A stretch of DNA of 64,000 nt. Origin: Stygiobacter sp. RIFOXYC2_FULL_38_25. GTDB lineage: Bacteria > Bacteroidota > Ignavibacteria > Ignavibacteriales > Melioribacteraceae. Shown in pieces: positions 1 through 64,000 of the stretch (position 1 is the stretch's first letter; each line of letters opens with the position of its first letter). The stretch spans positions 62,001 to 126,000 of the forward strand of contig MHAZ01000019.1 of assembly GCA_001803165.1 (NCBI GenBank), in the 5' to 3' direction. The notes under the pieces were generated by a model. The model was not told the origin of the DNA, searched no databases, and worked only from the letters and a program-made list of their open reading frames with translations. A program made the translations under genes and the position numbers.

Positions 1-714
1 GTTGGCAAGCTAATGAAAAAACCGTGGCACAAAATCTGGGGTTACGATAAAGAAAAAACTCCTAATACTTCTTTCACTATTGGAATTGATTCCAAAGAAG
101 TTGTTATCGAAAAAGTTAAAGAAGCTGAAGAGTACAAAATCTTAAAAGTGAAACTCGGCAGAGATACGGATAAAATGATGATTGAAACAATCCGCACAGT
201 CACCGATAAAACAATTGTAGTTGATGTTAACCAAGGCTGGAAAGACAAACAATTTGCTTTGGATATGATTCACTGGCTTAATGAACGAAACGTGAAAATG
301 GTTGAACAGCCTATGCCAAAGGAAATGATTGATGAGAATGCCTGGCTGACTGATAAAAGTCCGTTACCGACTTTTGGCGATGAATCAGTTCAGAGAATTC
401 CAGACGTAATTAAAGCGCACGGAGTTTATTCCGGTATTAACATTAAGTTGATGAAGTGCACCGGATTGCGTGAAGCACACAAAATGATTGACCTTGCCAA
501 ATCTTTGAACATGAAAGTGATGCTTGGCTGCATGACAGAAACTTCATGCGCCATTTCCGCCGTTTCTCAGCTTTCATCTCAATGCGAATGGGCTGATATG
601 GATGGCGCGCTGCTAATTAAAAATGATCCGTTTGTTGGGACAAAAGTTATTGATGGCAGAGTTGTTTTAAATGACAGTCCGGGAATCGGCATTTCGAAAG
701 CGTTACCGCATTAG
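1..714 (+). CDS. Dipeptide epimerase (L-Ala-D/L-Glu epimerase type), 5' end cut by window
   Basis: C-terminal part of an enolase-superfamily dipeptide epimerase, which interconverts L-Ala-D-Glu and L-Ala-L-Glu released from peptidoglycan. The frame is open to base 1 (VGKLMKKPWHKIWG), so the ATG at 13 is internal. Visible family landmarks are the KVK pair (ILKVKLGRD), metal-ligand positions in VVDVNQGW, VEQPMP and FGDES, the second catalytic lysine in INIKLMKCTG, and the substrate-side DMDGALL near the end. The capping-domain N-terminus lies outside the window. Muropeptide genes downstream (amidase, murQ) support a role in peptidoglycan recycling. The family assignment is firm; the exact dipeptide specificity is inferred. 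Confidence 0.85.
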   Translation, partial: VGKLMKKPWHKIWGYDKEKTPNTSFTIGIDSKEVVIEKVKEAEEYKILKVKLGRDTDKMMIETIRTVTDKTIVVDVNQGWKDKQFALDMIHWLNERNVKMVEQPMPKEMIDENAWLTDKSPLPTFGDESVQRIPDVIKAHGVYSGINIKLMKCTGLREAHKMIDLAKSLNMKVMLGCMTETSCAISAVSQLSSQCEWADMDGALLIKNDPFVGTKVIDGRVVLNDSPGIGISKALPH

Positions 715-720
715 ATTTTT

Positions 721-758
721 GTCATTCTGAGTCCCGATTTATCGGGGTGAAGAATCTC
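721..758. repeat. Intergenic repeat-like palindromic element
   Basis: A short element lies between convergent genes. It holds a perfect 6-bp stem, CCCGAT TT ATCGGG (733-746), flanked by GTCATTCTGAG and TGAAGAATCTC. These flanks resemble a widespread intergenic repeat of Bacteroidetes/Chlorobi genomes; that is recollection, not a search. It could also act as a weak terminator, but no clear T run follows. Confidence 0.4.
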
Positions 759-819
759 AATCTTTACATTCTTGTCGCGGATTACCTCCTCAGCAAGAAG
801 TTTATTATGTGTAGATAGG

Positions 820-1592
820 TCAATTTCTTTTCCATTCAAATTCTACCCCTTTACCACCGTTATTTTTCTTAAGACTCTTGTTATTAAGTTCTTCAATTTT
901 CTTATGAACCTCAGTCTTTAAGGAATCATATTTTGCTCTTAGGCTTTTCAATTCTTGAATATTTCTAAATTTTAATTCTTCTATTATTGATTTCTCATAA
1001 TCATTATTTGGTATAATCAATATTTTCTCAATCATTCCTTCGTTGCTTTCCAAATTATCTCTGTATGGAAGAATAGCTGGTAAAGTTCCCTTACTTATAT
1101 TTTCAAGTGTTTTTTCTAAACCTACAACATCAGATTTTAAATTCGCAACTTCTGATGCCAAATTAAAACCTCCTTCTACATAGAAATACAAGTTAGCCCC
1201 AACACCTTCATCGCTCCATTTAGAATCCGTATACCTAACCGAAAAACTGATCTAGTGTTAAATCTTACAGAAATCTCCAAATCTATAACTTCCCCTTTTT
1301 TAACCTCTTTAGTTATTAAATTATTTCCTTTTACTAGTATACATCCATCTGGAATTTTAAAACATAGATCCAACTCATCTTTACTCCAATTAAACTTAGA
1401 AGTATACTTTGCTTCAATAGTAATTTCTTCATTTGCTTTGGGAAAATGGTTACTAACTTTAAACAACATTGGTTCAACATAACCCGGGTTTTTACTTTTG
1501 TACTCTTCCCAACTAGTACTTATGAATTGGTTTACTTGCCCAAAGGTGATGTTATTAATAACCATAATTAAAATTGCTAAATATTTTCTCAT
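820..1592 (-). pseudogene. Secreted hypothetical protein, split by a frameshift
   Basis: Two overlapping minus-strand frames (1176-1592 and 820-1191) are best read as one gene of about 257 codons. The first begins with a signal peptide (MRKYLAILIMVINNITFGQ) and ends soon after a run of five T on the coding strand (plus-strand AAAAA, 1242-1246). Adding one T there joins FNTRSVF to SVRYTDSKWSDEGVGANLYF and carries on into the second frame, which has no signal peptide or start of its own. The C-terminal part is lysine/glutamate rich with coiled-coil-like heptads and ends GKGVEFEWKRN. I do not recognise the family. The break may be a real mutation or a homopolymer sequencing error. No canonical -1 slippery heptamer is in frame. 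Confidence 0.6.
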
Positions 1593-1731
1593 ACCTCCCT
1601 CACTATAGCAGTAAATAAAAACTTTGCTTTATTACTCTTCCTTTATAATCTAACTATAATGGTATAAGAAATCTACGCAATACCTTTTCCTGTGGCAGTT
1701 TTCGTCATCGTTGGACAATGACGACGAGAAG

Positions 1732-1756
1732 AAAAAAATCCCGGCATTAACCGGGA
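1732..1756 (-). terminator. Intrinsic terminator after the NagB-like/PIG-L gene
   Basis: On the minus strand TCCCGG-TTAATG-CCGGGA (1756-1739) is followed by seven T (1738-1732). It lies about 50 bp beyond the stop at 1805. Confidence 0.8.
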
Positions 1757-1804
1757 CTTATTTTTCTTACTTAATGCTTACGGCTTATAGCATACTGCTT
1801 ATAG

Positions 1805-4180
1805 CTATTCAGTTACCTTCTTCAACTCTCTCGTATGCTTGTAGAATTCTTCTAAAGTTAATTCACGCAAGAATAACATTCCCTTTGCCGCTCTAACTCT
1901 CGGATGCGGATGCTTGAGGAAGAAATCTTTTCCAAGACATTCTCTCAGCACATTGTATTGTTCAACTTGAATCTGCTGAACAAGTCTGTTAAACGGACCA
2001 TCATATTCCCAGCTTGGAAAGCTTGCGCCCTTCTGCGAACTGAAACTCTTTATGAATTGGTTTTCGAGAATGGCAAATGAGTTTAAGCTAACCGGCACAT
2101 AAATATTTGCTTCTGCCGGATGGAACCGGTACCAAACATTTCTATATCCCCAAACTTTAATGTTTGAGTTGCCGGAGTATTTCTCGTACAACTGTAACGC
2201 CTCGGAAATCGCTTGCATTACTTTGTAATGTGTATCCGGCCCGCTTCCTTCCGGATCGAAAGCAACGGTAACAATTGTTGGTTTTACTTTTTTCATCAGC
2301 TCAAAAATTGGAAGCACATCTCTATCCATTTCCGGCACTTCGGTAAAAATATCACCTTGATAAAAACCAAGGCGCAAATGAGAAACATCTTCCACACTAA
2401 AACCGTAGTAGCCCCAGAAAATTTCGCTTTCAAACTCGCGCTGCATTCCTTTTAACTTTTGTACATAAGCAATATCTTTTTTGCCGGGATATTGAGTTTT
2501 GAAATAGTTGACTAACTCATTAACTCTATCTTTTAGGTAAACAAGATTTTCCTCTTCATAAACTTCCATGATGTTGCGCAATAATCTTCTTGCTAAACCT
2601 TCGCTCTGTAATGTGCGGCTATGCCCGGCAACTCCATCAAGATAATGCATCACATCTCGGTTTCTTCCATCAACGTAACTCCGGTCAAAATAATGTTCGG
2701 TAAATTTCTTTGTGAACTCACCGGAGTTTAAGAAGTTTTGTAAATTTTCCAGCAAGCTCAACATAAAAGAATTTGTTACCGCAGTAAACCCGCTCGTCAT
2801 ATAAGAAAAGTGATGCTTGTTCTTTGGCGTTCTCACCAAGTGCGTTATGTATGGAAGATAAGCAAGCTCAATATCATCATGATGCGGCGCCGTGTGGAAG
2901 ATTACTTCATTCTCAACTACCTTCATTCCGCTTTCAAGACGGATTTTAATATTCTCTGCTATTCCGCCCGTAATCTCATCAACCTTCCAACCTAAATTGT
3001 TCAATACCAAATCGGTAATCTTATTCTCTTTGAAATCATCCTTTGTTAAACGCGAAAGTCTTTTTGATTTATCAACAACAAGATTAATTACGCTGCGCTC
3101 AATTGAATGCTGTGTAATTGGAGACTCATGTGTAACTTCAACATAACGGCGTTCGCTTAATCTAAGCGCCGCACCGTGAGTTAAATAAAATCTGGCGTTA
3201 CTTAATTTCTGCAGAGCGGTTGCCGGGTATTTATTCGAAACAGAATTTTGAATTGAATCTCGTACAATGTTTGCTTTAGCTTCGCCCGCAGCAATGATTA
3301 TTGCTGTAGCCTCTTTGTTGTTAGTAATTGTTTCCAAACCAATTGTTATAACCAGCCGGTTTCGAGCAACTTCAATTCCGCCAAGATCAGTAGCGGCGGC
3401 GGCTTGTGTTTCATAGTTGGTTGCAATTAAGCGCGTTGTAGAAAAGTGATCGCTTCCTTGAACGTTAAAACCAATGTGCCCGTCCGGTCCAATTCCGCCA
3501 AGGAAAAATCCAATTCCACCCATCTCACGAATTTTTCTTTCGTAGTTGGAACAATACTCATCAAGAATTTCTATTGTTTCCTTTTGCAGTCTCTCTAATC
3601 TTGAAGCCGGCCAGCGGGTTCTTAATGATAGATCAACTTTCTGATCCGGGAAAATTTCATTCAGCGGTAAGTTTCCGGCTGTAGGAATTTCATTTATGTT
3701 CATCAATAAAGCGTTATCCGGATTCAAGCCCCAGAGACGGAAATAGAAATTCTGGATGTAGTAATAAAAACTATTGTGCTGCCCGCTGTCAATCGGGTAA
3801 AATTCATCAATCTGAACGAAGCGGAGTTTTTCGAGTGACGGCTTTTTATCAGTCTTAACACCGGCTTCACCAAGAATGTTCTGAATAGTTGGAGTTTCCC
3901 ATTCTTTAATAATTTTGGCGACCCATTTAATAAAGTGTTCAGGCGTTTTTCCTGTGGGAAGTGAAATTACTCCATTTGGATTTTCGATCACCCATTCAAT
4001 AAAGCGCAGTGCTGTCAGTTTGCCGAGTTCCGGAAAACTTTCTACTTGTATAACCGGAATTTTTTCAACCGGCTTGTATATAAATTCTTTGCCCGATAAG
4101 GCAAGATAGTGTTGCTCTACTTTTGATTGCATCTGCATCTCAGTTTTGTCTTCGGATTTTTTTTGTTTTGTCTTAGTCAT
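1805..4180 (-). CDS. NagB-like sugar-phosphate isomerase fused to PIG-L/LmbE-type deacetylase
   Basis: This is a 791-residue two-domain cytoplasmic protein. Residues about 40-370 are NagB-like (glucosamine-6-phosphate deaminase/6-phosphogluconolactonase fold), with the phosphate loop LPTGKTPEHF (74-83), DEFYPI (125-130) and GGIGPDGHIGFNV (228-240). Residues about 425-790 are PIG-L/LmbE-like, with the zinc motif PHHDDIEL (433-440) and a distal GVAGHSRT segment. In E. coli NagB the DGHIAFNE motif ends with Glu148, part of the catalytic relay; here that position is Val240. Amino-sugar phosphate is therefore a likely ligand, but classical deamination is uncertain. Such fusions are known in Bacteroidetes. 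The start has an AGAGAG-like ribosome site. Neighbours are cell-wall genes. Confidence 0.85.
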   Translation of the reverse strand: MTKTKQKKSEDKTEMQMQSKVEQHYLALSGKEFIYKPVEKIPVIQVESFPELGKLTALRFIEWVIENPNGVISLPTGKTPEHFIKWVAKIIKEWETPTIQNILGEAGVKTDKKPSLEKLRFVQIDEFYPIDSGQHNSFYYYIQNFYFRLWGLNPDNALLMNINEIPTAGNLPLNEIFPDQKVDLSLRTRWPASRLERLQKETIEILDEYCSNYERKIREMGGIGFFLGGIGPDGHIGFNVQGSDHFSTTRLIATNYETQAAAATDLGGIEVARNRLVITIGLETITNNKEATAIIIAAGEAKANIVRDSIQNSVSNKYPATALQKLSNARFYLTHGAALRLSERRYVEVTHESPITQHSIERSVINLVVDKSKRLSRLTKDDFKENKITDLVLNNLGWKVDEITGGIAENIKIRLESGMKVVENEVIFHTAPHHDDIELAYLPYITHLVRTPKNKHHFSYMTSGFTAVTNSFMLSLLENLQNFLNSGEFTKKFTEHYFDRSYVDGRNRDVMHYLDGVAGHSRTLQSEGLARRLLRNIMEVYEEENLVYLKDRVNELVNYFKTQYPGKKDIAYVQKLKGMQREFESEIFWGYYGFSVEDVSHLRLGFYQGDIFTEVPEMDRDVLPIFELMKKVKPTIVTVAFDPEGSGPDTHYKVMQAISEALQLYEKYSGNSNIKVWGYRNVWYRFHPAEANIYVPVSLNSFAILENQFIKSFSSQKGASFPSWEYDGPFNRLVQQIQVEQYNVLRECLGKDFFLKHPHPRVRAAKGMLFLRELTLEEFYKHTRELKKVTE

Positions 4181-4225
4181 AAATAATTCTCTCTACTTAA
4201 TTCTTTATCATTTCTTTCTAAGTGC

Positions 4226-6643
4226 CTATTTGATTAACAACATTTTTTTAGTTTCAGAAAAACTACCGGCTTGTAATCTATAAAAATAAACACCGCTAGG
4301 TAGAGACTTTGCATGCAACGTCTTTACATATGAACCCGCTTGCTGGTATTCGTTTACAAGAGTTGCAACCTCTCCTCCTAACAAATCAAATACTTTCAAC
4401 GAAACTAAAGTCCCTCCTTTGGAGGGATTTAGGGAGGCTGGTATTGTATATTTTATTGTTGTTTCCGGATTAAACGGATTTGGATAATTCTGCTCAAGTC
4501 TAAATTCACTTGGTATTGAATTATCCGTATAAACATCAGTTATAATGTTTGAAAGACATTCATCAAAATATATTCTGCCGGACAAACTTCCATTGCCGCT
4601 TTGCGTAACACTTATACTTTTAAATTGTATAGAGCCTGTTCCAGGAATTTGATTGAGCGGGATTTTTTTCAATTTCCAGCCCGTCCAATTAAGCGTATCT
4701 ATCTTAACCTTTTCTATGGTAGAGTTTTCTCTAATAAATCTATATTCGAGTGTATTGCCGCTCGCATCTCCAAAAACCCAAACACCAAATTCCGCAGCCG
4801 AGCTGTTGCCTAGCGGAATCGGAATAAATTTAGCAATTTCTATTTCGCCATCTTTACCGGAGAAAGTGTATTCAAGTCTTCCGGAAAAACTGCCGCTTTT
4901 TGGTTTTGTGTTTAGAATTGAAAAACTAGTCAGACTTGTATTAATTCCTTTCGTATTCGGCGAAGATGCCGGCGCTTGCCAAACATTATCATTTTCAAAA
5001 CCCTCAAGAATATTTCCGGTGAATGTGTAGTTCTTTTCGGTTCTGTATTCTACTGTATAAGTTGTAGGAGAATAAACAAATTCAACATCGCCAATTCCTT
5101 CTTTAACAACAACTTTGTATAACGAATTTGGTGTGAGCGGAGTCTTAGGTTCAAACTCAATAATTCCTTGACTATACTTTGCCTGGTTAACTGTTAACGG
5201 AACTGAAGCTCCTAAGCTATCTGTAAAGAATATTTTTTGAGCAAGTGTTACAGCGTTTATTCCCTTCTCGAAAGCAATTCTCACCAAAACAGTTTTTGAA
5301 ATATCCGTTGCGCCGTTCTTTGGATAGATAGAAACCAAATTTAGTTTTGATCTAGTGGTGAAAGAAAAAGATTTTTCTTTTTCGAGGTAAAACCCAAAAT
5401 GAGTTTTAGCCGCCGTAGAAACTTTTACAGTGTAACGTCCGCCCGGCACATAACATTTTGATGGAGTGAATGTTAGTTTCTTAAAATCAGTATCCCACTT
5501 AAAGCTACCATCAACAGCCGGAGAAATGGAAACCGCGTTCTGAGTTTCCGCCGCATTCATTCTAATATCGAAATCAATTACAACCGGAGCTACGTTGCTG
5601 ACTTCATTAACACTATCAGCCGGAGAATAATTAACTACTTTCGGCGGCTCAAGAATTGGGTTCAAAGTCATAAGTCTATCAGAGAAAACAGATTCGTTTG
5701 CTTTCACTATTACTGTAGCCGTATCCGGTCTCATCCTATCTACTTCAACAATAACTTTATAATTACCGGGAGTAACGCCATCAAACATATAATACCCGTT
5801 GTTATAGCCGTCTCCGGTGTATGTTTTTCCGCCAGGCTCTAGTTTAACTTTTACATTGTTTATTGGCTTGTATCGGTCATTTGTGCTGCTTATTGGATTA
5901 TAGGTTGTAGGAACAGTTTCCAACATGTCTCTAACTATTCCGGCTACAATTCCTTCCGTTAAAATCCCACCATTAAAGTATTGCAAAAACGAGCGCGCAA
6001 TTGCCCAGGCTTCATGCTTAAGATAACTTTCACATTTTAAACGCCAGCTCTCCGGAGTATAATCGTGGAAAGAACCTTCCGAAAGTGTGCCAGGCATATT
6101 TAATCCTTTAAACACACCAAGATATGCTTGACCTGTACCGTAAAAATCGAAATCCCCGGCTATCATTTTTTTTGTTGTTCGATTTATCTTTAAAATATTT
6201 TCTGCTGAGTAGTTTGCCATTATTAAAGAACCGGGGTATGTAGGGGCACTAGTTCTACCTTGAAAAAGTATTAACGTGTAATTAGTTGCTTTATTTTGTG
6301 CATTACTATGAATTGAATGAAAGTAATCAACGTTGTTAGAGTTTGCAATTGCAACAATTTGAGAAAGGCTTTCAGGATTGTCTGAAGGAACTTGAGTTGT
6401 CCTAGTCATTACAACGGTTGCGCCAAGATTTTCCAGCATTGTCTTTAAGTATAATCCCTTTGCTAGATTTCCTTCGGATTCCCAGAATGCTATTTCAGAA
6501 GTGAGTGGAATGTATCTGTCATAAGCTGGATTGTAACCCCTATGCCCGGGATTAATGCAAATTTTATATCCGGCTAATGATTGAGCTTGTAAACTTGATA
6601 AACTCAGAAGTGCTAATCCGATAAGTAAAATTATTTTTTTCAT
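4226..6643 (-). CDS. Secreted N-acetylmuramoyl-L-alanine amidase with Ig-like domains and T9SS sorting domain
   Basis: 805 residues with a signal peptide (cleavage near QAQ, 19-21). An Amidase_3 domain covers about 25-225, with zinc-ligand candidates His34 (NPGHRG), Glu55 or Glu57 and His112 (SIHSNA), and catalytic Glu189 (TLSEGSF). A carboxypeptidase-regulatory-like segment (about 225-310) and two bacterial Ig-like (Big_5-type) domains (about 335-545) follow, then a region resembling a carbohydrate-binding fold. The last 90 residues are a T9SS type A sorting domain (FRLEQNYPNPFNPET, ending KKMLLIK), so export across the outer membrane is expected. The sorting domain contains an in-frame 9-10 residue insertion encoded by a palindromic element (4408-4438). 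The enzyme cleaves stem peptides from MurNAc. Confidence 0.88.
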   Translation of the reverse strand: MKKIILLIGLALLSLSSLQAQSLAGYKICINPGHRGYNPAYDRYIPLTSEIAFWESEGNLAKGLYLKTMLENLGATVVMTRTTQVPSDNPESLSQIVAIANSNNVDYFHSIHSNAQNKATNYTLILFQGRTSAPTYPGSLIMANYSAENILKINRTTKKMIAGDFDFYGTGQAYLGVFKGLNMPGTLSEGSFHDYTPESWRLKCESYLKHEAWAIARSFLQYFNGGILTEGIVAGIVRDMLETVPTTYNPISSTNDRYKPINNVKVKLEPGGKTYTGDGYNNGYYMFDGVTPGNYKVIVEVDRMRPDTATVIVKANESVFSDRLMTLNPILEPPKVVNYSPADSVNEVSNVAPVVIDFDIRMNAAETQNAVSISPAVDGSFKWDTDFKKLTFTPSKCYVPGGRYTVKVSTAAKTHFGFYLEKEKSFSFTTRSKLNLVSIYPKNGATDISKTVLVRIAFEKGINAVTLAQKIFFTDSLGASVPLTVNQAKYSQGIIEFEPKTPLTPNSLYKVVVKEGIGDVEFVYSPTTYTVEYRTEKNYTFTGNILEGFENDNVWQAPASSPNTKGINTSLTSFSILNTKPKSGSFSGRLEYTFSGKDGEIEIAKFIPIPLGNSSAAEFGVWVFGDASGNTLEYRFIRENSTIEKVKIDTLNWTGWKLKKIPLNQIPGTGSIQFKSISVTQSGNGSLSGRIYFDECLSNIITDVYTDNSIPSEFRLEQNYPNPFNPETTIKYTIPASLNPSKGGTLVSLKVFDLLGGEVATLVNEYQQAGSYVKTLHAKSLPSGVYFYRLQAGSFSETKKMLLIK
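4408..4438. repeat. Palindromic element inside the amidase sorting domain
   Basis: TCCCTCC-TTT-GGAGGGA (4411-4427) is a perfect 7-bp inverted repeat, followed by a second AGGGAGG. It encodes SLNPSKGGTL within the T9SS domain. The paralogous domain of the gene at 44837-45859 lacks this segment, so it looks like an in-frame insertion. Confidence 0.6.
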
Positions 6644-6654
6644 GTGATGTTCGG

Positions 6655-7575
6655 CTATTCGTACTTTAGTTTAATTTTTCTAATCTGTCCGTTATCTGTG
6701 TTGTAAAAAATTTCCGAATTTGTAACTTCCCATTTTGGATACATGGAAATATCATCGCTCAGCAATGTTAAGTTGATATACTTTCCGGTCTTCAAATTAG
6801 CTATGTAAATTTCGGAAGAAATAAGGTTTACACCGTTATCTAAATCTTTCATGAACAAAATCCAATTTCCATCCGGCGACCAAGAAGGATAATTAGCATA
6901 ACCAACTTTATTCAGAATTGTTCCTTCAAGGTTAGTAACGTAAGTTCCCTTTCCGGCAAAAGTAAAAAGCAGTTTGGTTTTATCCGGTGATAAAGATGCC
7001 CAAATGTAGCTGCCTTCACCAAGAGGCTGAAGAGCCTTCTTAGTATTGTTTTCTGAAAGTACAATTTTAGAATCTTGTATGAATACAACCTTTTCCGGCG
7101 CTGCAGATTTTTGCAGCATTGTCTGCTTCATCGTAGAACGTACTTCGGTTTCTTTTACATAATTCTTAAACGCGTTGCTGTTATCTCTGCAAATCTTTAA
7201 GTCTCTTACACCTTCTTCCAAAACAGCAGCTTTCTTTGCGGCAACATCATAAGAAAGCAAAGAGGAAAATCTTTTCCCTTTTACGAACTTATCTTCTCTA
7301 AAAAGTATCTCGTTGCTTACCGGACTAAAACCCGGTTCGTAACCGGCACCGTTTACATTGGTAATCTTTACGACCTTTCCGGTTGATAAATTTTTAGACC
7401 ACAATCCCTTATAACTTTCGCTCGAAAACAAAAGTGTTGTTCCATCCGGGCTAACTGCCGGATAATAGAAAGCCCCATCTTTCAAATTAGTTACTGCCGC
7501 ATCTTCAACAACAGTAACCATTTGTGCAAGCAAAGGAATCGTTGTAATCAAAAAGATTAGTAAAAGCCTTTTCAT
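6655..7575 (-). CDS. Exported TolB/PD40-type beta-propeller protein
   Basis: A periplasmic or secreted protein of 306 residues built from WD40-like (PD40) blades, with repeats such as YPAVSPDGTTLLFSS, YEPGFSPVSNEILF, WASLSPDKTKLLF and YPSWSPDGNWILFM. The start at 7575 (MKRLLLIFLITTIPLLAQ, a signal peptide) is preferred over the ATG 21 bp upstream because a GGAG site lies six bases before it. The gene ends 11 bp before the amidase start, so the two are probably co-transcribed. No enzymatic motif is visible. TolB-like propellers usually bind proteins or peptides; the partner is unknown. Confidence 0.75.
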   Translation of the reverse strand: MKRLLLIFLITTIPLLAQMVTVVEDAAVTNLKDGAFYYPAVSPDGTTLLFSSESYKGLWSKNLSTGKVVKITNVNGAGYEPGFSPVSNEILFREDKFVKGKRFSSLLSYDVAAKKAAVLEEGVRDLKICRDNSNAFKNYVKETEVRSTMKQTMLQKSAAPEKVVFIQDSKIVLSENNTKKALQPLGEGSYIWASLSPDKTKLLFTFAGKGTYVTNLEGTILNKVGYANYPSWSPDGNWILFMKDLDNGVNLISSEIYIANLKTGKYINLTLLSDDISMYPKWEVTNSEIFYNTDNGQIRKIKLKYE

Positions 7576-7805
7576 CTTATCTCCAATTAGCATCAATTAT
7601 TTATGGGCTTAATTTATTTGTTATTTCCGGGATAAGGAATATCAAACGGAAGTTTATTATTGAGGTGTAAAATCTATAATTCTGAGCAAAAAACTAACTA
7701 CACAATCGGGTGGTTATAAATTTGGGGAAAATGATAATTTGAATACTATCAATAATGGATAGCCTTCTAAAAGACTTCTTTTAAAAAACAATAAACTAAA
7801 ATCTC

Positions 7806-8405
7806 ATGAACTTAGTAATTCGGCCTTACAAAAAATCTGATTTGCCGGCACTGTATGAAATTTGCCTTAAAACCGGCGATAGCGGCAAAGACGCGACTAA
7901 CTTATACAAAGATTCTTTGCTGATTGGTCATTTCTATGCTGCGCCTTACGCGGTTTTTCATCCCGAGCTAACTTTTATTTTAGCGGAGAATGATAAACCG
8001 ATTGGCTATATTATTGGCACAAATGATTCACAATCTTTCTACCAAATAACTGAAAAGGAGTGGTTTCCTCCGCTAAGAGGAAAATATCCATTGCCAAAAG
8101 AAAGTGATAGTTCTCTGGATGCGAGAATCATCCGTTTGATACATAAAGGACACGTTCCAAAACCGGAACTGCTTTCTTATCCGGCGCATCTTCATATTGA
8201 TATTTTGCCGGAAGGACAGGGCAAAGGAATGGGAAGAAAGCTGATTGAAACATTTTGCAATAAACTTGTTGATCTAAAAGTTCCGGCTTTACATTTGGAA
8301 GTAGGAAAACGAAACACAAACGCAATTCAGTTTTATGAAAAGACCGGCTTCAAAGTCATCAATGAATATGAATACTCTATTGCCTTCGGCATAAAGCTGC
8401 AATAG
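7806..8405 (+). CDS. GNAT-family N-acetyltransferase
   Basis: 199-residue cytoplasmic acetyltransferase. Acetyl-CoA binding motif A is visible as HIDILPEGQGKGMGRKLIETF (the Q/RxxGxG/A signature), and the C-terminal motif B region is LHLEVGKRNTNAIQFYEKTGF. The N-terminal half (IRPYKKSDLPALYEICLKTG) and the length resemble the acetyltransferase-like group found with O-GlcNAcase-type or amino-sugar genes. Only 21 bp separate it from murQ, so it probably heads a three-gene operon with murQ and the serine hydrolase. The substrate could be an amino sugar or muropeptide; that is inference from context. Confidence 0.8.
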   Translation: MNLVIRPYKKSDLPALYEICLKTGDSGKDATNLYKDSLLIGHFYAAPYAVFHPELTFILAENDKPIGYIIGTNDSQSFYQITEKEWFPPLRGKYPLPKESDSSLDARIIRLIHKGHVPKPELLSYPAHLHIDILPEGQGKGMGRKLIETFCNKLVDLKVPALHLEVGKRNTNAIQFYEKTGFKVINEYEYSIAFGIKLQ

Positions 8406-8426
8406 AAAAACTTCAAGGAAATATTA

Positions 8427-9350
8427 ATGAGTGATACAAAAAAACTTTTTGATGAAATAAGCGCGTTATCAACCGAACAGCGAAACAAAAATTCGATGAA
8501 CATTGATAACGAAAGTATAAGCGGCATTTTGAAAATCATAAACAATGAAGACAAAACAATTCCTTTCGCTGTTGAAGAAGAACTTACATACATAGAAAAA
8601 GCGGTTGAAGTAATTGTTCACGCGTTAAAAAACGGCGGAAGATTACTTTACTTTGGGGCTGGAACAAGTGGTAGACTCGGAGTAGTTGACGCTTCCGAGT
8701 GTCCTCCCACATTCGGCACTCCTTTTGGTTTGATTGTAGGTTACATAGCAGGAGGTAAAGAGGCAATGTTCCGCGCACAGGAAGGTGCCGAAGATAAAGA
8801 AGAAAATGGCGCACATGATGTTATTAAAGCCGAAGTGAATAGTAAAGATGTTGTTTGCGGAATTGCTGCAAGCAGAAGAACACCTTATGTAATCGGTGCT
8901 ATAAAAGAAGCTCACAAACTTGGGGCGAAAACACTCTACGTAACATGTACACCCCGCAGCACATTTAACATAGAGAATGTTGATGTAGCAATCTGTGTTA
9001 ACGTTGGTCAAGAAGTTATTATGGGCTCTACAAGAATGAAAAGCGGAACAGCACAAAAGTTAGTTCTGAATATGCTTACAACCGCTTCAATGATACGCAT
9101 GGGTAAGGTTTACGAAAACATGATGATTGATTTGCAGATGACAAACAAAAAATTAGTCGAGCGTTCTAAGAAAATTGTGATGACTATAACCGGCGTTTCT
9201 TACGAGGAAGCCCAAAAGTATTTGAATGAAGCCGGTGGGCATGTTAAAACTGCGCTTGTGATGATTCTTGCCAACGTTGATTTAGCTGAAGCAAAAATAC
9301 GTTTGGATAAGGCGGATGGTTTTGTGCGCAGAGCAATTTCAAATTCATAA
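8427..9350 (+). CDS. murQ: N-acetylmuramic acid 6-phosphate etherase
   Basis: MurQ cleaves the lactyl ether of MurNAc-6-phosphate to give GlcNAc-6-phosphate and D-lactate, a key step in peptidoglycan recycling. The 307-residue length is normal. The SIS-domain signature GAGTSGRLGVVDASECPPTF includes the catalytic Glu region (DASE), and a second SIS block is MGSTRMKSGTAQKLVLNM. The C-terminal helical tail (SYEEAQKYLNEAGGHVKTALVM) is typical of the family. It sits in an operon between a GNAT gene and a serine hydrolase, near an amidase and a dipeptide epimerase. Confidence 0.95.
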   Translation: MSDTKKLFDEISALSTEQRNKNSMNIDNESISGILKIINNEDKTIPFAVEEELTYIEKAVEVIVHALKNGGRLLYFGAGTSGRLGVVDASECPPTFGTPFGLIVGYIAGGKEAMFRAQEGAEDKEENGAHDVIKAEVNSKDVVCGIAASRRTPYVIGAIKEAHKLGAKTLYVTCTPRSTFNIENVDVAICVNVGQEVIMGSTRMKSGTAQKLVLNMLTTASMIRMGKVYENMMIDLQMTNKKLVERSKKIVMTITGVSYEEAQKYLNEAGGHVKTALVMILANVDLAEAKIRLDKADGFVRRAISNS

Positions 9351-9362
9351 CTTGGGTTTATA

Positions 9363-10601
9363 ATGAGAAACTTGGTTTCTTTCGTTTGCTTATTTTTAAT
9401 TTTCGCAGCCGTCGAACTATCCGCACAAAGCAACCTTATTGAAAAACTTCTGAAGGACAATCCGGACAAGTTTGGAGAAGTTCTTTCCAACATAGACAGT
9501 TTTGAAGTGCAGATTATTTATACACAAATCAATCGCGACAAAAACAATTTCCCATCATTTAGGACTTACAAGTACCGCGTTAACCCAAAAAACTATTTTT
9601 ACGCAGCGAGCACTGTTAAACTGCCTACAGCATTAATGGCATTAGAAAAACTGAACAGTCTGAAAATAAAAGGATTGGATAAATACACACCACTAAGAAT
9701 AGACAGCGCCAGAGCGCCGCAAATAAAAGTAACCGCCGATACATCTTCGGAATCGGGTTTGCCAACGATAGCCAACTACATTAAGAAAATATTTTTAGTA
9801 AGCGACAATGATGCTTACTGCCGTTTGTATGAATTTGTTGGACAAAAAGAATTGAACGAAGGACTTCATAAGAAAGGTTACAAGAACGTAAAAATTACAA
9901 ACCGTTACACCGGTGGATTCAATAGTGAAAGAAACCGTTACACTAATCCTTTTACCTTCTATAACGGTGATAAAATAATTTACTCACAGCCAGAACAATA
10001 CAATTCCGGGAATTATTCGTTTGATTTGAATGGACTAATTAAAGGGATTGGCTACTGGGATTCGAAAGACAGCCTGATTAATGGACCGTATGATTTTTCT
10101 GCGAAGAACTTTGTTTCTCTTGAAAACCTTACAGAAATTCTGAAAACAGTTTTATTCCCTGAAATACGAAAAGCAAAGACGCGCTTTAATCTTACCAAGG
10201 ATGATTACAGATTTTTGTATAAATATATGTCTATGCTTCCGAAGGAAAGCAAACATCCCGGTTATGATACAACACACTACGATAGCTATGTAAAGTATTT
10301 CTTGTTTGGTGATTCGAAGAAACCGATACCCGAGAATTTCAGAATCTTCAACAAAGTTGGTTTAGCCTACGGCTATTTAACCGATATAGCTTACATAGTA
10401 GATTTTGAAAACAAGGTAGAGTTCATGCTCTCCGCAACTATTCATGTCAACAAAGATCAAATCTATAACGACGGCATTTATGAGTATGATAAAATCGGTA
10501 TGCCGTTTCTTTCAAACTTAGGAAAAGTTATTTATGAGTATGACAAAGCCAGACCTAAAAAGTTTTTGCCCAATCTTTCGAAATTCAAGTTTGATTACTG
10601 A
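9363..10601 (+). CDS. Exported serine hydrolase, class A beta-lactamase/PBP-like fold
   Basis: 412 residues with a signal peptide (to about residue 21, LSAQ). Penicillin-recognising motifs are present: STVK (Ser83-Lys86) and SDN (147-149). The expected KTG box is replaced by KVG (NKVGLAYGYLTDIAY). The chain is about 120 residues longer than a typical class A beta-lactamase, with an insertion between SDN and the last motif. The start lies 12 bp after murQ. A periplasmic peptidoglycan peptidase role is more likely than antibiotic resistance, given the operon and the altered third motif, but neither is shown. Confidence 0.75.
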   Translation: MRNLVSFVCLFLIFAAVELSAQSNLIEKLLKDNPDKFGEVLSNIDSFEVQIIYTQINRDKNNFPSFRTYKYRVNPKNYFYAASTVKLPTALMALEKLNSLKIKGLDKYTPLRIDSARAPQIKVTADTSSESGLPTIANYIKKIFLVSDNDAYCRLYEFVGQKELNEGLHKKGYKNVKITNRYTGGFNSERNRYTNPFTFYNGDKIIYSQPEQYNSGNYSFDLNGLIKGIGYWDSKDSLINGPYDFSAKNFVSLENLTEILKTVLFPEIRKAKTRFNLTKDDYRFLYKYMSMLPKESKHPGYDTTHYDSYVKYFLFGDSKKPIPENFRIFNKVGLAYGYLTDIAYIVDFENKVEFMLSATIHVNKDQIYNDGIYEYDKIGMPFLSNLGKVIYEYDKARPKKFLPNLSKFKFDY

Positions 10602-10642
10602 AATATAGTTTTTGTTAAGGACTTCCAAATACGATTCCATTC

Positions 10643-10675
10643 AAAAAAATAAACCACAGAGCCGAAGCTCTGTGG
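10643..10675 (-). terminator. Terminator of the susCD operon, possibly bidirectional
   Basis: A nine-base-pair stem, CCACAGAGC-TTCG-GCTCTGTGG on the minus strand, closes the very stable C(UUCG)G tetraloop and is followed by TTTATTTTTTT. It lies 55 bp past the SusD-like stop and also follows the serine hydrolase on the other strand. Confidence 0.88.
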
Positions 10676-10730
10676 TCTCATCAACCACGCATCAGAGGGA
10701 AGTCTTCTACGCGGTATATTTAGATATCAT

Positions 10731-11930
10731 TTAGAAATTAGAATTATTATCTCTCTCACGTTGTGGAATTGGAAATTGCTTCCATGATTCCGCTGTCAAA
10801 TGCCATTTGCCAAATCTATGCTGATCAATCAATCTTGTACCCTGGCAGAAAAGTTCTTTATCTCTTTCTGCATAAAGTACATCCAAATTGACTGTAGCTA
10901 AGTTTGCAATTCCATAAGATGCTCTTACCTCATTAACTAATGCCAAGGCGTTTCCGGAACCTTGTCCTCTAAGAGAAGCTTCCGCAAGCATTAGATTGTT
11001 CTCTTTCCAAGTAAGAAATACGTAAGCGCTACTTTTATCAGGATACTTATTTTGGTAGTAGTGAGTAGCACCACCAAAAGTAAATTCTTTAACAGCAATT
11101 CTTGCCGCTTCCTTCGGGTCAGCTTTTACGTATGCGCCAAATCTATCTGCAACGTGAATTTGTTTACGACCATTTCCGGCAAATCCCCAGAAATAAGTTT
11201 GGCTCGCATCATGATTCAACGCTGTAAAATCCGCATCATTTTTCTGCATTCCTTTTGCAGCATAAGTGTTCACATTAGCATAGTCTCCCTTTGCGAGATA
11301 GATTTTGGCAATAAATGAATTTACCACCTTAATCATGTATGCATCAGTAGTATATGTTAAAGAACTCTTTGCAAGATTAAGTGCATCATCAAGCAGTGTT
11401 GCTGCCGGAATAAATGGACCTGCATTAATAGAAGCGCCCGGTTCAGTTTTAGTTAGCGCGAATGTTGTTCCAAGGTAGAAGCGAGCTATCGAACCATAAA
11501 ACGTGGCAGTAAATAAAGCTTCATTTTTTAGAGCAGCATTAGTGAATGTAATTTGACCAACACGAACAGCAAGTGTATCAGCCATAAATCGCAATGAATG
11601 GAGTGAATTCCATGTTCCCGCTATCGAATTGTTATTTAAAGCAATAACCCCGGTATTGATTTCTTCAAACTGCGGGAAAGAAGCATCCGGATTTTGGTTG
11701 CTGTATTCTAACGCATCCGATAATAAATCCGACTGGCATCCGATCTGTGATGAGATTACAGAGAATCCTTGTTTAACACCAGTTATTTGAAATCTAACTT
11801 GTCCTTCGGCAGTAAGTCTTGCATCTTCCACTTGATCAATCAAAGGATCAACTTCATTGATATAATCATCGCAGCCGGAGAAAAGTCCCAACATAATAAC
11901 GATGCTCAATAAAAATATATTTCTTTTCAT
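10731..11930 (-). CDS. SusD/RagB-like outer-membrane lipoprotein
   Basis: Surface lipoprotein partner of the SusC-like channel encoded 15 bp upstream. The lipobox LFSGC places the lipidated Cys at residue 20. The C-terminal segment (LMLAEASLRGQG, VRASYGI, AERDKELFCQGTRLIDQHRFG) is typical of the helical SusD/TPR fold. At 399 residues it is shorter than most SusD proteins (about 500 or more), as in the smaller SusD-like group. Substrate is unknown; no glycoside hydrolase lies next to it, so a sugar substrate should not be assumed. Confidence 0.88.
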   Translation of the reverse strand: MKRNIFLLSIVIMLGLFSGCDDYINEVDPLIDQVEDARLTAEGQVRFQITGVKQGFSVISSQIGCQSDLLSDALEYSNQNPDASFPQFEEINTGVIALNNNSIAGTWNSLHSLRFMADTLAVRVGQITFTNAALKNEALFTATFYGSIARFYLGTTFALTKTEPGASINAGPFIPAATLLDDALNLAKSSLTYTTDAYMIKVVNSFIAKIYLAKGDYANVNTYAAKGMQKNDADFTALNHDASQTYFWGFAGNGRKQIHVADRFGAYVKADPKEAARIAVKEFTFGGATHYYQNKYPDKSSAYVFLTWKENNLMLAEASLRGQGSGNALALVNEVRASYGIANLATVNLDVLYAERDKELFCQGTRLIDQHRFGKWHLTAESWKQFPIPQRERDNNSNF

Positions 11931-11945
11931 ATGGTTATTCCTCCT

Positions 11946-14867
11946 TTAGAAACCTAAACGCAGCCAGAAGTTGAAAGTTCTTGGCGTTGGTAATGTTAAG
12001 AATTCTTGTCCTATGGCTAAATTCTGTCTTGCACCGGAAAAGTTTACACCGGGATCTCCATCTTTGTATTCTGAGAATGTTGCCAGATTTCTGACAGACA
12101 CACCAGCCGTTACACTTTTTATATATGAATTAAGCGATAGATCGCCAAACAATTCAGTGAAGTCGTAGCTAAAGCTTACTTCCCTAATAATTAGATAGCT
12201 GGCATCTTCAATAAAATTAGCTTCATACAAACCGTCAACTTTCATGTACTCTTCAGCAACTCTTTTGTACTCATCAGTTCCGGGCGTTAATGCAACAACA
12301 CCGGCCGGAGCTGCACCAGGATATGCTGCAGATAAACCTAACAATGCTCTATATCTATTCACTTCCGCAACGCCGCCCAATCTAGAAGCAAATTGTTTTG
12401 ACCCGTTGCTGATCTTATTGTTAAGACCCCATTCGGCGAATGCATACAAGTTAAAGTTCTTGAAGAATTTGAAATTGACAGTAAAAGATCCGGAGTGATC
12501 CGGTATTGGTGAACCTAAATCTCTTCTTTCTGTTGAAAGAGTTGCGCCGATATATTTTCCGGTAGTTGAACTATAGATTGGTGCAACCGGAACGAAAGCA
12601 TAGAATCTGCTCTTCGAATAACCTACAGCGTGAGCATTAGGTGTATTGATGATATCACCGGTTCCGCCTAAATCTTCAATCTTATTGGTTTGATAATTCC
12701 ATATCAACGATAAATCCAGGTTGAATTCATTTCCTCTGATAGGAGAATACTGCAACAAAGATTCAAAACCGGAGCCGGTTACTTTACCCAAGTTATATGG
12801 TTGAGCAAGTGAACCGGTTGATACTTGCAATTTTCCGGTTGATCCGGCTAATACTCTGTTAACAATTGATTTTTCAGCGACTGTGTTATAGTAAGTTAAT
12901 TCCAATGATACATTTTTGAATAACTCTGCGTCAAAGCCAACTTCAATTTCTTTTACACGCTCCGGTTCAATCTTATCATTTCCAATTACTGCAATAGCTG
13001 CACCGGCGCCATATCCGCCTACTTGTGCGTCCCACAAAAGCGGAATACCATCTGTTATTCCAGGCAGCACACCACCTTCTCCATAAGCAGCACGCAGCTT
13101 TAACAAATTAACAAAGCTTGGCAAGAAATCGAATTTATCAAGACGAACCGCGAAGCTTGCTTTTGGATAAGTGATTGATGGCGCGTTATCGCCAATTGAA
13201 GTAGCGTAATCTTTACGAAGACCCAACGTTAAAAAGTATTGATCTAGATAACTGATTGAATGTTCTGTAAAAATTCCTCCTTCGCGGGCATGTAAGAATT
13301 GCTCTGCCCAGGTTGTTACCGTTCCGCCCGATCCCAAATCTGTAATCAATGTTGAGTTAAAATCTTCAACCGTAACATTGTTGCCTTGTAAGTATCTATT
13401 AAAGAATTGAGCGCCAATTACTGAGCGGAATTTGAAATCGCTGAAGTCGTAATTATAAGCCGCGTTAAATTCCATATTCTGATTTGTGTTTCTTCTATCA
13501 TATAATGCTTTTTGTCCATCCGCTACTAATGCATTATATCCGATTGGATAAAATCTATTCTCTCTGTAGTTCATATTATCAACACCAAGCGTTGCGTTGA
13601 TTTCAAGATTTTCAATCGGCGTATAATTTGCAGAGATAGAACCGATAAACTGATTTGTTGTCCCTTCCAAGTAAGCTTGGTCAAGCATAACACGCGATGT
13701 CCAGGTAAATGGTTTGTAACGTAGAAGCATATTGCCCAACCAGCCATAGATTGAGTTGTCGTTGTTCGGTCTAAACACTTTGTTGTTGTTATAGTAAGCA
13801 TTGAGCTTAATGTTCAGATTATTATAAGGATTGGCAACAAGATTAATTCTAGTTGAAGTTCTTTCCTGCCGGTTAGTTGCCAAGATTCCATCTTCAATTC
13901 TGTTTTCTAAGCTGGCGTAATATCTCACTTCGGAGTTTCCGCCGACTATGTTTAAGAAATGCTCGCGGATTGGTCCCTTTCTGAAATTCTTATTTGCAGT
14001 ATCTGCAGTAACATAAACATCAGAATCATACTTCCTCTGTTGTTCGTTGTATCCGTAATTGAATTTGTATTCTACCGATAAACCTTTTCTTGCCGCAGCA
14101 GAAATCTTACCGGTTTTTGTTGTAATAAGTACAACACCGTTGGCTCCGTTTGTACCGTACATAGCCGCAGCGGCTGGACCCTTTAAGAATTCAATCTTGT
14201 CAATATCATTAGCATTTAATCCGGAAAGCGTATTATTTAACTGACCGCCGGCTGCTAAACCAATTTCAGTATTTTCAACTCTAACACCATCAATATACAT
14301 TGTTGGCTGTCCGGTGCCGTTCAAACCGCCGCCGCCTCTAACATTAAATCTCCAGCCGCCGCCAACGTTACCTGAAGAGTTAGTCATTTGAACACCGGAA
14401 ACTTTACCGGCAACAATTTGTGAGATTCCGTTATAGGAGTTGATCGTTTGTAAATCAGCTGCATTAATTCTGGCAACCGAAACTTCTGCTACAGACTTAG
14501 AAGTCTTCGACGCAATGCCGGTAACAACTATTTCTTCATTCTGGAATACGTCTTCTTCCAACGAAAAATTTTGAACGATTTCCGAACCATTTAAAATAAT
14601 TCTTGCTACACCCTTTTTGTAATTGATGAATGATGCTGTTAATTCTGTTTCATGTCCCTTTGCTAAACTTAAGGGAACATCAAATGAGTATTCTCCCTCC
14701 ACATCGGCTGCGGCTCCAAGTCCCGTAGATTTTAGGACTACACTTGCACCGATTAACGGTTCACCATTTTGATCCGTTACCTTTCCTCGTATCTTAAAAG
14801 TAGATTGCCCGAAGACAAAACTATTTGATAGAGTAAAGAGCAATAGAAAAAGTAAGATTCGCTTCAT
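11946..14867 (-). CDS. SusC/RagA-like TonB-dependent outer-membrane transporter
   Basis: About 973 residues. A signal peptide (MKRILLFLLLFTLSNSFVFG) is followed by a CarboxypepD_reg-like domain (IRGKVTDQNGEPLIGASVVL), a plug domain (ISQIVAGKVSGVQMTNSSGN; VLITTKTG) and a 22-strand barrel ending in the aromatic FNFWLRLGF. The start at 14867 is preferred to the ATG at 14900 because the signal peptide begins there and an AGAGAAG site precedes it. It forms an operon with the SusD-like gene. A direct-repeat operator (14983-15012) lies 116-145 bp upstream, shared in sequence with the divergent kinase gene. Confidence 0.93.
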   Translation of the reverse strand: MKRILLFLLLFTLSNSFVFGQSTFKIRGKVTDQNGEPLIGASVVLKSTGLGAAADVEGEYSFDVPLSLAKGHETELTASFINYKKGVARIILNGSEIVQNFSLEEDVFQNEEIVVTGIASKTSKSVAEVSVARINAADLQTINSYNGISQIVAGKVSGVQMTNSSGNVGGGWRFNVRGGGGLNGTGQPTMYIDGVRVENTEIGLAAGGQLNNTLSGLNANDIDKIEFLKGPAAAAMYGTNGANGVVLITTKTGKISAAARKGLSVEYKFNYGYNEQQRKYDSDVYVTADTANKNFRKGPIREHFLNIVGGNSEVRYYASLENRIEDGILATNRQERTSTRINLVANPYNNLNIKLNAYYNNNKVFRPNNDNSIYGWLGNMLLRYKPFTWTSRVMLDQAYLEGTTNQFIGSISANYTPIENLEINATLGVDNMNYRENRFYPIGYNALVADGQKALYDRRNTNQNMEFNAAYNYDFSDFKFRSVIGAQFFNRYLQGNNVTVEDFNSTLITDLGSGGTVTTWAEQFLHAREGGIFTEHSISYLDQYFLTLGLRKDYATSIGDNAPSITYPKASFAVRLDKFDFLPSFVNLLKLRAAYGEGGVLPGITDGIPLLWDAQVGGYGAGAAIAVIGNDKIEPERVKEIEVGFDAELFKNVSLELTYYNTVAEKSIVNRVLAGSTGKLQVSTGSLAQPYNLGKVTGSGFESLLQYSPIRGNEFNLDLSLIWNYQTNKIEDLGGTGDIINTPNAHAVGYSKSRFYAFVPVAPIYSSTTGKYIGATLSTERRDLGSPIPDHSGSFTVNFKFFKNFNLYAFAEWGLNNKISNGSKQFASRLGGVAEVNRYRALLGLSAAYPGAAPAGVVALTPGTDEYKRVAEEYMKVDGLYEANFIEDASYLIIREVSFSYDFTELFGDLSLNSYIKSVTAGVSVRNLATFSEYKDGDPGVNFSGARQNLAIGQEFLTLPTPRTFNFWLRLGF

Positions 14868-14982
14868 ACACTTCTCTCTGTTTAGTTGATGAAATTGCAA
14901 TTGAAAAGTTTGTTAGTTTGTAATTCACGTTTGAATTTCACAATCAAAATAAATTTGCTGATTACTTCTTAAAACGTTTCTT

Positions 14983-15012
14983 GTTCAAGAGGTCAACTGA
15001 TATGATGAACGG
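14983..15012 (-). promoter_or_regulatory. Putative LytTR operator upstream of susCD
   Basis: On the minus strand CCGTTCATCA (15012-15003) and CCTCTTGAAC (14992-14983) begin exactly 20 bp apart. The first half-site is identical to one upstream of the kinase gene at 15467. Direct repeats about two helical turns apart are the known binding mode of LytTR regulators such as AgrA. The second half-site is the weaker one. Confidence 0.55.
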
Positions 15013-15045
15013 TTAAAGTGAATTATCAGCAAAAATATTTTTGGA

Positions 15046-15264
15046 TTAAGTTCTTTCACGCGGCAAGGATTTCCCAATCTCACGCATCGAATAAAGATTG
15101 ATTAAAGCAACAATAATTAGAATAGCTCCGCTGATTGAGATTATTCCGAATAGCTCTTTAGCAGCTTTAACTGATATTGATGTTGTAAACATGATGTCAA
15201 ACTGATAAAGGAAAACCAAGATAGCCCCAATAAGAAGGAAAATTATATTGTACACTTTGCTCAT
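15046..15264 (-). CDS. Small two-helix membrane protein
   Basis: 72 residues with two hydrophobic helices (about 6-22 and 38-60) joined by a short loop and a charged C-terminus (MREIGKSLPRERT). I do not recognise a family. It lies upstream of susC on the same strand and head-to-head with the kinase gene. The translation looks like a real inner-membrane protein; an overlapping longer frame (15197-15427) does not. Confidence 0.6.
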   Translation of the reverse strand: MSKVYNIIFLLIGAILVFLYQFDIMFTTSISVKAAKELFGIISISGAILIIVALINLYSMREIGKSLPRERT

Positions 15265-15389
15265 GAATTACCCTCGGATTTTGGAATAATATACTTTGTA
15301 GGACGGGTAAAGGCGAGAATTGTTCGGTGTAGAAAACAAACCCCGCATATTCATGTTTTTTGAAGAAATGAAAAAAGATAGGAATCCAG

Positions 15390-15419
15390 CCGTTCATCAT
15401 TTCTAATGACCGCTTATCA
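15390..15419 (+). promoter_or_regulatory. Putative LytTR operator upstream of the first kinase gene
   Basis: CCGTTCATCA (15390-15399) and CCGCTTATCA (15410-15419) form a direct repeat with 20-bp periodicity, 48-77 bp before the kinase start. The first half-site matches the susCD operator over 11 bases (CCGTTCATCAT). A weak TAGATTTA sits 21 bp further on with no TTG at -33, as expected for an activator-dependent promoter. Confidence 0.6.
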
Positions 15420-15466
15420 ATCTTCAATTAATTTTTACAATAGATTTACGATATTAACGACGGTTT

Positions 15467-16585
15467 ATGGAAAAATTTTATATGAACACTAGTTACATAA
15501 ATATGTGGTTGAAAAAGCATATAGACAAACACGATTACCCGCCGTTTCATTTAGTTAACGCTGCCGGCTGGTTTTTGATTCTTCTGGCAGATACTTTTAT
15601 TGTTAGTCCAGACTTGTTGCTAAACGACATTTCTTTATTGGCAGTCAATTCTCTTCAGTGGTTTAGCGGTTATTTAATTTCTTTGTATATCCGCATTATT
15701 TATATCAAGTATAATTATTCAACGCAAAGCATTTATAAAGTTGTTTCCTTTGTTTTAATCATAAGCTTGCTGGCTTCTGTATTGCTATTCTTTGTCGTTC
15801 ATCTAATTGGTCTTCCGTACAACTTTAAACGGATAGACAAATATCTGGACTATGTTTTTACAATTAGGGCTGTGGCAAATAATTTAACCAGATACTTACC
15901 CTTGTTAACAACCTGGAGTTTGCTCTACTTTGGAATTAAGTTTTGGATAGATTTACAAACAACGCGCAGCCGCGCAGAGAAATCCGATTTATTAGCACAG
16001 AGCGCCCAATTACAGATGCTGCGGTATCAAATCAATCCTCACTTTCTTTTTAATTCTTTCAGTTCGCTACGTGCGTTAATCAGAACAAATAGCGCCAAGG
16101 CGGAAGAAATGTTAAACCAGCTTTCCGACTTTTACCGCTATACTTTAATCACACGCAATTCTACCTTCGTCCCACTAAAAGAAGAGATTGAAGCAATAAT
16201 GCATTATGCTTCTATTGAGAAAATAAGGTTTGACGAAAAAATAGAATTCAACTTTGCTATTCCTAACTCTACAAAAGATTTTCCGGTACCTACATTTATT
16301 CTGCACCCGCTTATTGAAAATGCAGTTAAATATGGAATGTCATCAAGCTCGCTGCCATTAATCATAAATATTAAAGCTGCTATTGTAAATGATTGGTTAA
16401 CAATACTTGTTGAGAATTCCGGCTCTTGGATTAATGATGCGAAAACTGATCAACAAATTGGTACTGGTACTGGAATAAGTAACCTTATCAATCGGTTAGA
16501 AAGTACTTATGCCGGTAATTATAGTTTTAATACTTTCGAAGAAAACGGAATTGTGAAAGCAGAATTAAAACTTAGAAGAGGCTAA
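15467..16585 (+). CDS. LytS/YehU-type sensor histidine kinase
   Basis: 372-residue membrane kinase. Hydrophobic segments at about 30-48, 58-80, 92-115 and 140-160 suggest four helices. The His_kinase domain begins with LRYQINPHFLFNSFSSLRAL, with His192 as the predicted phosphorylated residue. An N box (HPLIENAVKYG) and a G box (GTGTGISNLINRLE) complete the ATPase. No extracytoplasmic sensory domain is obvious, so the signal may be membrane-borne. It is followed one base later by its LytTR regulator. It is a paralogue of the kinase at 46895-47962. Confidence 0.92.
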   Translation: MEKFYMNTSYINMWLKKHIDKHDYPPFHLVNAAGWFLILLADTFIVSPDLLLNDISLLAVNSLQWFSGYLISLYIRIIYIKYNYSTQSIYKVVSFVLIISLLASVLLFFVVHLIGLPYNFKRIDKYLDYVFTIRAVANNLTRYLPLLTTWSLLYFGIKFWIDLQTTRSRAEKSDLLAQSAQLQMLRYQINPHFLFNSFSSLRALIRTNSAKAEEMLNQLSDFYRYTLITRNSTFVPLKEEIEAIMHYASIEKIRFDEKIEFNFAIPNSTKDFPVPTFILHPLIENAVKYGMSSSSLPLIINIKAAIVNDWLTILVENSGSWINDAKTDQQIGTGTGISNLINRLESTYAGNYSFNTFEENGIVKAELKLRRG

Positions 16586-16586
16586 T

Positions 16587-17312
16587 ATGAACAAGAGCTT
16601 AAAATGTATGATAGTTGATGATGAAAAACTTGCACGGGAAGATTTGAAATCCGTGCTTAGAGAATTTGACAACATAGAAATAGTTGGCGAAGCTGATAGC
16701 GCTGATAGCGCGGCTAACTTACTAAAAACAATTGAGCCGGATATACTTTTCTTAGATATTCAAATGCCGGGCAAAACCGGTTTCGATCTGCTTGCCGAAG
16801 TACAAACAAGCGCAAAAATTATTTTCGTAACAGCTTATGATGAGTACGCCATAAAAGCTTTTGAAGTTAGCGCGCAAGATTATCTGCTAAAGCCGGTCAG
16901 CAAATCAAGAATTGAATTAGCCCTTGATCATTTGGGAACCAGTGAAGAGAACAAAAGTATTCAACTAAACCAGCTTGATTATAACGATACGATATTCGTT
17001 ATGATAAATAACAGCTATCAGTTCTTAAAAATTAGTACCATCATAAAAATTATTGCAGCCGGCAATTATTCCGAAGTTTATACAAATGGAAAACAAAAGG
17101 GGCTTGTTCTAAAATCTCTTAGAGAATGGGAAAACCGTTTGCCTAACAATCAATTTGTAAGAGTTCATAGAAACTCAGTAATCAATCTCGAGTTTGTTGA
17201 AAAAATTGAAGATTGGTTTAACTATTCATACAAAATTCATCTAAAAGGAATTGAAGGCACAGTAATTATGAGCAGACGCTATGCTTTGAAACTAAAAGAC
17301 AAATTAGCATAA
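16587..17312 (+). CDS. LytTR-family response regulator
   Basis: 241 residues: a receiver domain (acidic pair in MIVDDEKLARED, phosphoacceptor Asp57 in LFLDIQMPG, conserved Lys in LLKPVS) and a C-terminal LytTR DNA-binding domain (about 140-241; FVRVHRNSVINLEFV, VIMSRRYALKLK). It is expected to bind paired direct repeats; a matching pair lies upstream of its own operon and of susCD. Translation is probably coupled to the kinase gene. Confidence 0.93.
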   Translation: MNKSLKCMIVDDEKLAREDLKSVLREFDNIEIVGEADSADSAANLLKTIEPDILFLDIQMPGKTGFDLLAEVQTSAKIIFVTAYDEYAIKAFEVSAQDYLLKPVSKSRIELALDHLGTSEENKSIQLNQLDYNDTIFVMINNSYQFLKISTIIKIIAAGNYSEVYTNGKQKGLVLKSLREWENRLPNNQFVRVHRNSVINLEFVEKIEDWFNYSYKIHLKGIEGTVIMSRRYALKLKDKLA

Positions 17313-17465
17313 CAGTGTTTTGATTTTTCACTGGGATATTAATCCACTTAAAACTTCTACAAGCCTTCCATCAATTCCGACTCGTAAATTCACAATTCAT
17401 AAACGAAATTTGCACCACTCTTTGTAGATGAAGAGCTTGATTAAATTAATCTTTATTCCTTAAGA

Positions 17466-17513
17466 GGGCTAATATATGGGTACTGGGTCCCATAACTTGA
17501 AAAGTTTTAGCCT
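17466..17513 (+). ncRNA. Candidate structured RNA with a three-way junction
   Basis: In the 365-bp gap after the regulator gene, three helices nest exactly: P1 GGCTAA (17467-17472) with TTAGCC (17507-17512); P2 TATGGG (17475-17480) with CCCATA (17489-17494); P3 ACTT (17495-17498) with AAGT (17502-17505). A strong intrinsic terminator starts seven bases later. It may be a small RNA, a processed 3' UTR or the leader of the next gene. I know no named family that matches. The rest of 17313-17460 shows nothing I can support. Confidence 0.4.
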
Positions 17514-17519
17514 ATCTAT

Positions 17520-17555
17520 CCTCTCTGAAGTCCTCCCCCTTCAGAGAGGTTTTTT
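17520..17555 (+). terminator. Intrinsic terminator
   Basis: A ten-bp stem, CCTCTCTGAA (17520-17529) with TTCAGAGAGG (17540-17549), is followed by six T. It ends the kinase/regulator transcript or the candidate RNA just before it. Confidence 0.88.
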
Positions 17556-17677
17556 CGAAATGTGTTGAAAGGTTTATTCTAATGACAGAAGGTAAAACAT
17601 ATATCGCGAATAAATTGTCTTAAGAATTGTAACCGGCAATTAAGCCGTAGTAGTTCTTATTTAAAAGAGGTGCAATT

Positions 17678-18136
17678 ATGAAGAACCTATTGAAATTTCT
17701 TGCGATCTGGGTTTTTGTATTGCTCGCCTTCTCTACAGTAACAAACGCACAGTTCTATCACGTTTCGGAAGAATTAATCTCACACAAAGTTGTTCACACA
17801 AATCCTATTGATGGACTGAATTCCGATAACCCTTTGATCCGTTTTGATTCCGCCTACATTTTAGGTGAGCTAAAAGAATCGAAAGCTGATATTGCATTAA
17901 TGAAAGCCTTGCGGGAAGATGAAGATTATTCTGTAAGGATTGTTTCCGCTCTTTCATTGATCAAAATCGGCAGCCCGGTTGGAGTTAATCTTGTTAAACG
18001 CATTTCGGAACTGAGCGATTGTCCAAAGACGTGTAAGATTCTTGGCAAGTTTTATAATTCCTATGCCCGTCATAAAGAATTGCCAAATAAGGAACTCACG
18101 GATTTCCAAATTGCGGCATTGATTTTTGACAGGTGA
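17678..18136 (+). CDS. Exported HEAT-repeat-like hypothetical protein
   Basis: 152 residues with a signal peptide (MKNLLKFLAIWVFVLLAF, cleavage near TNA). The mature part has two helical repeats of HEAT type (LIRFDSAYILGELKESKADIA and EDYSVRIVSALSLIKIGS). Two cysteines close together (SDCPKTCK) could form a disulfide. An AAGAGGTG ribosome site precedes the ATG. No enzymatic motif is seen; a periplasmic protein-protein interaction role is only a guess. It stands alone between a terminator and a convergent gene. Confidence 0.65.
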   Translation: MKNLLKFLAIWVFVLLAFSTVTNAQFYHVSEELISHKVVHTNPIDGLNSDNPLIRFDSAYILGELKESKADIALMKALREDEDYSVRIVSALSLIKIGSPVGVNLVKRISELSDCPKTCKILGKFYNSYARHKELPNKELTDFQIAALIFDR

Positions 18137-18161
18137 GCATTTTATGAGAAGGGATCTGAGG

Positions 18162-18189
18162 GGGTTCCCTTTTAAGCACCCGGGAACCC
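18162..18189. terminator. Hairpin between convergent genes
   Basis: GGGTTCCC (18162-18169) pairs with GGGAACCC (18182-18189) across 12 bases. No U tract follows on either strand, so it may block convergent transcription or protect 3' ends rather than terminate efficiently. Confidence 0.45.
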
Positions 18190-18233
18190 TCGTTAAATTG
18201 ATTCAAGAGGCGAATCGAATAGAGATTTATTTT

Positions 18234-18977
18234 TCAGAAACCGACCGAAATACTTAATCCAAAATTCACAAAAGAATCATTCGTAAGATTTTTAATCTCC
18301 TGATCTGTCAGCAGATAGCTCTCTGCAAACGGCTTAACGCAAATCTCCTCATTTAAGAAATAACTTAAAGAAGCAGAAGCAAAAAAGTAATTCACTGCAC
18401 TTTTTCCAATTCCTACATAGTACAGATTAAACTTTTCTGTCCCCCAGCCAAAGCCGGCACTTGTATTAAGAATCAGCTTTTCGTTCAGTTCTTTTTCAAA
18501 ACTAATACAGTGATCACCAAACAAATATGGAATTCCAAGTTTTATATCTCTCGAAAGTATTGAGCTGATTGTAAAGGCGCCCATATTGTAATCACAGGCT
18601 AAAGACAACTCTAGTGCCGAATCCTCATCTTTATCAGGATAAGTATATAATTGCAGAAATGGTGAAAGAGTTAAATCTCCAAATTCAAAAGAGTACTGCA
18701 ACAAAAAATCCAATTCATGGTTTTTTGCAAAGCCATCTTCTTCAACAGCAGCAATGTTTCCCCAGAGTTGCAAAGTCCAGTTCTTATATTCAACACCCAG
18801 TGTTGGTTGAATTACTAATCCTTGATCGTAAAGTATTCCCCTCCAAGCATATTTGTTAGCAACTACAGTTTCCAAACTAAATGAGGGAGTTGATTTGGTT
18901 TCAATTTCAGATTGAGCAAAAGCATTTAATCCAAACAGCATTATCCAGATTAACAACAAGTAGAATTTCTTATCCAT
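18234..18977 (-). CDS. Outer-membrane beta-barrel-like hypothetical protein
   Basis: 247 residues with a clear signal peptide (about 1-22, NAFAQ). Alternating hydrophobic/polar stretches (LTLSPFLQLYTYP, FFASASLSYFL) and a C-terminal Phe (FGLSISVGF) are typical of outer-membrane barrels of roughly 10-12 strands. The family is unknown to me. It lies downstream of the porin-like gene at 19118 after 140 bp, so it may belong to the cytochrome locus or be separate. Confidence 0.65.
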   Translation of the reverse strand: MDKKFYLLLIWIMLFGLNAFAQSEIETKSTPSFSLETVVANKYAWRGILYDQGLVIQPTLGVEYKNWTLQLWGNIAAVEEDGFAKNHELDFLLQYSFEFGDLTLSPFLQLYTYPDKDEDSALELSLACDYNMGAFTISSILSRDIKLGIPYLFGDHCISFEKELNEKLILNTSAGFGWGTEKFNLYYVGIGKSAVNYFFASASLSYFLNEEICVKPFAESYLLTDQEIKNLTNDSFVNFGLSISVGF

Positions 18978-19117
18978 TCTAAACTCCGCTTTATTTCAAG
19001 GATTTTGTAAGAGCAATTGATGAGCTTAAATACTGACCTTTCTTCTAACTCCAGAACACTTCTATTTTTAAAAAATCAGCTTTAGGATTTCCATTCGTTA
19101 GTACATTAACGCCGCGA

Positions 19118-20731
19118 TTAGTTTGACAGCCTTTTAGAAAGGCTAACGTACAATCTCCCATACGTTTGTTTATCTTGAAACGTTCCCTCATAACTTGCAG
19201 TGAAGAACAGTGAACTGAGTATTCTCCAAGACAGATCAACGTTTCCGATTTGCTGGAAAAAGTTTGTTGTGCCGGATGCAAATTTATATTCTACACGTTT
19301 GTAACCAGTAGTCAAATTCACCCATCCATTAAATAAATCTTTGGCTAGTGATGCACCATAATAATTTCCGGTTACATAACCGGATTCTATTCTATTATAG
19401 TTTATGTAAAGAGTAGATGAGAACAGAGGCGTCTGGATATAGCTAAAATTAACTCCATAATTTTTTGATGGGCGCGGATCATCTTTACTGAAACGGTAAC
19501 CGTAATTAACACCTAACCAAATATAATTCAGAGGACGCACATTCACTCTTGCAGTAAAACCTTGCCGGGTTGCAGATTCCAAAATACTATCGGCAAATGT
19601 TTTGAATGTTTCATAATAGATTACATTTTTGCGTGCATCGTAAGAAGCGCTAAAACCAATCCAGCTACTTGGATTATACGAGCACATTGCAAAAAGGCTT
19701 GTCATGTCAAAAATGTTTTTGTCAACCCCCTTTTGCCGTTTGTAAAGATCAAACTCGGAAGAAACAAAAAAGCCCAAGCTCTGAGATAAATTGTTAGTAT
19801 GCTGCAAGTATAGAAATCTTCTATCCGTTTTGAAATTGTTTGTTTGGTTAAAAACTCCAAGTGTGTTCTGCATAGAAACTGTGCCCAATGTGTCGCTTCT
19901 GAAAACGTAACCTCCATATTCAAACATTTTGAGGTCGTAACCGTAATCAGTAAAACTAGGATGAGAGCCGGCAATAATTCCAACTACAAATTTCTTAAAT
20001 GAAGTTTCAAACTGAATTCCGTCTATTGCACCAAGGCTGGATGTTTTGAAATTTATTTTTCTACCAAGTGTTAGTTTTGTAACCGGACTGAACTCATACC
20101 GGAGAGCTAAATCATAAACTTTAAGTGCGTTACCAATATTGTTCTTTACTTCATTCCATCTGTCTGCTCTATAAGAAAAGTTAATGTATGAAGATAAGAA
20201 TAATGGAGACCGCGCTACTGTGTCTGCATCAAATGAAAAGTTTAACCGCCAGTGCTGAAAATCGGCAGAACTTGGACCATTAGATTTATTCGAATATGAT
20301 GAAACAGAAATATTTCCGTTTAGCCGCATAAATGGTAAAGGTGTAATCTTCACCGGCTCAACCAAAGACGGAGTTAAGTTTGGCTCCGTCTGTGTAATCT
20401 TTTTCTCTGAGATTTTTTCTTCGCTTGGCGGAATTACTTTTTTAACTAACGCGATTACCGCATCTTCAACTTTGAATTGATAGTTTGTAACCGATAGACC
20501 CGAACACGAATTGGATGAGACATACTGAACAACAATTGCCGGCTTAAATTTGCCGTTATCTGCTATATATAAAGTATCGTTCTTGTTAATACCGTTGGTG
20601 CTTTCGAACCGGACATAAATATTTTGCGAAGTAACAAAAGAAATCCTGCCGGTTCTTTGTTCAAAAGATTTATCCTGAGCGTTTACAAATTGTGCTATAA
20701 ATAATAGTGCTGCAAAAACTAATTTATTCAT
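19118..20731 (-). CDS. Porin-like outer-membrane barrel of the cytochrome operon
   Basis: About 537 residues. The start is placed at 20731 because a signal peptide begins there (MNKLVFAALLFIAQFVNAQ) and the codon lies two bases after the stop of the giant cytochrome gene, implying coupled translation. Residues about 25-110 form a small beta domain (RISFVTSQNIYVRFES), then a Pro/Glu/Lys linker, then a barrel (about 135-537) with repeated aromatic strands (LFLSSYINFSYRADRW, TLYINYNRIESGYVTG). Its place directly after two multiheme cytochrome genes suggests the barrel of a porin-cytochrome conduit. That role is inferred from operon position, not from a recognised family. Confidence 0.65.
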   Translation of the reverse strand: MNKLVFAALLFIAQFVNAQDKSFEQRTGRISFVTSQNIYVRFESTNGINKNDTLYIADNGKFKPAIVVQYVSSNSCSGLSVTNYQFKVEDAVIALVKKVIPPSEEKISEKKITQTEPNLTPSLVEPVKITPLPFMRLNGNISVSSYSNKSNGPSSADFQHWRLNFSFDADTVARSPLFLSSYINFSYRADRWNEVKNNIGNALKVYDLALRYEFSPVTKLTLGRKINFKTSSLGAIDGIQFETSFKKFVVGIIAGSHPSFTDYGYDLKMFEYGGYVFRSDTLGTVSMQNTLGVFNQTNNFKTDRRFLYLQHTNNLSQSLGFFVSSEFDLYKRQKGVDKNIFDMTSLFAMCSYNPSSWIGFSASYDARKNVIYYETFKTFADSILESATRQGFTARVNVRPLNYIWLGVNYGYRFSKDDPRPSKNYGVNFSYIQTPLFSSTLYINYNRIESGYVTGNYYGASLAKDLFNGWVNLTTGYKRVEYKFASGTTNFFQQIGNVDLSWRILSSLFFTASYEGTFQDKQTYGRLYVSLSKRLSN

Positions 20732-20733
20732 TT

Positions 20734-23700
20734 TTAACTTTTTCCATTTGGATGACAATTATAACATGCCGTTGACTGGTAGAGATATCCGCTCTTACCC
20801 TGATGTTCTTTGTCCATATCAGTCTTATTGTGTTCATGGCAGTTGATACATTCAAAAACTTTGTAATTACTTTGATTGGTATGACAATCAGTACATAGCG
20901 ACCATTCGCCTCTATGTTCTCCGGAGTAAATCGGGAAATATTGCCCGTCATGATTAAACGTTGACGGCTTCCAAACATTCTGTGTGTGACATTGTTCGCA
21001 AGCCAGCGGGAACTTGGCTGTTGCATGATTAGGATTAGTAACCTGATTATATTGAGTTAAATGGCAGCTAACGCAACCGGAATGCTTAGTATTGTAATTA
21101 CCGGCATGGCAGTTTGAGCATTGGTTTGCAATTTGTAAATGCGCGCCAAGAATTTGATAATAATTATTATGAATTGGGAACGTTGCCGGCTTCCAACCTG
21201 GATTGGTAGTATGGCATTGTTCGCAAGTAACAGGAATATTTATTAAAGCATGATTCGGGTTAGTCGTGCTTTGATATTTTGTAGTATGACAGCTTGAACA
21301 AGCTGTTGGCGTTCCTTTGAATGTTGTAGTATGACAGCTAGCGCATGTAACGGAAATGTGCGCACCTGTTAATGGGAACGCTGTTGTTGAGTGATTAAAC
21401 ACAGCTCCTTGCCATGTTGTTGTTGTATGGCAAACCTTGCAATCAGTCGGATATGATTTAGCAACGTGTTCCGGTGCAGAAGTATATTTTGCCTGATGGC
21501 ATGAATAACAATCGGTTGGTGTTCCAACATATCCTTTTGAGTGACAGCTATTACATATTACACTAACATGAGCACCTGTTAACGGGAATTTTGTAGTTGC
21601 ATGATTAAATGTAACACTCTTCCAATCAGTTGTATTATGGCACTGTTCACAAGTTTGGGGATAGCCCTGAGCAACATGGTTGGGCGCTGCTGTAAACTTT
21701 GCTTGATGACATGAATAACATGTTGTCGGTGTTCCGGTTAGCGTTGTTGTATGGCACGAATTGCACTTAACAGTTGTGTGAGAACCCAGCAACGGAAACT
21801 TTGTTGTGCTGTGATTAAAATTGATTGTTTTCCAATCCACGGGCGTATGGCACTGTTTGCAATCCTGCGAATAATTCTGAGCAGTATGATTTGGTGCCGC
21901 TGTAAAGTTAGCTTGATGACAAGATACGCACTCTGTCGGTGTTCCGGCAAAAACGGTTGTATGGCAACTGTTACATTTCACAGTTGTGTGAGAACCCAGC
22001 AACGGAAATTTTGTAGCAGCATGATTAAATGTTACACTTGACCAATTAGTTGTGTTGTGGCATTGCTCGCATGTTTGCGGATAACCCTTTGCAACATGTT
22101 CTGGTGCGGAACTGTATTTCGCTTGATGACATGAGTAACAAGTTGTCGGCGTTCCGGTTAGCGTTGTTGTATGGCATAAACCACACTTCACAGTAGTATG
22201 CGAACCCAGCAACGGAAACTTTGTCGTGCTGTGATTGAAGTTTATTGTTTTCCAATCCACAGGTGTATGGCACTGCTTGCAATCTTGCGGATAATTCTGA
22301 GCAGTATGATTTGGTGCCGCTGTAAAGTTAGCTTGATGACAAGATACGCACTCAGTCGGTGTTCCGGCAAAAACGGTTGTATGGCAACTATTACATTTCA
22401 CAGTTGTATGAGAACCCAGCAACGGAAATTTTGTAGCAGCATGATTAAATGTTACACTTGACCAATTAGTTGTGCTGTGGCATTGTTCACATGTCTGGGG
22501 ATAAGCCTTAGCAACATGTTCCGGTGCGGACGTGTATTTTGCCTGATGGCACGAGTAGCAGTCAGTTGGTGTTCCAACATATCCTTTTGAGTGACAACTA
22601 TTGCAAGTTACGCTAACATGCGAGCCGGTTAACGGGAATTTTGTAGTAGCGTGATTAAATGTAACAGTCTTCCAATCTGTTGTGTTATGGCACTGTTCAC
22701 AAGTTTGAGGATAACCTTGCGATACGTGATTTGGTGCGGAAGTAAATTTTGCTTGATGACACGAATAACAAGTTGTTGGCGTGCCGGTCAATGTTGTTGT
22801 ATGGCATGAACCACATTTCACAGTAGTATGCGAACCCAGCAACGGAAACTTTGTCGTGCTGTGATTGAAGTTTATCGTTTTCCAATCTACCGGCGTATGG
22901 CACTGCTTACAATCTTGAGGATAATTCTGCGAAGTATGATTTGGCGCCGCCGTAAAGTTAGCTTGATGACACGATACACACTCAGTCGGAGTGCCGGCAA
23001 ATCCTGATGTATGACAACTGCTGCACTTCACTGTTGTGTGCGAGCCAAGCAACGGAAACTTTGTCGTTGCATGATTAAATGTTACACTTGCCCAATTAGT
23101 TGTGCTATGGCATTGTTCGCATGTCTGGGGATAAGCTTTAGCAACATGTTCCGGTGCGGACGTGTATTTTGCCTGATGGCAAGAATAGCAATCTGTTGGT
23201 GTTCCTACATATCCTTTTGAGTGACAACTGTTGCATGTTACACTTACGTGAGAGCCGGTTAATGGAAACTTTGTTGTAGCGTGATTGAATGTAACACTCT
23301 TCCAATCTGTTGTGTTATGGCACTGTTCACAAATTTGAGGATATCCTTGCGATACGTGATTTGGTGCGGATGCAAACTTTGCTTGATGACATGAGTAACA
23401 AGTTGTTGGCGTGCCGGTTAGTGTTGTTGTATGGCACGAATTGCACTTAACAGTTGTGTGAGAACCAAGTAGAGGAAATCTCGTCGTGCTGTGATTGAAG
23501 TTTATTGTCTTCCAATCCACCGGCGTATGGCACTGCTTGCAATCCTGCGGATAATTTTGCGAAGAATGATTTGGTGCCGCCGCAAACTTAGCTTGATGAC
23601 ACGATACACATTCTGTCGGCGTTCCGGCATAAGTAGTTTGATGGCATTGCGTACACGGAACCGTCGTGTGTGCACCAATCAATGGGAATTTTGTTAACGA

Positions 23701-24963
23701 GTGATTTATCCCGCCCTGCTTTGTACCGGATGGATGGCAAGCATAACAAGCCCTGCTTTGATAAGCATAACCGTTCACTCCTTGATGCTCTTTATCCATA
23801 TCGCTCTTATTGTGCTCATGGCAGTTGGTGCATTCAAATGTCTTATAATTTGTTTGGTCCAAATGGCAATCGGAACAATTACTCCACTCCCCTTTATGCT
23901 CACCGGAATAAATTGGAAAATATTTTCCGTCATGATCAAAGGTTGCCGGCTTCCAAGCCGTCTGCGAATGGCAGCTTGCACAGTCGGTTGAAAACTGAGC
24001 ACCTTTATGATTTGGATTTATAGCTGAATCATACTTTTGCTGATGGCAGCTTACACACTGCCTTGCTGTTTGATTGTAACCGGTTGCATGGCATTTACTG
24101 CAATCATTTCTAATTGTGTTATGAGCGCCAACCAAAGGATATTTTAAATCATGGTTAGCAAACGTAGCCGGCTTCCATCCGCCTACACTAATTGAGTGAC
24201 ACTGTTTACAATCTTTCGCAAAATTCAATACTACATGGTTTGGAGATGTGGTGGATTCATATTTCTTTTGATGGCATGAATAGCAATCCTGAGAAAGACC
24301 TTTGTAGCTTCCTTTTGTGTGACAAGAAAAACAATCTGAAATATTATGCGCGCCTGATAAAGGGAAGAAATCATGAATAATGGAAGTTGCCGACCAGCTT
24401 GCAGCAGTAAAATTATGGCATTGCTGGCAATCTGTTGAGAAATTTGCTTGTATATGATTAGGGTCTTTCGTTGCGTTATAGTTTGCAATATGGCAATCGT
24501 AACATCTTATTCCTATCGGTTCAAATTTTAAACTTGATGCGGCTTTATGGCACTGCCGGCAATCAGCTTTAGCATGGTTACCTAGTAACGGAAATTTTCC
24601 AGTGCGGTGAAGATCAGTTATGTTTTCAATTATCCAGGTTTTGTTATTGTGGCATCGAGCGCAATTTTTTCCAACTGTGTTTGTATGAATATCGGTATGG
24701 CAATCGGAACAGTTTGCCTTTCCTTTGCTTTCGCTGAAAACCAAACTGCTATGGCATGTTCTGCACTGTACTGTTTGATGCTGACCTTTTAGCTCGAATC
24801 CGGTTTCGCTATGATTAAACAAAATTTTAGAAGGTATCACAGTCCATCCATCAACAGTATGGCAATCCTGGCAATCGCGCTTAAACTTATCTCCGTGCGG
24901 AGATTGGGCGTTGCAAAGAGAGACTGACAGCAGTAAAATTATTATGAATGACAGAGGGCGCAT
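20734..24963 (-). CDS. Giant multiheme c-type cytochrome with 58 CXXCH motifs
   Basis: 1409 residues. A signal peptide (1-20, LCNAQ) is followed by 58 CXXCH heme-attachment motifs by my count, about one per 24 residues; I saw no other cysteine in the mature chain. Residues 21-474 hold 18 motifs in less regular modules. Residues 475-1174 are ten units of exactly 70 residues, each with three CXXCH plus three further His (FNH, GSH, PNH/PEH), enough for bis-His ligation of all three hemes as in cytochrome c7/c3-like modules. Residues 1175-1409 hold ten more motifs. The first bases overlap the 20-heme gene by 22 bp and a GGAGAGG site precedes the start. An extended heme wire for periplasmic or extracellular electron transfer is likely. 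No T9SS tail or lipobox is seen. Confidence 0.93.
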   Translation of the reverse strand: MRPLSFIIILLLSVSLCNAQSPHGDKFKRDCQDCHTVDGWTVIPSKILFNHSETGFELKGQHQTVQCRTCHSSLVFSESKGKANCSDCHTDIHTNTVGKNCARCHNNKTWIIENITDLHRTGKFPLLGNHAKADCRQCHKAASSLKFEPIGIRCYDCHIANYNATKDPNHIQANFSTDCQQCHNFTAASWSATSIIHDFFPLSGAHNISDCFSCHTKGSYKGLSQDCYSCHQKKYESTTSPNHVVLNFAKDCKQCHSISVGGWKPATFANHDLKYPLVGAHNTIRNDCSKCHATGYNQTARQCVSCHQQKYDSAINPNHKGAQFSTDCASCHSQTAWKPATFDHDGKYFPIYSGEHKGEWSNCSDCHLDQTNYKTFECTNCHEHNKSDMDKEHQGVNGYAYQSRACYACHPSGTKQGGINHSLTKFPLIGAHTTVPCTQCHQTTYAGTPTECVSCHQAKFAAAPNHSSQNYPQDCKQCHTPVDWKTINFNHSTTRFPLLGSHTTVKCNSCHTTTLTGTPTTCYSCHQAKFASAPNHVSQGYPQICEQCHNTTDWKSVTFNHATTKFPLTGSHVSVTCNSCHSKGYVGTPTDCYSCHQAKYTSAPEHVAKAYPQTCEQCHSTTNWASVTFNHATTKFPLLGSHTTVKCSSCHTSGFAGTPTECVSCHQANFTAAPNHTSQNYPQDCKQCHTPVDWKTINFNHSTTKFPLLGSHTTVKCGSCHTTTLTGTPTTCYSCHQAKFTSAPNHVSQGYPQTCEQCHNTTDWKTVTFNHATTKFPLTGSHVSVTCNSCHSKGYVGTPTDCYSCHQAKYTSAPEHVAKAYPQTCEQCHSTTNWSSVTFNHAATKFPLLGSHTTVKCNSCHTTVFAGTPTECVSCHQANFTAAPNHTAQNYPQDCKQCHTPVDWKTINFNHSTTKFPLLGSHTTVKCGLCHTTTLTGTPTTCYSCHQAKYSSAPEHVAKGYPQTCEQCHNTTNWSSVTFNHAATKFPLLGSHTTVKCNSCHTTVFAGTPTECVSCHQANFTAAPNHTAQNYSQDCKQCHTPVDWKTINFNHSTTKFPLLGSHTTVKCNSCHTTTLTGTPTTCYSCHQAKFTAAPNHVAQGYPQTCEQCHNTTDWKSVTFNHATTKFPLTGAHVSVICNSCHSKGYVGTPTDCYSCHQAKYTSAPEHVAKSYPTDCKVCHTTTTWQGAVFNHSTTAFPLTGAHISVTCASCHTTTFKGTPTACSSCHTTKYQSTTNPNHALINIPVTCEQCHTTNPGWKPATFPIHNNYYQILGAHLQIANQCSNCHAGNYNTKHSGCVSCHLTQYNQVTNPNHATAKFPLACEQCHTQNVWKPSTFNHDGQYFPIYSGEHRGEWSLCTDCHTNQSNYKVFECINCHEHNKTDMDKEHQGKSGYLYQSTACYNCHPNGKS
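21442..23541 (-). repeat. Ten tandem 210-bp units in the giant cytochrome gene
   Basis: The units fall into three types: A (TPVDWKTINF, TTTLTG), B (NTTDWKSVTF, SKGYVG) and C (S/NTTNW, FAGTPTECVSC). The order in the protein is A B C, A B C, A C, A B. The third set lacks B, and its A-C junction is a hybrid (YSSAPEHVAKGYPQ), the footprint expected of unequal recombination. The higher-order period is 630 bp. Confidence 0.9.
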
Positions 24964-26531
24964 CTTACCTCTCCAAATTTATATTTTATGTATTTTCCTT
25001 TCTCATCAACCACTTGTTTATGGCAGCGGTTACAGCTTACTTTAGAATGTGCCCCATCTAATGGAAAGGATGTTTTATTATGATCGAATAATTCCGGCTT
25101 CCAGTTATTAAATTGATGACAGCTCCGGCATAATTCAATACCATTTTTTGTGAACTGACCGGCATGAACATCATTATGGCATTCAAGGCATTCCGTTTTT
25201 CGCTTGAAACTAATTATTAACCTATTTCCAATTTCATTACGGACATGGCATTTATTACAACTTTGCTTTTGATGATTTCCGAGCAATAAAAATTTCGTCG
25301 TATTGTGATCAAAAGTTACCGATTTCCACTTCTCGGTTGTGTGACATGATTCGCATGTTTTTCCCGTAAGAAGTTTTTGCGGAATTGAGCCGCCGTGAAT
25401 GTCTTTATGACAGTCGGTACATTCTCTTTTTTCAATTTTGAAATTCCACTTTTCAGTTTTTTTATGACAGCTCTGACATGGAATAGCAAGATGAGCTCCG
25501 GTAAGAATGAAGTTGGATTTTATATGCCTCTCAATTGTATAAGAAGTGGAATTGAATCCGTCTATGGAATGACAAACCGCGCAATCGGCTTGAGTTCCGT
25601 TTTTGGTAAATTCTCCTTGATGATAATCCGAATGACAGTTAATACACTTTTCAAATTTTGGTTTGGTATTCAATCCATTTTTATGACAGGCTTTGCAATC
25701 AACATTGGTATGCTTTCCGAGCAAAGGATAATTTGTTTTGGCATGGTCAAAGTTGGTTAAGTTTTTTATGGTATGAAATGATTCGGTTACGTGACAAGAG
25801 CTGCACTTATCTCCAAACTTTCCTTTATGGAAATCTTGATGGCACGAAGTGCATGATGAAAACTCCACTCCTTTGAACTTCTGGAATCTCTTTTCATTTC
25901 TCGTTTCAACAGCGTGGCATTTAGCGCAGTCAACTCTTTGATGCGCGCCGGTCAAATCAAATTTTGCCGAATTATGCTTAAACTTTGAAGCCGGGCGGAA
26001 AGAATCACCCTCATGACAATTTTGGCAAGCGTTGCCCAAACTTCCTTGATGTGAATCTTGATGGCAAGAAACGCATGTTGCCTTTAATCCTAAAAATGTT
26101 CCTTTATTTTTTTTGTATTTCGCATCCGACATTAAATCCGGCGTGTGGCATTTGAAGCAATCTGTTTGAGCATGTTTTCCGGTGAGTTGAAAACTTGTTT
26201 TGGAGTGATCAAAGGTTTTGGGATTGAAATTAACTATTCTAAATTTTCTGCCGTGATGTTCACTGTGGCATTTGATGCAGCTTTTACTTCTAACATCGGA
26301 ACTTGAGTGGAATCCTTTATTCTCTTTCTGTAACTGTGATATTTCGGTGTGGCATGCAAGACATTCGTTATTGCGAACCTGTCCGCCGATGTTATGGCAT
26401 TTGGTACAGTTGCTCATTCCCTCTAAATTGGAATGCGCAGTTGACAAATCTCCCGGCGAGATTTGTGCGGATAATTTTGCGCACATAAATACCGAGAAAA
26501 GTATTACAGTTATTAGTCTTGATGTTTTAAT
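24942..26531 (-). CDS. Multiheme c-type cytochrome with 20 CXXCH motifs
   Basis: About 529 residues with 20 CXXCH motifs by my count, from SNCTKCHNIGG to VRCALCHS at the C-terminus. Many sit in pairs with FDH or FKH-type histidines before GKH or GAH, as in bis-His cytochromes. The first ATG (26486) would leave only MCAKLSAQ before the mature region. Reading 15 codons upstream to an ATT at 26531 restores a classic signal peptide (MKTSRLITVILFSVF) behind GGAGAGGCGGT. An AUU start is therefore proposed, 18 bp inside the previous gene. The product probably passes electrons between the inner-membrane module and the giant cytochrome or porin. Confidence 0.9.
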   Translation of the reverse strand: MKTSRLITVILFSVFMCAKLSAQISPGDLSTAHSNLEGMSNCTKCHNIGGQVRNNECLACHTEISQLQKENKGFHSSSDVRSKSCIKCHSEHHGRKFRIVNFNPKTFDHSKTSFQLTGKHAQTDCFKCHTPDLMSDAKYKKNKGTFLGLKATCVSCHQDSHQGSLGNACQNCHEGDSFRPASKFKHNSAKFDLTGAHQRVDCAKCHAVETRNEKRFQKFKGVEFSSCTSCHQDFHKGKFGDKCSSCHVTESFHTIKNLTNFDHAKTNYPLLGKHTNVDCKACHKNGLNTKPKFEKCINCHSDYHQGEFTKNGTQADCAVCHSIDGFNSTSYTIERHIKSNFILTGAHLAIPCQSCHKKTEKWNFKIEKRECTDCHKDIHGGSIPQKLLTGKTCESCHTTEKWKSVTFDHNTTKFLLLGNHQKQSCNKCHVRNEIGNRLIISFKRKTECLECHNDVHAGQFTKNGIELCRSCHQFNNWKPELFDHNKTSFPLDGAHSKVSCNRCHKQVVDEKGKYIKYKFGEVRCALCHS

Positions 26532-27856
26532 ACCGCCTCTCCGTATTTTTTGGTTATTCTAATTCCAGCTTTGGAGAGAAACTCATTTGGAAGCTCTCCT
26601 CCGGCAAAAATGTAAACCAAATCGTTTTTAATTTCTTTCTCTACTGTTACACCGTTCTGCTCGAACATAATTTTTACGGTCTTTTCTGATATCTTAACAA
26701 TATTGGACTTGAACATGACATTTATTGTTTTCTCTTCAACGGCTTTCTTAATATTCTCAAAATTTTTCGGTTTGATTCTTGAAAAAGAATCTCCTCTGTA
26801 CGAAAGTGTGATAGTATTATTTCCTTCGATCAAAGCTAATGCGGTCTCAATAGCAGAATCTCCGCCGCCAACTACAAGTACATCTTGATTGTTAACAAAT
26901 TCCGGCTCGATTAATCTGTAAGAAACTTTTTCCAGTTCTTCTCCTTCAACACCTAATTTTCTTGGTGAACCGCGGCGCCCAATAGCTAGAAGAACAGAGT
27001 TGGTTGTAATTGTTTTCTTATTTGTCTGAACTACGAAGTGATCTTCGTTCTTTTCAATAGAAATAACACGTTCGTTTTCTTGTATTGTAATATTGTTTTT
27101 TGTTAATACTTCATCCCATAAACCAAGTAATTCTGTCTTAGTTATTTCAGTTTTTTTAAACTTTCCATACAACGGCAAATGCATCGGCGCTGTCATAATT
27201 ATTTTCTTTCTGGGGAACGAATAAACCGTACCACCCAAACTATCTTGCTCAATAGTAATAGCTTTTAATTTGCTCTCTTTAGCGGCAAGCGAAGCAGATA
27301 TTCCAGCTGGACCAGCGCCTATTATAACAATATCATATTCAGCTTTGGGAGAGCGGGTTAAGCTTTTGCTGATGTTATCTATAGCTTGTTTACCTTGAAT
27401 AACCGCATTCTTTATAAGACCCATACCGCCAAGTTCACCCGCAATAAAAATTCCTTTTACGTTTGTTTCAAAGTGCGGACTAACATGTGGTAAATCAACA
27501 CCTCTCTTCTCAGTACCGATTACAAGCGTGATTGCGCCAAGAGGACAAGAATGAAAGCAAGCTCCATGTCCAACACAACGTGATGCATGTATAGTAGCCG
27601 CTTTACCTTCTACCATACCAAGAATATCTTTTTCCGGACAAGAAGCCACGCAAGCCGCGCTACCAATGCAAATATCTAAATTAACAACCGGATGCAAAGA
27701 AACCGGCTCGTGAAAACCAAGCTCTTTAGCTTTCTCAATTTTTTGTTTTACTGTTTTAGTCTGTTTCTTTCCTCTTCTAAGCTGAAAGTAAATTAAAGAC
27801 GCCAGCAGCAAAACAATAAATGAGTAGGTAATAATATTTTCTATCAGAACTTCCAT
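26513..27856 (-). CDS. Membrane-anchored ferredoxin-like/FAD-NAD(P) oxidoreductase
   Basis: 447 residues. One N-terminal helix (about 7-25) is followed by a two-cluster ferredoxin-like domain (57-110) and a thioredoxin-reductase-like flavoprotein domain (about 172-447), with GAGPAG (180-185), a second dinucleotide fold VVGGGDSAIETA and a C-terminal VYIFAGGELPN. The cluster motifs are CIGSAACVASCP and CVGHGACFHSCP: the second Cys of each CxxCxxCxxxCP motif is Ser or His. No CxxC redox disulfide is seen in the flavoprotein part, so it is not a true thioredoxin reductase. It starts 11 bp after the cytochrome b-like gene and probably moves electrons between NAD(P)H and the membrane or hemes. Confidence 0.85.
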   Translation of the reverse strand: MEVLIENIITYSFIVLLLASLIYFQLRRGKKQTKTVKQKIEKAKELGFHEPVSLHPVVNLDICIGSAACVASCPEKDILGMVEGKAATIHASRCVGHGACFHSCPLGAITLVIGTEKRGVDLPHVSPHFETNVKGIFIAGELGGMGLIKNAVIQGKQAIDNISKSLTRSPKAEYDIVIIGAGPAGISASLAAKESKLKAITIEQDSLGGTVYSFPRKKIIMTAPMHLPLYGKFKKTEITKTELLGLWDEVLTKNNITIQENERVISIEKNEDHFVVQTNKKTITTNSVLLAIGRRGSPRKLGVEGEELEKVSYRLIEPEFVNNQDVLVVGGGDSAIETALALIEGNNTITLSYRGDSFSRIKPKNFENIKKAVEEKTINVMFKSNIVKISEKTVKIMFEQNGVTVEKEIKNDLVYIFAGGELPNEFLSKAGIRITKKYGEAVLKHQD

Positions 27857-27867
27857 TACGGATCCTC

Positions 27868-28731
27868 TCAGAATATCCAGCGGTAACCAAAGGCTACGGT
27901 TACGCCAATATGGATGATCATAATTATGAGCATTATAATTGCAAACGGTAAATGAATAATATGCCAGTAGCGAAACATTTCTTGAACAGAATTGAGCAAA
28001 CTAATTTTTCGCGATAGTACCAATTTAGATTTACATATGGCAGTAATTTGTTTTATTGATTTCTCCGACAGTTTCTCATTTCTCAATTCAATCTTAAATT
28101 CATTAAGCAACTTTTTATTTGCGTTGTGATCTTTAATAGTAAGAGGAATTATTGAAATCAGATTGGGAGACTTATAAACCTTTAACGAGGCAAAGTATTC
28201 AAGCTTTCCAATTAATGTATCATTTAGATTGAACTCATTTCTTAATTTTTCGCCGTAAGATTGATTCAAGGTTTTTAATTCATCCATCGAATATTCATTA
28301 CCTCTAATAGAGCGGGGAATTTGAACATATATAAATCTTCCTATCACTCCGCTAACCGCCACAGCTACCATAGACCAAAAACTTAAAGCAACAATTCCGC
28401 CAAACTTAAAAGCCGTATGAAACAAAACCAGCACCGGACCAACGCTGCACAAAAAGATGTGTAGTTCCAGCCAATGTTTGATAGCTCCCAATCTTGAAAA
28501 AGATTTTAACCTCTTTCTCATCATATATAGACCTACGCCAACAAGCATCATTAGCGAGCCAATTATTCCCAAACCATGTCCAATAATTCCACTTGGTTTT
28601 AGGATAGTGTGAACCGGGTGAAAGAAACGCTCTTCGTAAGGAGTTAAATAATAACTATACCCGGAGTAACCCAAGTAAATAAAGGTAGTTGTACCAATAA
28701 GTAAATAAATCCAATGTTGCAGCTTTATCAT
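27868..28731 (-). CDS. Cytochrome b-like integral membrane protein
   Basis: 287 residues with about five transmembrane helices (near 8-25, 48-70, 88-108, 115-135 and 258-280) and a soluble segment at 140-245. Histidines in or near helices (His52, His86, His91, His105 and the WHIIHLP and IIMIIHIG segments close to the C-terminus) could ligate two b hemes, as in cytochrome b561-like or ferric-reductase-like proteins. It is the first clear gene of the run leading into the flavoprotein and the two multiheme cytochromes. A quinol-linked electron entry point is inferred. Confidence 0.7.
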   Translation of the reverse strand: MIKLQHWIYLLIGTTTFIYLGYSGYSYYLTPYEERFFHPVHTILKPSGIIGHGLGIIGSLMMLVGVGLYMMRKRLKSFSRLGAIKHWLELHIFLCSVGPVLVLFHTAFKFGGIVALSFWSMVAVAVSGVIGRFIYVQIPRSIRGNEYSMDELKTLNQSYGEKLRNEFNLNDTLIGKLEYFASLKVYKSPNLISIIPLTIKDHNANKKLLNEFKIELRNEKLSEKSIKQITAICKSKLVLSRKISLLNSVQEMFRYWHIIHLPFAIIMLIIMIIHIGVTVAFGYRWIF

Positions 28732-28845
28732 AACAATCTTTTAATGTGAATGAATTAGTAAAAAATTCTTTAGCGTTTCAGATATTAATAGGAAATAGAC
28801 AAGTTCTAATCTTGTCCTTAAACTTATTAACACACAAAATGATTT

Positions 28846-29109
28846 TTAAATTTGGCGGCTGGTCGGTGGTTTCCAGATTATAAAACAGTTCTCTTTGGGA
28901 GATATCGAAATTGATTCAGGATCAAAACTAGAGGGAATACATTTATATTTTGTATCAACAACTATTGATTCAAAGCTATGATCAATCTGGTTATAATGCG
29001 ATATATTCATCGAATTCTGAGCTACTCTTGTTCCTAAATCTTCTTTCAATTCAATGGCATCGTGAAAACAAACTACAAAAAGAAATATGAACAAAATGTA
29101 CTTTTTCAT
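28846..29109 (-). CDS. Small exported hypothetical protein
   Basis: 87 residues beginning with a plausible signal peptide (MKKYILFIFLFVVCFHDA). The rest (SFESIVVDTKYKCIPSSFDP) matches nothing I know. There is no strong ribosome site. It sits between the barrel gene at 29257 and the cytochrome b-like gene and could be the first gene of the electron-transfer operon. Confidence 0.45.
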   Translation of the reverse strand: MKKYILFIFLFVVCFHDAIELKEDLGTRVAQNSMNISHYNQIDHSFESIVVDTKYKCIPSSFDPESISISPKENCFIIWKPPTSRQI

Positions 29110-29256
29110 AGCGCCAATGTAGCTATTTCCACTTATACATTCAAATCACACCAAAAGTCGTATTCAACGCTAAAGAAATATAGAGTGCACAAAACTGCTC
29201 TATTCGCTAACGAGAAAGTTAGTAAAGGAGAATCGTTTTTATTCAATTCCGACCTT

Positions 29257-30534
29257 TTACTGTCTCCCAGTACCGGGAGTCAATAACAAAAATGAAAGCG
29301 CTACGTTCCATTCCGACTTGCTGGGAGTGTGAATCACATTTAGAATAAAATTCTCATTCAAAGTTACGCCAGCCTGGAATGACCAGAACGAAGTTTGTTC
29401 ATCTACAAATTTGCGCTTCTTTGAGTTAAAGACTGGTTCTGTTTCTTCATTATAGAAAAGACCAACAACCGGTTTTGAGAAAATTGAGAATTGCAATTCA
29501 TTAAAAATCTTGAATGCCTGAACCGCCCTAAACCCAACATGATTAACCGATCCGGGAATCATTTCTATGGCTTGATTTAAATAAACATAAAATAAAGTTA
29601 TATCGGAATTCCGGTAATCGTCCGTTATGCTCATCAACTGTCCTTGTCTGAGTTCACTGTTCTCTCTTAAGGCTGTACTGCTGATAAACATTCCTTGACT
29701 CATACCAATTGCTGCCGGACGAACGAAAAGGTTATTCCCGCCAAAAAATATTCCGCCCAACTGAAAATCGTAGTTGTCCTTATGCTTCCAGAAAAAAATG
29801 GCGCTGGGTAAACCATCGGGACGGAATGGAGCCCAACGACCAACGGCAAGCGTTCTTACGTTTTCTTTCTCTTCCGTACTATTAATAAATCCGGCTAATG
29901 CAAAAGTATTGAATGGTCCTTCTACTATTCCTGCAAAGCCATACCGCGTATTTAACGTGTTATCAATTTTTCCGCTGCCGACTAAACCAATTACAGAAAC
30001 TGTACTTAGTGTATACTTACCAACTAAATAATTAGAATTAAGAATTGTATTCCGGTATGAATGACCAATCGTATAGCCGTCAAAATATTCAGTTCCGGCA
30101 CGAAACCAGAGATTAGATTGTGGTCTATATGTGATTCTTGAGTAAAACGCTTTTCCCGCAAGCGATGTATCCTTTGCAACATCGTAGGTTCCGCCAAGAT
30201 CAAGCTGAAAGCGATCATCATCGTTAATTGGAAAAAGAAGAGCGCCGCCGGTTATTTCTTTAACACGAAATTCATTTCTGTTATTGAGATTGTTATTGGC
30301 AATCTTAAAAAATAGCGTTTTGTTTCTCTGGTCTTTTCTATAAAAATTAAAGGAAGAAATATTCTGTCCATCTTCTTTTAGATATCCTAATTGAAATTCC
30401 CATATTGGCGAAATTGGGGGACCGAATACGGAATGCGTTAAATCGTTACTTGAATTAGTGTGTGTGCCCTGTGCAATACATGTAGAAATGAAAGGAATGA
30501 CTAAAAACGAGAGCAACAAGCGGATGAATTTCAT
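29257..30534 (-). CDS. Outer-membrane beta-barrel protein near the cytochrome operon
   Basis: 425 residues with a signal peptide (about 1-21, STCIAQG) and many amphipathic aromatic strands (FNFYRKDQRNKTLFFKIA, LWFRAGTEYFDGYTIGHSY, AIFFWKHKDNYDFQLGGIFF). The end (WNVALSFLLLTPG) lacks a terminal aromatic residue. I do not recognise a family. It lies upstream of the electron-transfer genes on the same strand and could supply a second barrel. Confidence 0.6.
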   Translation of the reverse strand: MKFIRLLLSFLVIPFISTCIAQGTHTNSSNDLTHSVFGPPISPIWEFQLGYLKEDGQNISSFNFYRKDQRNKTLFFKIANNNLNNRNEFRVKEITGGALLFPINDDDRFQLDLGGTYDVAKDTSLAGKAFYSRITYRPQSNLWFRAGTEYFDGYTIGHSYRNTILNSNYLVGKYTLSTVSVIGLVGSGKIDNTLNTRYGFAGIVEGPFNTFALAGFINSTEEKENVRTLAVGRWAPFRPDGLPSAIFFWKHKDNYDFQLGGIFFGGNNLFVRPAAIGMSQGMFISSTALRENSELRQGQLMSITDDYRNSDITLFYVYLNQAIEMIPGSVNHVGFRAVQAFKIFNELQFSIFSKPVVGLFYNEETEPVFNSKKRKFVDEQTSFWSFQAGVTLNENFILNVIHTPSKSEWNVALSFLLLTPGTGRQ

Positions 30535-30637
30535 AAGCAGAATAATTTCCTTTGGAAAAATTTATATATGATTATTTAGATAACAGTTGTGTGAATTAGA
30601 TGCCATCGAATCATTTATTCAGATATATCTAAAAAGC

Positions 30638-30693
30638 GGGCTTCATGAATGAAGCCCCTACAAAAAATTGTAGGGGTTTGATTAATCAAACCC
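30638..30693. repeat. Triple-palindrome intergenic element
   Basis: Three hairpins share their edges: GGGCTTCAT/ATGAAGCCC (30638-30657), CCCCTACA/TGTAGGGG (30655-30676) and GGGTTTGAT/ATCAAACCC (30674-30693). The compact design resembles a mobile REP-type element. It lies in the 227-bp gap between 30534 and 30762. Confidence 0.6.
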
Positions 30694-30761
30694 GAAAAAA
30701 TATTCTTGTGAACCTTTTTGTATTCTCGAATTTTAATTCACACAACCGATTAAGGTAAATG

Positions 30762-31775
30762 TTATTTCTTTTCGCCAAGATTTAACGATGAAATATCCAT
30801 CAAGTAAGGTCTCAACTTTCTATCTCCATTCTTAGCATCACGGTTTGAATCAAAAGTTAGTGTCTTGCCATCCGGAGAAAGAACCGGGAAACCGTCAAAA
30901 GCATCGTTGTAAGTTAGCCGGGTTTGTTTACCGGTTTTCAAGCTCATCAAAAAGATTTCGTAATTATGAGGCGGCAATACTTTTACAAATACAAAATGTT
31001 CTTTGTCTGGTGCTGGATGAGGGGCCCAGTTTGTACCAGCGTCTTTAGTAATCCGCTGTATGTTGGAACCATCGCCGTTCATAGTGAAAATGCTCATTGG
31101 CATACCGCGTTGTGCTTGATCTTTTATATCCCAGGCTCTGCAAATAATTGTTTCATTATCTATATAAAACGAACCACCTTCTTGCCATTCTGGTGTAAAT
31201 GTTAATTGTGTTTGATCGCCGCCATCCGGACGCATTTTCCACAAATCTAATTTGCCATCAATTTGGCGAGTGAATAGAAGCCACTTGCCGTCAGGTGAAA
31301 TAGAAATCTCTGCATCATAATATCTATTGTTTGTTAATCTCTTTACATCACTTCCATCAAGATTACATGAGTAAATTTCTGCGCCTTGCGGATAATCTTT
31401 CGGGTCGGAATAATTTCCCTTGGGCATATCAAGATTATCTCTGGTGGAAGTAAAAAGCAGCCGTTTACCATCCGGGAAATAAAATGAACAAGCATCTTCG
31501 CCCAAATTATTTATACGGAGAATGTCTGTTCCATCAACATTAAATGTATATACCTGATGAACCGGATCATCGTTCATCTTGGCATTGCCAATTAACCTTT
31601 TTCCATCGGGCGAAAAATAAAATTCAGCACCTTCGTTAATATTTGGTATTGCCCAAACTTTGAATTCTTTTTGATCTGCAGCTTGGCAGTAGATTTTTGT
31701 AGGGGCTGAAATAGCACACAACACTACTGCTAACAAATTTAATGTCAGCTTAGAAATTAGTTTGTTCGTTTGCAT
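30762..31775 (-). CDS. Exported TolB/PD40 beta-propeller protein
   Basis: 337 residues. The ATG at 31775 is preferred over the one at 31793 because it follows GGAG at normal spacing. An N-terminal hydrophobic signal segment (LTLNLLAVVLCAISAPT) precedes at least five PD40 blades (FYFSPDGKRLIGNA, SFYFPDGKRLLFTSTRDN, EISISPDGKWLLFTR, PAPDKEHFVFVK, FPVLSPDGKTLTFDSNRD). It starts an apparent protein-quality or peptide-degradation stretch with the proteases upstream on the same strand (38 bp from the M1/M28 stop). Confidence 0.8.
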   Translation of the reverse strand: MQTNKLISKLTLNLLAVVLCAISAPTKIYCQAADQKEFKVWAIPNINEGAEFYFSPDGKRLIGNAKMNDDPVHQVYTFNVDGTDILRINNLGEDACSFYFPDGKRLLFTSTRDNLDMPKGNYSDPKDYPQGAEIYSCNLDGSDVKRLTNNRYYDAEISISPDGKWLLFTRQIDGKLDLWKMRPDGGDQTQLTFTPEWQEGGSFYIDNETIICRAWDIKDQAQRGMPMSIFTMNGDGSNIQRITKDAGTNWAPHPAPDKEHFVFVKVLPPHNYEIFLMSLKTGKQTRLTYNDAFDGFPVLSPDGKTLTFDSNRDAKNGDRKLRPYLMDISSLNLGEKK

Positions 31776-31813
31776 AATATTCTCCGTAATCATTCGGGAA
31801 GAATGAGTTTATT

Positions 31814-34800
31814 TCATTTAGAAATCAGTTCAATTTTTGTTGTGTTCTCCTTTCCGTCACGCAGATAAACAACATCAACAACATTACCCGGCTGAAAAGT
31901 TTTTAGCGCATCTGAATAATCGCGCAGATTAGCAATCTTAAATGCACCTAGTTTTGTAATCACATCACCCTTTTGTAAACCGGCTTTTCCGGCTGGAGAA
32001 TCGGGCGCGAGATCTGCTATCTTCACTCCTTCACCGGAGAATGCAAAATCCGGTACGCTGCCGGTAGATACTCTTCTTTCACCAGCCGGTGCTGTTTGCG
32101 GTTTTTTAGCTTCACTAATTGCTTGTCCTTGAAAGGTAAGTGGCTCTAATCTATCGCCAAGATAGGTTACTGATTCTTGAGCAATTGCAGCTACTTTAAT
32201 TAGACCGGCTCCATCAATTTTATCAGCAGTGTCAGAAGGCTTATGATAATCAGCGTTTGCACCGGCGAAAAACTGAACTCCCGGGATGCCGACTTCAAGA
32301 AAACTTCTTTGATCACTGGCATCTAATTCTTGAGTTACCATCTCGGTTTCAACACCGGTAACATAACTTGCGCCCATGAAGATAAATCTCCACTCACGGG
32401 CAGTTGCTGCGCCAAGTACAAATAATTTATTGTTGCCTAATCTTCCAACAGTGTCAAAGTTGAGCACTCCTATAACTTTCTTAGCCGGAAAACGTTTTGT
32501 ATTCTGTACGTAATATTTTGATCCGAGGAGTCCGCTTTCTTCAGAGGCAAACGCCACAAAAATTATTGTTCTTTGCGGCTTCAATGATTTTCCTAAAAGT
32601 TCTACTAATTCCAGAATTACAGAAACGCCGCTGGCATTGTCGTCCGCCCCGGGATGAATTTTGCCTTCGTTGCCCTTATTTGCGCCTGGCCAGCCTAAAC
32701 CTAAATGATCGTAATGTGCGCAAACAATTACAGACTCATCTTTAAGATTCGGATTTGTTCCGGGAATTATTCCAATAACATTTTTTACCTGAGCTTTATT
32801 TCCGCTTGCATCAACAACTTCATTCCATGTCTGGAAGTATGAACCGTCATCAGAGCCGGGCAATAAACCGGCGATCTTAAATTTCTCGGCAATAAATTCC
32901 GCGGCTTTATTATTTCCATTCGAGCCAGGTCCTCTTCCGGATAATTCTTCGCTCGCTAAATATTGAACAGTCTTCAACATTCGTTCGGAAGAGAAAACCG
33001 GAGTTAACATTGCAAGCGCTTTTCGCTTAGATAATTCCGGCAAAGCTTCGTTGGTAATTTTTTCTCCCTTTGTAATTACTTTTGCTGATAGAGGAGAATT
33101 AACAGAACCCCACTCGCCTTTTCCGGTATTAGCCGGTTCATTTCCTTCAAAAACCAGATAGCTATACTTGCCATAATGAGGAAGTTTTTTTGCCAGCCCG
33201 CCAATTGCGTCTTTATTCTCGGTTGATAAATAAACAAGAACATTACTTGGATTTTCCGGATGGCGTACTGAAATAATGAAGCTATTATTAGTTGTTGGAT
33301 ATTCGCTCTTTCCTAATAAAACAGAGCCGTTCTTGATTTCGCTGTTGTAGTCTTTCAATCCATCTTTAATAACGGAAGTAAATTTATTCTCAGCTCCAAA
33401 GATCCAGATGTTCTTATCAGCAGGAAGTTTCTTGTATTTGCTGTCAAGCGAAACTTCGATCTTTTTTGTCTTGTCTTCCGACCAAATATTTGCTAGTTGC
33501 TGGTAGTATTCTAGTTTTTCCTTACTAGCAGTTGAAGGAAGTACAATCAGCAAATCTTCGGCACCGAAAATTTTAGAAAGTGACGGCGGGATTTCTTTGT
33601 AGTTCAATTTTCTAAAAAGATTGAACTGCGGATCAATTTGCACCAAGAGAGGATTTTCCGAAAAAGTAAATTCACACTTTTGCTCTTTGCCGGTCATTGC
33701 TACTTTCTTCACAACTACATTTTTAGCAAAGGAAATTGTCACGGGAACATCAAGAGCAAAGGCTTCTTCTTTCTGAAGCTGCTTTAGAGTAAACTGAAGC
33801 TGATACTGATTGTCTTTCTTTTCACACTTCACATTCGAAACACTTAACTCCGGCGCACCTTTTCTATTTACCCATTCATCAAAAAATGATTTTAAATCTT
33901 TCCCGCTAACACTTTCAAATGACTTTCTGATATCATCAAATGAAGCTGCTTTGAATTTGTTATCGCGGTAAAATTTCTGAAAACCTTTTACAAAAGATTC
34001 ATCACCAACCAACTCACGAAGCATATTCCATAGCATCGAACTTTTTCCATAACCAATTGCTTCGGAAGAGGGATTTGTTCTTGAGATGAATTTATTAAGC
34101 GGAAAGTCATTTGCTTCATTTACATAGTCGGTATATTTCTGGAGTGTTGTTCTTCTGTATTCATCTGCCTGTCCGCGCTGCTCTGCAATAAGATGATCTG
34201 CCATATAAGCGGTTAATCCTTCGCACCAGTTTCCACTTTTGAAATCTATGTAGGCACTGTTTCCCCAATAATTGTGCAGTAGTTCATGCGGATAAGATGA
34301 ATGAAGAATAAATGGAAACCTTATTATTTGTTCACCTAAAAGAGTGAAGGAAGGCATTCCATAACCGGTTTCCCAGAAATTTTCTACCAAGGCAAATTTT
34401 GTAAACGGATAAGGGCCAATCAACTTGCGGTACATTTCAAGATACTGCGCTGTTGTTTCCAAATATTTATTTGCTAGAGTTTCCTCCGGTGTGCGCAGAA
34501 ACGCCATTACATCAATCGCGCCGGCTGATTTGGAATACTCATTAAATTTTGCAGCAATCAAATAAACTTCTTCCATCGGTTCGGGAGAATCCCAAACACT
34601 TATCTGCATATCATTTTTCAATTCATTATGAGTTCTCTTGCCTTGACTAACAACACTCCAACCTTTAGGCATTGTTGTAGTTAATTCAAAGCTAATCCAG
34701 TTGTCGTTGAACCAAGGAACCCAGTAAGTTGAACCGCCAAGGTAAGTTCCTTTTTCGTCAATGATGCCGGGCGTTTGGCTGAATCCTCTTGCGTATTCTT

Positions 34801-35206
34801 CACCAATCTGCTTGATAGAATAATTTATTACGCCGCTAAATTTTAGAGTAAAAGTTTGGTCGCCCTTTATCTCATTAGAAAAAGTAATCGAGTATTTATT
34901 TTGTTTGAACTCTGAAGCGAGATGAAAATCTTCTCTGTCCATTCCGAAATCTTCGGCTTTAATTCCTTCTTGACTCAGCTTAACAGTTACGCCGGGCGTT
35001 TCGGAAGATATATTCAAATCGCCATTAAGAAGGAAATACATATTTGACTTTGCTTGCGCTGCCGGAATAGTGATTTGATCCACAGCTTCAAACGAATGCT
35101 TTGCTGGATCAACCTTAACAGATAATTTATGATGAATGGTTGAACCGGCTTGAATGGCTGTTGTAAATAAAATCAGTGTAAATAAAAAAGCTATTTTCTT
35201 AAACAT
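31814..35206 (-). CDS. Exported M1-like/M28 metallopeptidase fusion with PDZ domain
   Basis: About 1130 residues. After a signal peptide (MFKKIAFLFTLILFTTAIQA) comes an M1-type gluzincin region with HELLH (residues 307-311) and the downstream zinc Glu in WCEGLTAY (329). The substrate motif is GYGMPSF rather than GAMEN. The second half is an M28-type aminopeptidase (ICAHYDHLGLG, GADDNASGVSV, EESGLLGSKYY, NFDTVGRLG, YHKPSDTADKI), and the last 90 residues are a PDZ domain (AGLQKGDVITKLG). The ATG at 35206 follows GGAGAA; the TTG four codons earlier overlaps that site and is rejected. Two zinc peptidases in one chain suggest sequential trimming of peptides in the periplasm or outside. Confidence 0.85.
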   Translation of the reverse strand: MFKKIAFLFTLILFTTAIQAGSTIHHKLSVKVDPAKHSFEAVDQITIPAAQAKSNMYFLLNGDLNISSETPGVTVKLSQEGIKAEDFGMDREDFHLASEFKQNKYSITFSNEIKGDQTFTLKFSGVINYSIKQIGEEYARGFSQTPGIIDEKGTYLGGSTYWVPWFNDNWISFELTTTMPKGWSVVSQGKRTHNELKNDMQISVWDSPEPMEEVYLIAAKFNEYSKSAGAIDVMAFLRTPEETLANKYLETTAQYLEMYRKLIGPYPFTKFALVENFWETGYGMPSFTLLGEQIIRFPFILHSSYPHELLHNYWGNSAYIDFKSGNWCEGLTAYMADHLIAEQRGQADEYRRTTLQKYTDYVNEANDFPLNKFISRTNPSSEAIGYGKSSMLWNMLRELVGDESFVKGFQKFYRDNKFKAASFDDIRKSFESVSGKDLKSFFDEWVNRKGAPELSVSNVKCEKKDNQYQLQFTLKQLQKEEAFALDVPVTISFAKNVVVKKVAMTGKEQKCEFTFSENPLLVQIDPQFNLFRKLNYKEIPPSLSKIFGAEDLLIVLPSTASKEKLEYYQQLANIWSEDKTKKIEVSLDSKYKKLPADKNIWIFGAENKFTSVIKDGLKDYNSEIKNGSVLLGKSEYPTTNNSFIISVRHPENPSNVLVYLSTENKDAIGGLAKKLPHYGKYSYLVFEGNEPANTGKGEWGSVNSPLSAKVITKGEKITNEALPELSKRKALAMLTPVFSSERMLKTVQYLASEELSGRGPGSNGNNKAAEFIAEKFKIAGLLPGSDDGSYFQTWNEVVDASGNKAQVKNVIGIIPGTNPNLKDESVIVCAHYDHLGLGWPGANKGNEGKIHPGADDNASGVSVILELVELLGKSLKPQRTIIFVAFASEESGLLGSKYYVQNTKRFPAKKVIGVLNFDTVGRLGNNKLFVLGAATAREWRFIFMGASYVTGVETEMVTQELDASDQRSFLEVGIPGVQFFAGANADYHKPSDTADKIDGAGLIKVAAIAQESVTYLGDRLEPLTFQGQAISEAKKPQTAPAGERRVSTGSVPDFAFSGEGVKIADLAPDSPAGKAGLQKGDVITKLGAFKIANLRDYSDALKTFQPGNVVDVVYLRDGKENTTKIELISK

Positions 35207-35268
35207 CTTGTTCTCCAATTAAAGTCCGTTGCGAACTACTATTTTTTATTGATGACCGAGTAATAGTT

Positions 35269-37890
35269 TTATCTCACTATCAAAGTCATCGGATTAACTT
35301 TCTTCATATATTTTTTTGCGACTGCTTTAACATCAGCCAGCTTAACGGCTTTGAGCGCATCGAGGAAATTTTTGTCGTTGCTGTAATCGTTAAAGAAGTA
35401 GGCAGAACTTCCAAGATAAAATGCTTGGTTTATGCTCGAGAGCCTTCTGAACATCATTCTACCCAGATACATATTGATAGATTTCTCAACAGTCTTTTGC
35501 GAAAGAGTATCAATGGCTTTCATTTCGAAGAAGCGCGGATATTGTGGAATCAGCTTATCTACATTCTGTGGACGTGTACCTTGATTAATGAAGAAGAGAG
35601 CTTTATTTCCATTCACTTCGATGCCCGCGCTCATTCCATAAGCCATACCTTGTTTCTCACGGATATCAAAAACGATATTATCTGAAAGAACCAAAGACAG
35701 TGCTTGAATTGCTGGAGCGTCTTTCTTATCAATCTCGCTTACAAATCCGTAGAACAAATATGAACGTTCTCCGCCGCCCGGTTTATCAATTGTTTCCGGC
35801 TTTGTTTTTGTTTGGAATACATTTGTAAACACAGCCGGTTCATTTTGAATTGCTGAATATTTTAGGGTATTGAAAAGTGTATTAACCGCTTCCGGACTTC
35901 CAGGCGAAACAACAGATATAATCATGTTGGATGGTTGAAAATATTCTTTCGCAAATGAAAGCATATTCTGGTAAGTCAATTCCGGTTGATTCTGAGTTAA
36001 ACTATTCGGTTCATAGACTAAAGCTTTATAATCTGCTTCAAAAACTTTTTTGGGTTTGTCCCCACCCATCATCATCATACCCATACCTTTAAACTTTTCT
36101 ACTGACTTTTTGAATTCGGCTTCTGTTGGCGTAAAATCTGTAAAAACACCATTCAAATAATTGATGGCTCCGGTAAGATCATCTGCAAGTCCTTCTACTC
36201 TTACATAACCAAAATCCGGATGGAGATAAATATCATCCATCGGAATCATCGGATTATCATTAACTGTGTAAGTAAAACCATACTTGCTGCTAACTTTTTG
36301 ATTCTCCGGCGATTTGAATCGCTGGTCTAAACAATCGTGAAGTATTTTTGCAGCATCTTTTCCATACTTAGATTCGTAAACCGCTTTGTGTTTCACCAAA
36401 TAATGAATTGCTAACAGATTGCTAACTTCATTTTGAACTACAATTAAATTTTTTCCGGTAGCATCATCTTTGAATTGCTTTACGTTGCTTACTACAGCCG
36501 TAGCTTCTTTTCCACCTTTTACAGAAGGAGTTTGAACCAACACTAAAGGTTTGGAACTGATTTTCAATGGTTCCAATTCTTTTGCTGCTTTATATAACTC
36601 GTTGCCGCTAAAAGAAGCTATTACAGATTCAATTCCTTCAAGCACAATTGCGCTTGAATTATAAATTCCGAACATGTGCGGCTTCTCAATATTTCTAACA
36701 AATTCCGTCCGGGCTTTTGTGGCTTCAAAGTTTAGTGTTTCAATTGGAAGAGAAAAATTTATGTTTGCCAATTTTGAAGAGACAGAATTTGCTACAGCGT
36801 TGAGATCAACATCTTTAGTGATAATTATAGTTGCTTCGAGATAATTTTTAATTGGTGTAAGTCTCGTCGCAAATTTTACAGATTTAATATTCTGCTGAAA
36901 CTCATTTTTAATTGCTGTTTGAATTGCTTCTTTGTTCTTATCAAGTACCATTTGCATTAACTGGAAATATTCTCCCGAGCCTTTCTGCGAAATTGGAAAA
37001 AACAATTGCACAGTTTTTTCTTCGCCGTCGTAAAACCGGTAGTAAGTTTTATCAGTGGTTGCCTCTATTATGGAATTTTGGAATCCCGTTGCCCATTGCG
37101 GATTTGCATCGTAATTAACTTGCCCAGAATTCGCTTTTCCGTAAATCTCTTTTATCATTGCAAGCATTTGTTTGGTCTGGAAATTTCCAATGACGCTCAA
37201 AATCATATTGTTAGGCACATAATAATTTCTGTAGAATGAATTCACATCATCGCGTTTCATTGACTGAATTGTTGAATAAGTACCAAGTGTCGGAAGCGAA
37301 AGAGCATGTCCTTCATACAAAACCGAAAGTGTATTCCTTTCAAACTGTTCAGTCGGGTTAATCAAGCTCTTGGAAATCTCTTCTAACACAATTCCTTTTT
37401 CTTTTTCAAACTTTTCGTTTGGAAGAGTTGAGTTAAAGAGCATGTCCGCTTGAATTTCCATTCCCTTTCTAATATTCTCAGTCGGAGTAACCATCATAAA
37501 GTTTGTATAGAATTCAGTTGTGCTGGCGTTGTTGTAACCGCCAATCATATCCACATCATCATAAAGTTGTTTTTGAATTCTGGTAGTTGTACCGTTGAAG
37601 AGAAGATGCTCGAGCATGTGGCTCATGCCACTTGTAGAGAATGATTCGTAAGCAGAACCAACTTTGATAATCATATTTGCGCCAACCATCGGTAACGCCG
37701 GATTTTCAATTAAGAGAACATGAATGCCGTTATCGAGTTGATAAATTGAAACTCCCTTAGGAAGTGCTGGCGCGGCTTGTGTTTGTGAAGTTGCTTCTAC
37801 TTTTTCTTGAGCACTGATAATCTGAGCTAAAAAAATAATTGCAAATAGCATGCTGAATAAAAGTTTAGATTTTGGGTTTTTCATTTTCAT
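35269..37890 (-). CDS. Exported M16-family zinc metallopeptidase (double domain)
   Basis: 873 residues with a signal peptide (about 1-27, IISAQ). The inverted zinc motif is HMLEH (residues 91-95) in an active N-terminal M16 domain (DNGIHVLLIENPALPMVG). The downstream acidic ligand is probably in GIVLEEISKSL. A second, inactive-type M16 domain fills the C-terminal half (SYLFYGFVSEIDKKDAPAI, IREKQGMAYGMSAG). It resembles pitrilysin-like proteins of Bacteroidetes that digest peptides. GGAG lies three bases before the first ATG and nine before a second (37884); either may be used. Confidence 0.88.
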   Translation of the reverse strand: MKMKNPKSKLLFSMLFAIIFLAQIISAQEKVEATSQTQAAPALPKGVSIYQLDNGIHVLLIENPALPMVGANMIIKVGSAYESFSTSGMSHMLEHLLFNGTTTRIQKQLYDDVDMIGGYNNASTTEFYTNFMMVTPTENIRKGMEIQADMLFNSTLPNEKFEKEKGIVLEEISKSLINPTEQFERNTLSVLYEGHALSLPTLGTYSTIQSMKRDDVNSFYRNYYVPNNMILSVIGNFQTKQMLAMIKEIYGKANSGQVNYDANPQWATGFQNSIIEATTDKTYYRFYDGEEKTVQLFFPISQKGSGEYFQLMQMVLDKNKEAIQTAIKNEFQQNIKSVKFATRLTPIKNYLEATIIITKDVDLNAVANSVSSKLANINFSLPIETLNFEATKARTEFVRNIEKPHMFGIYNSSAIVLEGIESVIASFSGNELYKAAKELEPLKISSKPLVLVQTPSVKGGKEATAVVSNVKQFKDDATGKNLIVVQNEVSNLLAIHYLVKHKAVYESKYGKDAAKILHDCLDQRFKSPENQKVSSKYGFTYTVNDNPMIPMDDIYLHPDFGYVRVEGLADDLTGAINYLNGVFTDFTPTEAEFKKSVEKFKGMGMMMMGGDKPKKVFEADYKALVYEPNSLTQNQPELTYQNMLSFAKEYFQPSNMIISVVSPGSPEAVNTLFNTLKYSAIQNEPAVFTNVFQTKTKPETIDKPGGGERSYLFYGFVSEIDKKDAPAIQALSLVLSDNIVFDIREKQGMAYGMSAGIEVNGNKALFFINQGTRPQNVDKLIPQYPRFFEMKAIDTLSQKTVEKSINMYLGRMMFRRLSSINQAFYLGSSAYFFNDYSNDKNFLDALKAVKLADVKAVAKKYMKKVNPMTLIVR

Positions 37891-38007
37891 TTACTCCGAG
37901 TTCCTTGAACCTATATATTGTGATTGTTTGAATGAGCTGTATGTATAAATGTTTTTCGAATGGAAATAGTCTTTCTATATGAACAAAAGTTTAGTCTTTA
38001 TCGTTTA

Positions 38008-39027
38008 TTAAAATCCTACTTCAATTGAGATACGGGAAACTTTACCTAAATCAGCATAATCAACAAGAGCATAATCAAAGCTTACATTTTGTCCGCCCAA
38101 GTTTAGTTTAACGCCGGCACCGAAAGTCCAATTTTCAACATCATAATTAAGTTTGTATCCGGCACGGGCAAAAACAGTTTCGTTCCAAGAATATTCAGTT
38201 CCAAAATTTACGCGCTCAACATTATCGTTCGGATGGTTACCATCTATTGCAACTGTCCATCTATGGTAATCGGATTTGAAAAACGGGTCCTTGCCGCCAA
38301 GAATATCCATCGAAACGCCAACACGGAAATTGAGAGGAAGTGAGTATGGCTCGGTTTTTAATCTTGCATCGGGATTATACTCACCGGAAACATTTTTATT
38401 GATATCTGCAAGTTGAATTAAATCGCGCCCTTCGAGCTGCATATTGCCGCCGAAATTAGAAACGCACATTGCAATAACCAGATTATGAAAACCGGTCTTC
38501 AAATAAGTACCAATATCCAAAGCAAAAGTATTCGCGCTTTCGTTGAACAAGTCTTCTTGAATATATTTTGCAGATACTCCAACCGAAAACCAATCAGTTA
38601 GTCTTCTTGCATAAGAAAGACCAATGGCAACATTGTTTACACTGTAATAAACTCCGGCGCCTTCAGGCTGGTCAACTGTAGTAACTTCTTGTTCATTCGT
38701 TGTAAGTGATAAAACACTAATTCCAAAACCTTCATTATCGCTCAACGGAATAACCATTCCGGCATAGTTATGAAAAATCTCTGCAAACCATTGAGTGTGG
38801 CTCACACTAACACTCATCATATTTATATTTGTGATACCGGCAGGATTCCAGTATAAAGTGCTAACATCGTTAGCTACGGCAACAAATGTTTCACCCATAG
38901 CCATTGGTCTGGCACCGGCACTTATTTTAAGAAACTGTGCGGCTGCTGTTCCAACTTTCGAAAATCCCCCGCTATAAACGCTTATCGGAAGAGAAATGAT
39001 CATTAATATTAACACTAATCTTTTCAT
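38008..39027 (-). CDS. PorV/PorQ-family outer-membrane protein
   Basis: 339 residues with a signal peptide (about 1-19) and the PorV-type opening KVGTAAAQFLKISAGARPMAMGE (quoted in part: FLKISAGARPMAMGE), then WNPAGIT and a barrel of about 14 strands ending ISIEVGF. Family members include PorV, the shuttle that takes T9SS substrates from the translocon to the attachment machinery. Being last in an operon with two genes for T9SS-type secreted proteins fits a cargo-specific shuttle, but several paralogues per genome are usual. Confidence 0.85.
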   Translation of the reverse strand: MKRLVLILMIISLPISVYSGGFSKVGTAAAQFLKISAGARPMAMGETFVAVANDVSTLYWNPAGITNINMMSVSVSHTQWFAEIFHNYAGMVIPLSDNEGFGISVLSLTTNEQEVTTVDQPEGAGVYYSVNNVAIGLSYARRLTDWFSVGVSAKYIQEDLFNESANTFALDIGTYLKTGFHNLVIAMCVSNFGGNMQLEGRDLIQLADINKNVSGEYNPDARLKTEPYSLPLNFRVGVSMDILGGKDPFFKSDYHRWTVAIDGNHPNDNVERVNFGTEYSWNETVFARAGYKLNYDVENWTFGAGVKLNLGGQNVSFDYALVDYADLGKVSRISIEVGF

Positions 39028-39053
39028 TATTTTTTCTCCAACGGCTTGGGGTT

Positions 39054-42000
39054 TTATTTAATAATTAAAAATTTTCCGACCTTTTTCTGACCGTCCGGTA
39101 ACGACACAACATAAACGTATAATCCGTAAGCGATAAACTGATCGTTCGATGATCTCATATTCCAGTATTCGTAGCCTAAATTATTGCTATGGTCAATGTC
39201 TGCAACATGATCGCCTGCCATAGTGAAGATTGAAATTTTACATTGATTTGGCAGATGATTGAACATCAGTTTTTTTCCGAACTGATTTGTTTCCCAAATA
39301 TTTGAGATGATGTAAGGATCGGGAACTACACGAATCTTGTTAAGATCAATCTGTTGTGTATTCGAATAATCCACTTTCTTGGTCGAAAACTCGTACGTGA
39401 TCTCTTTCCTAAATGGCTTATAAGTCTTGATCGTAAATTGATCTCCGTGCGAAGGGGCAAAAGCTTTTTTGTGAACGGGATCGCCATTGGCATTTGTATA
39501 ATGATCCGGAAAATTATTTGTGTTTAAGTATAGACCGGTGTAAGTAGTATCTTTTTTAGCTTCGTCAATTATCATTTTTTCTAAAACAAGTACGTCAGTG
39601 TATTTTTCGTAGAAACCGGAACTGCCGGCTGTATATCCTTTACCGCCCGGTACTGCATCCCAGCCTAATGGACTGTAATAATTTTGTCTGTAATCTTCCG
39701 GCGCTGCAACAGAAAATTCAAACAACCAGGTATTCTTGCTAACATCAACCGGGTTTTCTGGATCGTTAATTATCTCAACCTTTATAGGCAGATGCTGCTT
39801 CTCCTTCTGCTCTTTATTTGTAAAGAAATCATACCAGTGCGCATCCGTTCCGCCGGTTTTAGTTGTATCAATTGTAATTCTGTAGTCATCAATTGTGTAA
39901 ATAGTTTCGGGAACAATATCCAGACGACCTTTATATTTTTCTACGGGACCGGTTCTCCAATCGAATGTACATGTATCACCTTTCACTTTTGTCCAGCCAA
40001 TCTTCTCAACGCCGGAAGGACAATTTTGAACTGTTATTCTAAAACCATCTACAATTGGTAAGTTGTCGCCGGTTCCATCAGAAAACAGATGATGATCAAG
40101 CAATAATGTTTTTTGTTTTGTAGTTGGATTTACCCGGTACAAATTAAAACCGAGGACATAATTTGTTTTGCTGCCAACAACTTGCTTGGCTGAATCCACA
40201 AATGTTACTAAGTAATCGCTATCGGTTATTAATTCAGGTTGAACAATATCCATCTTAACCAATCCTTGAGATACCCCGCCTATTGCCGGAATAGCACCCG
40301 CAGCATTTGCTACTGGTGTGTATGACGGCTCAGTATAGTTTTGCGGCCTAACACCGGGAATTGCAGACACAGTATTCTGCTGTAATAAAGAATGTCCCAA
40401 CGAAGATTGATATGATTGTTCTAAACTTCCCGCTTGCTGGTTGCCTTTATCGTAAGCTGTTACACAGTACCAATACTCAACTCCGTTAATAAGATTTTCA
40501 TCAACAAAACTATGTTGAATGCCTGTATCGTCGCCTAAAGATTGATTGTAAGCCGGATCAGGTCCTTTTACGCCGTCTATCAAATCAAAAATTTTAATTG
40601 GCTTATATCCAATTACATTTCCAAAATAATCTGTAATTGGTGTTCCCCATGTTTTGCCCAAATCATCACTTCTGTAAACTTTGTAACCTTCAAAATCATT
40701 TTGTCCGGTGAGAACATCTTTTGCATTTTCGGCATCGGACTCCCAAGAAATCTTTACTTTTTTATCACCAGGTTGAGCAACTACTCTTGGCATTGGCGGT
40801 GCATTAGAGCCTTGATACTGACGCTTATACATTTGCTGAACCATTCTGTAATTTTTCATCAAATCTGTTGTATCAGGTTCGAATGGAACCGAGCCGGAAT
40901 TTCCCATAACTACAGCTACCGACGATTTAACAGATTCGCCCGGAGCTAAACTGAAAGGGCCAGTCGTGATGAAAAAGTTAAGCGGTGCGCCTTCCGGGAA
41001 ATATGCTTTCATACTATCCGGATGTGTTGTATCCATTCTAAGATTGTTCCCATGAAAAATTCCTTTCGGGATAGGAACATATTTGCTATTTGGATTACTC
41101 GTTATAATTGGCCACATCTCTTCATCAACTTTGGGAGCTACTTCACGGTTGAAGAAGTGGAAATCAGTTACGCCAAGATTTTTTGGCGTTTCTAAAACAT
41201 TAAGACCAATCATTCCCATCGGACTTGGATCTTTTGCCCATGCGCCATCTTTAGTATTGTTAACATCCCAAACGTAAACAAAATCGCCATTCTTGCCTGG
41301 CGTACTTGGAATAATATTTATTAGGTCCTTGTTATCGTAGTCCGGTCTGAAGATAGAAACATAACCAACATAAACGCTGTCTTGCTGCTTACCGCTTTTA
41401 TTATGAATCGTGAATTCCCAAATAAGAAAATCCTCTGCATAAGGTCTGCCGTACGAATAAGCGGTTTCTTCAACTTCAATTCCAACTTTTCCATTCTGGT
41501 TGGAGTTATCGTTATCATCAAACACACAATAAATATCTCTATCGGAAACAAATTCGTTAGGAACTTCTTTGCCATAGTTTGTAGAAAGAGGATCAATATC
41601 AATTCTGAAATGACCAGGCCAATGTCTTTTGCCCGGCGTGCTAATCCAGTTACCTTGTTTATCAAAATATCCTTGCGGCCAAGTATCTTGATTATCGCTC
41701 GAAGCGAGAAACGGAGTTTCATCCGGCGGCGGTGCAGTTACATCGCCGGAAAATAATTTTCCGCGAGAACCATTCTTAGGGCTCCAATCAACTTTTTCTG
41801 ATGGACCGCCAATAACTGAAGTTATTACATTTCCCTTTACGGCAACTACTAAACCCAACCCAAAACTGTATTGTGTTTCCGTGTTTGCATCTGCCGGCCA
41901 ATGAATTGCGTTGTTAAAATATTCGTGGAAGTTTGATATCACTCCATAATTGCCAAGGTAATTCGAAATCTGTCCTTTATCCATTACACCAAGTCCGCGT

Positions 42001-42158
42001 TCACCGGCAGCAGTTTTTTTCTGTAATCGTGCAATCTGTTCCGGCTTCAAACCGGCATGGCAGCTGTTGCAATTGTTAAGCTGAGAATAAACAGCTGAAC
42101 TCATAAAAAGAGAAATAATTAAGAACCGAAAGAAAATATTTTTGGAAAATGTTATCAT
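39054..42158 (-). CDS. Large secreted T9SS-type protein with one CXXCH motif
   Basis: About 1034 residues. The start at 42158 follows GGAGAG by seven bases and begins a signal peptide (MITFSKNIFFRFLIISLFMS). Just after cleavage lies a single CNSCH heme-type motif. The middle contains fibronectin-type segments (PRVVAQPGDKKVKISWESD, FEGYKVYRSDDLGKTW, YWYCVTAYDKGNQ). The last 90 residues resemble a FlgD-like/T9SS sorting region (IRVVPDPYIISN ending KVGKFLIIK). It starts after the TonB gene with an ATG abutting that stop, but the internal ATG is better placed. The function is unknown; it is conserved-looking surface cargo of the operon. Confidence 0.75.
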   Translation of the reverse strand: MITFSKNIFFRFLIISLFMSSAVYSQLNNCNSCHAGLKPEQIARLQKKTAAGERGLGVMDKGQISNYLGNYGVISNFHEYFNNAIHWPADANTETQYSFGLGLVVAVKGNVITSVIGGPSEKVDWSPKNGSRGKLFSGDVTAPPPDETPFLASSDNQDTWPQGYFDKQGNWISTPGKRHWPGHFRIDIDPLSTNYGKEVPNEFVSDRDIYCVFDDNDNSNQNGKVGIEVEETAYSYGRPYAEDFLIWEFTIHNKSGKQQDSVYVGYVSIFRPDYDNKDLINIIPSTPGKNGDFVYVWDVNNTKDGAWAKDPSPMGMIGLNVLETPKNLGVTDFHFFNREVAPKVDEEMWPIITSNPNSKYVPIPKGIFHGNNLRMDTTHPDSMKAYFPEGAPLNFFITTGPFSLAPGESVKSSVAVVMGNSGSVPFEPDTTDLMKNYRMVQQMYKRQYQGSNAPPMPRVVAQPGDKKVKISWESDAENAKDVLTGQNDFEGYKVYRSDDLGKTWGTPITDYFGNVIGYKPIKIFDLIDGVKGPDPAYNQSLGDDTGIQHSFVDENLINGVEYWYCVTAYDKGNQQAGSLEQSYQSSLGHSLLQQNTVSAIPGVRPQNYTEPSYTPVANAAGAIPAIGGVSQGLVKMDIVQPELITDSDYLVTFVDSAKQVVGSKTNYVLGFNLYRVNPTTKQKTLLLDHHLFSDGTGDNLPIVDGFRITVQNCPSGVEKIGWTKVKGDTCTFDWRTGPVEKYKGRLDIVPETIYTIDDYRITIDTTKTGGTDAHWYDFFTNKEQKEKQHLPIKVEIINDPENPVDVSKNTWLFEFSVAAPEDYRQNYYSPLGWDAVPGGKGYTAGSSGFYEKYTDVLVLEKMIIDEAKKDTTYTGLYLNTNNFPDHYTNANGDPVHKKAFAPSHGDQFTIKTYKPFRKEITYEFSTKKVDYSNTQQIDLNKIRVVPDPYIISNIWETNQFGKKLMFNHLPNQCKISIFTMAGDHVADIDHSNNLGYEYWNMRSSNDQFIAYGLYVYVVSLPDGQKKVGKFLIIK

Positions 42159-42173
42159 TTTATCTCTCTCCAT

Positions 42174-44780
42174 TTACCATATTAATTGAATGCCGGCTTT
42201 GATAATTCTTGGTGCTTCTAAATAGGCCGGATTATGATCCGCATCCGGCGATGAGCCAACTAATCCGGCTAATCCGGTATCAAAAGGTTTACCCGTTCTT
42301 GAATAAACATAGCGTACATTTTCGGTATTCAGCAGATTTGTAACTTCAAGGAACAATGCTGTTGAAAAACCAAAGAATGAAAATTTCTTTACTGCTCTAA
42401 GATCAACTGTAGAAGTCCACGGTTTTCTTGCCGAGTTAACTTCTATTCTAACTGTTGGATCTACATAAGGCGTATATGGCAAACCGCTACCCGCCTGGAA
42501 AAGAATGTTGAAGTTAAAATCCGAGAGTGGCTTTATTCCAAAAATTTCCGGACCGCTATCTCTTGGGATGTTGAAGTTTACATTCACAGAAACATCGTGG
42601 CGCTGATCGAAATCCAAATAATATTCTTGATGAGGAATTTCTTCTTTTGAAAATGCATCAATAAAACCGGCGAGCGGCTGAGAATTATTTCCTTTAGCAA
42701 TCATGTAAGAATAATCTATTGAGCCGGAGAAGTAATTGCTGTATCTCTTGTGAAGAGTTAAATCTATTCCTTTAACGCTGGCATAATCAGCATTATAAAA
42801 CACAACGTAATCCTGGGAGAGATAACTAACCTGAAGTGTAGAAAGCAAATCTGTAATGTCTTTATACCATGCAGATACATCTAAAGCCCAATCATCGTTG
42901 AGTTTGTATTTCAAACCGGTTTCGTAAGCAACTGTTTTCTGCGCTTTAACACCGGGATTTCCTACAAGCGGCATTGTGGTTGATAAATCTTTTAACCGAT
43001 TATAATAAAGCGAATTGTAATCCGGGTTCTGGAAAAAATGCCCGTAAGAAAAATGCAATACCGCGCGGTCGCTAATTGGATGTGCTAAACCAATGCGCGG
43101 ACTTAATTGATTCTTCACGGCAACTTTTTCTTCTTTAGATGGAATCCAATTATTGTTTGCATCGAACGAACCAAAGCGGCGGATATCCGGCCACATTGTC
43201 GCTTGAGGATCAGCGTAATCATACCGGAGACCAAGATTGATGATTAGATAATCGTACTCAATCTTGTCCTGAACATAAGCCGACATTTCAAACGGGTTCT
43301 GATCATATGAATCTTTGAATTGAGCTCCGGATGGCCAAGGTTCACTTTCTTCATGAACTTTTAGATTATGGCTCTTGAATTCAATTCCGGATTTGAATTG
43401 ATTGTAGTTATTAGCTTGATATGTTACATCAGCTTTACCGCTGTATGTAACTGTTTGATCATCCGAGAATTGTGAATCATCTCCGCTGACGTAAAAGTAA
43501 ACACTCTTTCCCGTTTGACTGCGAACATATTCACTCGGAAGTTTATCACCCACTTGAACTTTCAAAGCGTTTTCAAAACGGGAGATTTGCGCGGTATAAA
43601 ATAAACTGTTGTTAAGTGTGTGAGTGATTGTTAAACCATAACGGGAAGTTTCCTTTGTTGAATGAGTTTGATTATCGCTCAGATATTTCCACGCATGATT
43701 GTACATCTGATAATTATTCTTTGTAAGCTGTCCGGAAAGCGAGACTTTGAACATTGGTGTAACGCGGTAAGTAAGCTTTGCAAATCCATCTCGCTCAATA
43801 TTATATCCGTGCGGCAGATAGTTATCTTCATTCCTAACTCTTGCTGAGGCAAAGAAAGTTAAATCGGGAATAAACGGTACTGGTCCATTCATAGATAAAT
43901 TTAGCAAGCCGTTAAATGGTATATCTAAATTCAGCGGATTGAAATCCACCTTGTCTATTACATTCTTTTTGGAATACCCGTAAGTGTCTTCAACCCCGGC
44001 AAATGGATTACTTTTTCTGTAGGGTGATTGATTTAACATTGGCGAGGTTAGTTCAAACTTTCCTTTAAATGTATCTCCGCCTTCTTTAGTAACAATGTTA
44101 ACTATGCTCGACATTGCATCGCCATACTCAGCATTAAACGTTCCGCTTAGAACCACCATTTCATCAATTGCATCTTTATTAACCATAGAATTGAATCCGC
44201 CGTAAAGCGGGTCTTCAACGTACATTCCATCAACCATGTACGCTATTTCTCCGGTTCTTCCACCTCGCACATGTATGTTGCCTTCTGAATCTGTAGTGAA
44301 TCCAGCCTTAGTTGTTAGCACTTCTTGAAAATTTGCAACCGGCATGTTTACTATTTCATCGGAGCTAACGATGGATAATTTAGAAGTAACATCTTTTTCA
44401 ATGATAGGGCGCTCGGCTCTAACAACCGTTTCGCCCATATCAATTGTCGTAGCTTCAATCGAGAAATCTACTTTCGTAGTCAAATCTACAGTTACTTGTA
44501 TGTTGGTAACTTTATATGATTTGTAACCAACCATCGTAGCAACCAAAGTATATTTACCCGGTCTCATATTAATGATATAATACTCGCCGTTAACATCACA
44601 AACAGCTCCAAGAGTGGTTCCTTCAACAGAAATTGAACATCCGGGTAATGGTTCTCCTGTAGCTTTATCTTTGACAGTACCGGAGATTTTGCCGGTTGTC
44701 CCGGCAAAAATTTCTGTGGACATATTTACCAATACAAAGCAAAGAAGAACAAACAAACTATTGCTGATATATCTTCTCAA
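42174..44780 (-). CDS. TonB-dependent receptor with carboxypeptidase-regulatory domain
   Basis: About 868 residues. No ATG fits; a TTG at 44780 follows GGGAGGTT at normal spacing and opens a signal peptide (LRRYISNSLFVLLCFVLVN). Domains: CarboxypepD_reg-like (GKISGTVKDKATGEPLPGCS, about 30-115), plug (VLTTKAGFTTDSEGNIHVRGG, MVDGMYVEDP) and a 22-strand barrel (ending APRIIKAGIQLIW). It is not SusC-like: there is no SusD partner. It lies between two genes for secreted proteins and may take up a ligand captured by them, or dock them. Confidence 0.9.
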   Translation of the reverse strand: MRRYISNSLFVLLCFVLVNMSTEIFAGTTGKISGTVKDKATGEPLPGCSISVEGTTLGAVCDVNGEYYIINMRPGKYTLVATMVGYKSYKVTNIQVTVDLTTKVDFSIEATTIDMGETVVRAERPIIEKDVTSKLSIVSSDEIVNMPVANFQEVLTTKAGFTTDSEGNIHVRGGRTGEIAYMVDGMYVEDPLYGGFNSMVNKDAIDEMVVLSGTFNAEYGDAMSSIVNIVTKEGGDTFKGKFELTSPMLNQSPYRKSNPFAGVEDTYGYSKKNVIDKVDFNPLNLDIPFNGLLNLSMNGPVPFIPDLTFFASARVRNEDNYLPHGYNIERDGFAKLTYRVTPMFKVSLSGQLTKNNYQMYNHAWKYLSDNQTHSTKETSRYGLTITHTLNNSLFYTAQISRFENALKVQVGDKLPSEYVRSQTGKSVYFYVSGDDSQFSDDQTVTYSGKADVTYQANNYNQFKSGIEFKSHNLKVHEESEPWPSGAQFKDSYDQNPFEMSAYVQDKIEYDYLIINLGLRYDYADPQATMWPDIRRFGSFDANNNWIPSKEEKVAVKNQLSPRIGLAHPISDRAVLHFSYGHFFQNPDYNSLYYNRLKDLSTTMPLVGNPGVKAQKTVAYETGLKYKLNDDWALDVSAWYKDITDLLSTLQVSYLSQDYVVFYNADYASVKGIDLTLHKRYSNYFSGSIDYSYMIAKGNNSQPLAGFIDAFSKEEIPHQEYYLDFDQRHDVSVNVNFNIPRDSGPEIFGIKPLSDFNFNILFQAGSGLPYTPYVDPTVRIEVNSARKPWTSTVDLRAVKKFSFFGFSTALFLEVTNLLNTENVRYVYSRTGKPFDTGLAGLVGSSPDADHNPAYLEAPRIIKAGIQLIW

Positions 44781-44836
44781 GGGGGAACCTCCCTTAAATA
44801 TTATTCGTGAATACCATTGTTGCACCAATTGAAACC

Positions 44837-45859
44837 TTACTTGATTAGTACCATTTTTTTAGTTGATGTAAAGTTTCCTGCTTGTAAAGTATAAAGGTAC
44901 ACGCCGCTGCTTAATTGAGTATTGTTAATCGAGAAATTAGAATTATAGCTGCCGGCTTGTTGATATTCATTTACCAAAGTTGCAACTGTATTTCCCAGCA
45001 AGTCATAAACTTTTAAGCTTACGTGGCTTGGTGATTGCAACTTGTAACTAATCTTAGTTTCCGGATTGAAAGGATTTGGAAAATTTTGTTCTAATGAAAA
45101 TTCAGTTGGAATGTTGTTTTCATCTTCTATAGCAGTTGGAGGCATACTTTTAACAACAATATTATCGTAATAAGTTGCCAACCCGGTTGCACTCTGCTGG
45201 AATGAATACAATCCAAAACGCCCGGCAGTTACTGCACCTGCTTTATCATAAGAAACTGGAGAACCGGTTAAAAGAATGTTATCAAAGTAGCACCAGAAAC
45301 TAACTTTGGTAGCGCTTACTGTACGTACCTCTACTTTTATTTTGTGCCATCCGTCCGTGGTTGGATATCCGCCGGCATATACGGTTCCCTTGAAATCATA
45401 TGAAAATAATGGAAGGAAAGTTGCCGGATCAGATTTTAAGCCGGAAAAATTTATTCTATTGCTAACGTCAAAATCTACACGGATTTTATAGAAATCTTTC
45501 TTTGAACTGTCTGAATAAACTACTAATCCGGCATAAGCTGACAAAGACTGATTTTGATAGCAATAAACATCTGCTTCAATCGAATAGTCTTTTAACGTTA
45601 CATCACCGTTAACAGCAACTGCAGAGCCGGTATAACTTCCATTAATGTCTTGAAGTAACCCAACATAATTACCTCCGCCAGTTAATACTTTTGGAGCAGC
45701 AGACATTGGTTTTGAAATTACTGTTTCTTCTCCTTTATAATGTGTTCCCCAGGTTGAGCTTGCAGTACCGGATTCAAAATTTTCCGAAAAGATTACTGTT
45801 TGTGCATTTACAAATTGAACTGCTAAAACAAGTACTATAACGGTAAATAGTTTTTTCAT
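44837..45859 (-). CDS. Secreted lectin-like protein with T9SS type A sorting domain
   Basis: 340 residues: signal peptide (MKKLFTVIVLVLAVQFVNAQ), a jelly-roll domain (about 20-245) of the concanavalin/laminin-G or 3-keto-disaccharide-hydrolase type (VIFSENFESGTASSTWGTHY, DGWHKIKVEVRTVSATKVSF, YYDNIVVKSMPP), then a classic T9SS domain (FSLEQNFPNPFNPETKISY, ending KKMVLIK). It is first in an operon that continues through the TonB receptor to the PorV-like gene. A carbohydrate-binding surface protein is likely; no catalytic residues stand out. Confidence 0.8.
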   Translation of the reverse strand: MKKLFTVIVLVLAVQFVNAQTVIFSENFESGTASSTWGTHYKGEETVISKPMSAAPKVLTGGGNYVGLLQDINGSYTGSAVAVNGDVTLKDYSIEADVYCYQNQSLSAYAGLVVYSDSSKKDFYKIRVDFDVSNRINFSGLKSDPATFLPLFSYDFKGTVYAGGYPTTDGWHKIKVEVRTVSATKVSFWCYFDNILLTGSPVSYDKAGAVTAGRFGLYSFQQSATGLATYYDNIVVKSMPPTAIEDENNIPTEFSLEQNFPNPFNPETKISYKLQSPSHVSLKVYDLLGNTVATLVNEYQQAGSYNSNFSINNTQLSSGVYLYTLQAGNFTSTKKMVLIK

Positions 45860-46027
45860 TGCTTACCTCGTTAAGTTAATTAATAAATAGACTTCGATTA
45901 TTTATTTTGTTCTCTGCCTTACAATTCTAAATAGACATAGTTTTCCGATCTTAAAACCACCGCGTTAATTCTACCGGTTTACGATTGATAGCAAGTTAAT
46001 AAGGCTCTATTAACATGAGAATGCAAA

Positions 46028-46059
46028 TGCGACGAGTGGTTATTAGGTGCGAAATTCGG
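46028..46059 (-). promoter_or_regulatory. Putative LytTR operator upstream of the T9SS/TonB operon
   Basis: On the minus strand CCGAATTTCGCA (46059-46048) and CCACTCGTCGCA (46039-46028) begin exactly 20 bp apart, about 170-200 bp before the operon start. The second half-site matches those before the kinase gene (48053-48084) at 11 of 12 positions. Confidence 0.6.
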
Positions 46060-46078
46060 TTTCGTAGATTTTTGTCAA

Positions 46079-46103
46079 AAAATATCCCTTCTATTTAAAA
46101 GGG
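46079..46103 (-). terminator. Weak terminator after the second LytTR regulator
   Basis: On the minus strand CCCTT (46103-46099) and AAGGG (46090-46086) form a short stem followed by ATATTTTTT. It lies about 60 bp beyond the stop at 46161. Confidence 0.45.
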
Positions 46104-46160
46104 GCTTCCGAGTTCCGATAAGATTATCTGCGAGATGTTAGTCTGTTATAATATACTATC

Positions 46161-46886
46161 TTAAAAAAACTTCTCTTTTATTTTAGCCGCGTATCTTCTG
46201 CTCATTAGAAATGGCTTCTCAATTCCTTTTATGTAAACTTTATAGGAGTTTGAAAGTGAATCGTCAATTTTTGTTACGTATTCCAGATTAACTATTGTTT
46301 CTCTGTGGATACGGCAGAAATGATTTTCCGGCAGACGGTTTTCCCATTCCCGCATGGTTTTTCTTGTTATAGAGCGTACTTTATCATTTGTATGGATGTA
46401 CGAATAATCAGCTTCCGATGTAATAGCAATAATGGTTTCAATCTTCAAAAATCTATATCTGCTGTTAAGCATTAGAAAGATAACATCATCATAATTTAGT
46501 CGGCGCTGGCTTGCAGCTTCTTTATTTGCATTATGATTTAGCTTCCCTATCGTCAATCTAATTCTGTCTGCGCTTACCGGTTTTAATAAATAATCTTGGG
46601 CATTAACTTCAAAAGCTCTTATTGCATATTTATCGTACGCCGTAACAAATACAAAATCTAATTCCGCATCTACTTTATCCAGAAGGTCAAATCCGGATTC
46701 ACCGCGTAATTGTATATCTAAGAAAACAAGGTTGGGATGCAACTTATTAATAAGCTGTTCTGCGGCGTTTACGCTGTTAGCTTCTCCTATAATTTCTATC
46801 TCTTCCATAGACTTGAGAACATTTCTAAGATCAAGCCTGGCAAGTTTTTCGTCATCAACTATTATTGCTTTGTATTTAGGTGCCAT
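46161..46886 (-). CDS. LytTR-family response regulator (second pair)
   Basis: 241 residues, a full-length paralogue of the regulator at 16587. Receiver domain with the acidic pair in IIVDDEKLARLD and phosphoacceptor Asp57 (VFLDIQLRG); LytTR domain at about 140-241 (FCRIHRETIVNLEYV, FLMSRRYAAKIK). It lies between its likely targets: the T9SS/TonB operon downstream and its own kinase gene upstream, each preceded by the same direct-repeat motif. Confidence 0.93.
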   Translation of the reverse strand: MAPKYKAIIVDDEKLARLDLRNVLKSMEEIEIIGEANSVNAAEQLINKLHPNLVFLDIQLRGESGFDLLDKVDAELDFVFVTAYDKYAIRAFEVNAQDYLLKPVSADRIRLTIGKLNHNANKEAASQRRLNYDDVIFLMLNSRYRFLKIETIIAITSEADYSYIHTNDKVRSITRKTMREWENRLPENHFCRIHRETIVNLEYVTKIDDSLSNSYKVYIKGIEKPFLMSRRYAAKIKEKFF

Positions 46887-46894
46887 ATCAAGAA

Positions 46895-47962
46895 CTATTT
46901 AATTCTTTTTTTTAGAGAAAGCTTTACTTGAATTGAGTCAGCGTTTTTAACAATTTGAAACTCGTGATGATTGGGCGAATAAATTTCAAGTCTCCTTTTA
47001 ATATTCTCTAACCCTCTTTGTGTAGAATCTTTTTCTTTCCGCTCAATCCACTTGCCGGTGTTGCTAACACAGATGCTTAAAGTATCGTCTATAATCTTAG
47101 CCGATATATCTATCTTGAGCGGAATAGTGCTGGTTTGCATTCCATGCTTAATAGCATTTTCCACCAGAGGATGAATAAGAAAAATGGGAATCGAGCATTC
47201 TTCGGCTTGTGTATCAATATCAAACTCAACCAGCAATTCATCTTCGAATCTTACTTTTTCGATATCTAAATAATTCTTAATCACTTCAATTTCTTTTGAA
47301 AGCAGAACTTCATCTTCATTACATTCAATCAAAGTATAGCGCAAAAATTCCGAAATCTTGGTAATAATTTCCTTAGCCTTCACATTTTCTTCCGAAGTTA
47401 ATGCGCGCAAAGAGCTAAGTGTATTGAAAAGAAAATGAGGATTAAGTTGATAACGCAACATTTCGTACTGTGCATGGCGTGCTAAAGTTAAAGCACTATC
47501 GGTTTTTTCTTTCTGCGAGACCCATTCAATCCAAAACTTGATGCCAAAATACAAGCCGGTCCAGCCTATGAAAACTACATTGTTCCTAAAAATGCTTACA
47601 GTAACCGACCAAAAAGTAATATCGTTAAAATTCATTTTGAGCGGTTTAACAAACTCGAAAACAACCAATGAACAGGCTTCCCATACTATGGAAGATAAAA
47701 ACGACGAGACAAAAATTATTATTGAAAGGAATACAAAAGAATATTCGAGGAAATCAATTTTTCTTAAGCGGTATCTAAGTATAATGGAAATTGCAAAACC
47801 AATAGCCCAGGTTATTGTTCTATTGAGCATACTATTTACGGTGATATCAATTATGCCGCTAAATACAAACACATGCTGGAAATAAAATAAAGTCCACCCC
47901 GAAATTTGCAGGAACCAGAAAGTTTTCTCTTTGTCGTATGATATCTTTTTAATGAATGTCAT
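46895..47962 (-). CDS. LytS/YehU-type sensor histidine kinase (second pair)
   Basis: 355 residues: four predicted N-terminal helices (about 15-160), then a His_kinase domain with LRYQLNPHFLFNTLSSLRAL (the His of NPHFLFN is the phosphorylated residue), HPLVENAIKHG (N box) and RGLENIKRRLEIY (G region). It precedes its response regulator by eight bases. It is a paralogue of the kinase at 15467, with the same layout and no obvious extracytoplasmic sensor domain. Confidence 0.92.
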   Translation of the reverse strand: MTFIKKISYDKEKTFWFLQISGWTLFYFQHVFVFSGIIDITVNSMLNRTITWAIGFAISIILRYRLRKIDFLEYSFVFLSIIIFVSSFLSSIVWEACSLVVFEFVKPLKMNFNDITFWSVTVSIFRNNVVFIGWTGLYFGIKFWIEWVSQKEKTDSALTLARHAQYEMLRYQLNPHFLFNTLSSLRALTSEENVKAKEIITKISEFLRYTLIECNEDEVLLSKEIEVIKNYLDIEKVRFEDELLVEFDIDTQAEECSIPIFLIHPLVENAIKHGMQTSTIPLKIDISAKIIDDTLSICVSNTGKWIERKEKDSTQRGLENIKRRLEIYSPNHHEFQIVKNADSIQVKLSLKKRIK

Positions 47963-48329
47963 TTATTGTTTAGGGAATTTTTGCCTATTAGTTTGAAACC
48001 TCTTCAACTCTCATATTTAATTTAAGTTATTTCCTAAAATTTTCCCTTTAATTGCGACAAGTGGTTTTTACTTGCGATGAGTGGTAAAAGCGGATGGTTG
48101 TACTATTTTCAAAAAAATAAATATTCAGCAACCTTCTCACTTAATACGCTAAATCCGGTTTCTCTATAACTTTTTGTTCAGCTCTATTGCAATGTGTTAT
48201 TGCCGGCAAATCTGACCTATTGCCTTCTATATGCAAAATATTCATTGTTAATTAAGTCCCTTTTTGATAAATAACCGAGTGGGAAATCTTTTAAGAGTTT
48301 TAGACTAAACAACTAGGAGGATGATTGGT
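47963..48329. other. 367-bp divergent gap between the kinase genes
   Basis: No gene is visible. It holds the operator at 48053-48084 and, at its right end, an AGGAGG site (48315-48320) for the hybrid kinase. No consensus TAnnTTTG promoter stands out for either gene. Confidence 0.5.
48053..48084 (-). promoter_or_regulatory. Putative LytTR operator upstream of the second kinase gene
   Basis: On the minus strand CCACTCATCGCA (48084-48073) and CCACTTGTCGCA (48064-48053) form a 12-bp direct repeat (10 of 12 identical) with exactly 20-bp periodicity, 91-122 bp before the kinase start. Confidence 0.65.
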
Positions 48330-51300
48330 ATGAGAAATCAGACGATCTTATTAGTTGATAAAAAAACTCTATATGTTAAAGAAGCAATTAGAGTATTAAG
48401 GGGTGCTGGTTTTACCACGGTACATGCCTCAACCTGTGATCAAGCATTAAAGGAAACTCAGAAACAAGATCGTAAAATCAATTTGATTCTTTTAGATATT
48501 AATCTGTGCAACGGGGTTAATGAAACACAAGCGGTTCAGAAAATTCTGAACGAATATGATATACCTCTAATGCTATTAATTTCCGATTTAGATAATGAAG
48601 CAATAATTAATTCAAATCATATTACTTCATACGGTTACATAAATAAGAATTCCAGCGAAGCAATTCTTATAGCTTCCATTAAATCTACCTTAAAACTTCA
48701 CAGTGAAATTTTACAGAACAAATTGTTATTCAACTCTGCCGCTGACGGAATTCATATACTTGATACCGAAGGCAATGTTGTTCAGGTAACCGATTCCTTT
48801 TGCAAAATGTTGGGTTATACTGCAGAGGAAATGAGCAAGTTGAATGTTGCACAATGGGAAGCTAACCGGACTCAAGATGAACTAAAAGAGATTCTCAAAC
48901 ATCAGACAAAAATTGTCAAAATATTTAATACGAAGCACCGGCATCGGGACGGGCATTTAATAGATGTTGAAATTAGCATGATCAAAGTTGCTTTGGAAAG
49001 TCAAACAGTTTTTTTTGCCTCCGCCCGCGATATTACAAAAAGATTGCAAATTGAGAAGTCCTTAAAGGAAAGTGAAGAAAAATATAAGCGGCTGGTGGAT
49101 TTTGCCCCAACTCCTATTATGGTTCATCAAGACGGGCGCTTCGTGGCAGTCAATCAAGAGACTATAGAACTTTTCGGAGCTAAGAATGAGTCTGAATTGT
49201 TAGGAACTTTAGTCATTGATAGAGTTCATCCGGATTTTGTTAACACTGTTAAAAAAAGAATCAATGATATTACAATTGAAGGAAAAAGAGCTCCTGTACT
49301 TGAAGAAAAGTTGTTTCGGCTTGATGGAACTATCATTGATGCCGAAGTGTCCGCAGTACCTATTTCTTACAAGGGCAGAAGCGCTGTTCAAATAGTTATT
49401 AGAGATATTACAGAGCAAAATAAGGCTAAGAGATTATTAAAAGAGAGTGAAGAAAGGCATAGAACATTCTTAGAAAATCTTAGCGACATTGCTTATGAAT
49501 TGGATGTAAATGGAAATTTAACTTTTGTTAATAAAGCTGCTGAATTAATAACGGGAGAAAAAGTATCTGAGTGGATGGGAAAATCATTCATGCCCCTTCT
49601 CACCGAAGAAAGCAGACAGGTTGCTTTTTTGGGTGTTCAAAGAGTTTTAAGCACCGGACATTCCGAATCTGAGGTTAATCTTATAAATGGAAAGGTTTTA
49701 TTATTTAGAAGTGAACTAAAGACCGACGATAGCGGTAAAGTAATTGGAATTTTGGGAATCGGGAGAGATGTTACTGAAAGGAAAAAAGCAGAGAACGCTC
49801 TACGCCTTGCTTCTTCTCAACGAAACGCACTGATGAATAATCTGGATTCGGGAATACTCTACGAAGATGAATCACGCCGCGTTATCTACGCCAACAAAGG
49901 TTTCTGCAATTTGTTTGGAATTTCGAGCCCGGAATTAATCATTGATTCAGATTGCCGGATACTTTCCCAACAGGCAAAAACTGCTTTTGTAGATCAAGAG
50001 GACTTTGTTAATAAAATTGAAGATATAATAACCAAACAGGAAATTGTTAAGAACGAAGAGATTCTACTTGTGGATGGAAGAACACTGGAAAGAGATTACA
50101 TACCCTTATTTATTGATAAAGTTTACCGCGGGCATATTTGGCAGTACCGGGATATTTCCGATAGGAAGCGTATAGAATTAGAGCGAATCCGAAATATTTC
50201 TCTCTTGAGAGCAACATTAGAATCTACAGCTGATGGAATTCTTGTCGTTGATAACTCGGGCAAGATTACAGATTTTAATAAGAGATTCGCACAAATGTGG
50301 AATATTCCCGAGAGTATTCTAGAATTACACGACGATGAACAGGCACTCGATTTTGTTATTAATCAATTAGAAGATGCAGACAGCTTTTTGCAAAAAGTAC
50401 ACAAATTATATTCTAATCCAAAAGCTGAAAGTTTTGACTTGCTTAAATTTAAGGACGGAAGATATTTCGAACGATTTTCCCGTCCCCAATTACTGATGGA
50501 TAAACCTATTGGAAGAGTATGGAGTTTTCGCGATGTAACAGACCGTATGAAATCCGAAATAACGAAACAAGAACACATTAACGAAATAACCAACCTATAC
50601 GAATTAACCCACGATTTAGCCGACATACCTGATAACTTGAATACGTTACTGAGTAATATTGTAAAACGTGCTACATCACTTCTTCATAGAACAGACGGCG
50701 GAATGTATTTATATGATAGAGACCGTGGTGATTTAGTTGTTGCAACAGCTACAAATCCTTTAAAGCCGGTTGGTTTTCGTGTGCAACTTGGCGAGGGTAT
50801 GGCAGGGCGCGTAGCACTTACTCGCCAGCCTATGATAATTGACGATTACCGCTCTTGGTCTAATGGCTTACCAATTTACAATGGAACCGTATTAACAACA
50901 GTAATCGAAGTACCGATGCTTTATCAAGGCGAGTTAATAGGAGTTTTAGCAGTTGAAGAATTTAGTGAAACAGCTAAAAAATTTACTGAAAACGATATGA
51001 GGCTCTTAACAATTTTTGCCGGACAAGCTGCCGGCGCTGTACACACTGCCCGGCTTTTAAATGATATTCAGCTTAAGAATGATGAATTGAAAATTTCGAA
51101 CGCGACAAAGGATAAGTTTTTCTCAATTATAGCGCATGATTTAAGAAGTCCTTTTCAAGGAATATTAGGCGTTGTGGAATTACTAACTAATGAAATTGAC
51201 TCTTTGAGCAAAAGTGAGATTGCTAATTTTTCGCATAAATTAAGATACTCTCTTACAAAGCAATACGAGTTACTTTCCGATTTACTAGAATGGGCGCGAT

Positions 51301-51803
51301 TACAAACCGGAAACATTGAAGCTATTCCCGAAATAATCCCGCTGTCATCTCAGGTTGAAATGGTAATAGATTCACTAAAATTACTTGCAAACCAGAAGGA
51401 TATTACAATTGAAAACGCAGTTGACGATGAAACGGAAGTTTACAGCGATCACGAATTACTCAGAATTGTACTCCGCAATTTAATTTCCAACAGCATAAAA
51501 TTTACCAAGCCGGGAGGTTTAATCAGCATCTCAGCTAAAAGAAAAGAAATATATTCCGAAGTAACCATATCAGATACCGGAGTAGGCATAGCAAAAGAAG
51601 CGTTGGATAAAATTTTCAGAATTGACGTTCATTACTCTACAGAAGGAACTGCAAAAGAAAAAGGTACCGGCTTAGGTTTAATTTTGTGTAAAGAAATTAT
51701 CGAACGGCAAAAAGGTAAAATTTGGGCAGAGAGTAATTTAAATAAAGGCAGTAAGTTTACTTTTGTATTGCCTTCAACGGCGAAACAAGAACCTATCAGT
51801 TAA
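48330..51803 (+). CDS. Multi-PAS/GAF hybrid sensor histidine kinase with N-terminal receiver-like domain
   Basis: 1157 residues, soluble. The ATG at 48330 is preferred: AGGAGG lies nine bases before it, while the ATG at 48321 abuts that site. Order: receiver-like domain (about 1-125; phosphoacceptor Asp56 in LLDINL, but the acidic pair is degraded to VDKK), five PAS domains (about 130-245, 250-370, 375-490, 495-610 and 625-745; several end DIT- or DVT-type), GAF (about 755-910), HisKA with His936 in IIAHDLRSPFQG, and HATPase_c (NLISNSIKF, DTGVGI, GTGLGL). It probably integrates several cytoplasmic signals. The cognate regulator is not adjacent. Confidence 0.9.
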   Translation: MRNQTILLVDKKTLYVKEAIRVLRGAGFTTVHASTCDQALKETQKQDRKINLILLDINLCNGVNETQAVQKILNEYDIPLMLLISDLDNEAIINSNHITSYGYINKNSSEAILIASIKSTLKLHSEILQNKLLFNSAADGIHILDTEGNVVQVTDSFCKMLGYTAEEMSKLNVAQWEANRTQDELKEILKHQTKIVKIFNTKHRHRDGHLIDVEISMIKVALESQTVFFASARDITKRLQIEKSLKESEEKYKRLVDFAPTPIMVHQDGRFVAVNQETIELFGAKNESELLGTLVIDRVHPDFVNTVKKRINDITIEGKRAPVLEEKLFRLDGTIIDAEVSAVPISYKGRSAVQIVIRDITEQNKAKRLLKESEERHRTFLENLSDIAYELDVNGNLTFVNKAAELITGEKVSEWMGKSFMPLLTEESRQVAFLGVQRVLSTGHSESEVNLINGKVLLFRSELKTDDSGKVIGILGIGRDVTERKKAENALRLASSQRNALMNNLDSGILYEDESRRVIYANKGFCNLFGISSPELIIDSDCRILSQQAKTAFVDQEDFVNKIEDIITKQEIVKNEEILLVDGRTLERDYIPLFIDKVYRGHIWQYRDISDRKRIELERIRNISLLRATLESTADGILVVDNSGKITDFNKRFAQMWNIPESILELHDDEQALDFVINQLEDADSFLQKVHKLYSNPKAESFDLLKFKDGRYFERFSRPQLLMDKPIGRVWSFRDVTDRMKSEITKQEHINEITNLYELTHDLADIPDNLNTLLSNIVKRATSLLHRTDGGMYLYDRDRGDLVVATATNPLKPVGFRVQLGEGMAGRVALTRQPMIIDDYRSWSNGLPIYNGTVLTTVIEVPMLYQGELIGVLAVEEFSETAKKFTENDMRLLTIFAGQAAGAVHTARLLNDIQLKNDELKISNATKDKFFSIIAHDLRSPFQGILGVVELLTNEIDSLSKSEIANFSHKLRYSLTKQYELLSDLLEWARLQTGNIEAIPEIIPLSSQVEMVIDSLKLLANQKDITIENAVDDETEVYSDHELLRIVLRNLISNSIKFTKPGGLISISAKRKEIYSEVTISDTGVGIAKEALDKIFRIDVHYSTEGTAKEKGTGLGLILCKEIIERQKGKIWAESNLNKGSKFTFVLPSTAKQEPIS

Positions 51804-51838
51804 ATCTAAATTCAGATTTTCCACAACTAGTAGAAAGA

Positions 51839-51874
51839 GCAGTATTATAGCTGAGGTTAAGGAAATAATACTGC
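51839..51874. terminator. Hairpin between convergent genes
   Basis: GCAGTATTAT (51839-51848) pairs with ATAATACTGC (51865-51874), a ten-bp stem between the hybrid kinase and the thioredoxin gene. No strong T run follows. Confidence 0.5.
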
Positions 51875-51891
51875 ATAATACTATACTAATT

Positions 51892-52317
51892 CTAAGCTTG
51901 ATTTAACGAAAGCTGTTTAATGAGCTCGCTAGTACTCATTAAACCCGGATTCCAGGAAACAATATTTCCCTTTCGATTAAAGATTACAATCGCTGGAATT
52001 GTCATAATACCAAGCCGGTTAGCCATATCCGGCTCCTTGTGAGCATTAATTTTGCGAAGCTCTATTTCCTTCTCAGTCGCAGCCAGTTTTGCTAAGGCTT
52101 CGTCTAAGAAAAGCTCCTGTGTTTTACACTGCACACAGTTGGGACCCCAGAAGTAAAGTATAGATGCAATTCCCGGTTTAATATCCAGCTGAAGTTCTGC
52201 ATTCAACTTGCGCCGCAAATATTTTATTCTGTTGAAGTATTTATACAAATACACACCAGCGACGTAAAGTAATACTACGCCCAAAGCAATTAAAACTCTT
52301 TCTAAAACATTATTCAT
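51892..52317 (-). CDS. Membrane-anchored thioredoxin-like protein
   Basis: 141 residues: one N-terminal helix (about 6-24), a short basic stretch, then a thioredoxin fold with active site GPNCVQCK (a variant of WCGPC), followed by INAHKEPDMANRLGIMTIPAIVIF with the cis-Pro (TIPA). The active-site sequence lacks the usual Gly-Pro between the Cys residues. It lies 12 bp after a DUF4395 gene, a pairing often seen. It probably serves thiol-disulfide exchange linked to sulfur metabolism. Confidence 0.82.
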   Translation of the reverse strand: MNNVLERVLIALGVVLLYVAGVYLYKYFNRIKYLRRKLNAELQLDIKPGIASILYFWGPNCVQCKTQELFLDEALAKLAATEKEIELRKINAHKEPDMANRLGIMTIPAIVIFNRKGNIVSWNPGLMSTSELIKQLSLNQA

Positions 52318-52329
52318 AATGTTCCTAGT

Positions 52330-52773
52330 TTAATTATCACTAAACCCGGGTACACCTAACTTACCAAGTTGAAAATAAATAAAGCAACCGGCGCAAAACC
52401 CGAAAACAATATTTGCAAGAGCTAGAATAATAACCATCCATGTTATTGCCCAACCGGTAACAGCTTCTCCGTAAAAAAGAAATATACTTGAGATAACTAG
52501 AACCGCTCCGCCAAATGCCTGTGCAAAGGTATGAGGCTTAGAAGTTCCCTCTACAATATTTGGGCTTGCTAATTTAAACGGAATTAATATGTACTTGTAA
52601 ATTTGTTTGAACAAGCTTAATTCCGGAACCAATGAACCAAGCAGCATTATGAAAGCAATTAATATTGGCACGTAACCTAAATTAAAAACGAAGCCAATCA
52701 GTAAGCCCGTGGAAATACTTATCTGGTTAAATTTTAACGCATTGATATCTATCTTATTTTTAGATGAGCTCAC
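52330..52773 (-). CDS. DUF4395 membrane protein
   Basis: 147 residues with four hydrophobic segments. DUF4395 features are visible: the opening DINALKFNQ and the end FGFCAGCFIYFQLGKLG, in which two cysteines (CAGC) sit near the membrane surface. Proteins of this family are commonly encoded beside thioredoxin-like proteins and sulfur-handling enzymes, as here (thioredoxin downstream, cysK upstream by 55 bp). The biochemical role is not established. Confidence 0.8.
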   Translation of the reverse strand: MSSSKNKIDINALKFNQISISTGLLIGFVFNLGYVPILIAFIMLLGSLVPELSLFKQIYKYILIPFKLASPNIVEGTSKPHTFAQAFGGAVLVISSIFLFYGEAVTGWAITWMVIILALANIVFGFCAGCFIYFQLGKLGVPGFSDN

Positions 52774-52828
52774 CTTAATTCTCCTTTCCGTGAACTAAAA
52801 AATATTTTCTTGATCTTCGCTGATGGTT

Positions 52829-53737
52829 TTAGAACAATCCTTCTATTGAGAGATAGCGTTCACCTGTATCGTAGTTAAAAGCTAAAACTCTTTTCTTTTC
52901 CGTTCCTTCAGAGAGTTTTTTATTTACTGCTGCTAACGTTGCCCCGGAAGAAATTCCTCCGAAGATAGCTTCCTCTTTTGCAGAGCGCTGGGCAAACTCA
53001 AACGCTTCTTCTTTGGTAATTTGAATTACACCATCAAGCAGACTAGTGTCTAAGATTTTAGGAATGAATCCCGCACCAATTCCTTGAATTGGATGGGGTC
53101 CCGGCTGCCCGCCGGATATTACCGGAGACAATGCCGGCTCTACAGCAAATACTTTTAGATTCGGAAATTTTTCTTTTAATACTTTCGACACACCTGTAAT
53201 GTGCCCGCCTGTTCCAACTCCGGTGATTAAGTAATCGAAGCCTTCCGGAAAATCAGTAATAATTTCTTGCGCAGTTGCTTTGATGTGAATCTGAACGTTT
53301 GCATCATTTTCAAACTGCTGCGGAATCCATGCTTTCGGATTGCCGGCAACAATCTCGTTTGCTTTAGCAATAGCACCTTTCATTCCCAACTCACGAGGAG
53401 TAAGCTCAAACTTTGCACCATAAGCAGACATAAGTTTTCTGCGCTCTACAGACATTGATTCGGGCATAACCAGAATCAGCTCATATCCTTTTACAGCCGC
53501 CACAATAGCTAATCCAATGCCGGTATTGCCGGAGGTTGGCTCAACAATTACACTGTCGCTCTTCAGAATTCCCTTACGTTCAGCGTCTTCTATCATTGCT
53601 AAGGCAATTCTATCCTTTATGCTTCCGCCGGGGTTTGTTTTTTCGAGCTTTAACCAAACTTCGTTATTGCCGAATAGCTTATTTATTCTAACGTGCGGCG
53701 TGTTGCCAATTGTTTCGAGAATATTATTGTATTTCAT
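52829..53737 (-). CDS. cysK: Cysteine synthase (O-acetylserine sulfhydrylase)
   Basis: 302-residue PLP enzyme that makes cysteine from O-acetylserine and sulfide. The PLP lysine is Lys41 or close to it in [11 protein letters not shown]; the substrate loop is [11 protein letters not shown] and the phosphate cradle is [10 protein letters not shown]. Length and spacing are those of CysK rather than cystathionine beta-synthase, which carries extra domains. An AGGAG site precedes the ATG. It is preceded by a cysteine-codon leader peptide and terminator (53777-53931), so it is probably controlled by attenuation, and it may be co-transcribed with the DUF4395 and thioredoxin genes. Confidence 0.93.
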
Positions 53738-53776
53738 CTCTGCTCCTATCTTGTTGTTAATAAACTTGTTTAAAAC

Positions 53777-53808
53777 AAAAAAGCCCTTCGAGTATCGAAG
53801 GGCTTTTT
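53777..53808 (-). terminator. Attenuator terminator in the cysK leader
   Basis: AAGCCCTTCGA-TAC-TCGAAGGGCTT on the minus strand (core 11-bp stem) is flanked by A and T runs, giving a strong U-tailed terminator 40 bp before the cysK start. Its 5' arm contains CCUUCGAU (53801-53794), which can instead pair with AUCGGAGG (53854-53847) in the leader peptide region. Confidence 0.88.
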
Positions 53809-53835
53809 ACAAAACTTTGTATTGTGATTATGAAA

Positions 53836-53931
53836 TTAAACAAAGACCTCCGATGACATCATATTTGCCGGAGTACAACAACAACTGTTGTTAGCTAACA
53901 CAACTGCGCTATTTTTAGTAATGTTTTTCAT
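53836..53931 (-). CDS. Cysteine-codon leader peptide of cysK
   Basis: A 31-codon reading frame, starting MKNITKNSAVVLANN and then S-CCC-T, with three consecutive TGT codons (53883-53875) and a stop at 53838-53836. A promoter lies directly upstream (TTG 53973-53971, TACATTTG 53950-53943), leaving a 5' leader of only about 5-10 bases. Just past the Cys codons, CUCCG (53873-53869) can pair with CGGAG (53853-53849). A ribosome stalled for lack of Cys-tRNA would cover it, freeing AUCGGAGG to form the antiterminator. It is too short to be an enzyme; regulatory function is inferred from this architecture. Confidence 0.72.
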   Translation of the reverse strand: MKNITKNSAVVLANNSCCCTPANMMSSEVFV

Positions 53932-53942
53932 AATCTTGTAGG

Positions 53943-53973
53943 CAAATGTACCTCGTAAACTTTAAGATGTCAA
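53943..53973 (-). promoter_or_regulatory. Promoter for the cysK leader
   Basis: TTG (53973-53971), a 20-bp spacer and TACATTTG (53950-53943) match the Bacteroidetes -33/-7 consensus (TTG, TAnnTTTG). Confidence 0.72.
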
Positions 53974-53997
53974 GTCCGAAAAAATATTTGCAATTCC

Positions 53998-54027
53998 TTG
54001 ATTCTGGCGTTATTTCCATTATCTTTG
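53998..54027 (+). promoter_or_regulatory. Promoter for the SAM riboswitch/metB transcript
   Basis: TTG (53998-54000), a 19-bp spacer and TATCTTTG (54020-54027) match the Bacteroidetes promoter consensus. The predicted start lies about 20 bp before the riboswitch P1 stem. Confidence 0.72.
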
Positions 54028-54049
54028 CCCTTAGTTAATCAAAAATACT

Positions 54050-54171
54050 TTTTCTTATCGAGAACGGTTGAGGGATTAGGCCCGGAGACACCGTAGCAAC
54101 CGATCCGGATAACTCCGGGTGTCAGGTGCTAAATCCTACCTGTAAAATTTTACGGGAAAGATGAGGAGAGG
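54050..54171 (+). promoter_or_regulatory. SAM-I (S-box) riboswitch
   Basis: Class I SAM riboswitch aptamer. P1 forms from CTTATC (54054-54059) and GATGAG (54160-54165). Between them are the conserved AGAACGG, GAGGGATTAGGCCC, GCAACCG, GGTGCTAAATCCTACC and GGGAAAGATGAGG blocks in the right order. It senses S-adenosylmethionine and controls the metB-like gene downstream through a terminator. Confidence 0.93.
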
Positions 54172-54182
54172 ACGGATACGCT

Positions 54183-54226
54183 AAAATGTAACCTCTTCCA
54201 CTCATCAAGAAGAGGTTTTTCATTTT
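54183..54226 (+). terminator. Riboswitch-controlled terminator
   Basis: AACCTCTT (54190-54197) pairs with AAGAGGTT (54210-54217), extended by AAAATG/CATTTT and with a T run. Its loop carries CTCATC (54201-54206), complementary to GATGAG of riboswitch P1, and CCTCTT can pair with AGAGG at 54166-54171. Antiterminator and P1 are therefore mutually exclusive. Confidence 0.85.
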
Positions 54227-54246
54227 AAACAATAAAGGGAAACAAA

Positions 54247-55386
54247 ATGCAACTGCAAACAAAAACAATTCACGCGGGTGTGAACAAAGACAGCGCGTAC
54301 AACAGCATCATTACACCTATTTATCAAACATCAACTTTCAGATTTGAAGATATAGGAACAACGAAAGGGTATGATTACACCCGTACAGGTAATCCGACCA
54401 GAACTGCTTTAGAAGAAAACATTGCCGCACTTGAAGGCGGAACTTGCGCAAGAGTTATTGCTTCCGGTATGGCTGCTATAACGGTTACGCTTCACTTCTT
54501 CAAAAGCGGCGATAATATTATCTGCACAAATGATTGCTATGGCGGAACAGAGAGACTGCTGCGCCTTTACTCAGAAACATTCGGATTTGAGATTACCTAC
54601 GTTGATATGAAGGATCATGAAGCAATTCAAAAAGCAATACAACCGAAGACAAAAGCAATTTGGATTGAGACACCGAGCAATCCATTGCTAAACATTTATG
54701 ATATTAAAGCTATATGCGAGATTGCTCACAACAATAATGCGCTTGCAATAGTTGATAATACTTTTCTCTCACCTGTAAACCAAAGACCGCTTGAATTAGG
54801 AGCCGACATTGTTGTACACTCAACAACCAAATATTTAAACGGGCACAGTGATGTTGTAGGCGGTGCAATTGTTGTTAATCAACCGCAACTAGCTGAGAAG
54901 TTACATTATTTAGTAAACGCATTGGGACAAGGAGAAGCTCCGTTTGATGCATGGCTTGTTTTAAGAGGAATAAAAACTTTAGTACCAAGAATGAAAGCAC
55001 ATGAAGTGAATGCTAATGCCGTAGCAAGATCATTGGCTAAGAATAAAAATGTACTAAAAGTAAACTATCCCGGATTAGAAACGCATCCGCAACACGAGCT
55101 TGCTAAAAAGCAACAATTCGGTTTTGGCGGAATGATTTCTTTTGAAGTTAACGGTGATATTGGTAAAGTCAACAAGGTGTTAACATCAACTAAGATTTTT
55201 TCTTTAGCGGAATCTTTAGGAGGAATAGAATCTTTGATATGCCACCCGGCAACCATGACTCACGCGTCAATGGATCCAGCCTTGAAAGCAAAAGTTGGTA
55301 TAAATGAAAGACTAATCCGCCTTTCGGTAGGAATTGAAGACACAAATGATCTTATCCAGGATTTGGAACAAGCGCTATTGTTCTAA
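54247..55386 (+). CDS. metB: Cys/Met-metabolism PLP enzyme, cystathionine gamma-synthase type
   Basis: 379-residue PLP enzyme of the cystathionine gamma-synthase family. The PLP lysine is Lys195 (HSTTKYLNGHSD); other landmarks are YTRTGNPTR, SGMAAI, the ETPSNPLL loop and VDNTFLSP. Length and sequence do not separate gamma-synthase from gamma-lyase or O-acylhomoserine sulfhydrylase. Control by a SAM riboswitch points to methionine synthesis, so gamma-synthase is favoured. It is transcribed away from cysK. Confidence 0.85.
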   Translation: MQLQTKTIHAGVNKDSAYNSIITPIYQTSTFRFEDIGTTKGYDYTRTGNPTRTALEENIAALEGGTCARVIASGMAAITVTLHFFKSGDNIICTNDCYGGTERLLRLYSETFGFEITYVDMKDHEAIQKAIQPKTKAIWIETPSNPLLNIYDIKAICEIAHNNNALAIVDNTFLSPVNQRPLELGADIVVHSTTKYLNGHSDVVGGAIVVNQPQLAEKLHYLVNALGQGEAPFDAWLVLRGIKTLVPRMKAHEVNANAVARSLAKNKNVLKVNYPGLETHPQHELAKKQQFGFGGMISFEVNGDIGKVNKVLTSTKIFSLAESLGGIESLICHPATMTHASMDPALKAKVGINERLIRLSVGIEDTNDLIQDLEQALLF

Positions 55387-55421
55387 CAAGAAATGATTCT
55401 ATACTAGGAATAAATTTTGAG

Positions 55422-55446
55422 CCCTTCATTAACTGAAGGGTTTTTT
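55422..55446 (+). terminator. Terminator after metB
   Basis: CCCTTCA-TTAAC-TGAAGGG (55422-55440) is followed by six T, 36 bp past the metB stop. It also separates the convergent permease gene. Confidence 0.88.
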
Positions 55447-55502
55447 GTGAATAACAAAAATTTGAAGTCTGAAACAACTTTATATTTTGACGATGCTTAC
55501 AA

Positions 55503-56753
55503 TCAGTTGAAAAACTTATGCCCGCTGAATTTTAGTTGTAATTTTCTTGCCACTTTGTTCGCTAAGAATAAAATGAGAACGATTGTTACTGAGGGGAACA
55601 ATAAAATCCACCAGGCATGTTTAATATAGAACTGCCCTTCTTGAACCATCTGACCAAGTGTTGGATAAACGTGGTTTCCGGTTAATCCCAAGAAACTTAA
55701 CGACGACTCTGCTATTATAATGTTTGCAAATTGGAAAATGACATTAACGGTGATGGAAGGCATTAGAAAAGGAATAATTTCTTTTCTAAGTATGGCTAGT
55801 TTGTTCATACCTAATTGTTGAGAAGTAATTATGAAGTTTTTTGATTTTATTGAAATCACTTCTCCTCTGACAATCTTAAATAAACTCATCCAGCTGGCGA
55901 AACCGATTACGAAAATCACATTAAATAGAGAGTTGCCGTACAACGATAAGAAGAGAATTACTAAGAAGATTGCCGGAAACGCCAAAAACATATCTGTAAA
56001 GCTATTTAAGATTTTACCGGCGGACCTTGAATAATAACCGGCTAGAAAACCAAGCAGCACGCCAAAAATTAAAGTTACAATTACAGCACCTATTCCAATG
56101 AACACAGATAATCTTGTTGCGTAAATCAATCTCGAAAAGACATCTCTGCCATATTCATCAGTTCCCAACAGAAAACAAATCTTAGAGTATTGGTTATTCT
56201 GCTTTCTACTTGTTCCGTTGGCTAACTGTTGTGCAGCCCCACCAGCATCTATTAAATAATAATCGTCATCAACTACTTCGCGCATAACAGTTTTTTTAAA
56301 TTCCGCAAATTCAGCAATGGGATTGCTATGTTTGCTATTACTTCCGGAATTTGTTACTAATGTTTTCACAGATACTGGCGGAAGATTTTTCGCTATTGAT
56401 AAATTGAATTGAAGGCTTGGATTAAATGGAGCAACGATTGCGCCGTATGTAATTATTAATACAAACACTATTGCTAATGATAAAGGCAGCCCGACTTTAT
56501 TACTGAGCATTTTCCATTTATTTCTTTTCAGTATCACTATAGCTGTACACAATATCAGTATGGAGATAGAAAGAAATTGGTCAATAAATTCAAGCGATAG
56601 ATTGTTCGTAAAATAGCCGGTATCTGTGAATGATAATTTGGCAAACAAATAAAAAAGAATTAGCGAATTAGATATCTCACCAAGCCTTGCTATAATTAGA
56701 GCAAAGCTAACGAGTAGAATTATATGCCACGTGAGTATTCTTGTTGGTTTCAT
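55503..56753 (-). CDS. Peptide-type ABC transporter permease (DppC-like) with long N-terminal extension
   Basis: 416 residues. The core (about 195-416) is a DppC/OppC permease with GTDEYGRDVFSRLIYATRLS, the BPD_transp fold and the EAA-like loop around SQQLGMNKLAILRKEIIP. Usual family length is about 300; here about 110 residues of extra N-terminal sequence add further membrane segments (10-45, 55-75, 85-110). A long extracytoplasmic loop (about 115-190) follows. It overlaps the upstream permease gene by four bases (ATGA), indicating coupled translation. It imports oligopeptides or a similar solute with the genes that follow. Confidence 0.87.
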   Translation of the reverse strand: MKPTRILTWHIILLVSFALIIARLGEISNSLILFYLFAKLSFTDTGYFTNNLSLEFIDQFLSISILILCTAIVILKRNKWKMLSNKVGLPLSLAIVFVLIITYGAIVAPFNPSLQFNLSIAKNLPPVSVKTLVTNSGSNSKHSNPIAEFAEFKKTVMREVVDDDYYLIDAGGAAQQLANGTSRKQNNQYSKICFLLGTDEYGRDVFSRLIYATRLSVFIGIGAVIVTLIFGVLLGFLAGYYSRSAGKILNSFTDMFLAFPAIFLVILFLSLYGNSLFNVIFVIGFASWMSLFKIVRGEVISIKSKNFIITSQQLGMNKLAILRKEIIPFLMPSITVNVIFQFANIIIAESSLSFLGLTGNHVYPTLGQMVQEGQFYIKHAWWILLFPSVTIVLILFLANKVARKLQLKFSGHKFFN

Positions 56754-57733
56754 TCGAAATACTCTGAAGCCAGCCTTTTATTAATATTCACTTTAACCAC
56801 ATCTGCAACTGTATTTGCTATAATGACCAAAATTGCTGAGACGAAAACACATCCTACGACAAGAGGATAATCTCTAGTTAGAATAGCATCCACAATTAGT
56901 CTGCCCATACCGGGCAACCCAAAAATATTTTCTGTAATAAGGGTTCCGCTTAGAAGTATACTAAGCTCGGTTCCTAAAACCGATATCAAAGGCTCTACAG
57001 AGTTGGGCAGAACATGTTTTCTAAAAATTATTTTCTCATTCTCTCCGCACGATCTTAAAAACAAAACGAAACTTCTCTTATAAACTTCGTCTATGTTATT
57101 TCTTAGATAACCATAAAAAACAATGATCCCGGGAAGCGACAAAGTTGCCAAAGGAAGTATTAAATGCACCGAGTAATTAATTAGTTTGTCCCAAACAGAA
57201 GCATTATCAAAATCAATTGAATGGAGACCTGACATTGGCAAAAGATTTAGCTGTAGTGAAAAAATGAATATCAAAAACATTCCAACTATCATTGTGGGGA
57301 TTGAGTAAAATACCAGATTGATCTTGCCAAGTAGTCTATCTAAAAGAGAATTTCTTCTCTGTGAAATAAAGAATACCAGTAATAGTGAAATTGAAATCTG
57401 TAAACTGAAACTGATTGTAGCGAAGATGAGAGTGAATGGCAGTGTATTCCAGATAACAGACATCACCGGAATTCTGTAATTGTAGGAGATGCCGAATTCA
57501 CCGGAAAAAATATTTTTAATAAAAATTAAGTATTGTTCTAACAGCGGTTTATCCAGCAGAAAAGATTTTTTAATCTTTTCCAATAATAGGGGACTCAACT
57601 CGGGAGAAAGAAATCTTTGAGTTGGGTCTCCAGGTGCTAATCTTAATAACAGAAATATAAAGCTGGTTATTAAGAATAATATGAGTGCTGTAGAGAATAG
57701 GCGTTTTCGAAAGATTGTCCAAAAATTTTTCAT
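56750..57733 (-). CDS. Peptide-type ABC transporter permease (DppB-like)
   Basis: 327 residues with the DppB opening (FLLLRLAPGDPTQRFLSPE), six membrane segments and the coupling loop (YKRSFVLFLRSCGENEKIIFRKHVLPNS quoted in part: GENEKIIFRKHVLPNS), then GTLITENIFGLPGMG. It starts three bases after the binding-protein gene. It forms the transmembrane pair with the DppC-like permease. Confidence 0.9.
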   Translation of the reverse strand: MKNFWTIFRKRLFSTALILFLITSFIFLLLRLAPGDPTQRFLSPELSPLLLEKIKKSFLLDKPLLEQYLIFIKNIFSGEFGISYNYRIPVMSVIWNTLPFTLIFATISFSLQISISLLLVFFISQRRNSLLDRLLGKINLVFYSIPTMIVGMFLIFIFSLQLNLLPMSGLHSIDFDNASVWDKLINYSVHLILPLATLSLPGIIVFYGYLRNNIDEVYKRSFVLFLRSCGENEKIIFRKHVLPNSVEPLISVLGTELSILLSGTLITENIFGLPGMGRLIVDAILTRDYPLVVGCVFVSAILVIIANTVADVVKVNINKRLASEYFE

Positions 57734-57736
57734 TTC

Positions 57737-59386
57737 TTATTGTGCTAATTCCCATGTCCAACATTTTTGTACTGCCCCCAATGGATTAATTTTCATGTTT
57801 TTAATTCTCTTGTTGTAGCCCACTATGTTATCAATCCAAAAAAGAAACAACGCCGGCTGTTCATCATATATAATCTGCTGGAATTCGCGAAGTGTATTTG
57901 CGTATTCGCTCTTAGTTAGTTTTTTCTCAAGATTATCTAAAAGCCAATCAACCCTCAAATTCTTATAGCCATAAACATTTGCTTGTGCTATCTGAGTATC
58001 GGAATACCAATATGGTTTCAAATCCAATGGAATAGGCACCATCCATCCGGCTATCCAGGCTTCCAACTCTTTATTAAACATTTTTTCGAAAAAGACTGCA
58101 GGTTCTAAAGTATTTAGTTTAACATCAATTCCCACAGCTTTTAAATTATTTTGGAAAATTGTCGCGCTATAATTTCTTAAAGGATTACCAGAGGGAATTG
58201 ACAATGTAAACTCAAACTTCTTTCCATCTTTTTCTATCACACCGTCGCCATCATTATCTTTCCACCCTGCATTTTGAAGTAGTTCCTTCGCTTTCTGCAA
58301 ATCATATTTGAAAGAAATTAAATCACTATTAAAGGAAGATTTAAATATTGGGGCAATTGGACCGGTCATCAGTTCACCATTTCCTAATAAATATTCCTTT
58401 AGAATGGACTCACGGTTTAAAGCAAACGACAGAGCTTTTCTAATATTCTTATTACCGAATAATTGATTTGAGCCTTGATTTTCTTTTTCTGAACCAACAT
58501 TCTTTAGACCAAGGTAATCATACTCTCTTCCTCTTCTAGCTATCATTACAATATCATTATCGGATTTCAGATCACGCATATCTTCCGGACTAATATTTTC
58601 TGTAATATCAATCTCACCTTTCCTGAGCTGATTAATTCTGGAATTATAATCCGGGATAACTTTGAATATGATCTTATCAATAGTGTTGCCATTCACTAAA
58701 ACTGATTTAGCATTTTTAACAAGCTGGATACTTTGATTTCTATCCCACTTGTCAAGTATATACGGTCCACTGCCGATGGGTTTAAACCCAATATCGGAAG
58801 TAGCCAATTCTTCTCGTTTGATGTTCTTGAATAAATGCTTAGGCAAAATCGGCATATCAAAATCAAAAGTAGAAGTTGGGACGTTTGGTTTAAACTTTAT
58901 TTCGAGTCGAGTCGGGCTTATTATTTTGAAAGTTTTTTCTAAATCTATGCTTAAATCTTGGTTCAGATAATAGTTGTTAAAAATTCCATAAAATCGGCTC
59001 TGGACTTTGGGGTCGGAGTACAAATCAAATGAATATACAATATCATCGGTAGTGACTTTATCACCGTCGCTCCACTTAATATCATCTCGTATTGTAATTA
59101 GGACAGAGCTTGAATCTCCATTCCATTCTATTTTTTTCGCTAGCAGAGGATAGGAAATCACTTCTCCCTTTTCACTATCCCAATCATACCCTACTAAGGC
59201 TAGATAGATTAGCTCGGATATGTTTGCTTCCGCCTCGCGAGAAACATATAAAGGATTAAGCGTGGTTACATCAGAATCCAGTCCTATAACCACTGCTTGA
59301 TGATTATTTAACTGTGGCTCTGTGCAGCTTACAGTTAAACAAATGACTGATAGTAGTGTAATACAAGATTTTATTAGCCGGCTCAT
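57737..59386 (-). CDS. Peptide-type ABC transporter substrate-binding lipoprotein
   Basis: 549 residues of the SBP_bac_5 (DppA/OppA) family. The lipobox (LTVSC) puts the lipidated Cys near residue 21. Family signatures include TLNPLYVSREAEANISELIY, IKWSDGDKVTTDDIVYSFD, PIGSGPYILDKWDRNQ, IRKALSFALNR and YDEQPALFLFW. It contains DNDGDGVIEKDG, a calcium-loop-like insertion often seen in these proteins. It is transcribed divergently from the two ATPase genes across 74 bp. Confidence 0.92.
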   Translation of the reverse strand: MSRLIKSCITLLSVICLTVSCTEPQLNNHQAVVIGLDSDVTTLNPLYVSREAEANISELIYLALVGYDWDSEKGEVISYPLLAKKIEWNGDSSSVLITIRDDIKWSDGDKVTTDDIVYSFDLYSDPKVQSRFYGIFNNYYLNQDLSIDLEKTFKIISPTRLEIKFKPNVPTSTFDFDMPILPKHLFKNIKREELATSDIGFKPIGSGPYILDKWDRNQSIQLVKNAKSVLVNGNTIDKIIFKVIPDYNSRINQLRKGEIDITENISPEDMRDLKSDNDIVMIARRGREYDYLGLKNVGSEKENQGSNQLFGNKNIRKALSFALNRESILKEYLLGNGELMTGPIAPIFKSSFNSDLISFKYDLQKAKELLQNAGWKDNDGDGVIEKDGKKFEFTLSIPSGNPLRNYSATIFQNNLKAVGIDVKLNTLEPAVFFEKMFNKELEAWIAGWMVPIPLDLKPYWYSDTQIAQANVYGYKNLRVDWLLDNLEKKLTKSEYANTLREFQQIIYDEQPALFLFWIDNIVGYNKRIKNMKINPLGAVQKCWTWELAQ

Positions 59387-59460
59387 TTAGAATTATGTAT
59401 TTAGGTTTAATAATTTATAAAATATTAAATATCTTCGATTGGTTAATTTAAGATAAGGAT

Positions 59461-60240
59461 ATGACGGATAAACCAACAGACATAATCGGAGAGGAAGATA
59501 AAATAATTTGTACGGTAGATATTGGTGCGATTAAAATTACCGCCGGGCATCATACAAAAACTGTTCTCCGGAATTTTCATTGTAAATTTGAGCGGGATTT
59601 GGTTTATGCAATTCTCGGGAAAAATGGAACCGGAAAAACCACACTCCTTAATTCAATTTCTAGGATTTTAGATGAAAATCACTACAATGTAGAGGGTGAA
59701 ATTTTCATCAACCAAAATGATGTTCTTACTTGCAGCAACGAAGGTATGCAAGCAATTAGAAGGAACTTTGTAAGATATATTTTCCAAGACTCTCAAAATT
59801 TATTTGATCCTCTTAAAAAAGTAAGTTATTACTTCCAAGATGTTATAGCCGCCGAGAGAAACACACTAGCCGAGCTCTTTGATTATTTTCTTCTATCTAA
59901 AATGGAGAATATTCTGGATTCATATCCACATGAGCTAAGTATAGGCATGGCTCAAAGGGTTGCGCTAATATTTGGGTTTATTTCTAATTCTAAGTTACTC
60001 TTACTTGATGAGCCAAATTCTGCTATTGATCTGCCGATTTCAAATTTATTAAGTAAGAAACTTATAGAGCATTCAAGAGAAAAATTAACCGCCATAGTTT
60101 TTACGACTCAGGATATTAACTTTGCAATCAAAACAGCAGATAACATTATAGTGATCACAAACTCCGGTTGCCTTGAATATGCCAATTCATCTGCCGATCA
60201 GTTACAATTAAAAGAAACACTAAAAGACAATCTTAATTAA
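59461..60240 (+). CDS. ABC transporter ATPase (DppD-like)
   Basis: 259 residues with Walker A GKNGTGKTT, a signature-like LSIGMAQRV (usual form LSGGMQQR), Walker B LLLLDEP and a Q loop (YIFQDSQNLFDP). The C-terminal oligopeptide/HPY region is missing and the chain is about 60 residues shorter than typical DppD. The D loop reads NSAID. The degraded signature suggests the asymmetric, less active site of a heterodimer with the next gene product. Confidence 0.85.
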   Translation: MTDKPTDIIGEEDKIICTVDIGAIKITAGHHTKTVLRNFHCKFERDLVYAILGKNGTGKTTLLNSISRILDENHYNVEGEIFINQNDVLTCSNEGMQAIRRNFVRYIFQDSQNLFDPLKKVSYYFQDVIAAERNTLAELFDYFLLSKMENILDSYPHELSIGMAQRVALIFGFISNSKLLLLDEPNSAIDLPISNLLSKKLIEHSREKLTAIVFTTQDINFAIKTADNIIVITNSGCLEYANSSADQLQLKETLKDNLN

Positions 60241-60249
60241 CTAAGGCTT

Positions 60250-61146
60250 ATGGATAAATTAGTTACGCTCGAATCTATTTCATATTCTGCTAAAAAGCAG
60301 AGTCATATTTTCGGCGATGAGCGTCAAATTAGAATTATTGATGACGTTTCGTTTAATATTAATAAGGGTGAAATACTGGGCATTGTGGGAGAATCCGGCA
60401 GTGGAAAAACCACGCTGGCGAAAATAATTGCCGGCATTCTGAGTAACGATTTAGGAAAAGTAACCTGTCAATTCAGCAGCAACCATGATAAGGCGAGACG
60501 GGTTCAACTTCTTTTTCAGAATTCGGAATATCTTATCAATCCTTTACGAAGAATCCGTGATATTTTGAGCGACATACAATCAGATAGTAGTGAGATTCTA
60601 AAAGTAATCGGCGATCTTGGTCTAGCGCCAACTATTCTTGATCAAATGGGTTATCAAGTAAGCGGCGGCGAGAGACAAAGGATTGGTTTAGCCCGCTTGC
60701 TGCTAACAAATCCCGAACTGCTGATTTTGGATGAGCCTTTTGCAGCACAGGACTTTGCATCAAAGGAAAAGATTAGAAGTATCATCAAAAACCTCAACAC
60801 ACAAAGAAAAATTACTATTGTATGTATTAGCCACGAATTAGAAATTCTTAAGAATTTGACTGATAGAATAGTTGTTTTGCAAGCTGGTAGAATTGTAGAA
60901 CAATCTGATAACGTTCACTTTTTCTCTAGACCGAAACATCCATACTCAAAATATTTGATTGAAGCTGACGAGTACAAATTAACGGCAAAACCAAGTACGT
61001 TTCAAGAAAACTCGGATATACAACTTTGCGGATTTTTTTCGAGATGTGACAGAGGAACTATCCAATGCAAAATAAAGATAGAAAAGCATGAGGATGATTA
61101 TTCAATCACTTATTGTAACCATCCTTATTCGAATTCTATCAGTTAA
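60250..61146 (+). CDS. ABC transporter ATPase (DppF-like)
   Basis: 298 residues: Walker A GESGSGKTT, canonical signature VSGGERQRIGLARLL, Walker B LLILDEPFAAQD and the switch His (CISHELEI). The tail has RPKHPYSKYLIEAD and four cysteines (CGFFSRC, QCK, YCNHPY) that resemble the Cys-rich, possibly Fe-S, region of Opp/Dpp ATPases. It starts nine bases after the first ATPase and its stop overlaps the convergent kinase gene by eight bases. Confidence 0.9.
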   Translation: MDKLVTLESISYSAKKQSHIFGDERQIRIIDDVSFNINKGEILGIVGESGSGKTTLAKIIAGILSNDLGKVTCQFSSNHDKARRVQLLFQNSEYLINPLRRIRDILSDIQSDSSEILKVIGDLGLAPTILDQMGYQVSGGERQRIGLARLLLTNPELLILDEPFAAQDFASKEKIRSIIKNLNTQRKITIVCISHELEILKNLTDRIVVLQAGRIVEQSDNVHFFSRPKHPYSKYLIEADEYKLTAKPSTFQENSDIQLCGFFSRCDRGTIQCKIKIEKHEDDYSITYCNHPYSNSIS

Positions 61147-62482
61147 AGACTACAAATACTTCTGTCCCTACGCCTTTTTCACTTTTCAAATCAATTGAGA
61201 GATTATTCATTTCTGCATATTTTTTTACAAGTGCGAGAGCAAGTCCATTGCCTTCAAACTTTCTAGTATGACCGGTATCTTCTTGTGTAAAAGGTTCGAA
61301 TAAATATTGTAAATATTCTTTAGAAATTCCCACGCCGGTATCACGAACGCTAATACAGTATTTACCCTCCCTGTTAAGGAACTGCTTAACTCTAATAGTT
61401 CCTTTTTGAGTAAACTTAACAGCGTTATCAATCAACTCTTGAATGATTTGATAAATCATAAATTTATCGCAAAGCACCTCGTTTATTTCAACAGACTTTT
61501 CATAAATAAAATACAATCCTTTGCCTCTGGCAATCACTTCGTAATTTGAAATTATCGGCTTAAGAACTTCTCCTTCTAAATTTATTTTTTCTTGGTGGAT
61601 CTCATAGTTACCGGAGATGATTTTGGACATTTCCATAATTTCATCAAGAGTTCTAATAATTCTATTACTTCCTTGTTCGAGCATTCTAAATATCTCATCA
61701 ATTTCCGCTGACTCGAGCGGAAAGTTGTTTGATTTCAATAACTGTGTGCTGCCTAATATTATATTAAAAGGAGTCCTAATTTCGTGAGACATTTGCGACA
61801 AGAAATGATTTTTTAGTTTTTCCAGTTTCTCAGCTTCTTGCCTGGTAATTTCTAGTTCTTGATAAGCTTTTTTCAATTTAAAATTTGCAGTTACCTGCCT
61901 TTGATGCATCATAGCATTATTAATAACTATTCCAGCCTGACTAGCTAATATTTCAAACATTTCTACAACTTCTTTGTTATCAATTTTATTCAGTATTTGA
62001 CTATCAACATAAATAACACCAAATTTTTCATTTTTAGTCATCAACGGAGCGCACATAATTGTTTGTAGTTTCAAATTAATTATGCTCTCGCTTGGATCGC
62101 TCGAACCATTAAGTGCCGATTCAATAAATTTTGATTGTCCGGTTTCATAGACATCATTAACAACAGTTGTGGATAATTTGAACAACTCCTGAGGCAGTGT
62201 TTTCCCTTCTGCATCTAAGCACAACATGTATTCAAGGTTGCCGTTTTCACTTTTTAAAACTATAAAACCACGTTCCGATTTTGTAATATTTATCGCATTA
62301 TTTAGAACTAATTCAAGTACCTCTGACAATACTAAAGAGCTGTTAATTTTCTTTAATATGTCCAGCACTAACTCAAGTTTGGAATTATTGCTTTCCCTTG
62401 GTTTAATTGTTTCTTCTATATTTTGTACAAATTCGGAAAGTTTCAAAGCAGCTCCGCTGTTTGTTTTAAATTTATTTTTCAA
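61139..62482 (-). CDS. GAF-domain sensor histidine kinase
   Basis: 447 residues, soluble: GAF domain (about 35-195; GFIVLKSENGN, MCAPLMTKNEKFGVIYVD), coiled coil (about 200-225), HisKA with His233 (QMSHEIRTPFNIILGS), and HATPase_c (ELIDNAVKFT, DTGVGIS, GNGLALALVKKY). No ATG is available; a TTG (62482) one base after the previous stop is the likely start, with no separate ribosome site, so translation must be coupled to the TPR gene. It may act with the TPR protein as one sensory unit. Confidence 0.85.
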   Translation of the reverse strand: MKNKFKTNSGAALKLSEFVQNIEETIKPRESNNSKLELVLDILKKINSSLVLSEVLELVLNNAINITKSERGFIVLKSENGNLEYMLCLDAEGKTLPQELFKLSTTVVNDVYETGQSKFIESALNGSSDPSESIINLKLQTIMCAPLMTKNEKFGVIYVDSQILNKIDNKEVVEMFEILASQAGIVINNAMMHQRQVTANFKLKKAYQELEITRQEAEKLEKLKNHFLSQMSHEIRTPFNIILGSTQLLKSNNFPLESAEIDEIFRMLEQGSNRIIRTLDEIMEMSKIISGNYEIHQEKINLEGEVLKPIISNYEVIARGKGLYFIYEKSVEINEVLCDKFMIYQIIQELIDNAVKFTQKGTIRVKQFLNREGKYCISVRDTGVGISKEYLQYLFEPFTQEDTGHTRKFEGNGLALALVKKYAEMNNLSIDLKSEKGVGTEVFVVFN

Positions 62483-62483
62483 A

Positions 62484-64000
62484 CTAGCTTGAATATTTTA
62501 ATTCGAATTTAGTAATATCTTTCAAAATCAGATTTAATTCGTCGTTAAGTTTAGCATAACTAGATAAATTTTCAACATCTAATGTGTTTTTTATTTTCAA
62601 AACCATTGCCTGGGTTAAATAATAATATTTCTCAGCCTTATAATAATTGCCTCGTTTTACAAAATATTTGCCAGCCAAAAAGATAACCCGCCAAGATAGC
62701 GGAGTAATATTTATATTTTTCAACTTTTCCAATGCTCTCTGAATATCATCAAAAGAATCTTGGGTCTTAATTTTCATTTTAAAGAATGCAGCCCAATAGT
62801 CCATTTCAATTCCTACAAAAATGTTGTTTTTAGCAAATTCACTTAATTTTTTATCCGTCAATAAACTTTCCGCCTTATCGAGCAATTTCATCTCAATAAA
62901 TAAATTAACTAATAAAAAGCTAATGAAAGCATAATTATAATTACTATCTCTTTCATCCGATAATGCTAATTCATCTAAGCTATTTGTTAATAGCTCGATG
63001 GCTGTCTTTTTTTCATCACTTGAGAGTTTAATTAGTCCTTTCAGCAATTCAATTTTCTTATTGTATGATGTTGGAAGCAATTTGTTTTCGGATAATTTAT
63101 TTAACTCGTTAAGAATTGGAAACAATCTACTTACTTCACATAAGGTAAATAATATTTTGCCCTCAAGTAACAATACTTCAGCCAGTTCTACGTAATTGCC
63201 AATATCATTAAATATTAGTTTCGCTTTGGATAAATATTCAACACTTAAATCGTAATTGCATATCTTGAAGTTAACCTCAGCCAGATTTGCTATTGCTATT
63301 CCATATGAATTCTTATCGCCTAAATTTTCGAAGATGGTTTTAGCTCTAGTGTACATTGTAATGGACTTATCATATTCAGCCAGGTCATAATAGAGAACTC
63401 CATAATTAAGAAGTAGTTTCCCTTCGCGTTCTAGATTACCATTTAGCTTATTTAGTTCTAAAGCTTCGCTCCAGAATAATTGGGCGTTTACTAAATCGCC
63501 TTTCATAGCATAAACATTTCCAATATTAATTTTGGCGCCGCAGATTCTATTGGTGAGATTTTCAATGTTGAACAAGTTAATTGCATCATTAAATTTGTTT
63601 ATTGCTGGCGTCGGGTTATTATTATAAAACTCCATTAGACCAATTAATATGGAAGCCTCTCCTCTTGTTTCTGCTTTAATTTCATTCTGAGAAGTAATAC
63701 TCTCGCAAATTGAAAGGGCTTCGTCATATTTGCCTAATTGTAAATTTGCATAACCAATTGAAACAAGAACTTCACATCTTTCTTGAATATCCGAAATGTC
63801 ATCCAGGATTTCATTCAAAGTATCAATACCGCTTTGTAGCTCACCTAGATTTATAAGAACAGTTCCTTTCCTTATTAGCAAAGCCCGCCGTTCTTCGTGT
63901 GTGAGGTTACCGGTTAATGCTTCATCGGATATGCTGTAACAAGAATTATAATCACCATGCAATAAGTATTCTTCGCTGAGATCTGTTTTTATTTTATTTA
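62484..64000 (-). CDS. TPR-repeat protein, 5' end cut by window
   Basis: At least 505 codons of tandem tetratricopeptide repeats (for example GELQSGIDTLNEILDDISD, YANLQLGKYDEALSICESI, YAMKGDLVNAQLFWSEALEL, YYDLAEYDKSITMYTRAKTI, YDLSVEYLSKAKLIFNDIG). The frame is open from 63962 (a TTG) to the window edge, so the true start lies outside. The last 150 residues become helical without clear repeats. Such arrays are often the sensor or scaffold part of signalling proteins; the kinase frame following one base after the stop supports that. Confidence 0.8.
   Translation of the reverse strand, partial: NKIKTDLSEEYLLHGDYNSCYSISDEALTGNLTHEERRALLIRKGTVLINLGELQSGIDTLNEILDDISDIQERCEVLVSIGYANLQLGKYDEALSICESITSQNEIKAETRGEASILIGLMEFYNNNPTPAINKFNDAINLFNIENLTNRICGAKINIGNVYAMKGDLVNAQLFWSEALELNKLNGNLEREGKLLLNYGVLYYDLAEYDKSITMYTRAKTIFENLGDKNSYGIAIANLAEVNFKICNYDLSVEYLSKAKLIFNDIGNYVELAEVLLLEGKILFTLCEVSRLFPILNELNKLSENKLLPTSYNKKIELLKGLIKLSSDEKKTAIELLTNSLDELALSDERDSNYNYAFISFLLVNLFIEMKLLDKAESLLTDKKLSEFAKNNIFVGIEMDYWAAFFKMKIKTQDSFDDIQRALEKLKNINITPLSWRVIFLAGKYFVKRGNYYKAEKYYYLTQAMVLKIKNTLDVENLSSYAKLNDELNLILKDITKFELKYSS

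What the first reader, a model, noticed from the sequence alone, without database searches (positions are those of the whole stretch)
20734..24963. Giant cytochrome with 58 predicted hemes in one chain
I count 58 CXXCH motifs in 1409 residues, with no other mature-chain cysteine seen. The ten central 70-residue units each carry three CXXCH and three spare His in fixed positions (FNH, GSH, PNH), enough for bis-His ligation. This predicts a rigid linear heme wire built from c7-like triheme modules. Few single chains carry so many hemes.
Basis: partly seen in the sequence, partly recalled or inferred. Interest (0 to 1): 0.88.

Follow-up and report, generated by a model that had tools for sequence, protein, structure and literature searches.

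The report
Modular 58-heme electron-wire cytochrome
This bacterium carries a gene for one protein chain with sites for 58 iron-containing hemes, built from repeated three-heme blocks, which most likely conducts electrons across and beyond the outer membrane as one part of a known kind of electron conduit whose wire length varies between species, nearly always in steps of three hemes.

Summary
Observation confirmed: the minus-strand ORF 20734-24963 has 58 CXXCH in 1409 residues, no other mature-chain cysteine, and ten exact 70-residue units with three CXXCH plus three other His each. It sits in a conserved operon: b-type membrane protein, Fe-S/FAD oxidoreductase, 20-heme cytochrome, 58-heme cytochrome, beta-barrel. 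That matches, by architecture and inner-membrane motifs, the "PCC3" porin-cytochrome conduit described in Proteobacteria, where single chains reach 85 hemes. So the size is no record and the wire idea is in print; here is an Ignavibacteria/Bacteroidota version with an added Fe-S/FAD gene. A regularity I did not find in print: the large chain carries 3n+1 hemes (10 to 64). Counting CX2-4CH, 53 of 58 uncut ORFs fit (41 by strict CXXCH), then 20 of 20 in a second set. The adjacent cytochrome has 20 hemes in 78 of 80 loci. Repeats differ mostly by synonymous changes, so the extra hemes look selected. Best reading: a length-variable triheme wire, probably outside the cell, fed by a nearly fixed 20-heme envelope segment. 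Heme attachment, geometry and location are untested; AlphaFold gave low confidence for the repeats.

The parts
20734..24963 (-). 58-heme c-type cytochrome, 1409 aa, ordinary signal peptide, the variable-length partner
   Evidence: ORF; 58 CXXCH; Pfam Cytochrome_C7; no lipobox pattern
23956..24903 (-). N-terminal 13-heme region (residues 21-336), conserved in relatives
   Evidence: Alignment A3, window plus 73 of 78 relatives' fragments; AlphaFold mean pLDDT 80, pTM 0.47
23689..23955 (-). Internal copy of the terminal three-heme cassette (residues 337-425, ends CHPSG)
   Evidence: Sequence; units 2 and 16
21415..23514 (-). Ten exact 70-residue triheme units (residues 484-1183), of three types in the order A-B-C-A-B-C-A-C-A-B
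   Evidence: types read from the identity table
20734..20973 (-). C-terminal three-heme cassette (residues 1331-1409, ends CHPNGKS)
24942..26486 (-). 20-heme cytochrome, the nearly constant partner (frame open 24 codons further upstream; start codon of the signal peptide unclear)
   Evidence: 20 hemes in 78 of 80 related loci
26513..27856 (-). Oxidoreductase: N-terminal hydrophobic stretch, two ferredoxin-like motifs, FAD/NAD(P)-binding thioredoxin-reductase-like domain
   Evidence: blastp relative in 73 of 76 loci with enough flank
27868..28731 (-). Inner-membrane b-type protein, 287 aa, two WX3HX13H and SGXXG motifs (two predicted b hemes)
   Evidence: blastp relative in 56 of 61 loci with enough flank
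19118..20731 (-). Outer-membrane beta-barrel (porin-like, inferred) with a small N-terminal domain
   Evidence: blastp relative in 55 of 56 loci; next ORF over 400 aa in 53 of 56, ending in F, W, Y or R in 47; no Pfam family

Best explanation
The gene encodes the large cytochrome of a PCC3-type porin-cytochrome conduit in an Ignavibacteria bacterium (named so from its nearest named relatives). Electrons enter at the inner membrane through the b-type protein (two predicted b hemes), possibly fed by the Fe-S/FAD oxidoreductase, pass along the 20-heme cytochrome across the periplasm and through the beta-barrel, and run along the 58-heme chain to an acceptor outside the cell (or the reverse direction). 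The chain is a conserved N-terminal region plus whole triheme units, each meant to bind three bis-His hemes, plus a C-terminal cassette. It grows and shrinks by unequal recombination between in-frame repeats, so its heme number stays 3n+1. Shown here: sequence anatomy, operon conservation, the 3n+1 rule, the nearly fixed partner, mostly synonymous differences between repeats. Inferred: heme attachment, ligation, linear stacking, recombination as the means, extracellular location, direction of flow.
For: 58 CXXCH and more spare His than hemes. Conserved gene set in 80 named loci: barrel relative in 55 of 56, oxidoreductase in 73 of 76, b-type protein in 56 of 61, counting loci with enough flank and any same-strand ORF of the locus. 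Partner has 20 hemes in 78 of 80 while the uncut large chains vary from 12 to 61, and their number changes at least 39 times on a tree of 58 partner proteins: what a fixed envelope span plus a free outer end would give. 3n+1 counting CX2-4CH: 53 of 58, then 20 of 20 non-duplicate uncut chains in a second set, and 40 hemes on a plasmid recorded as complete. Repeat blocks ABC1 and ABC2 differ at 58 codons synonymously and 11 non-synonymously: purifying selection on the repeats. Inner-membrane motifs match those of PCC3. The profile of the 20-heme protein best matches 3ov0, E 9e-9; that of the N-terminal region matches it third, E 3.5e-5, after 1z1n and 6i5b. PMC10138318 identifies 3ov0 as GSU1996, a triheme-domain wire with 3-5 angstrom heme gaps (passages).
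Against: No structure of the repeats of usable quality (pLDDT 60); no PDB fold match for the N-terminal model. By strict CXXCH only 41 of 58 chains are 3n+1. The chain has no lipobox pattern (1 of 58 chains has one, L093) and NCBIfam finds no type IX sorting tail in it although its genome has many, so its route to the outside is unexplained; one secretin is present in the genome, so a type II route is not excluded. The partner is not quite fixed: 23 hemes in L108, L154, L157 and Emticicia. The tree is a quick one with 17 of 55 inner branches weakly supported. The named sample is the best 80 of 483 relatives. Printed counts of other PCC3 or Ignavibacteria chains include 63 and 33, which are not 3n+1. 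No expression data.
Confidence: 0.65

Rival explanations
1. The large chain stays in the periplasm and works as an electron store or lateral periplasmic wire, while the 20-heme protein alone crosses the outer membrane through the barrel.
For: Ordinary signal peptide, no lipobox pattern, no type IX sorting tail. GSU1996, the solved triheme-domain chain, is described as functioning as a capacitor (passages of PMC10138318).
Against: A barrel relative in 55 of 56 loci. He et al. class the larger chain of PCC3 as extracellular. Variation from 10 to 64 hemes is harder to fit in a space of fixed width than outside it, though not impossible.
Confidence: 0.22
2. The system runs inward: electrons are taken up from Fe(II), a cathode or a partner cell and delivered to quinone or NAD(P)+.
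For: PCC3 was first proposed in Fe(II) oxidisers (PMC5566968, sections 15 and 17). The operon holds an FAD/NAD(P)-type oxidoreductase that could be the electron sink.
Against: Ignavibacteria are reported from anode biofilms, with iron-reducing species among them (PMC7399161, section 21). Sequence cannot tell direction.
Confidence: 0.3
3. The heme number is an assembly artefact or the repeats are decaying and mostly not heme-bearing.
For: Repetitive DNA; nearly all named relatives are metagenome-assembled genomes.
Against: Longest exact repeat 66 nt. 58 synonymous against 11 non-synonymous codon differences between repeat blocks. A plasmid recorded as complete (Emticicia oligotrophica pEMTOL02) has 40; genomes held as one contig have 22 (G184, L154) and 43 (G171, L138). 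Each of the ten units keeps six Cys and six His.
Confidence: 0.03
4. The 3n+1 rule is only a by-product of recombination between equal-length repeats and carries no functional meaning.
For: Unequal crossing-over between tandem repeats gives whole units by itself; the window's repeats show higher-order A-B-C copies.
Against: The repeats are held by purifying selection. Outright loss of a motif is rare: L093 is the one case seen inside the triplets among 56 unbroken uncut chains, while 13 of the 56 (L093 included) have one motif with altered spacing, CX3-4CH. Mechanism and selection may both act.
Confidence: 0.5

Closest known systems
PCC3 porin-cytochrome cluster (He et al. 2017, PMC5566968; sections 15 and 17 read)
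   Same: Porin, large repeat-rich cytochrome (median 34, up to 85 hemes), second cytochrome of about 20 hemes (median 21), about 300-aa inner-membrane protein with two WX3HX13H and SGXXG, low residue-per-heme ratio, Thr/Ser-rich repeats
   Different: Reported there in Alpha-, Beta- and Gammaproteobacteria; here Ignavibacteria and other Bacteroidota, with an Fe-S/FAD oxidoreductase gene between inner-membrane protein and cytochromes (not in the description read). Direct sequence homology could not be tested.
GSU1996 dodecaheme 'nanowire' cytochrome of Geobacter (PDB 3ov0)
   Same: Single chain made of triheme c7-like domains in a row; profile match to the 20-heme partner (best hit) and to the N-terminal region (third hit)
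   Different: 12 hemes, one His-Met heme per domain (passages of PMC10138318); here no Met in the ten central units. The profile of the central units did not list 3ov0; its best hit was 1z1n, a sixteen-heme cytochrome.
Large-cytochrome conduits in bioanode genomes, PMC7399161 (sections 18 and 21 and passages read)
   Same: Burkholderiales: porin beside a 24-heme and a 49-heme chain, the larger one varying by gain or loss of heme domains; wire idea stated. Ignavibacteria: two genomes whose largest chains have 40 and 33 hemes
   Different: The Ignavibacteria clusters there were called by OmbB- and MtrB-type porin models; our porin was not compared with OmbB. No 3n+1 rule in the parts read, though for Chloroflexi they suggest hemes are gained or lost in pairs or multiples.
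ANME S-layer cytochromes (PMC9012536, passages read)
   Same: Single chains with up to 86 hemes proposed for extracellular electron transfer
   Different: Archaeal, several carry S-layer or pectin-lyase-type domains; no outer-membrane barrel

Membership tests
PCC3 porin-cytochrome conduit | Outer-membrane beta-barrel gene in the cluster | tested here: met
   19118-20731; blastp relative in 55 of 56 loci; next ORF over 400 aa in 53 of 56, 47 ending in F, W, Y or R. No Pfam match and no significant PDB match, so the barrel itself is inferred
PCC3 porin-cytochrome conduit | Large repeat-rich cytochrome, 22-39 residues per heme | tested here: met
   58 hemes, 24.3 residues per heme, tandem repeats
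PCC3 porin-cytochrome conduit | Second cytochrome, median 21 hemes | tested here: met
   20 hemes, 514 aa
PCC3 porin-cytochrome conduit | Inner-membrane protein with two WX3HX13H and, between them, SGXXG | tested here: met
   WX3HX13H at 87 and 256, SGXXG at 127 (another SGXXG at 47)
PCC3 porin-cytochrome conduit | Five transmembrane helices in the inner-membrane protein | tested here: inconclusive
   A simple hydropathy scan finds four segments at its threshold; an N-terminal hydrophobic stretch visible in the sequence is not among them
PCC3 porin-cytochrome conduit | Larger cytochrome extracellular, smaller periplasmic | not testable with these tools
   No lipobox pattern and no type IX sorting tail found; needs cell fractionation
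PCC3 porin-cytochrome conduit | Sequence homology to the proteobacterial PCC3 proteins | not testable with these tools
   No PCC3 reference sequence reached; plasmid searches found Emticicia plus records with shorter matches; one search failed
GSU1996-type triheme wire | Tandem c7-like triheme domains | tested here: met
   Cytochrome_C7 in 10 stretches; N-terminal profile matches 3ov0, E 3.5e-5. But NCBIfam nanowire_3heme scores below its cut-off, 21 against 40 bits, and the profile of the units does not list 3ov0
GSU1996-type triheme wire | One His-Met heme per domain | tested here: not met
   Met only at residues 1, 389, 1383
MtrCAB | Decaheme periplasmic and decaheme outer cytochromes | tested here: not met
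   20 and 58 hemes; only a weak local match of the 20-heme profile to 6r2q_A, E 7e-4 (that this chain is MtrA is recalled, the table names it otherwise)
OmbB-OmaB-OmcB type Pcc | Porin homologous to OmbB | not tested
   No OmbB reference fetched

The most novel reading that the evidence does not exclude
In this Bacteroidota/Ignavibacteria branch the outer cytochrome changes its heme number only in whole three-heme steps (3n+1, seen from 10 to 64), while the envelope-spanning partner is fixed at 20 (sometimes 23). Evolution would then have made a ready length series of single-chain, all-His heme wires of graded length (tens of nanometres at the long end), attached to one near-constant conduit, which would let conduction be measured against wire length in otherwise matched proteins.
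Probability: 0.5. Interest if true: 0.75.

Novelty: new variant of a known kind. Interest (0 to 1): 0.52.

Why it matters
How single heme chains carry electrons over tens of nanometres, and whether length is selected, is open. PMC7399161 itself calls heme-number variation in homologous cytochromes an unexplored area (section 21). Here the variation follows a simple rule, the partner protein is a near-constant internal control, and a relative sits on a plasmid, recorded as complete, of the cultured strain Emticicia oligotrophica DSM 17448, so the idea can be tested at the bench. It also places a PCC3-type conduit in Ignavibacteria and other Bacteroidota.

Tried and rejected
Structure: AlphaFold on the N-terminal 13-heme region gave pLDDT 80 but pTM 0.47, and a Foldseek search of it against the PDB returned no match. 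Five central units gave pLDDT 60, pTM 0.25, so I did not search with that model and drew no geometry from either.

Alignments: A2 (81 fragments, 719 columns) was too gappy because cassettes and units differ in length; replaced by A4 (window plus 24 of the 40 filtered fragments). A3 holds the window plus 73 of the 78 fragments. A1 is the window plus 14 hand-picked partners. A5 is the window plus 20 of the 22 barrel candidates printed from 48.

Iron-sulfur regex was wrong (2 of 67 and 0 of 77 matched); corrected, where 75 of 77 matched.

Plasmid hits in Sphingobium and Qipengyuania lie in a different, short cluster: the Sphingobium cytochrome has 7 motifs and its membrane protein one WX3HX13H. 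Not used as PCC3 references.

Artefact, chance and decay were considered and rejected. The binomial figures assume independence and are not relied on; the 39 changes on the tree and the second sample carry the argument. Exceptions to 3n+1: L091 and L098 (12 hemes, no CHPxG cassette end), L093 (one motif has lost a Cys), L099 and L110 (frames broken beside runs of N). In that set 20 of 78 large chains ran off a contig end and were dropped from the count, and 2 of 80 loci had no adjacent large chain. In one search, of 25 loci, 2 repeat earlier loci (L135, also cut, and L136), 3 are cut (L135, L137, L139) and L158 has no adjacent complete chain, leaving 20 counted; 19 of these 20 also fit with strict CXXCH (L143: 38 strict, 40 with CX2-4CH).
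Full report
WHAT IS THERE. The minus-strand ORF at 20734-24963 encodes 1409 residues with 58 CXXCH motifs; the single cysteine outside a motif is C17 in the signal peptide. Shuffles of the same residues give 0.8 motifs on average and at most 5. There are 61 histidines outside the motifs and methionine only at 1, 389 and 1383. Residues 484-1183 are ten units of exactly 70 residues, each with six Cys and six His in fixed places. Pfam scores Cytochrome_C7 at 1.3e-56 in ten stretches.

ANATOMY. Heme spacing along the chain is irregular at first and then falls into triplets. The units are not equal copies: by the identity table they fall into three types in the order A-B-C-A-B-C-A-C-A-B; like types share 79-96% of bases, unlike types 60-70%. 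A distinct three-heme cassette ending CHPxG occurs once inside (residues 337-425) and once at the C-terminus. Blocks ABC1 and ABC2 differ at 58 codons synonymously and 11 non-synonymously; the two most alike units differ by 7 and 1. The repeats are therefore old enough to diverge and are held by purifying selection. The longest exact repeat is 66 nt, so the length is probably not an assembly error.

OPERON. Upstream to downstream on the minus strand: a 287-aa membrane protein with two WX3HX13H motifs and SGXXG; a 447-aa protein with two ferredoxin-like motifs and an FAD/NAD(P)-binding domain; a 514-aa cytochrome with 20 CXXCH; the 58-heme chain; and a barrel-like protein without a Pfam family. 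The genes overlap or lie within about 30 bases of each other.

RELATIVES. The same chain family is found in 30 of 58 genomes of the genus, family and order, the window's own included. Counting only loci with enough flank, and any same-strand ORF in the locus, a relative of the barrel is present in 55 of 56, of the oxidoreductase in 73 of 76, of the b-type protein in 56 of 61. A plasmid of Emticicia oligotrophica DSM 17448, recorded as complete, carries five corresponding genes in the same order, the barrel judged by position and its N-terminal sequence, with 23 and 40 hemes. In a sample of 395 genomes of the phylum, own included, 38 have a relative of the 20-heme protein at E below 1e-40.

THE 3n+1 RULE. 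In the 80 loci the partner has exactly 20 CXXCH in 78; one is split by a stop (5+15) and one has 23. The large chain was adjacent in 78 and uncut in 58. Its strict CXXCH count is 1 modulo 3 in 41 of 58; counting CX2-4CH, which adds one atypical motif in 12 further chains, 53 of 58. CX3-4CH motifs are said to have been shown to bind heme (passage of PMC4245776). The five exceptions are two 12-heme chains without the CHPxG end, one chain with a lost Cys, and two frames broken beside runs of N. Having seen this, I fetched the 25 loci of the phylum sample that I had not yet fetched. Of 20 uncut, non-duplicate large chains, 20 fit (19 by strict count): 10, 10, 10, 10, 19, 22, 22, 25, 25, 28, 31, 34, 34, 37, 37, 40, 40, 43, 61 and 64 hemes; their partners have 20 in 23 of 25 loci and 23 in two. 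On a quick maximum-likelihood tree of 58 partner proteins (56 unbroken uncut loci, the window, Emticicia) the heme number of the large chain changes at least 39 times; 17 of its 55 inner branches are weakly supported. The window's nearest relative in that tree, 76% identical in the partner, has 34 hemes against 58 here. So the large chain is a fast length variable made of whole triheme units, and the partner is nearly constant.

STRUCTURE. AlphaFold gave mean pLDDT 80 and pTM 0.47 for the 13-heme N-terminal region and 60 and 0.25 for five units. Foldseek found no PDB match for the former. Sequence profiles match solved multiheme chains: 3ov0 first for the 20-heme protein (9e-9) and third for the N-terminal region (3.5e-5, after 1z1n and 6i5b); 1z1n first for the units, where 3ov0 is not listed. 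PMC10138318 (passages) identifies 3ov0 as GSU1996: four triheme domains in a row, hemes 3-5 angstrom apart edge to edge, one His-Met heme per domain. In the window's ten central units there is no Met, so an all-His wire is the expectation. Heme spacing remains untested.

HOW IT PROBABLY WORKS. The set of parts is that of a conduit: inner-membrane b-type protein, a near-fixed heme chain, a barrel, and a variable heme chain. The natural reading of 'fixed next to variable' is that the 20-heme protein must span a set distance (periplasm and outer membrane) and the large chain has a free end. If hemes run about 1 nm apart, as I recall for GSU1996, 58 hemes would reach roughly 50-60 nm. This is inference. 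Against it, the large chain has an ordinary signal peptide, no lipobox pattern, and no type IX sorting tail by NCBIfam, although 150 such tails are matched elsewhere in the genome (150 of 177 candidates scored); one secretin gene is present. How it would leave the cell is unknown. A periplasmic store is the main rival. Direction of flow cannot be told from sequence.

COMPARISON WITH WHAT IS KNOWN. He et al. 2017 (PMC5566968; passages, sections 15 and 17 in full) described PCC3 in Proteobacteria: porin, large repeat-rich cytochrome (median 34 hemes, 63 and 85 in extreme cases), second cytochrome (median 21), and an inner-membrane protein with the motifs found here. They already proposed a molecular wire. 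PMC7399161 (passages, sections 18 and 21 in full) reported chains of 24 and 49 hemes beside a porin in Burkholderiales, largest chains of 40 and 33 in two Ignavibacteria genomes, gain and loss of heme domains, and, for Chloroflexi chains, a hint that motifs come and go in pairs or multiples. ANME archaea have up to 86 (PMC9012536, passages). The printed 63 and 33 are not 3n+1; whether they belong to this family, or have atypical motifs, I could not check. The window's system is thus a PCC3-type conduit in another phylum with an additional Fe-S/FAD gene. I found no paper stating the 3n+1 rule or placing PCC3 in Bacteroidota in the ten searches made, of which I saw listings and opened seven papers; subscription journals and preprints are mostly not covered. 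Of PMC11475568 I read parts 1 and 2 of 3; its supplementary tables were not seen and may list these clusters. PMC8258643 and PMC4245776 were seen as passages.

VERDICT. Real, functional-looking, and largely explained: a new variant of a known kind. The size alone is not new. The step rule and the near-constant partner are what deserve follow-up.

Noticed in passing
26513-27856 (-): In the oxidoreductase the second-cysteine position of the second ferredoxin-like motif is His (CX2HX2CX3CP) in 75 of the 75 relatives (of 77 tested) in which both motifs were found; in the first motif it is Ser 45, Thr 27, Cys 2, Val 1. An unusual conserved His beside an Fe-S site.
   Followed up: partly
26486-26558 (-): The 20-heme gene has no ATG that would give a full signal peptide; the frame is open 24 codons upstream, over the end of the previous gene. 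In 14 of 23 relatives listed the first start codon after the preceding stop is TTG or GTG. Possible non-standard, coupled start.
   Followed up: partly
L159:3452-17999 (own genome, contig C6): A second, separate multiheme cluster with chains of 13, 19, 16, 4, 14 and 8 motifs (CX2-4CH; the last cut by the end of the stretch) and a 421-aa outer-membrane-like protein; perhaps the OmbB-type conduit reported for Ignavibacteria.
   Followed up: no
L155:1-19001 (genome G262): Largest relative seen: 1662-residue open frame, 64 hemes, unit spacing 34/22/21 residues instead of 32/15/23, still 3n+1.
   Followed up: no
L131:3595-15393: Emticicia oligotrophica carries the whole system on plasmid pEMTOL02 with a large CcsA-type cytochrome maturation gene directly upstream, a hint that the system can move as a unit.
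   Followed up: no
L041:7073-14474 (genome G047): Two large chains (19 and 34 hemes) with a 535-aa barrel-like ORF between them in one locus: a possible duplicated wire.
   Followed up: no
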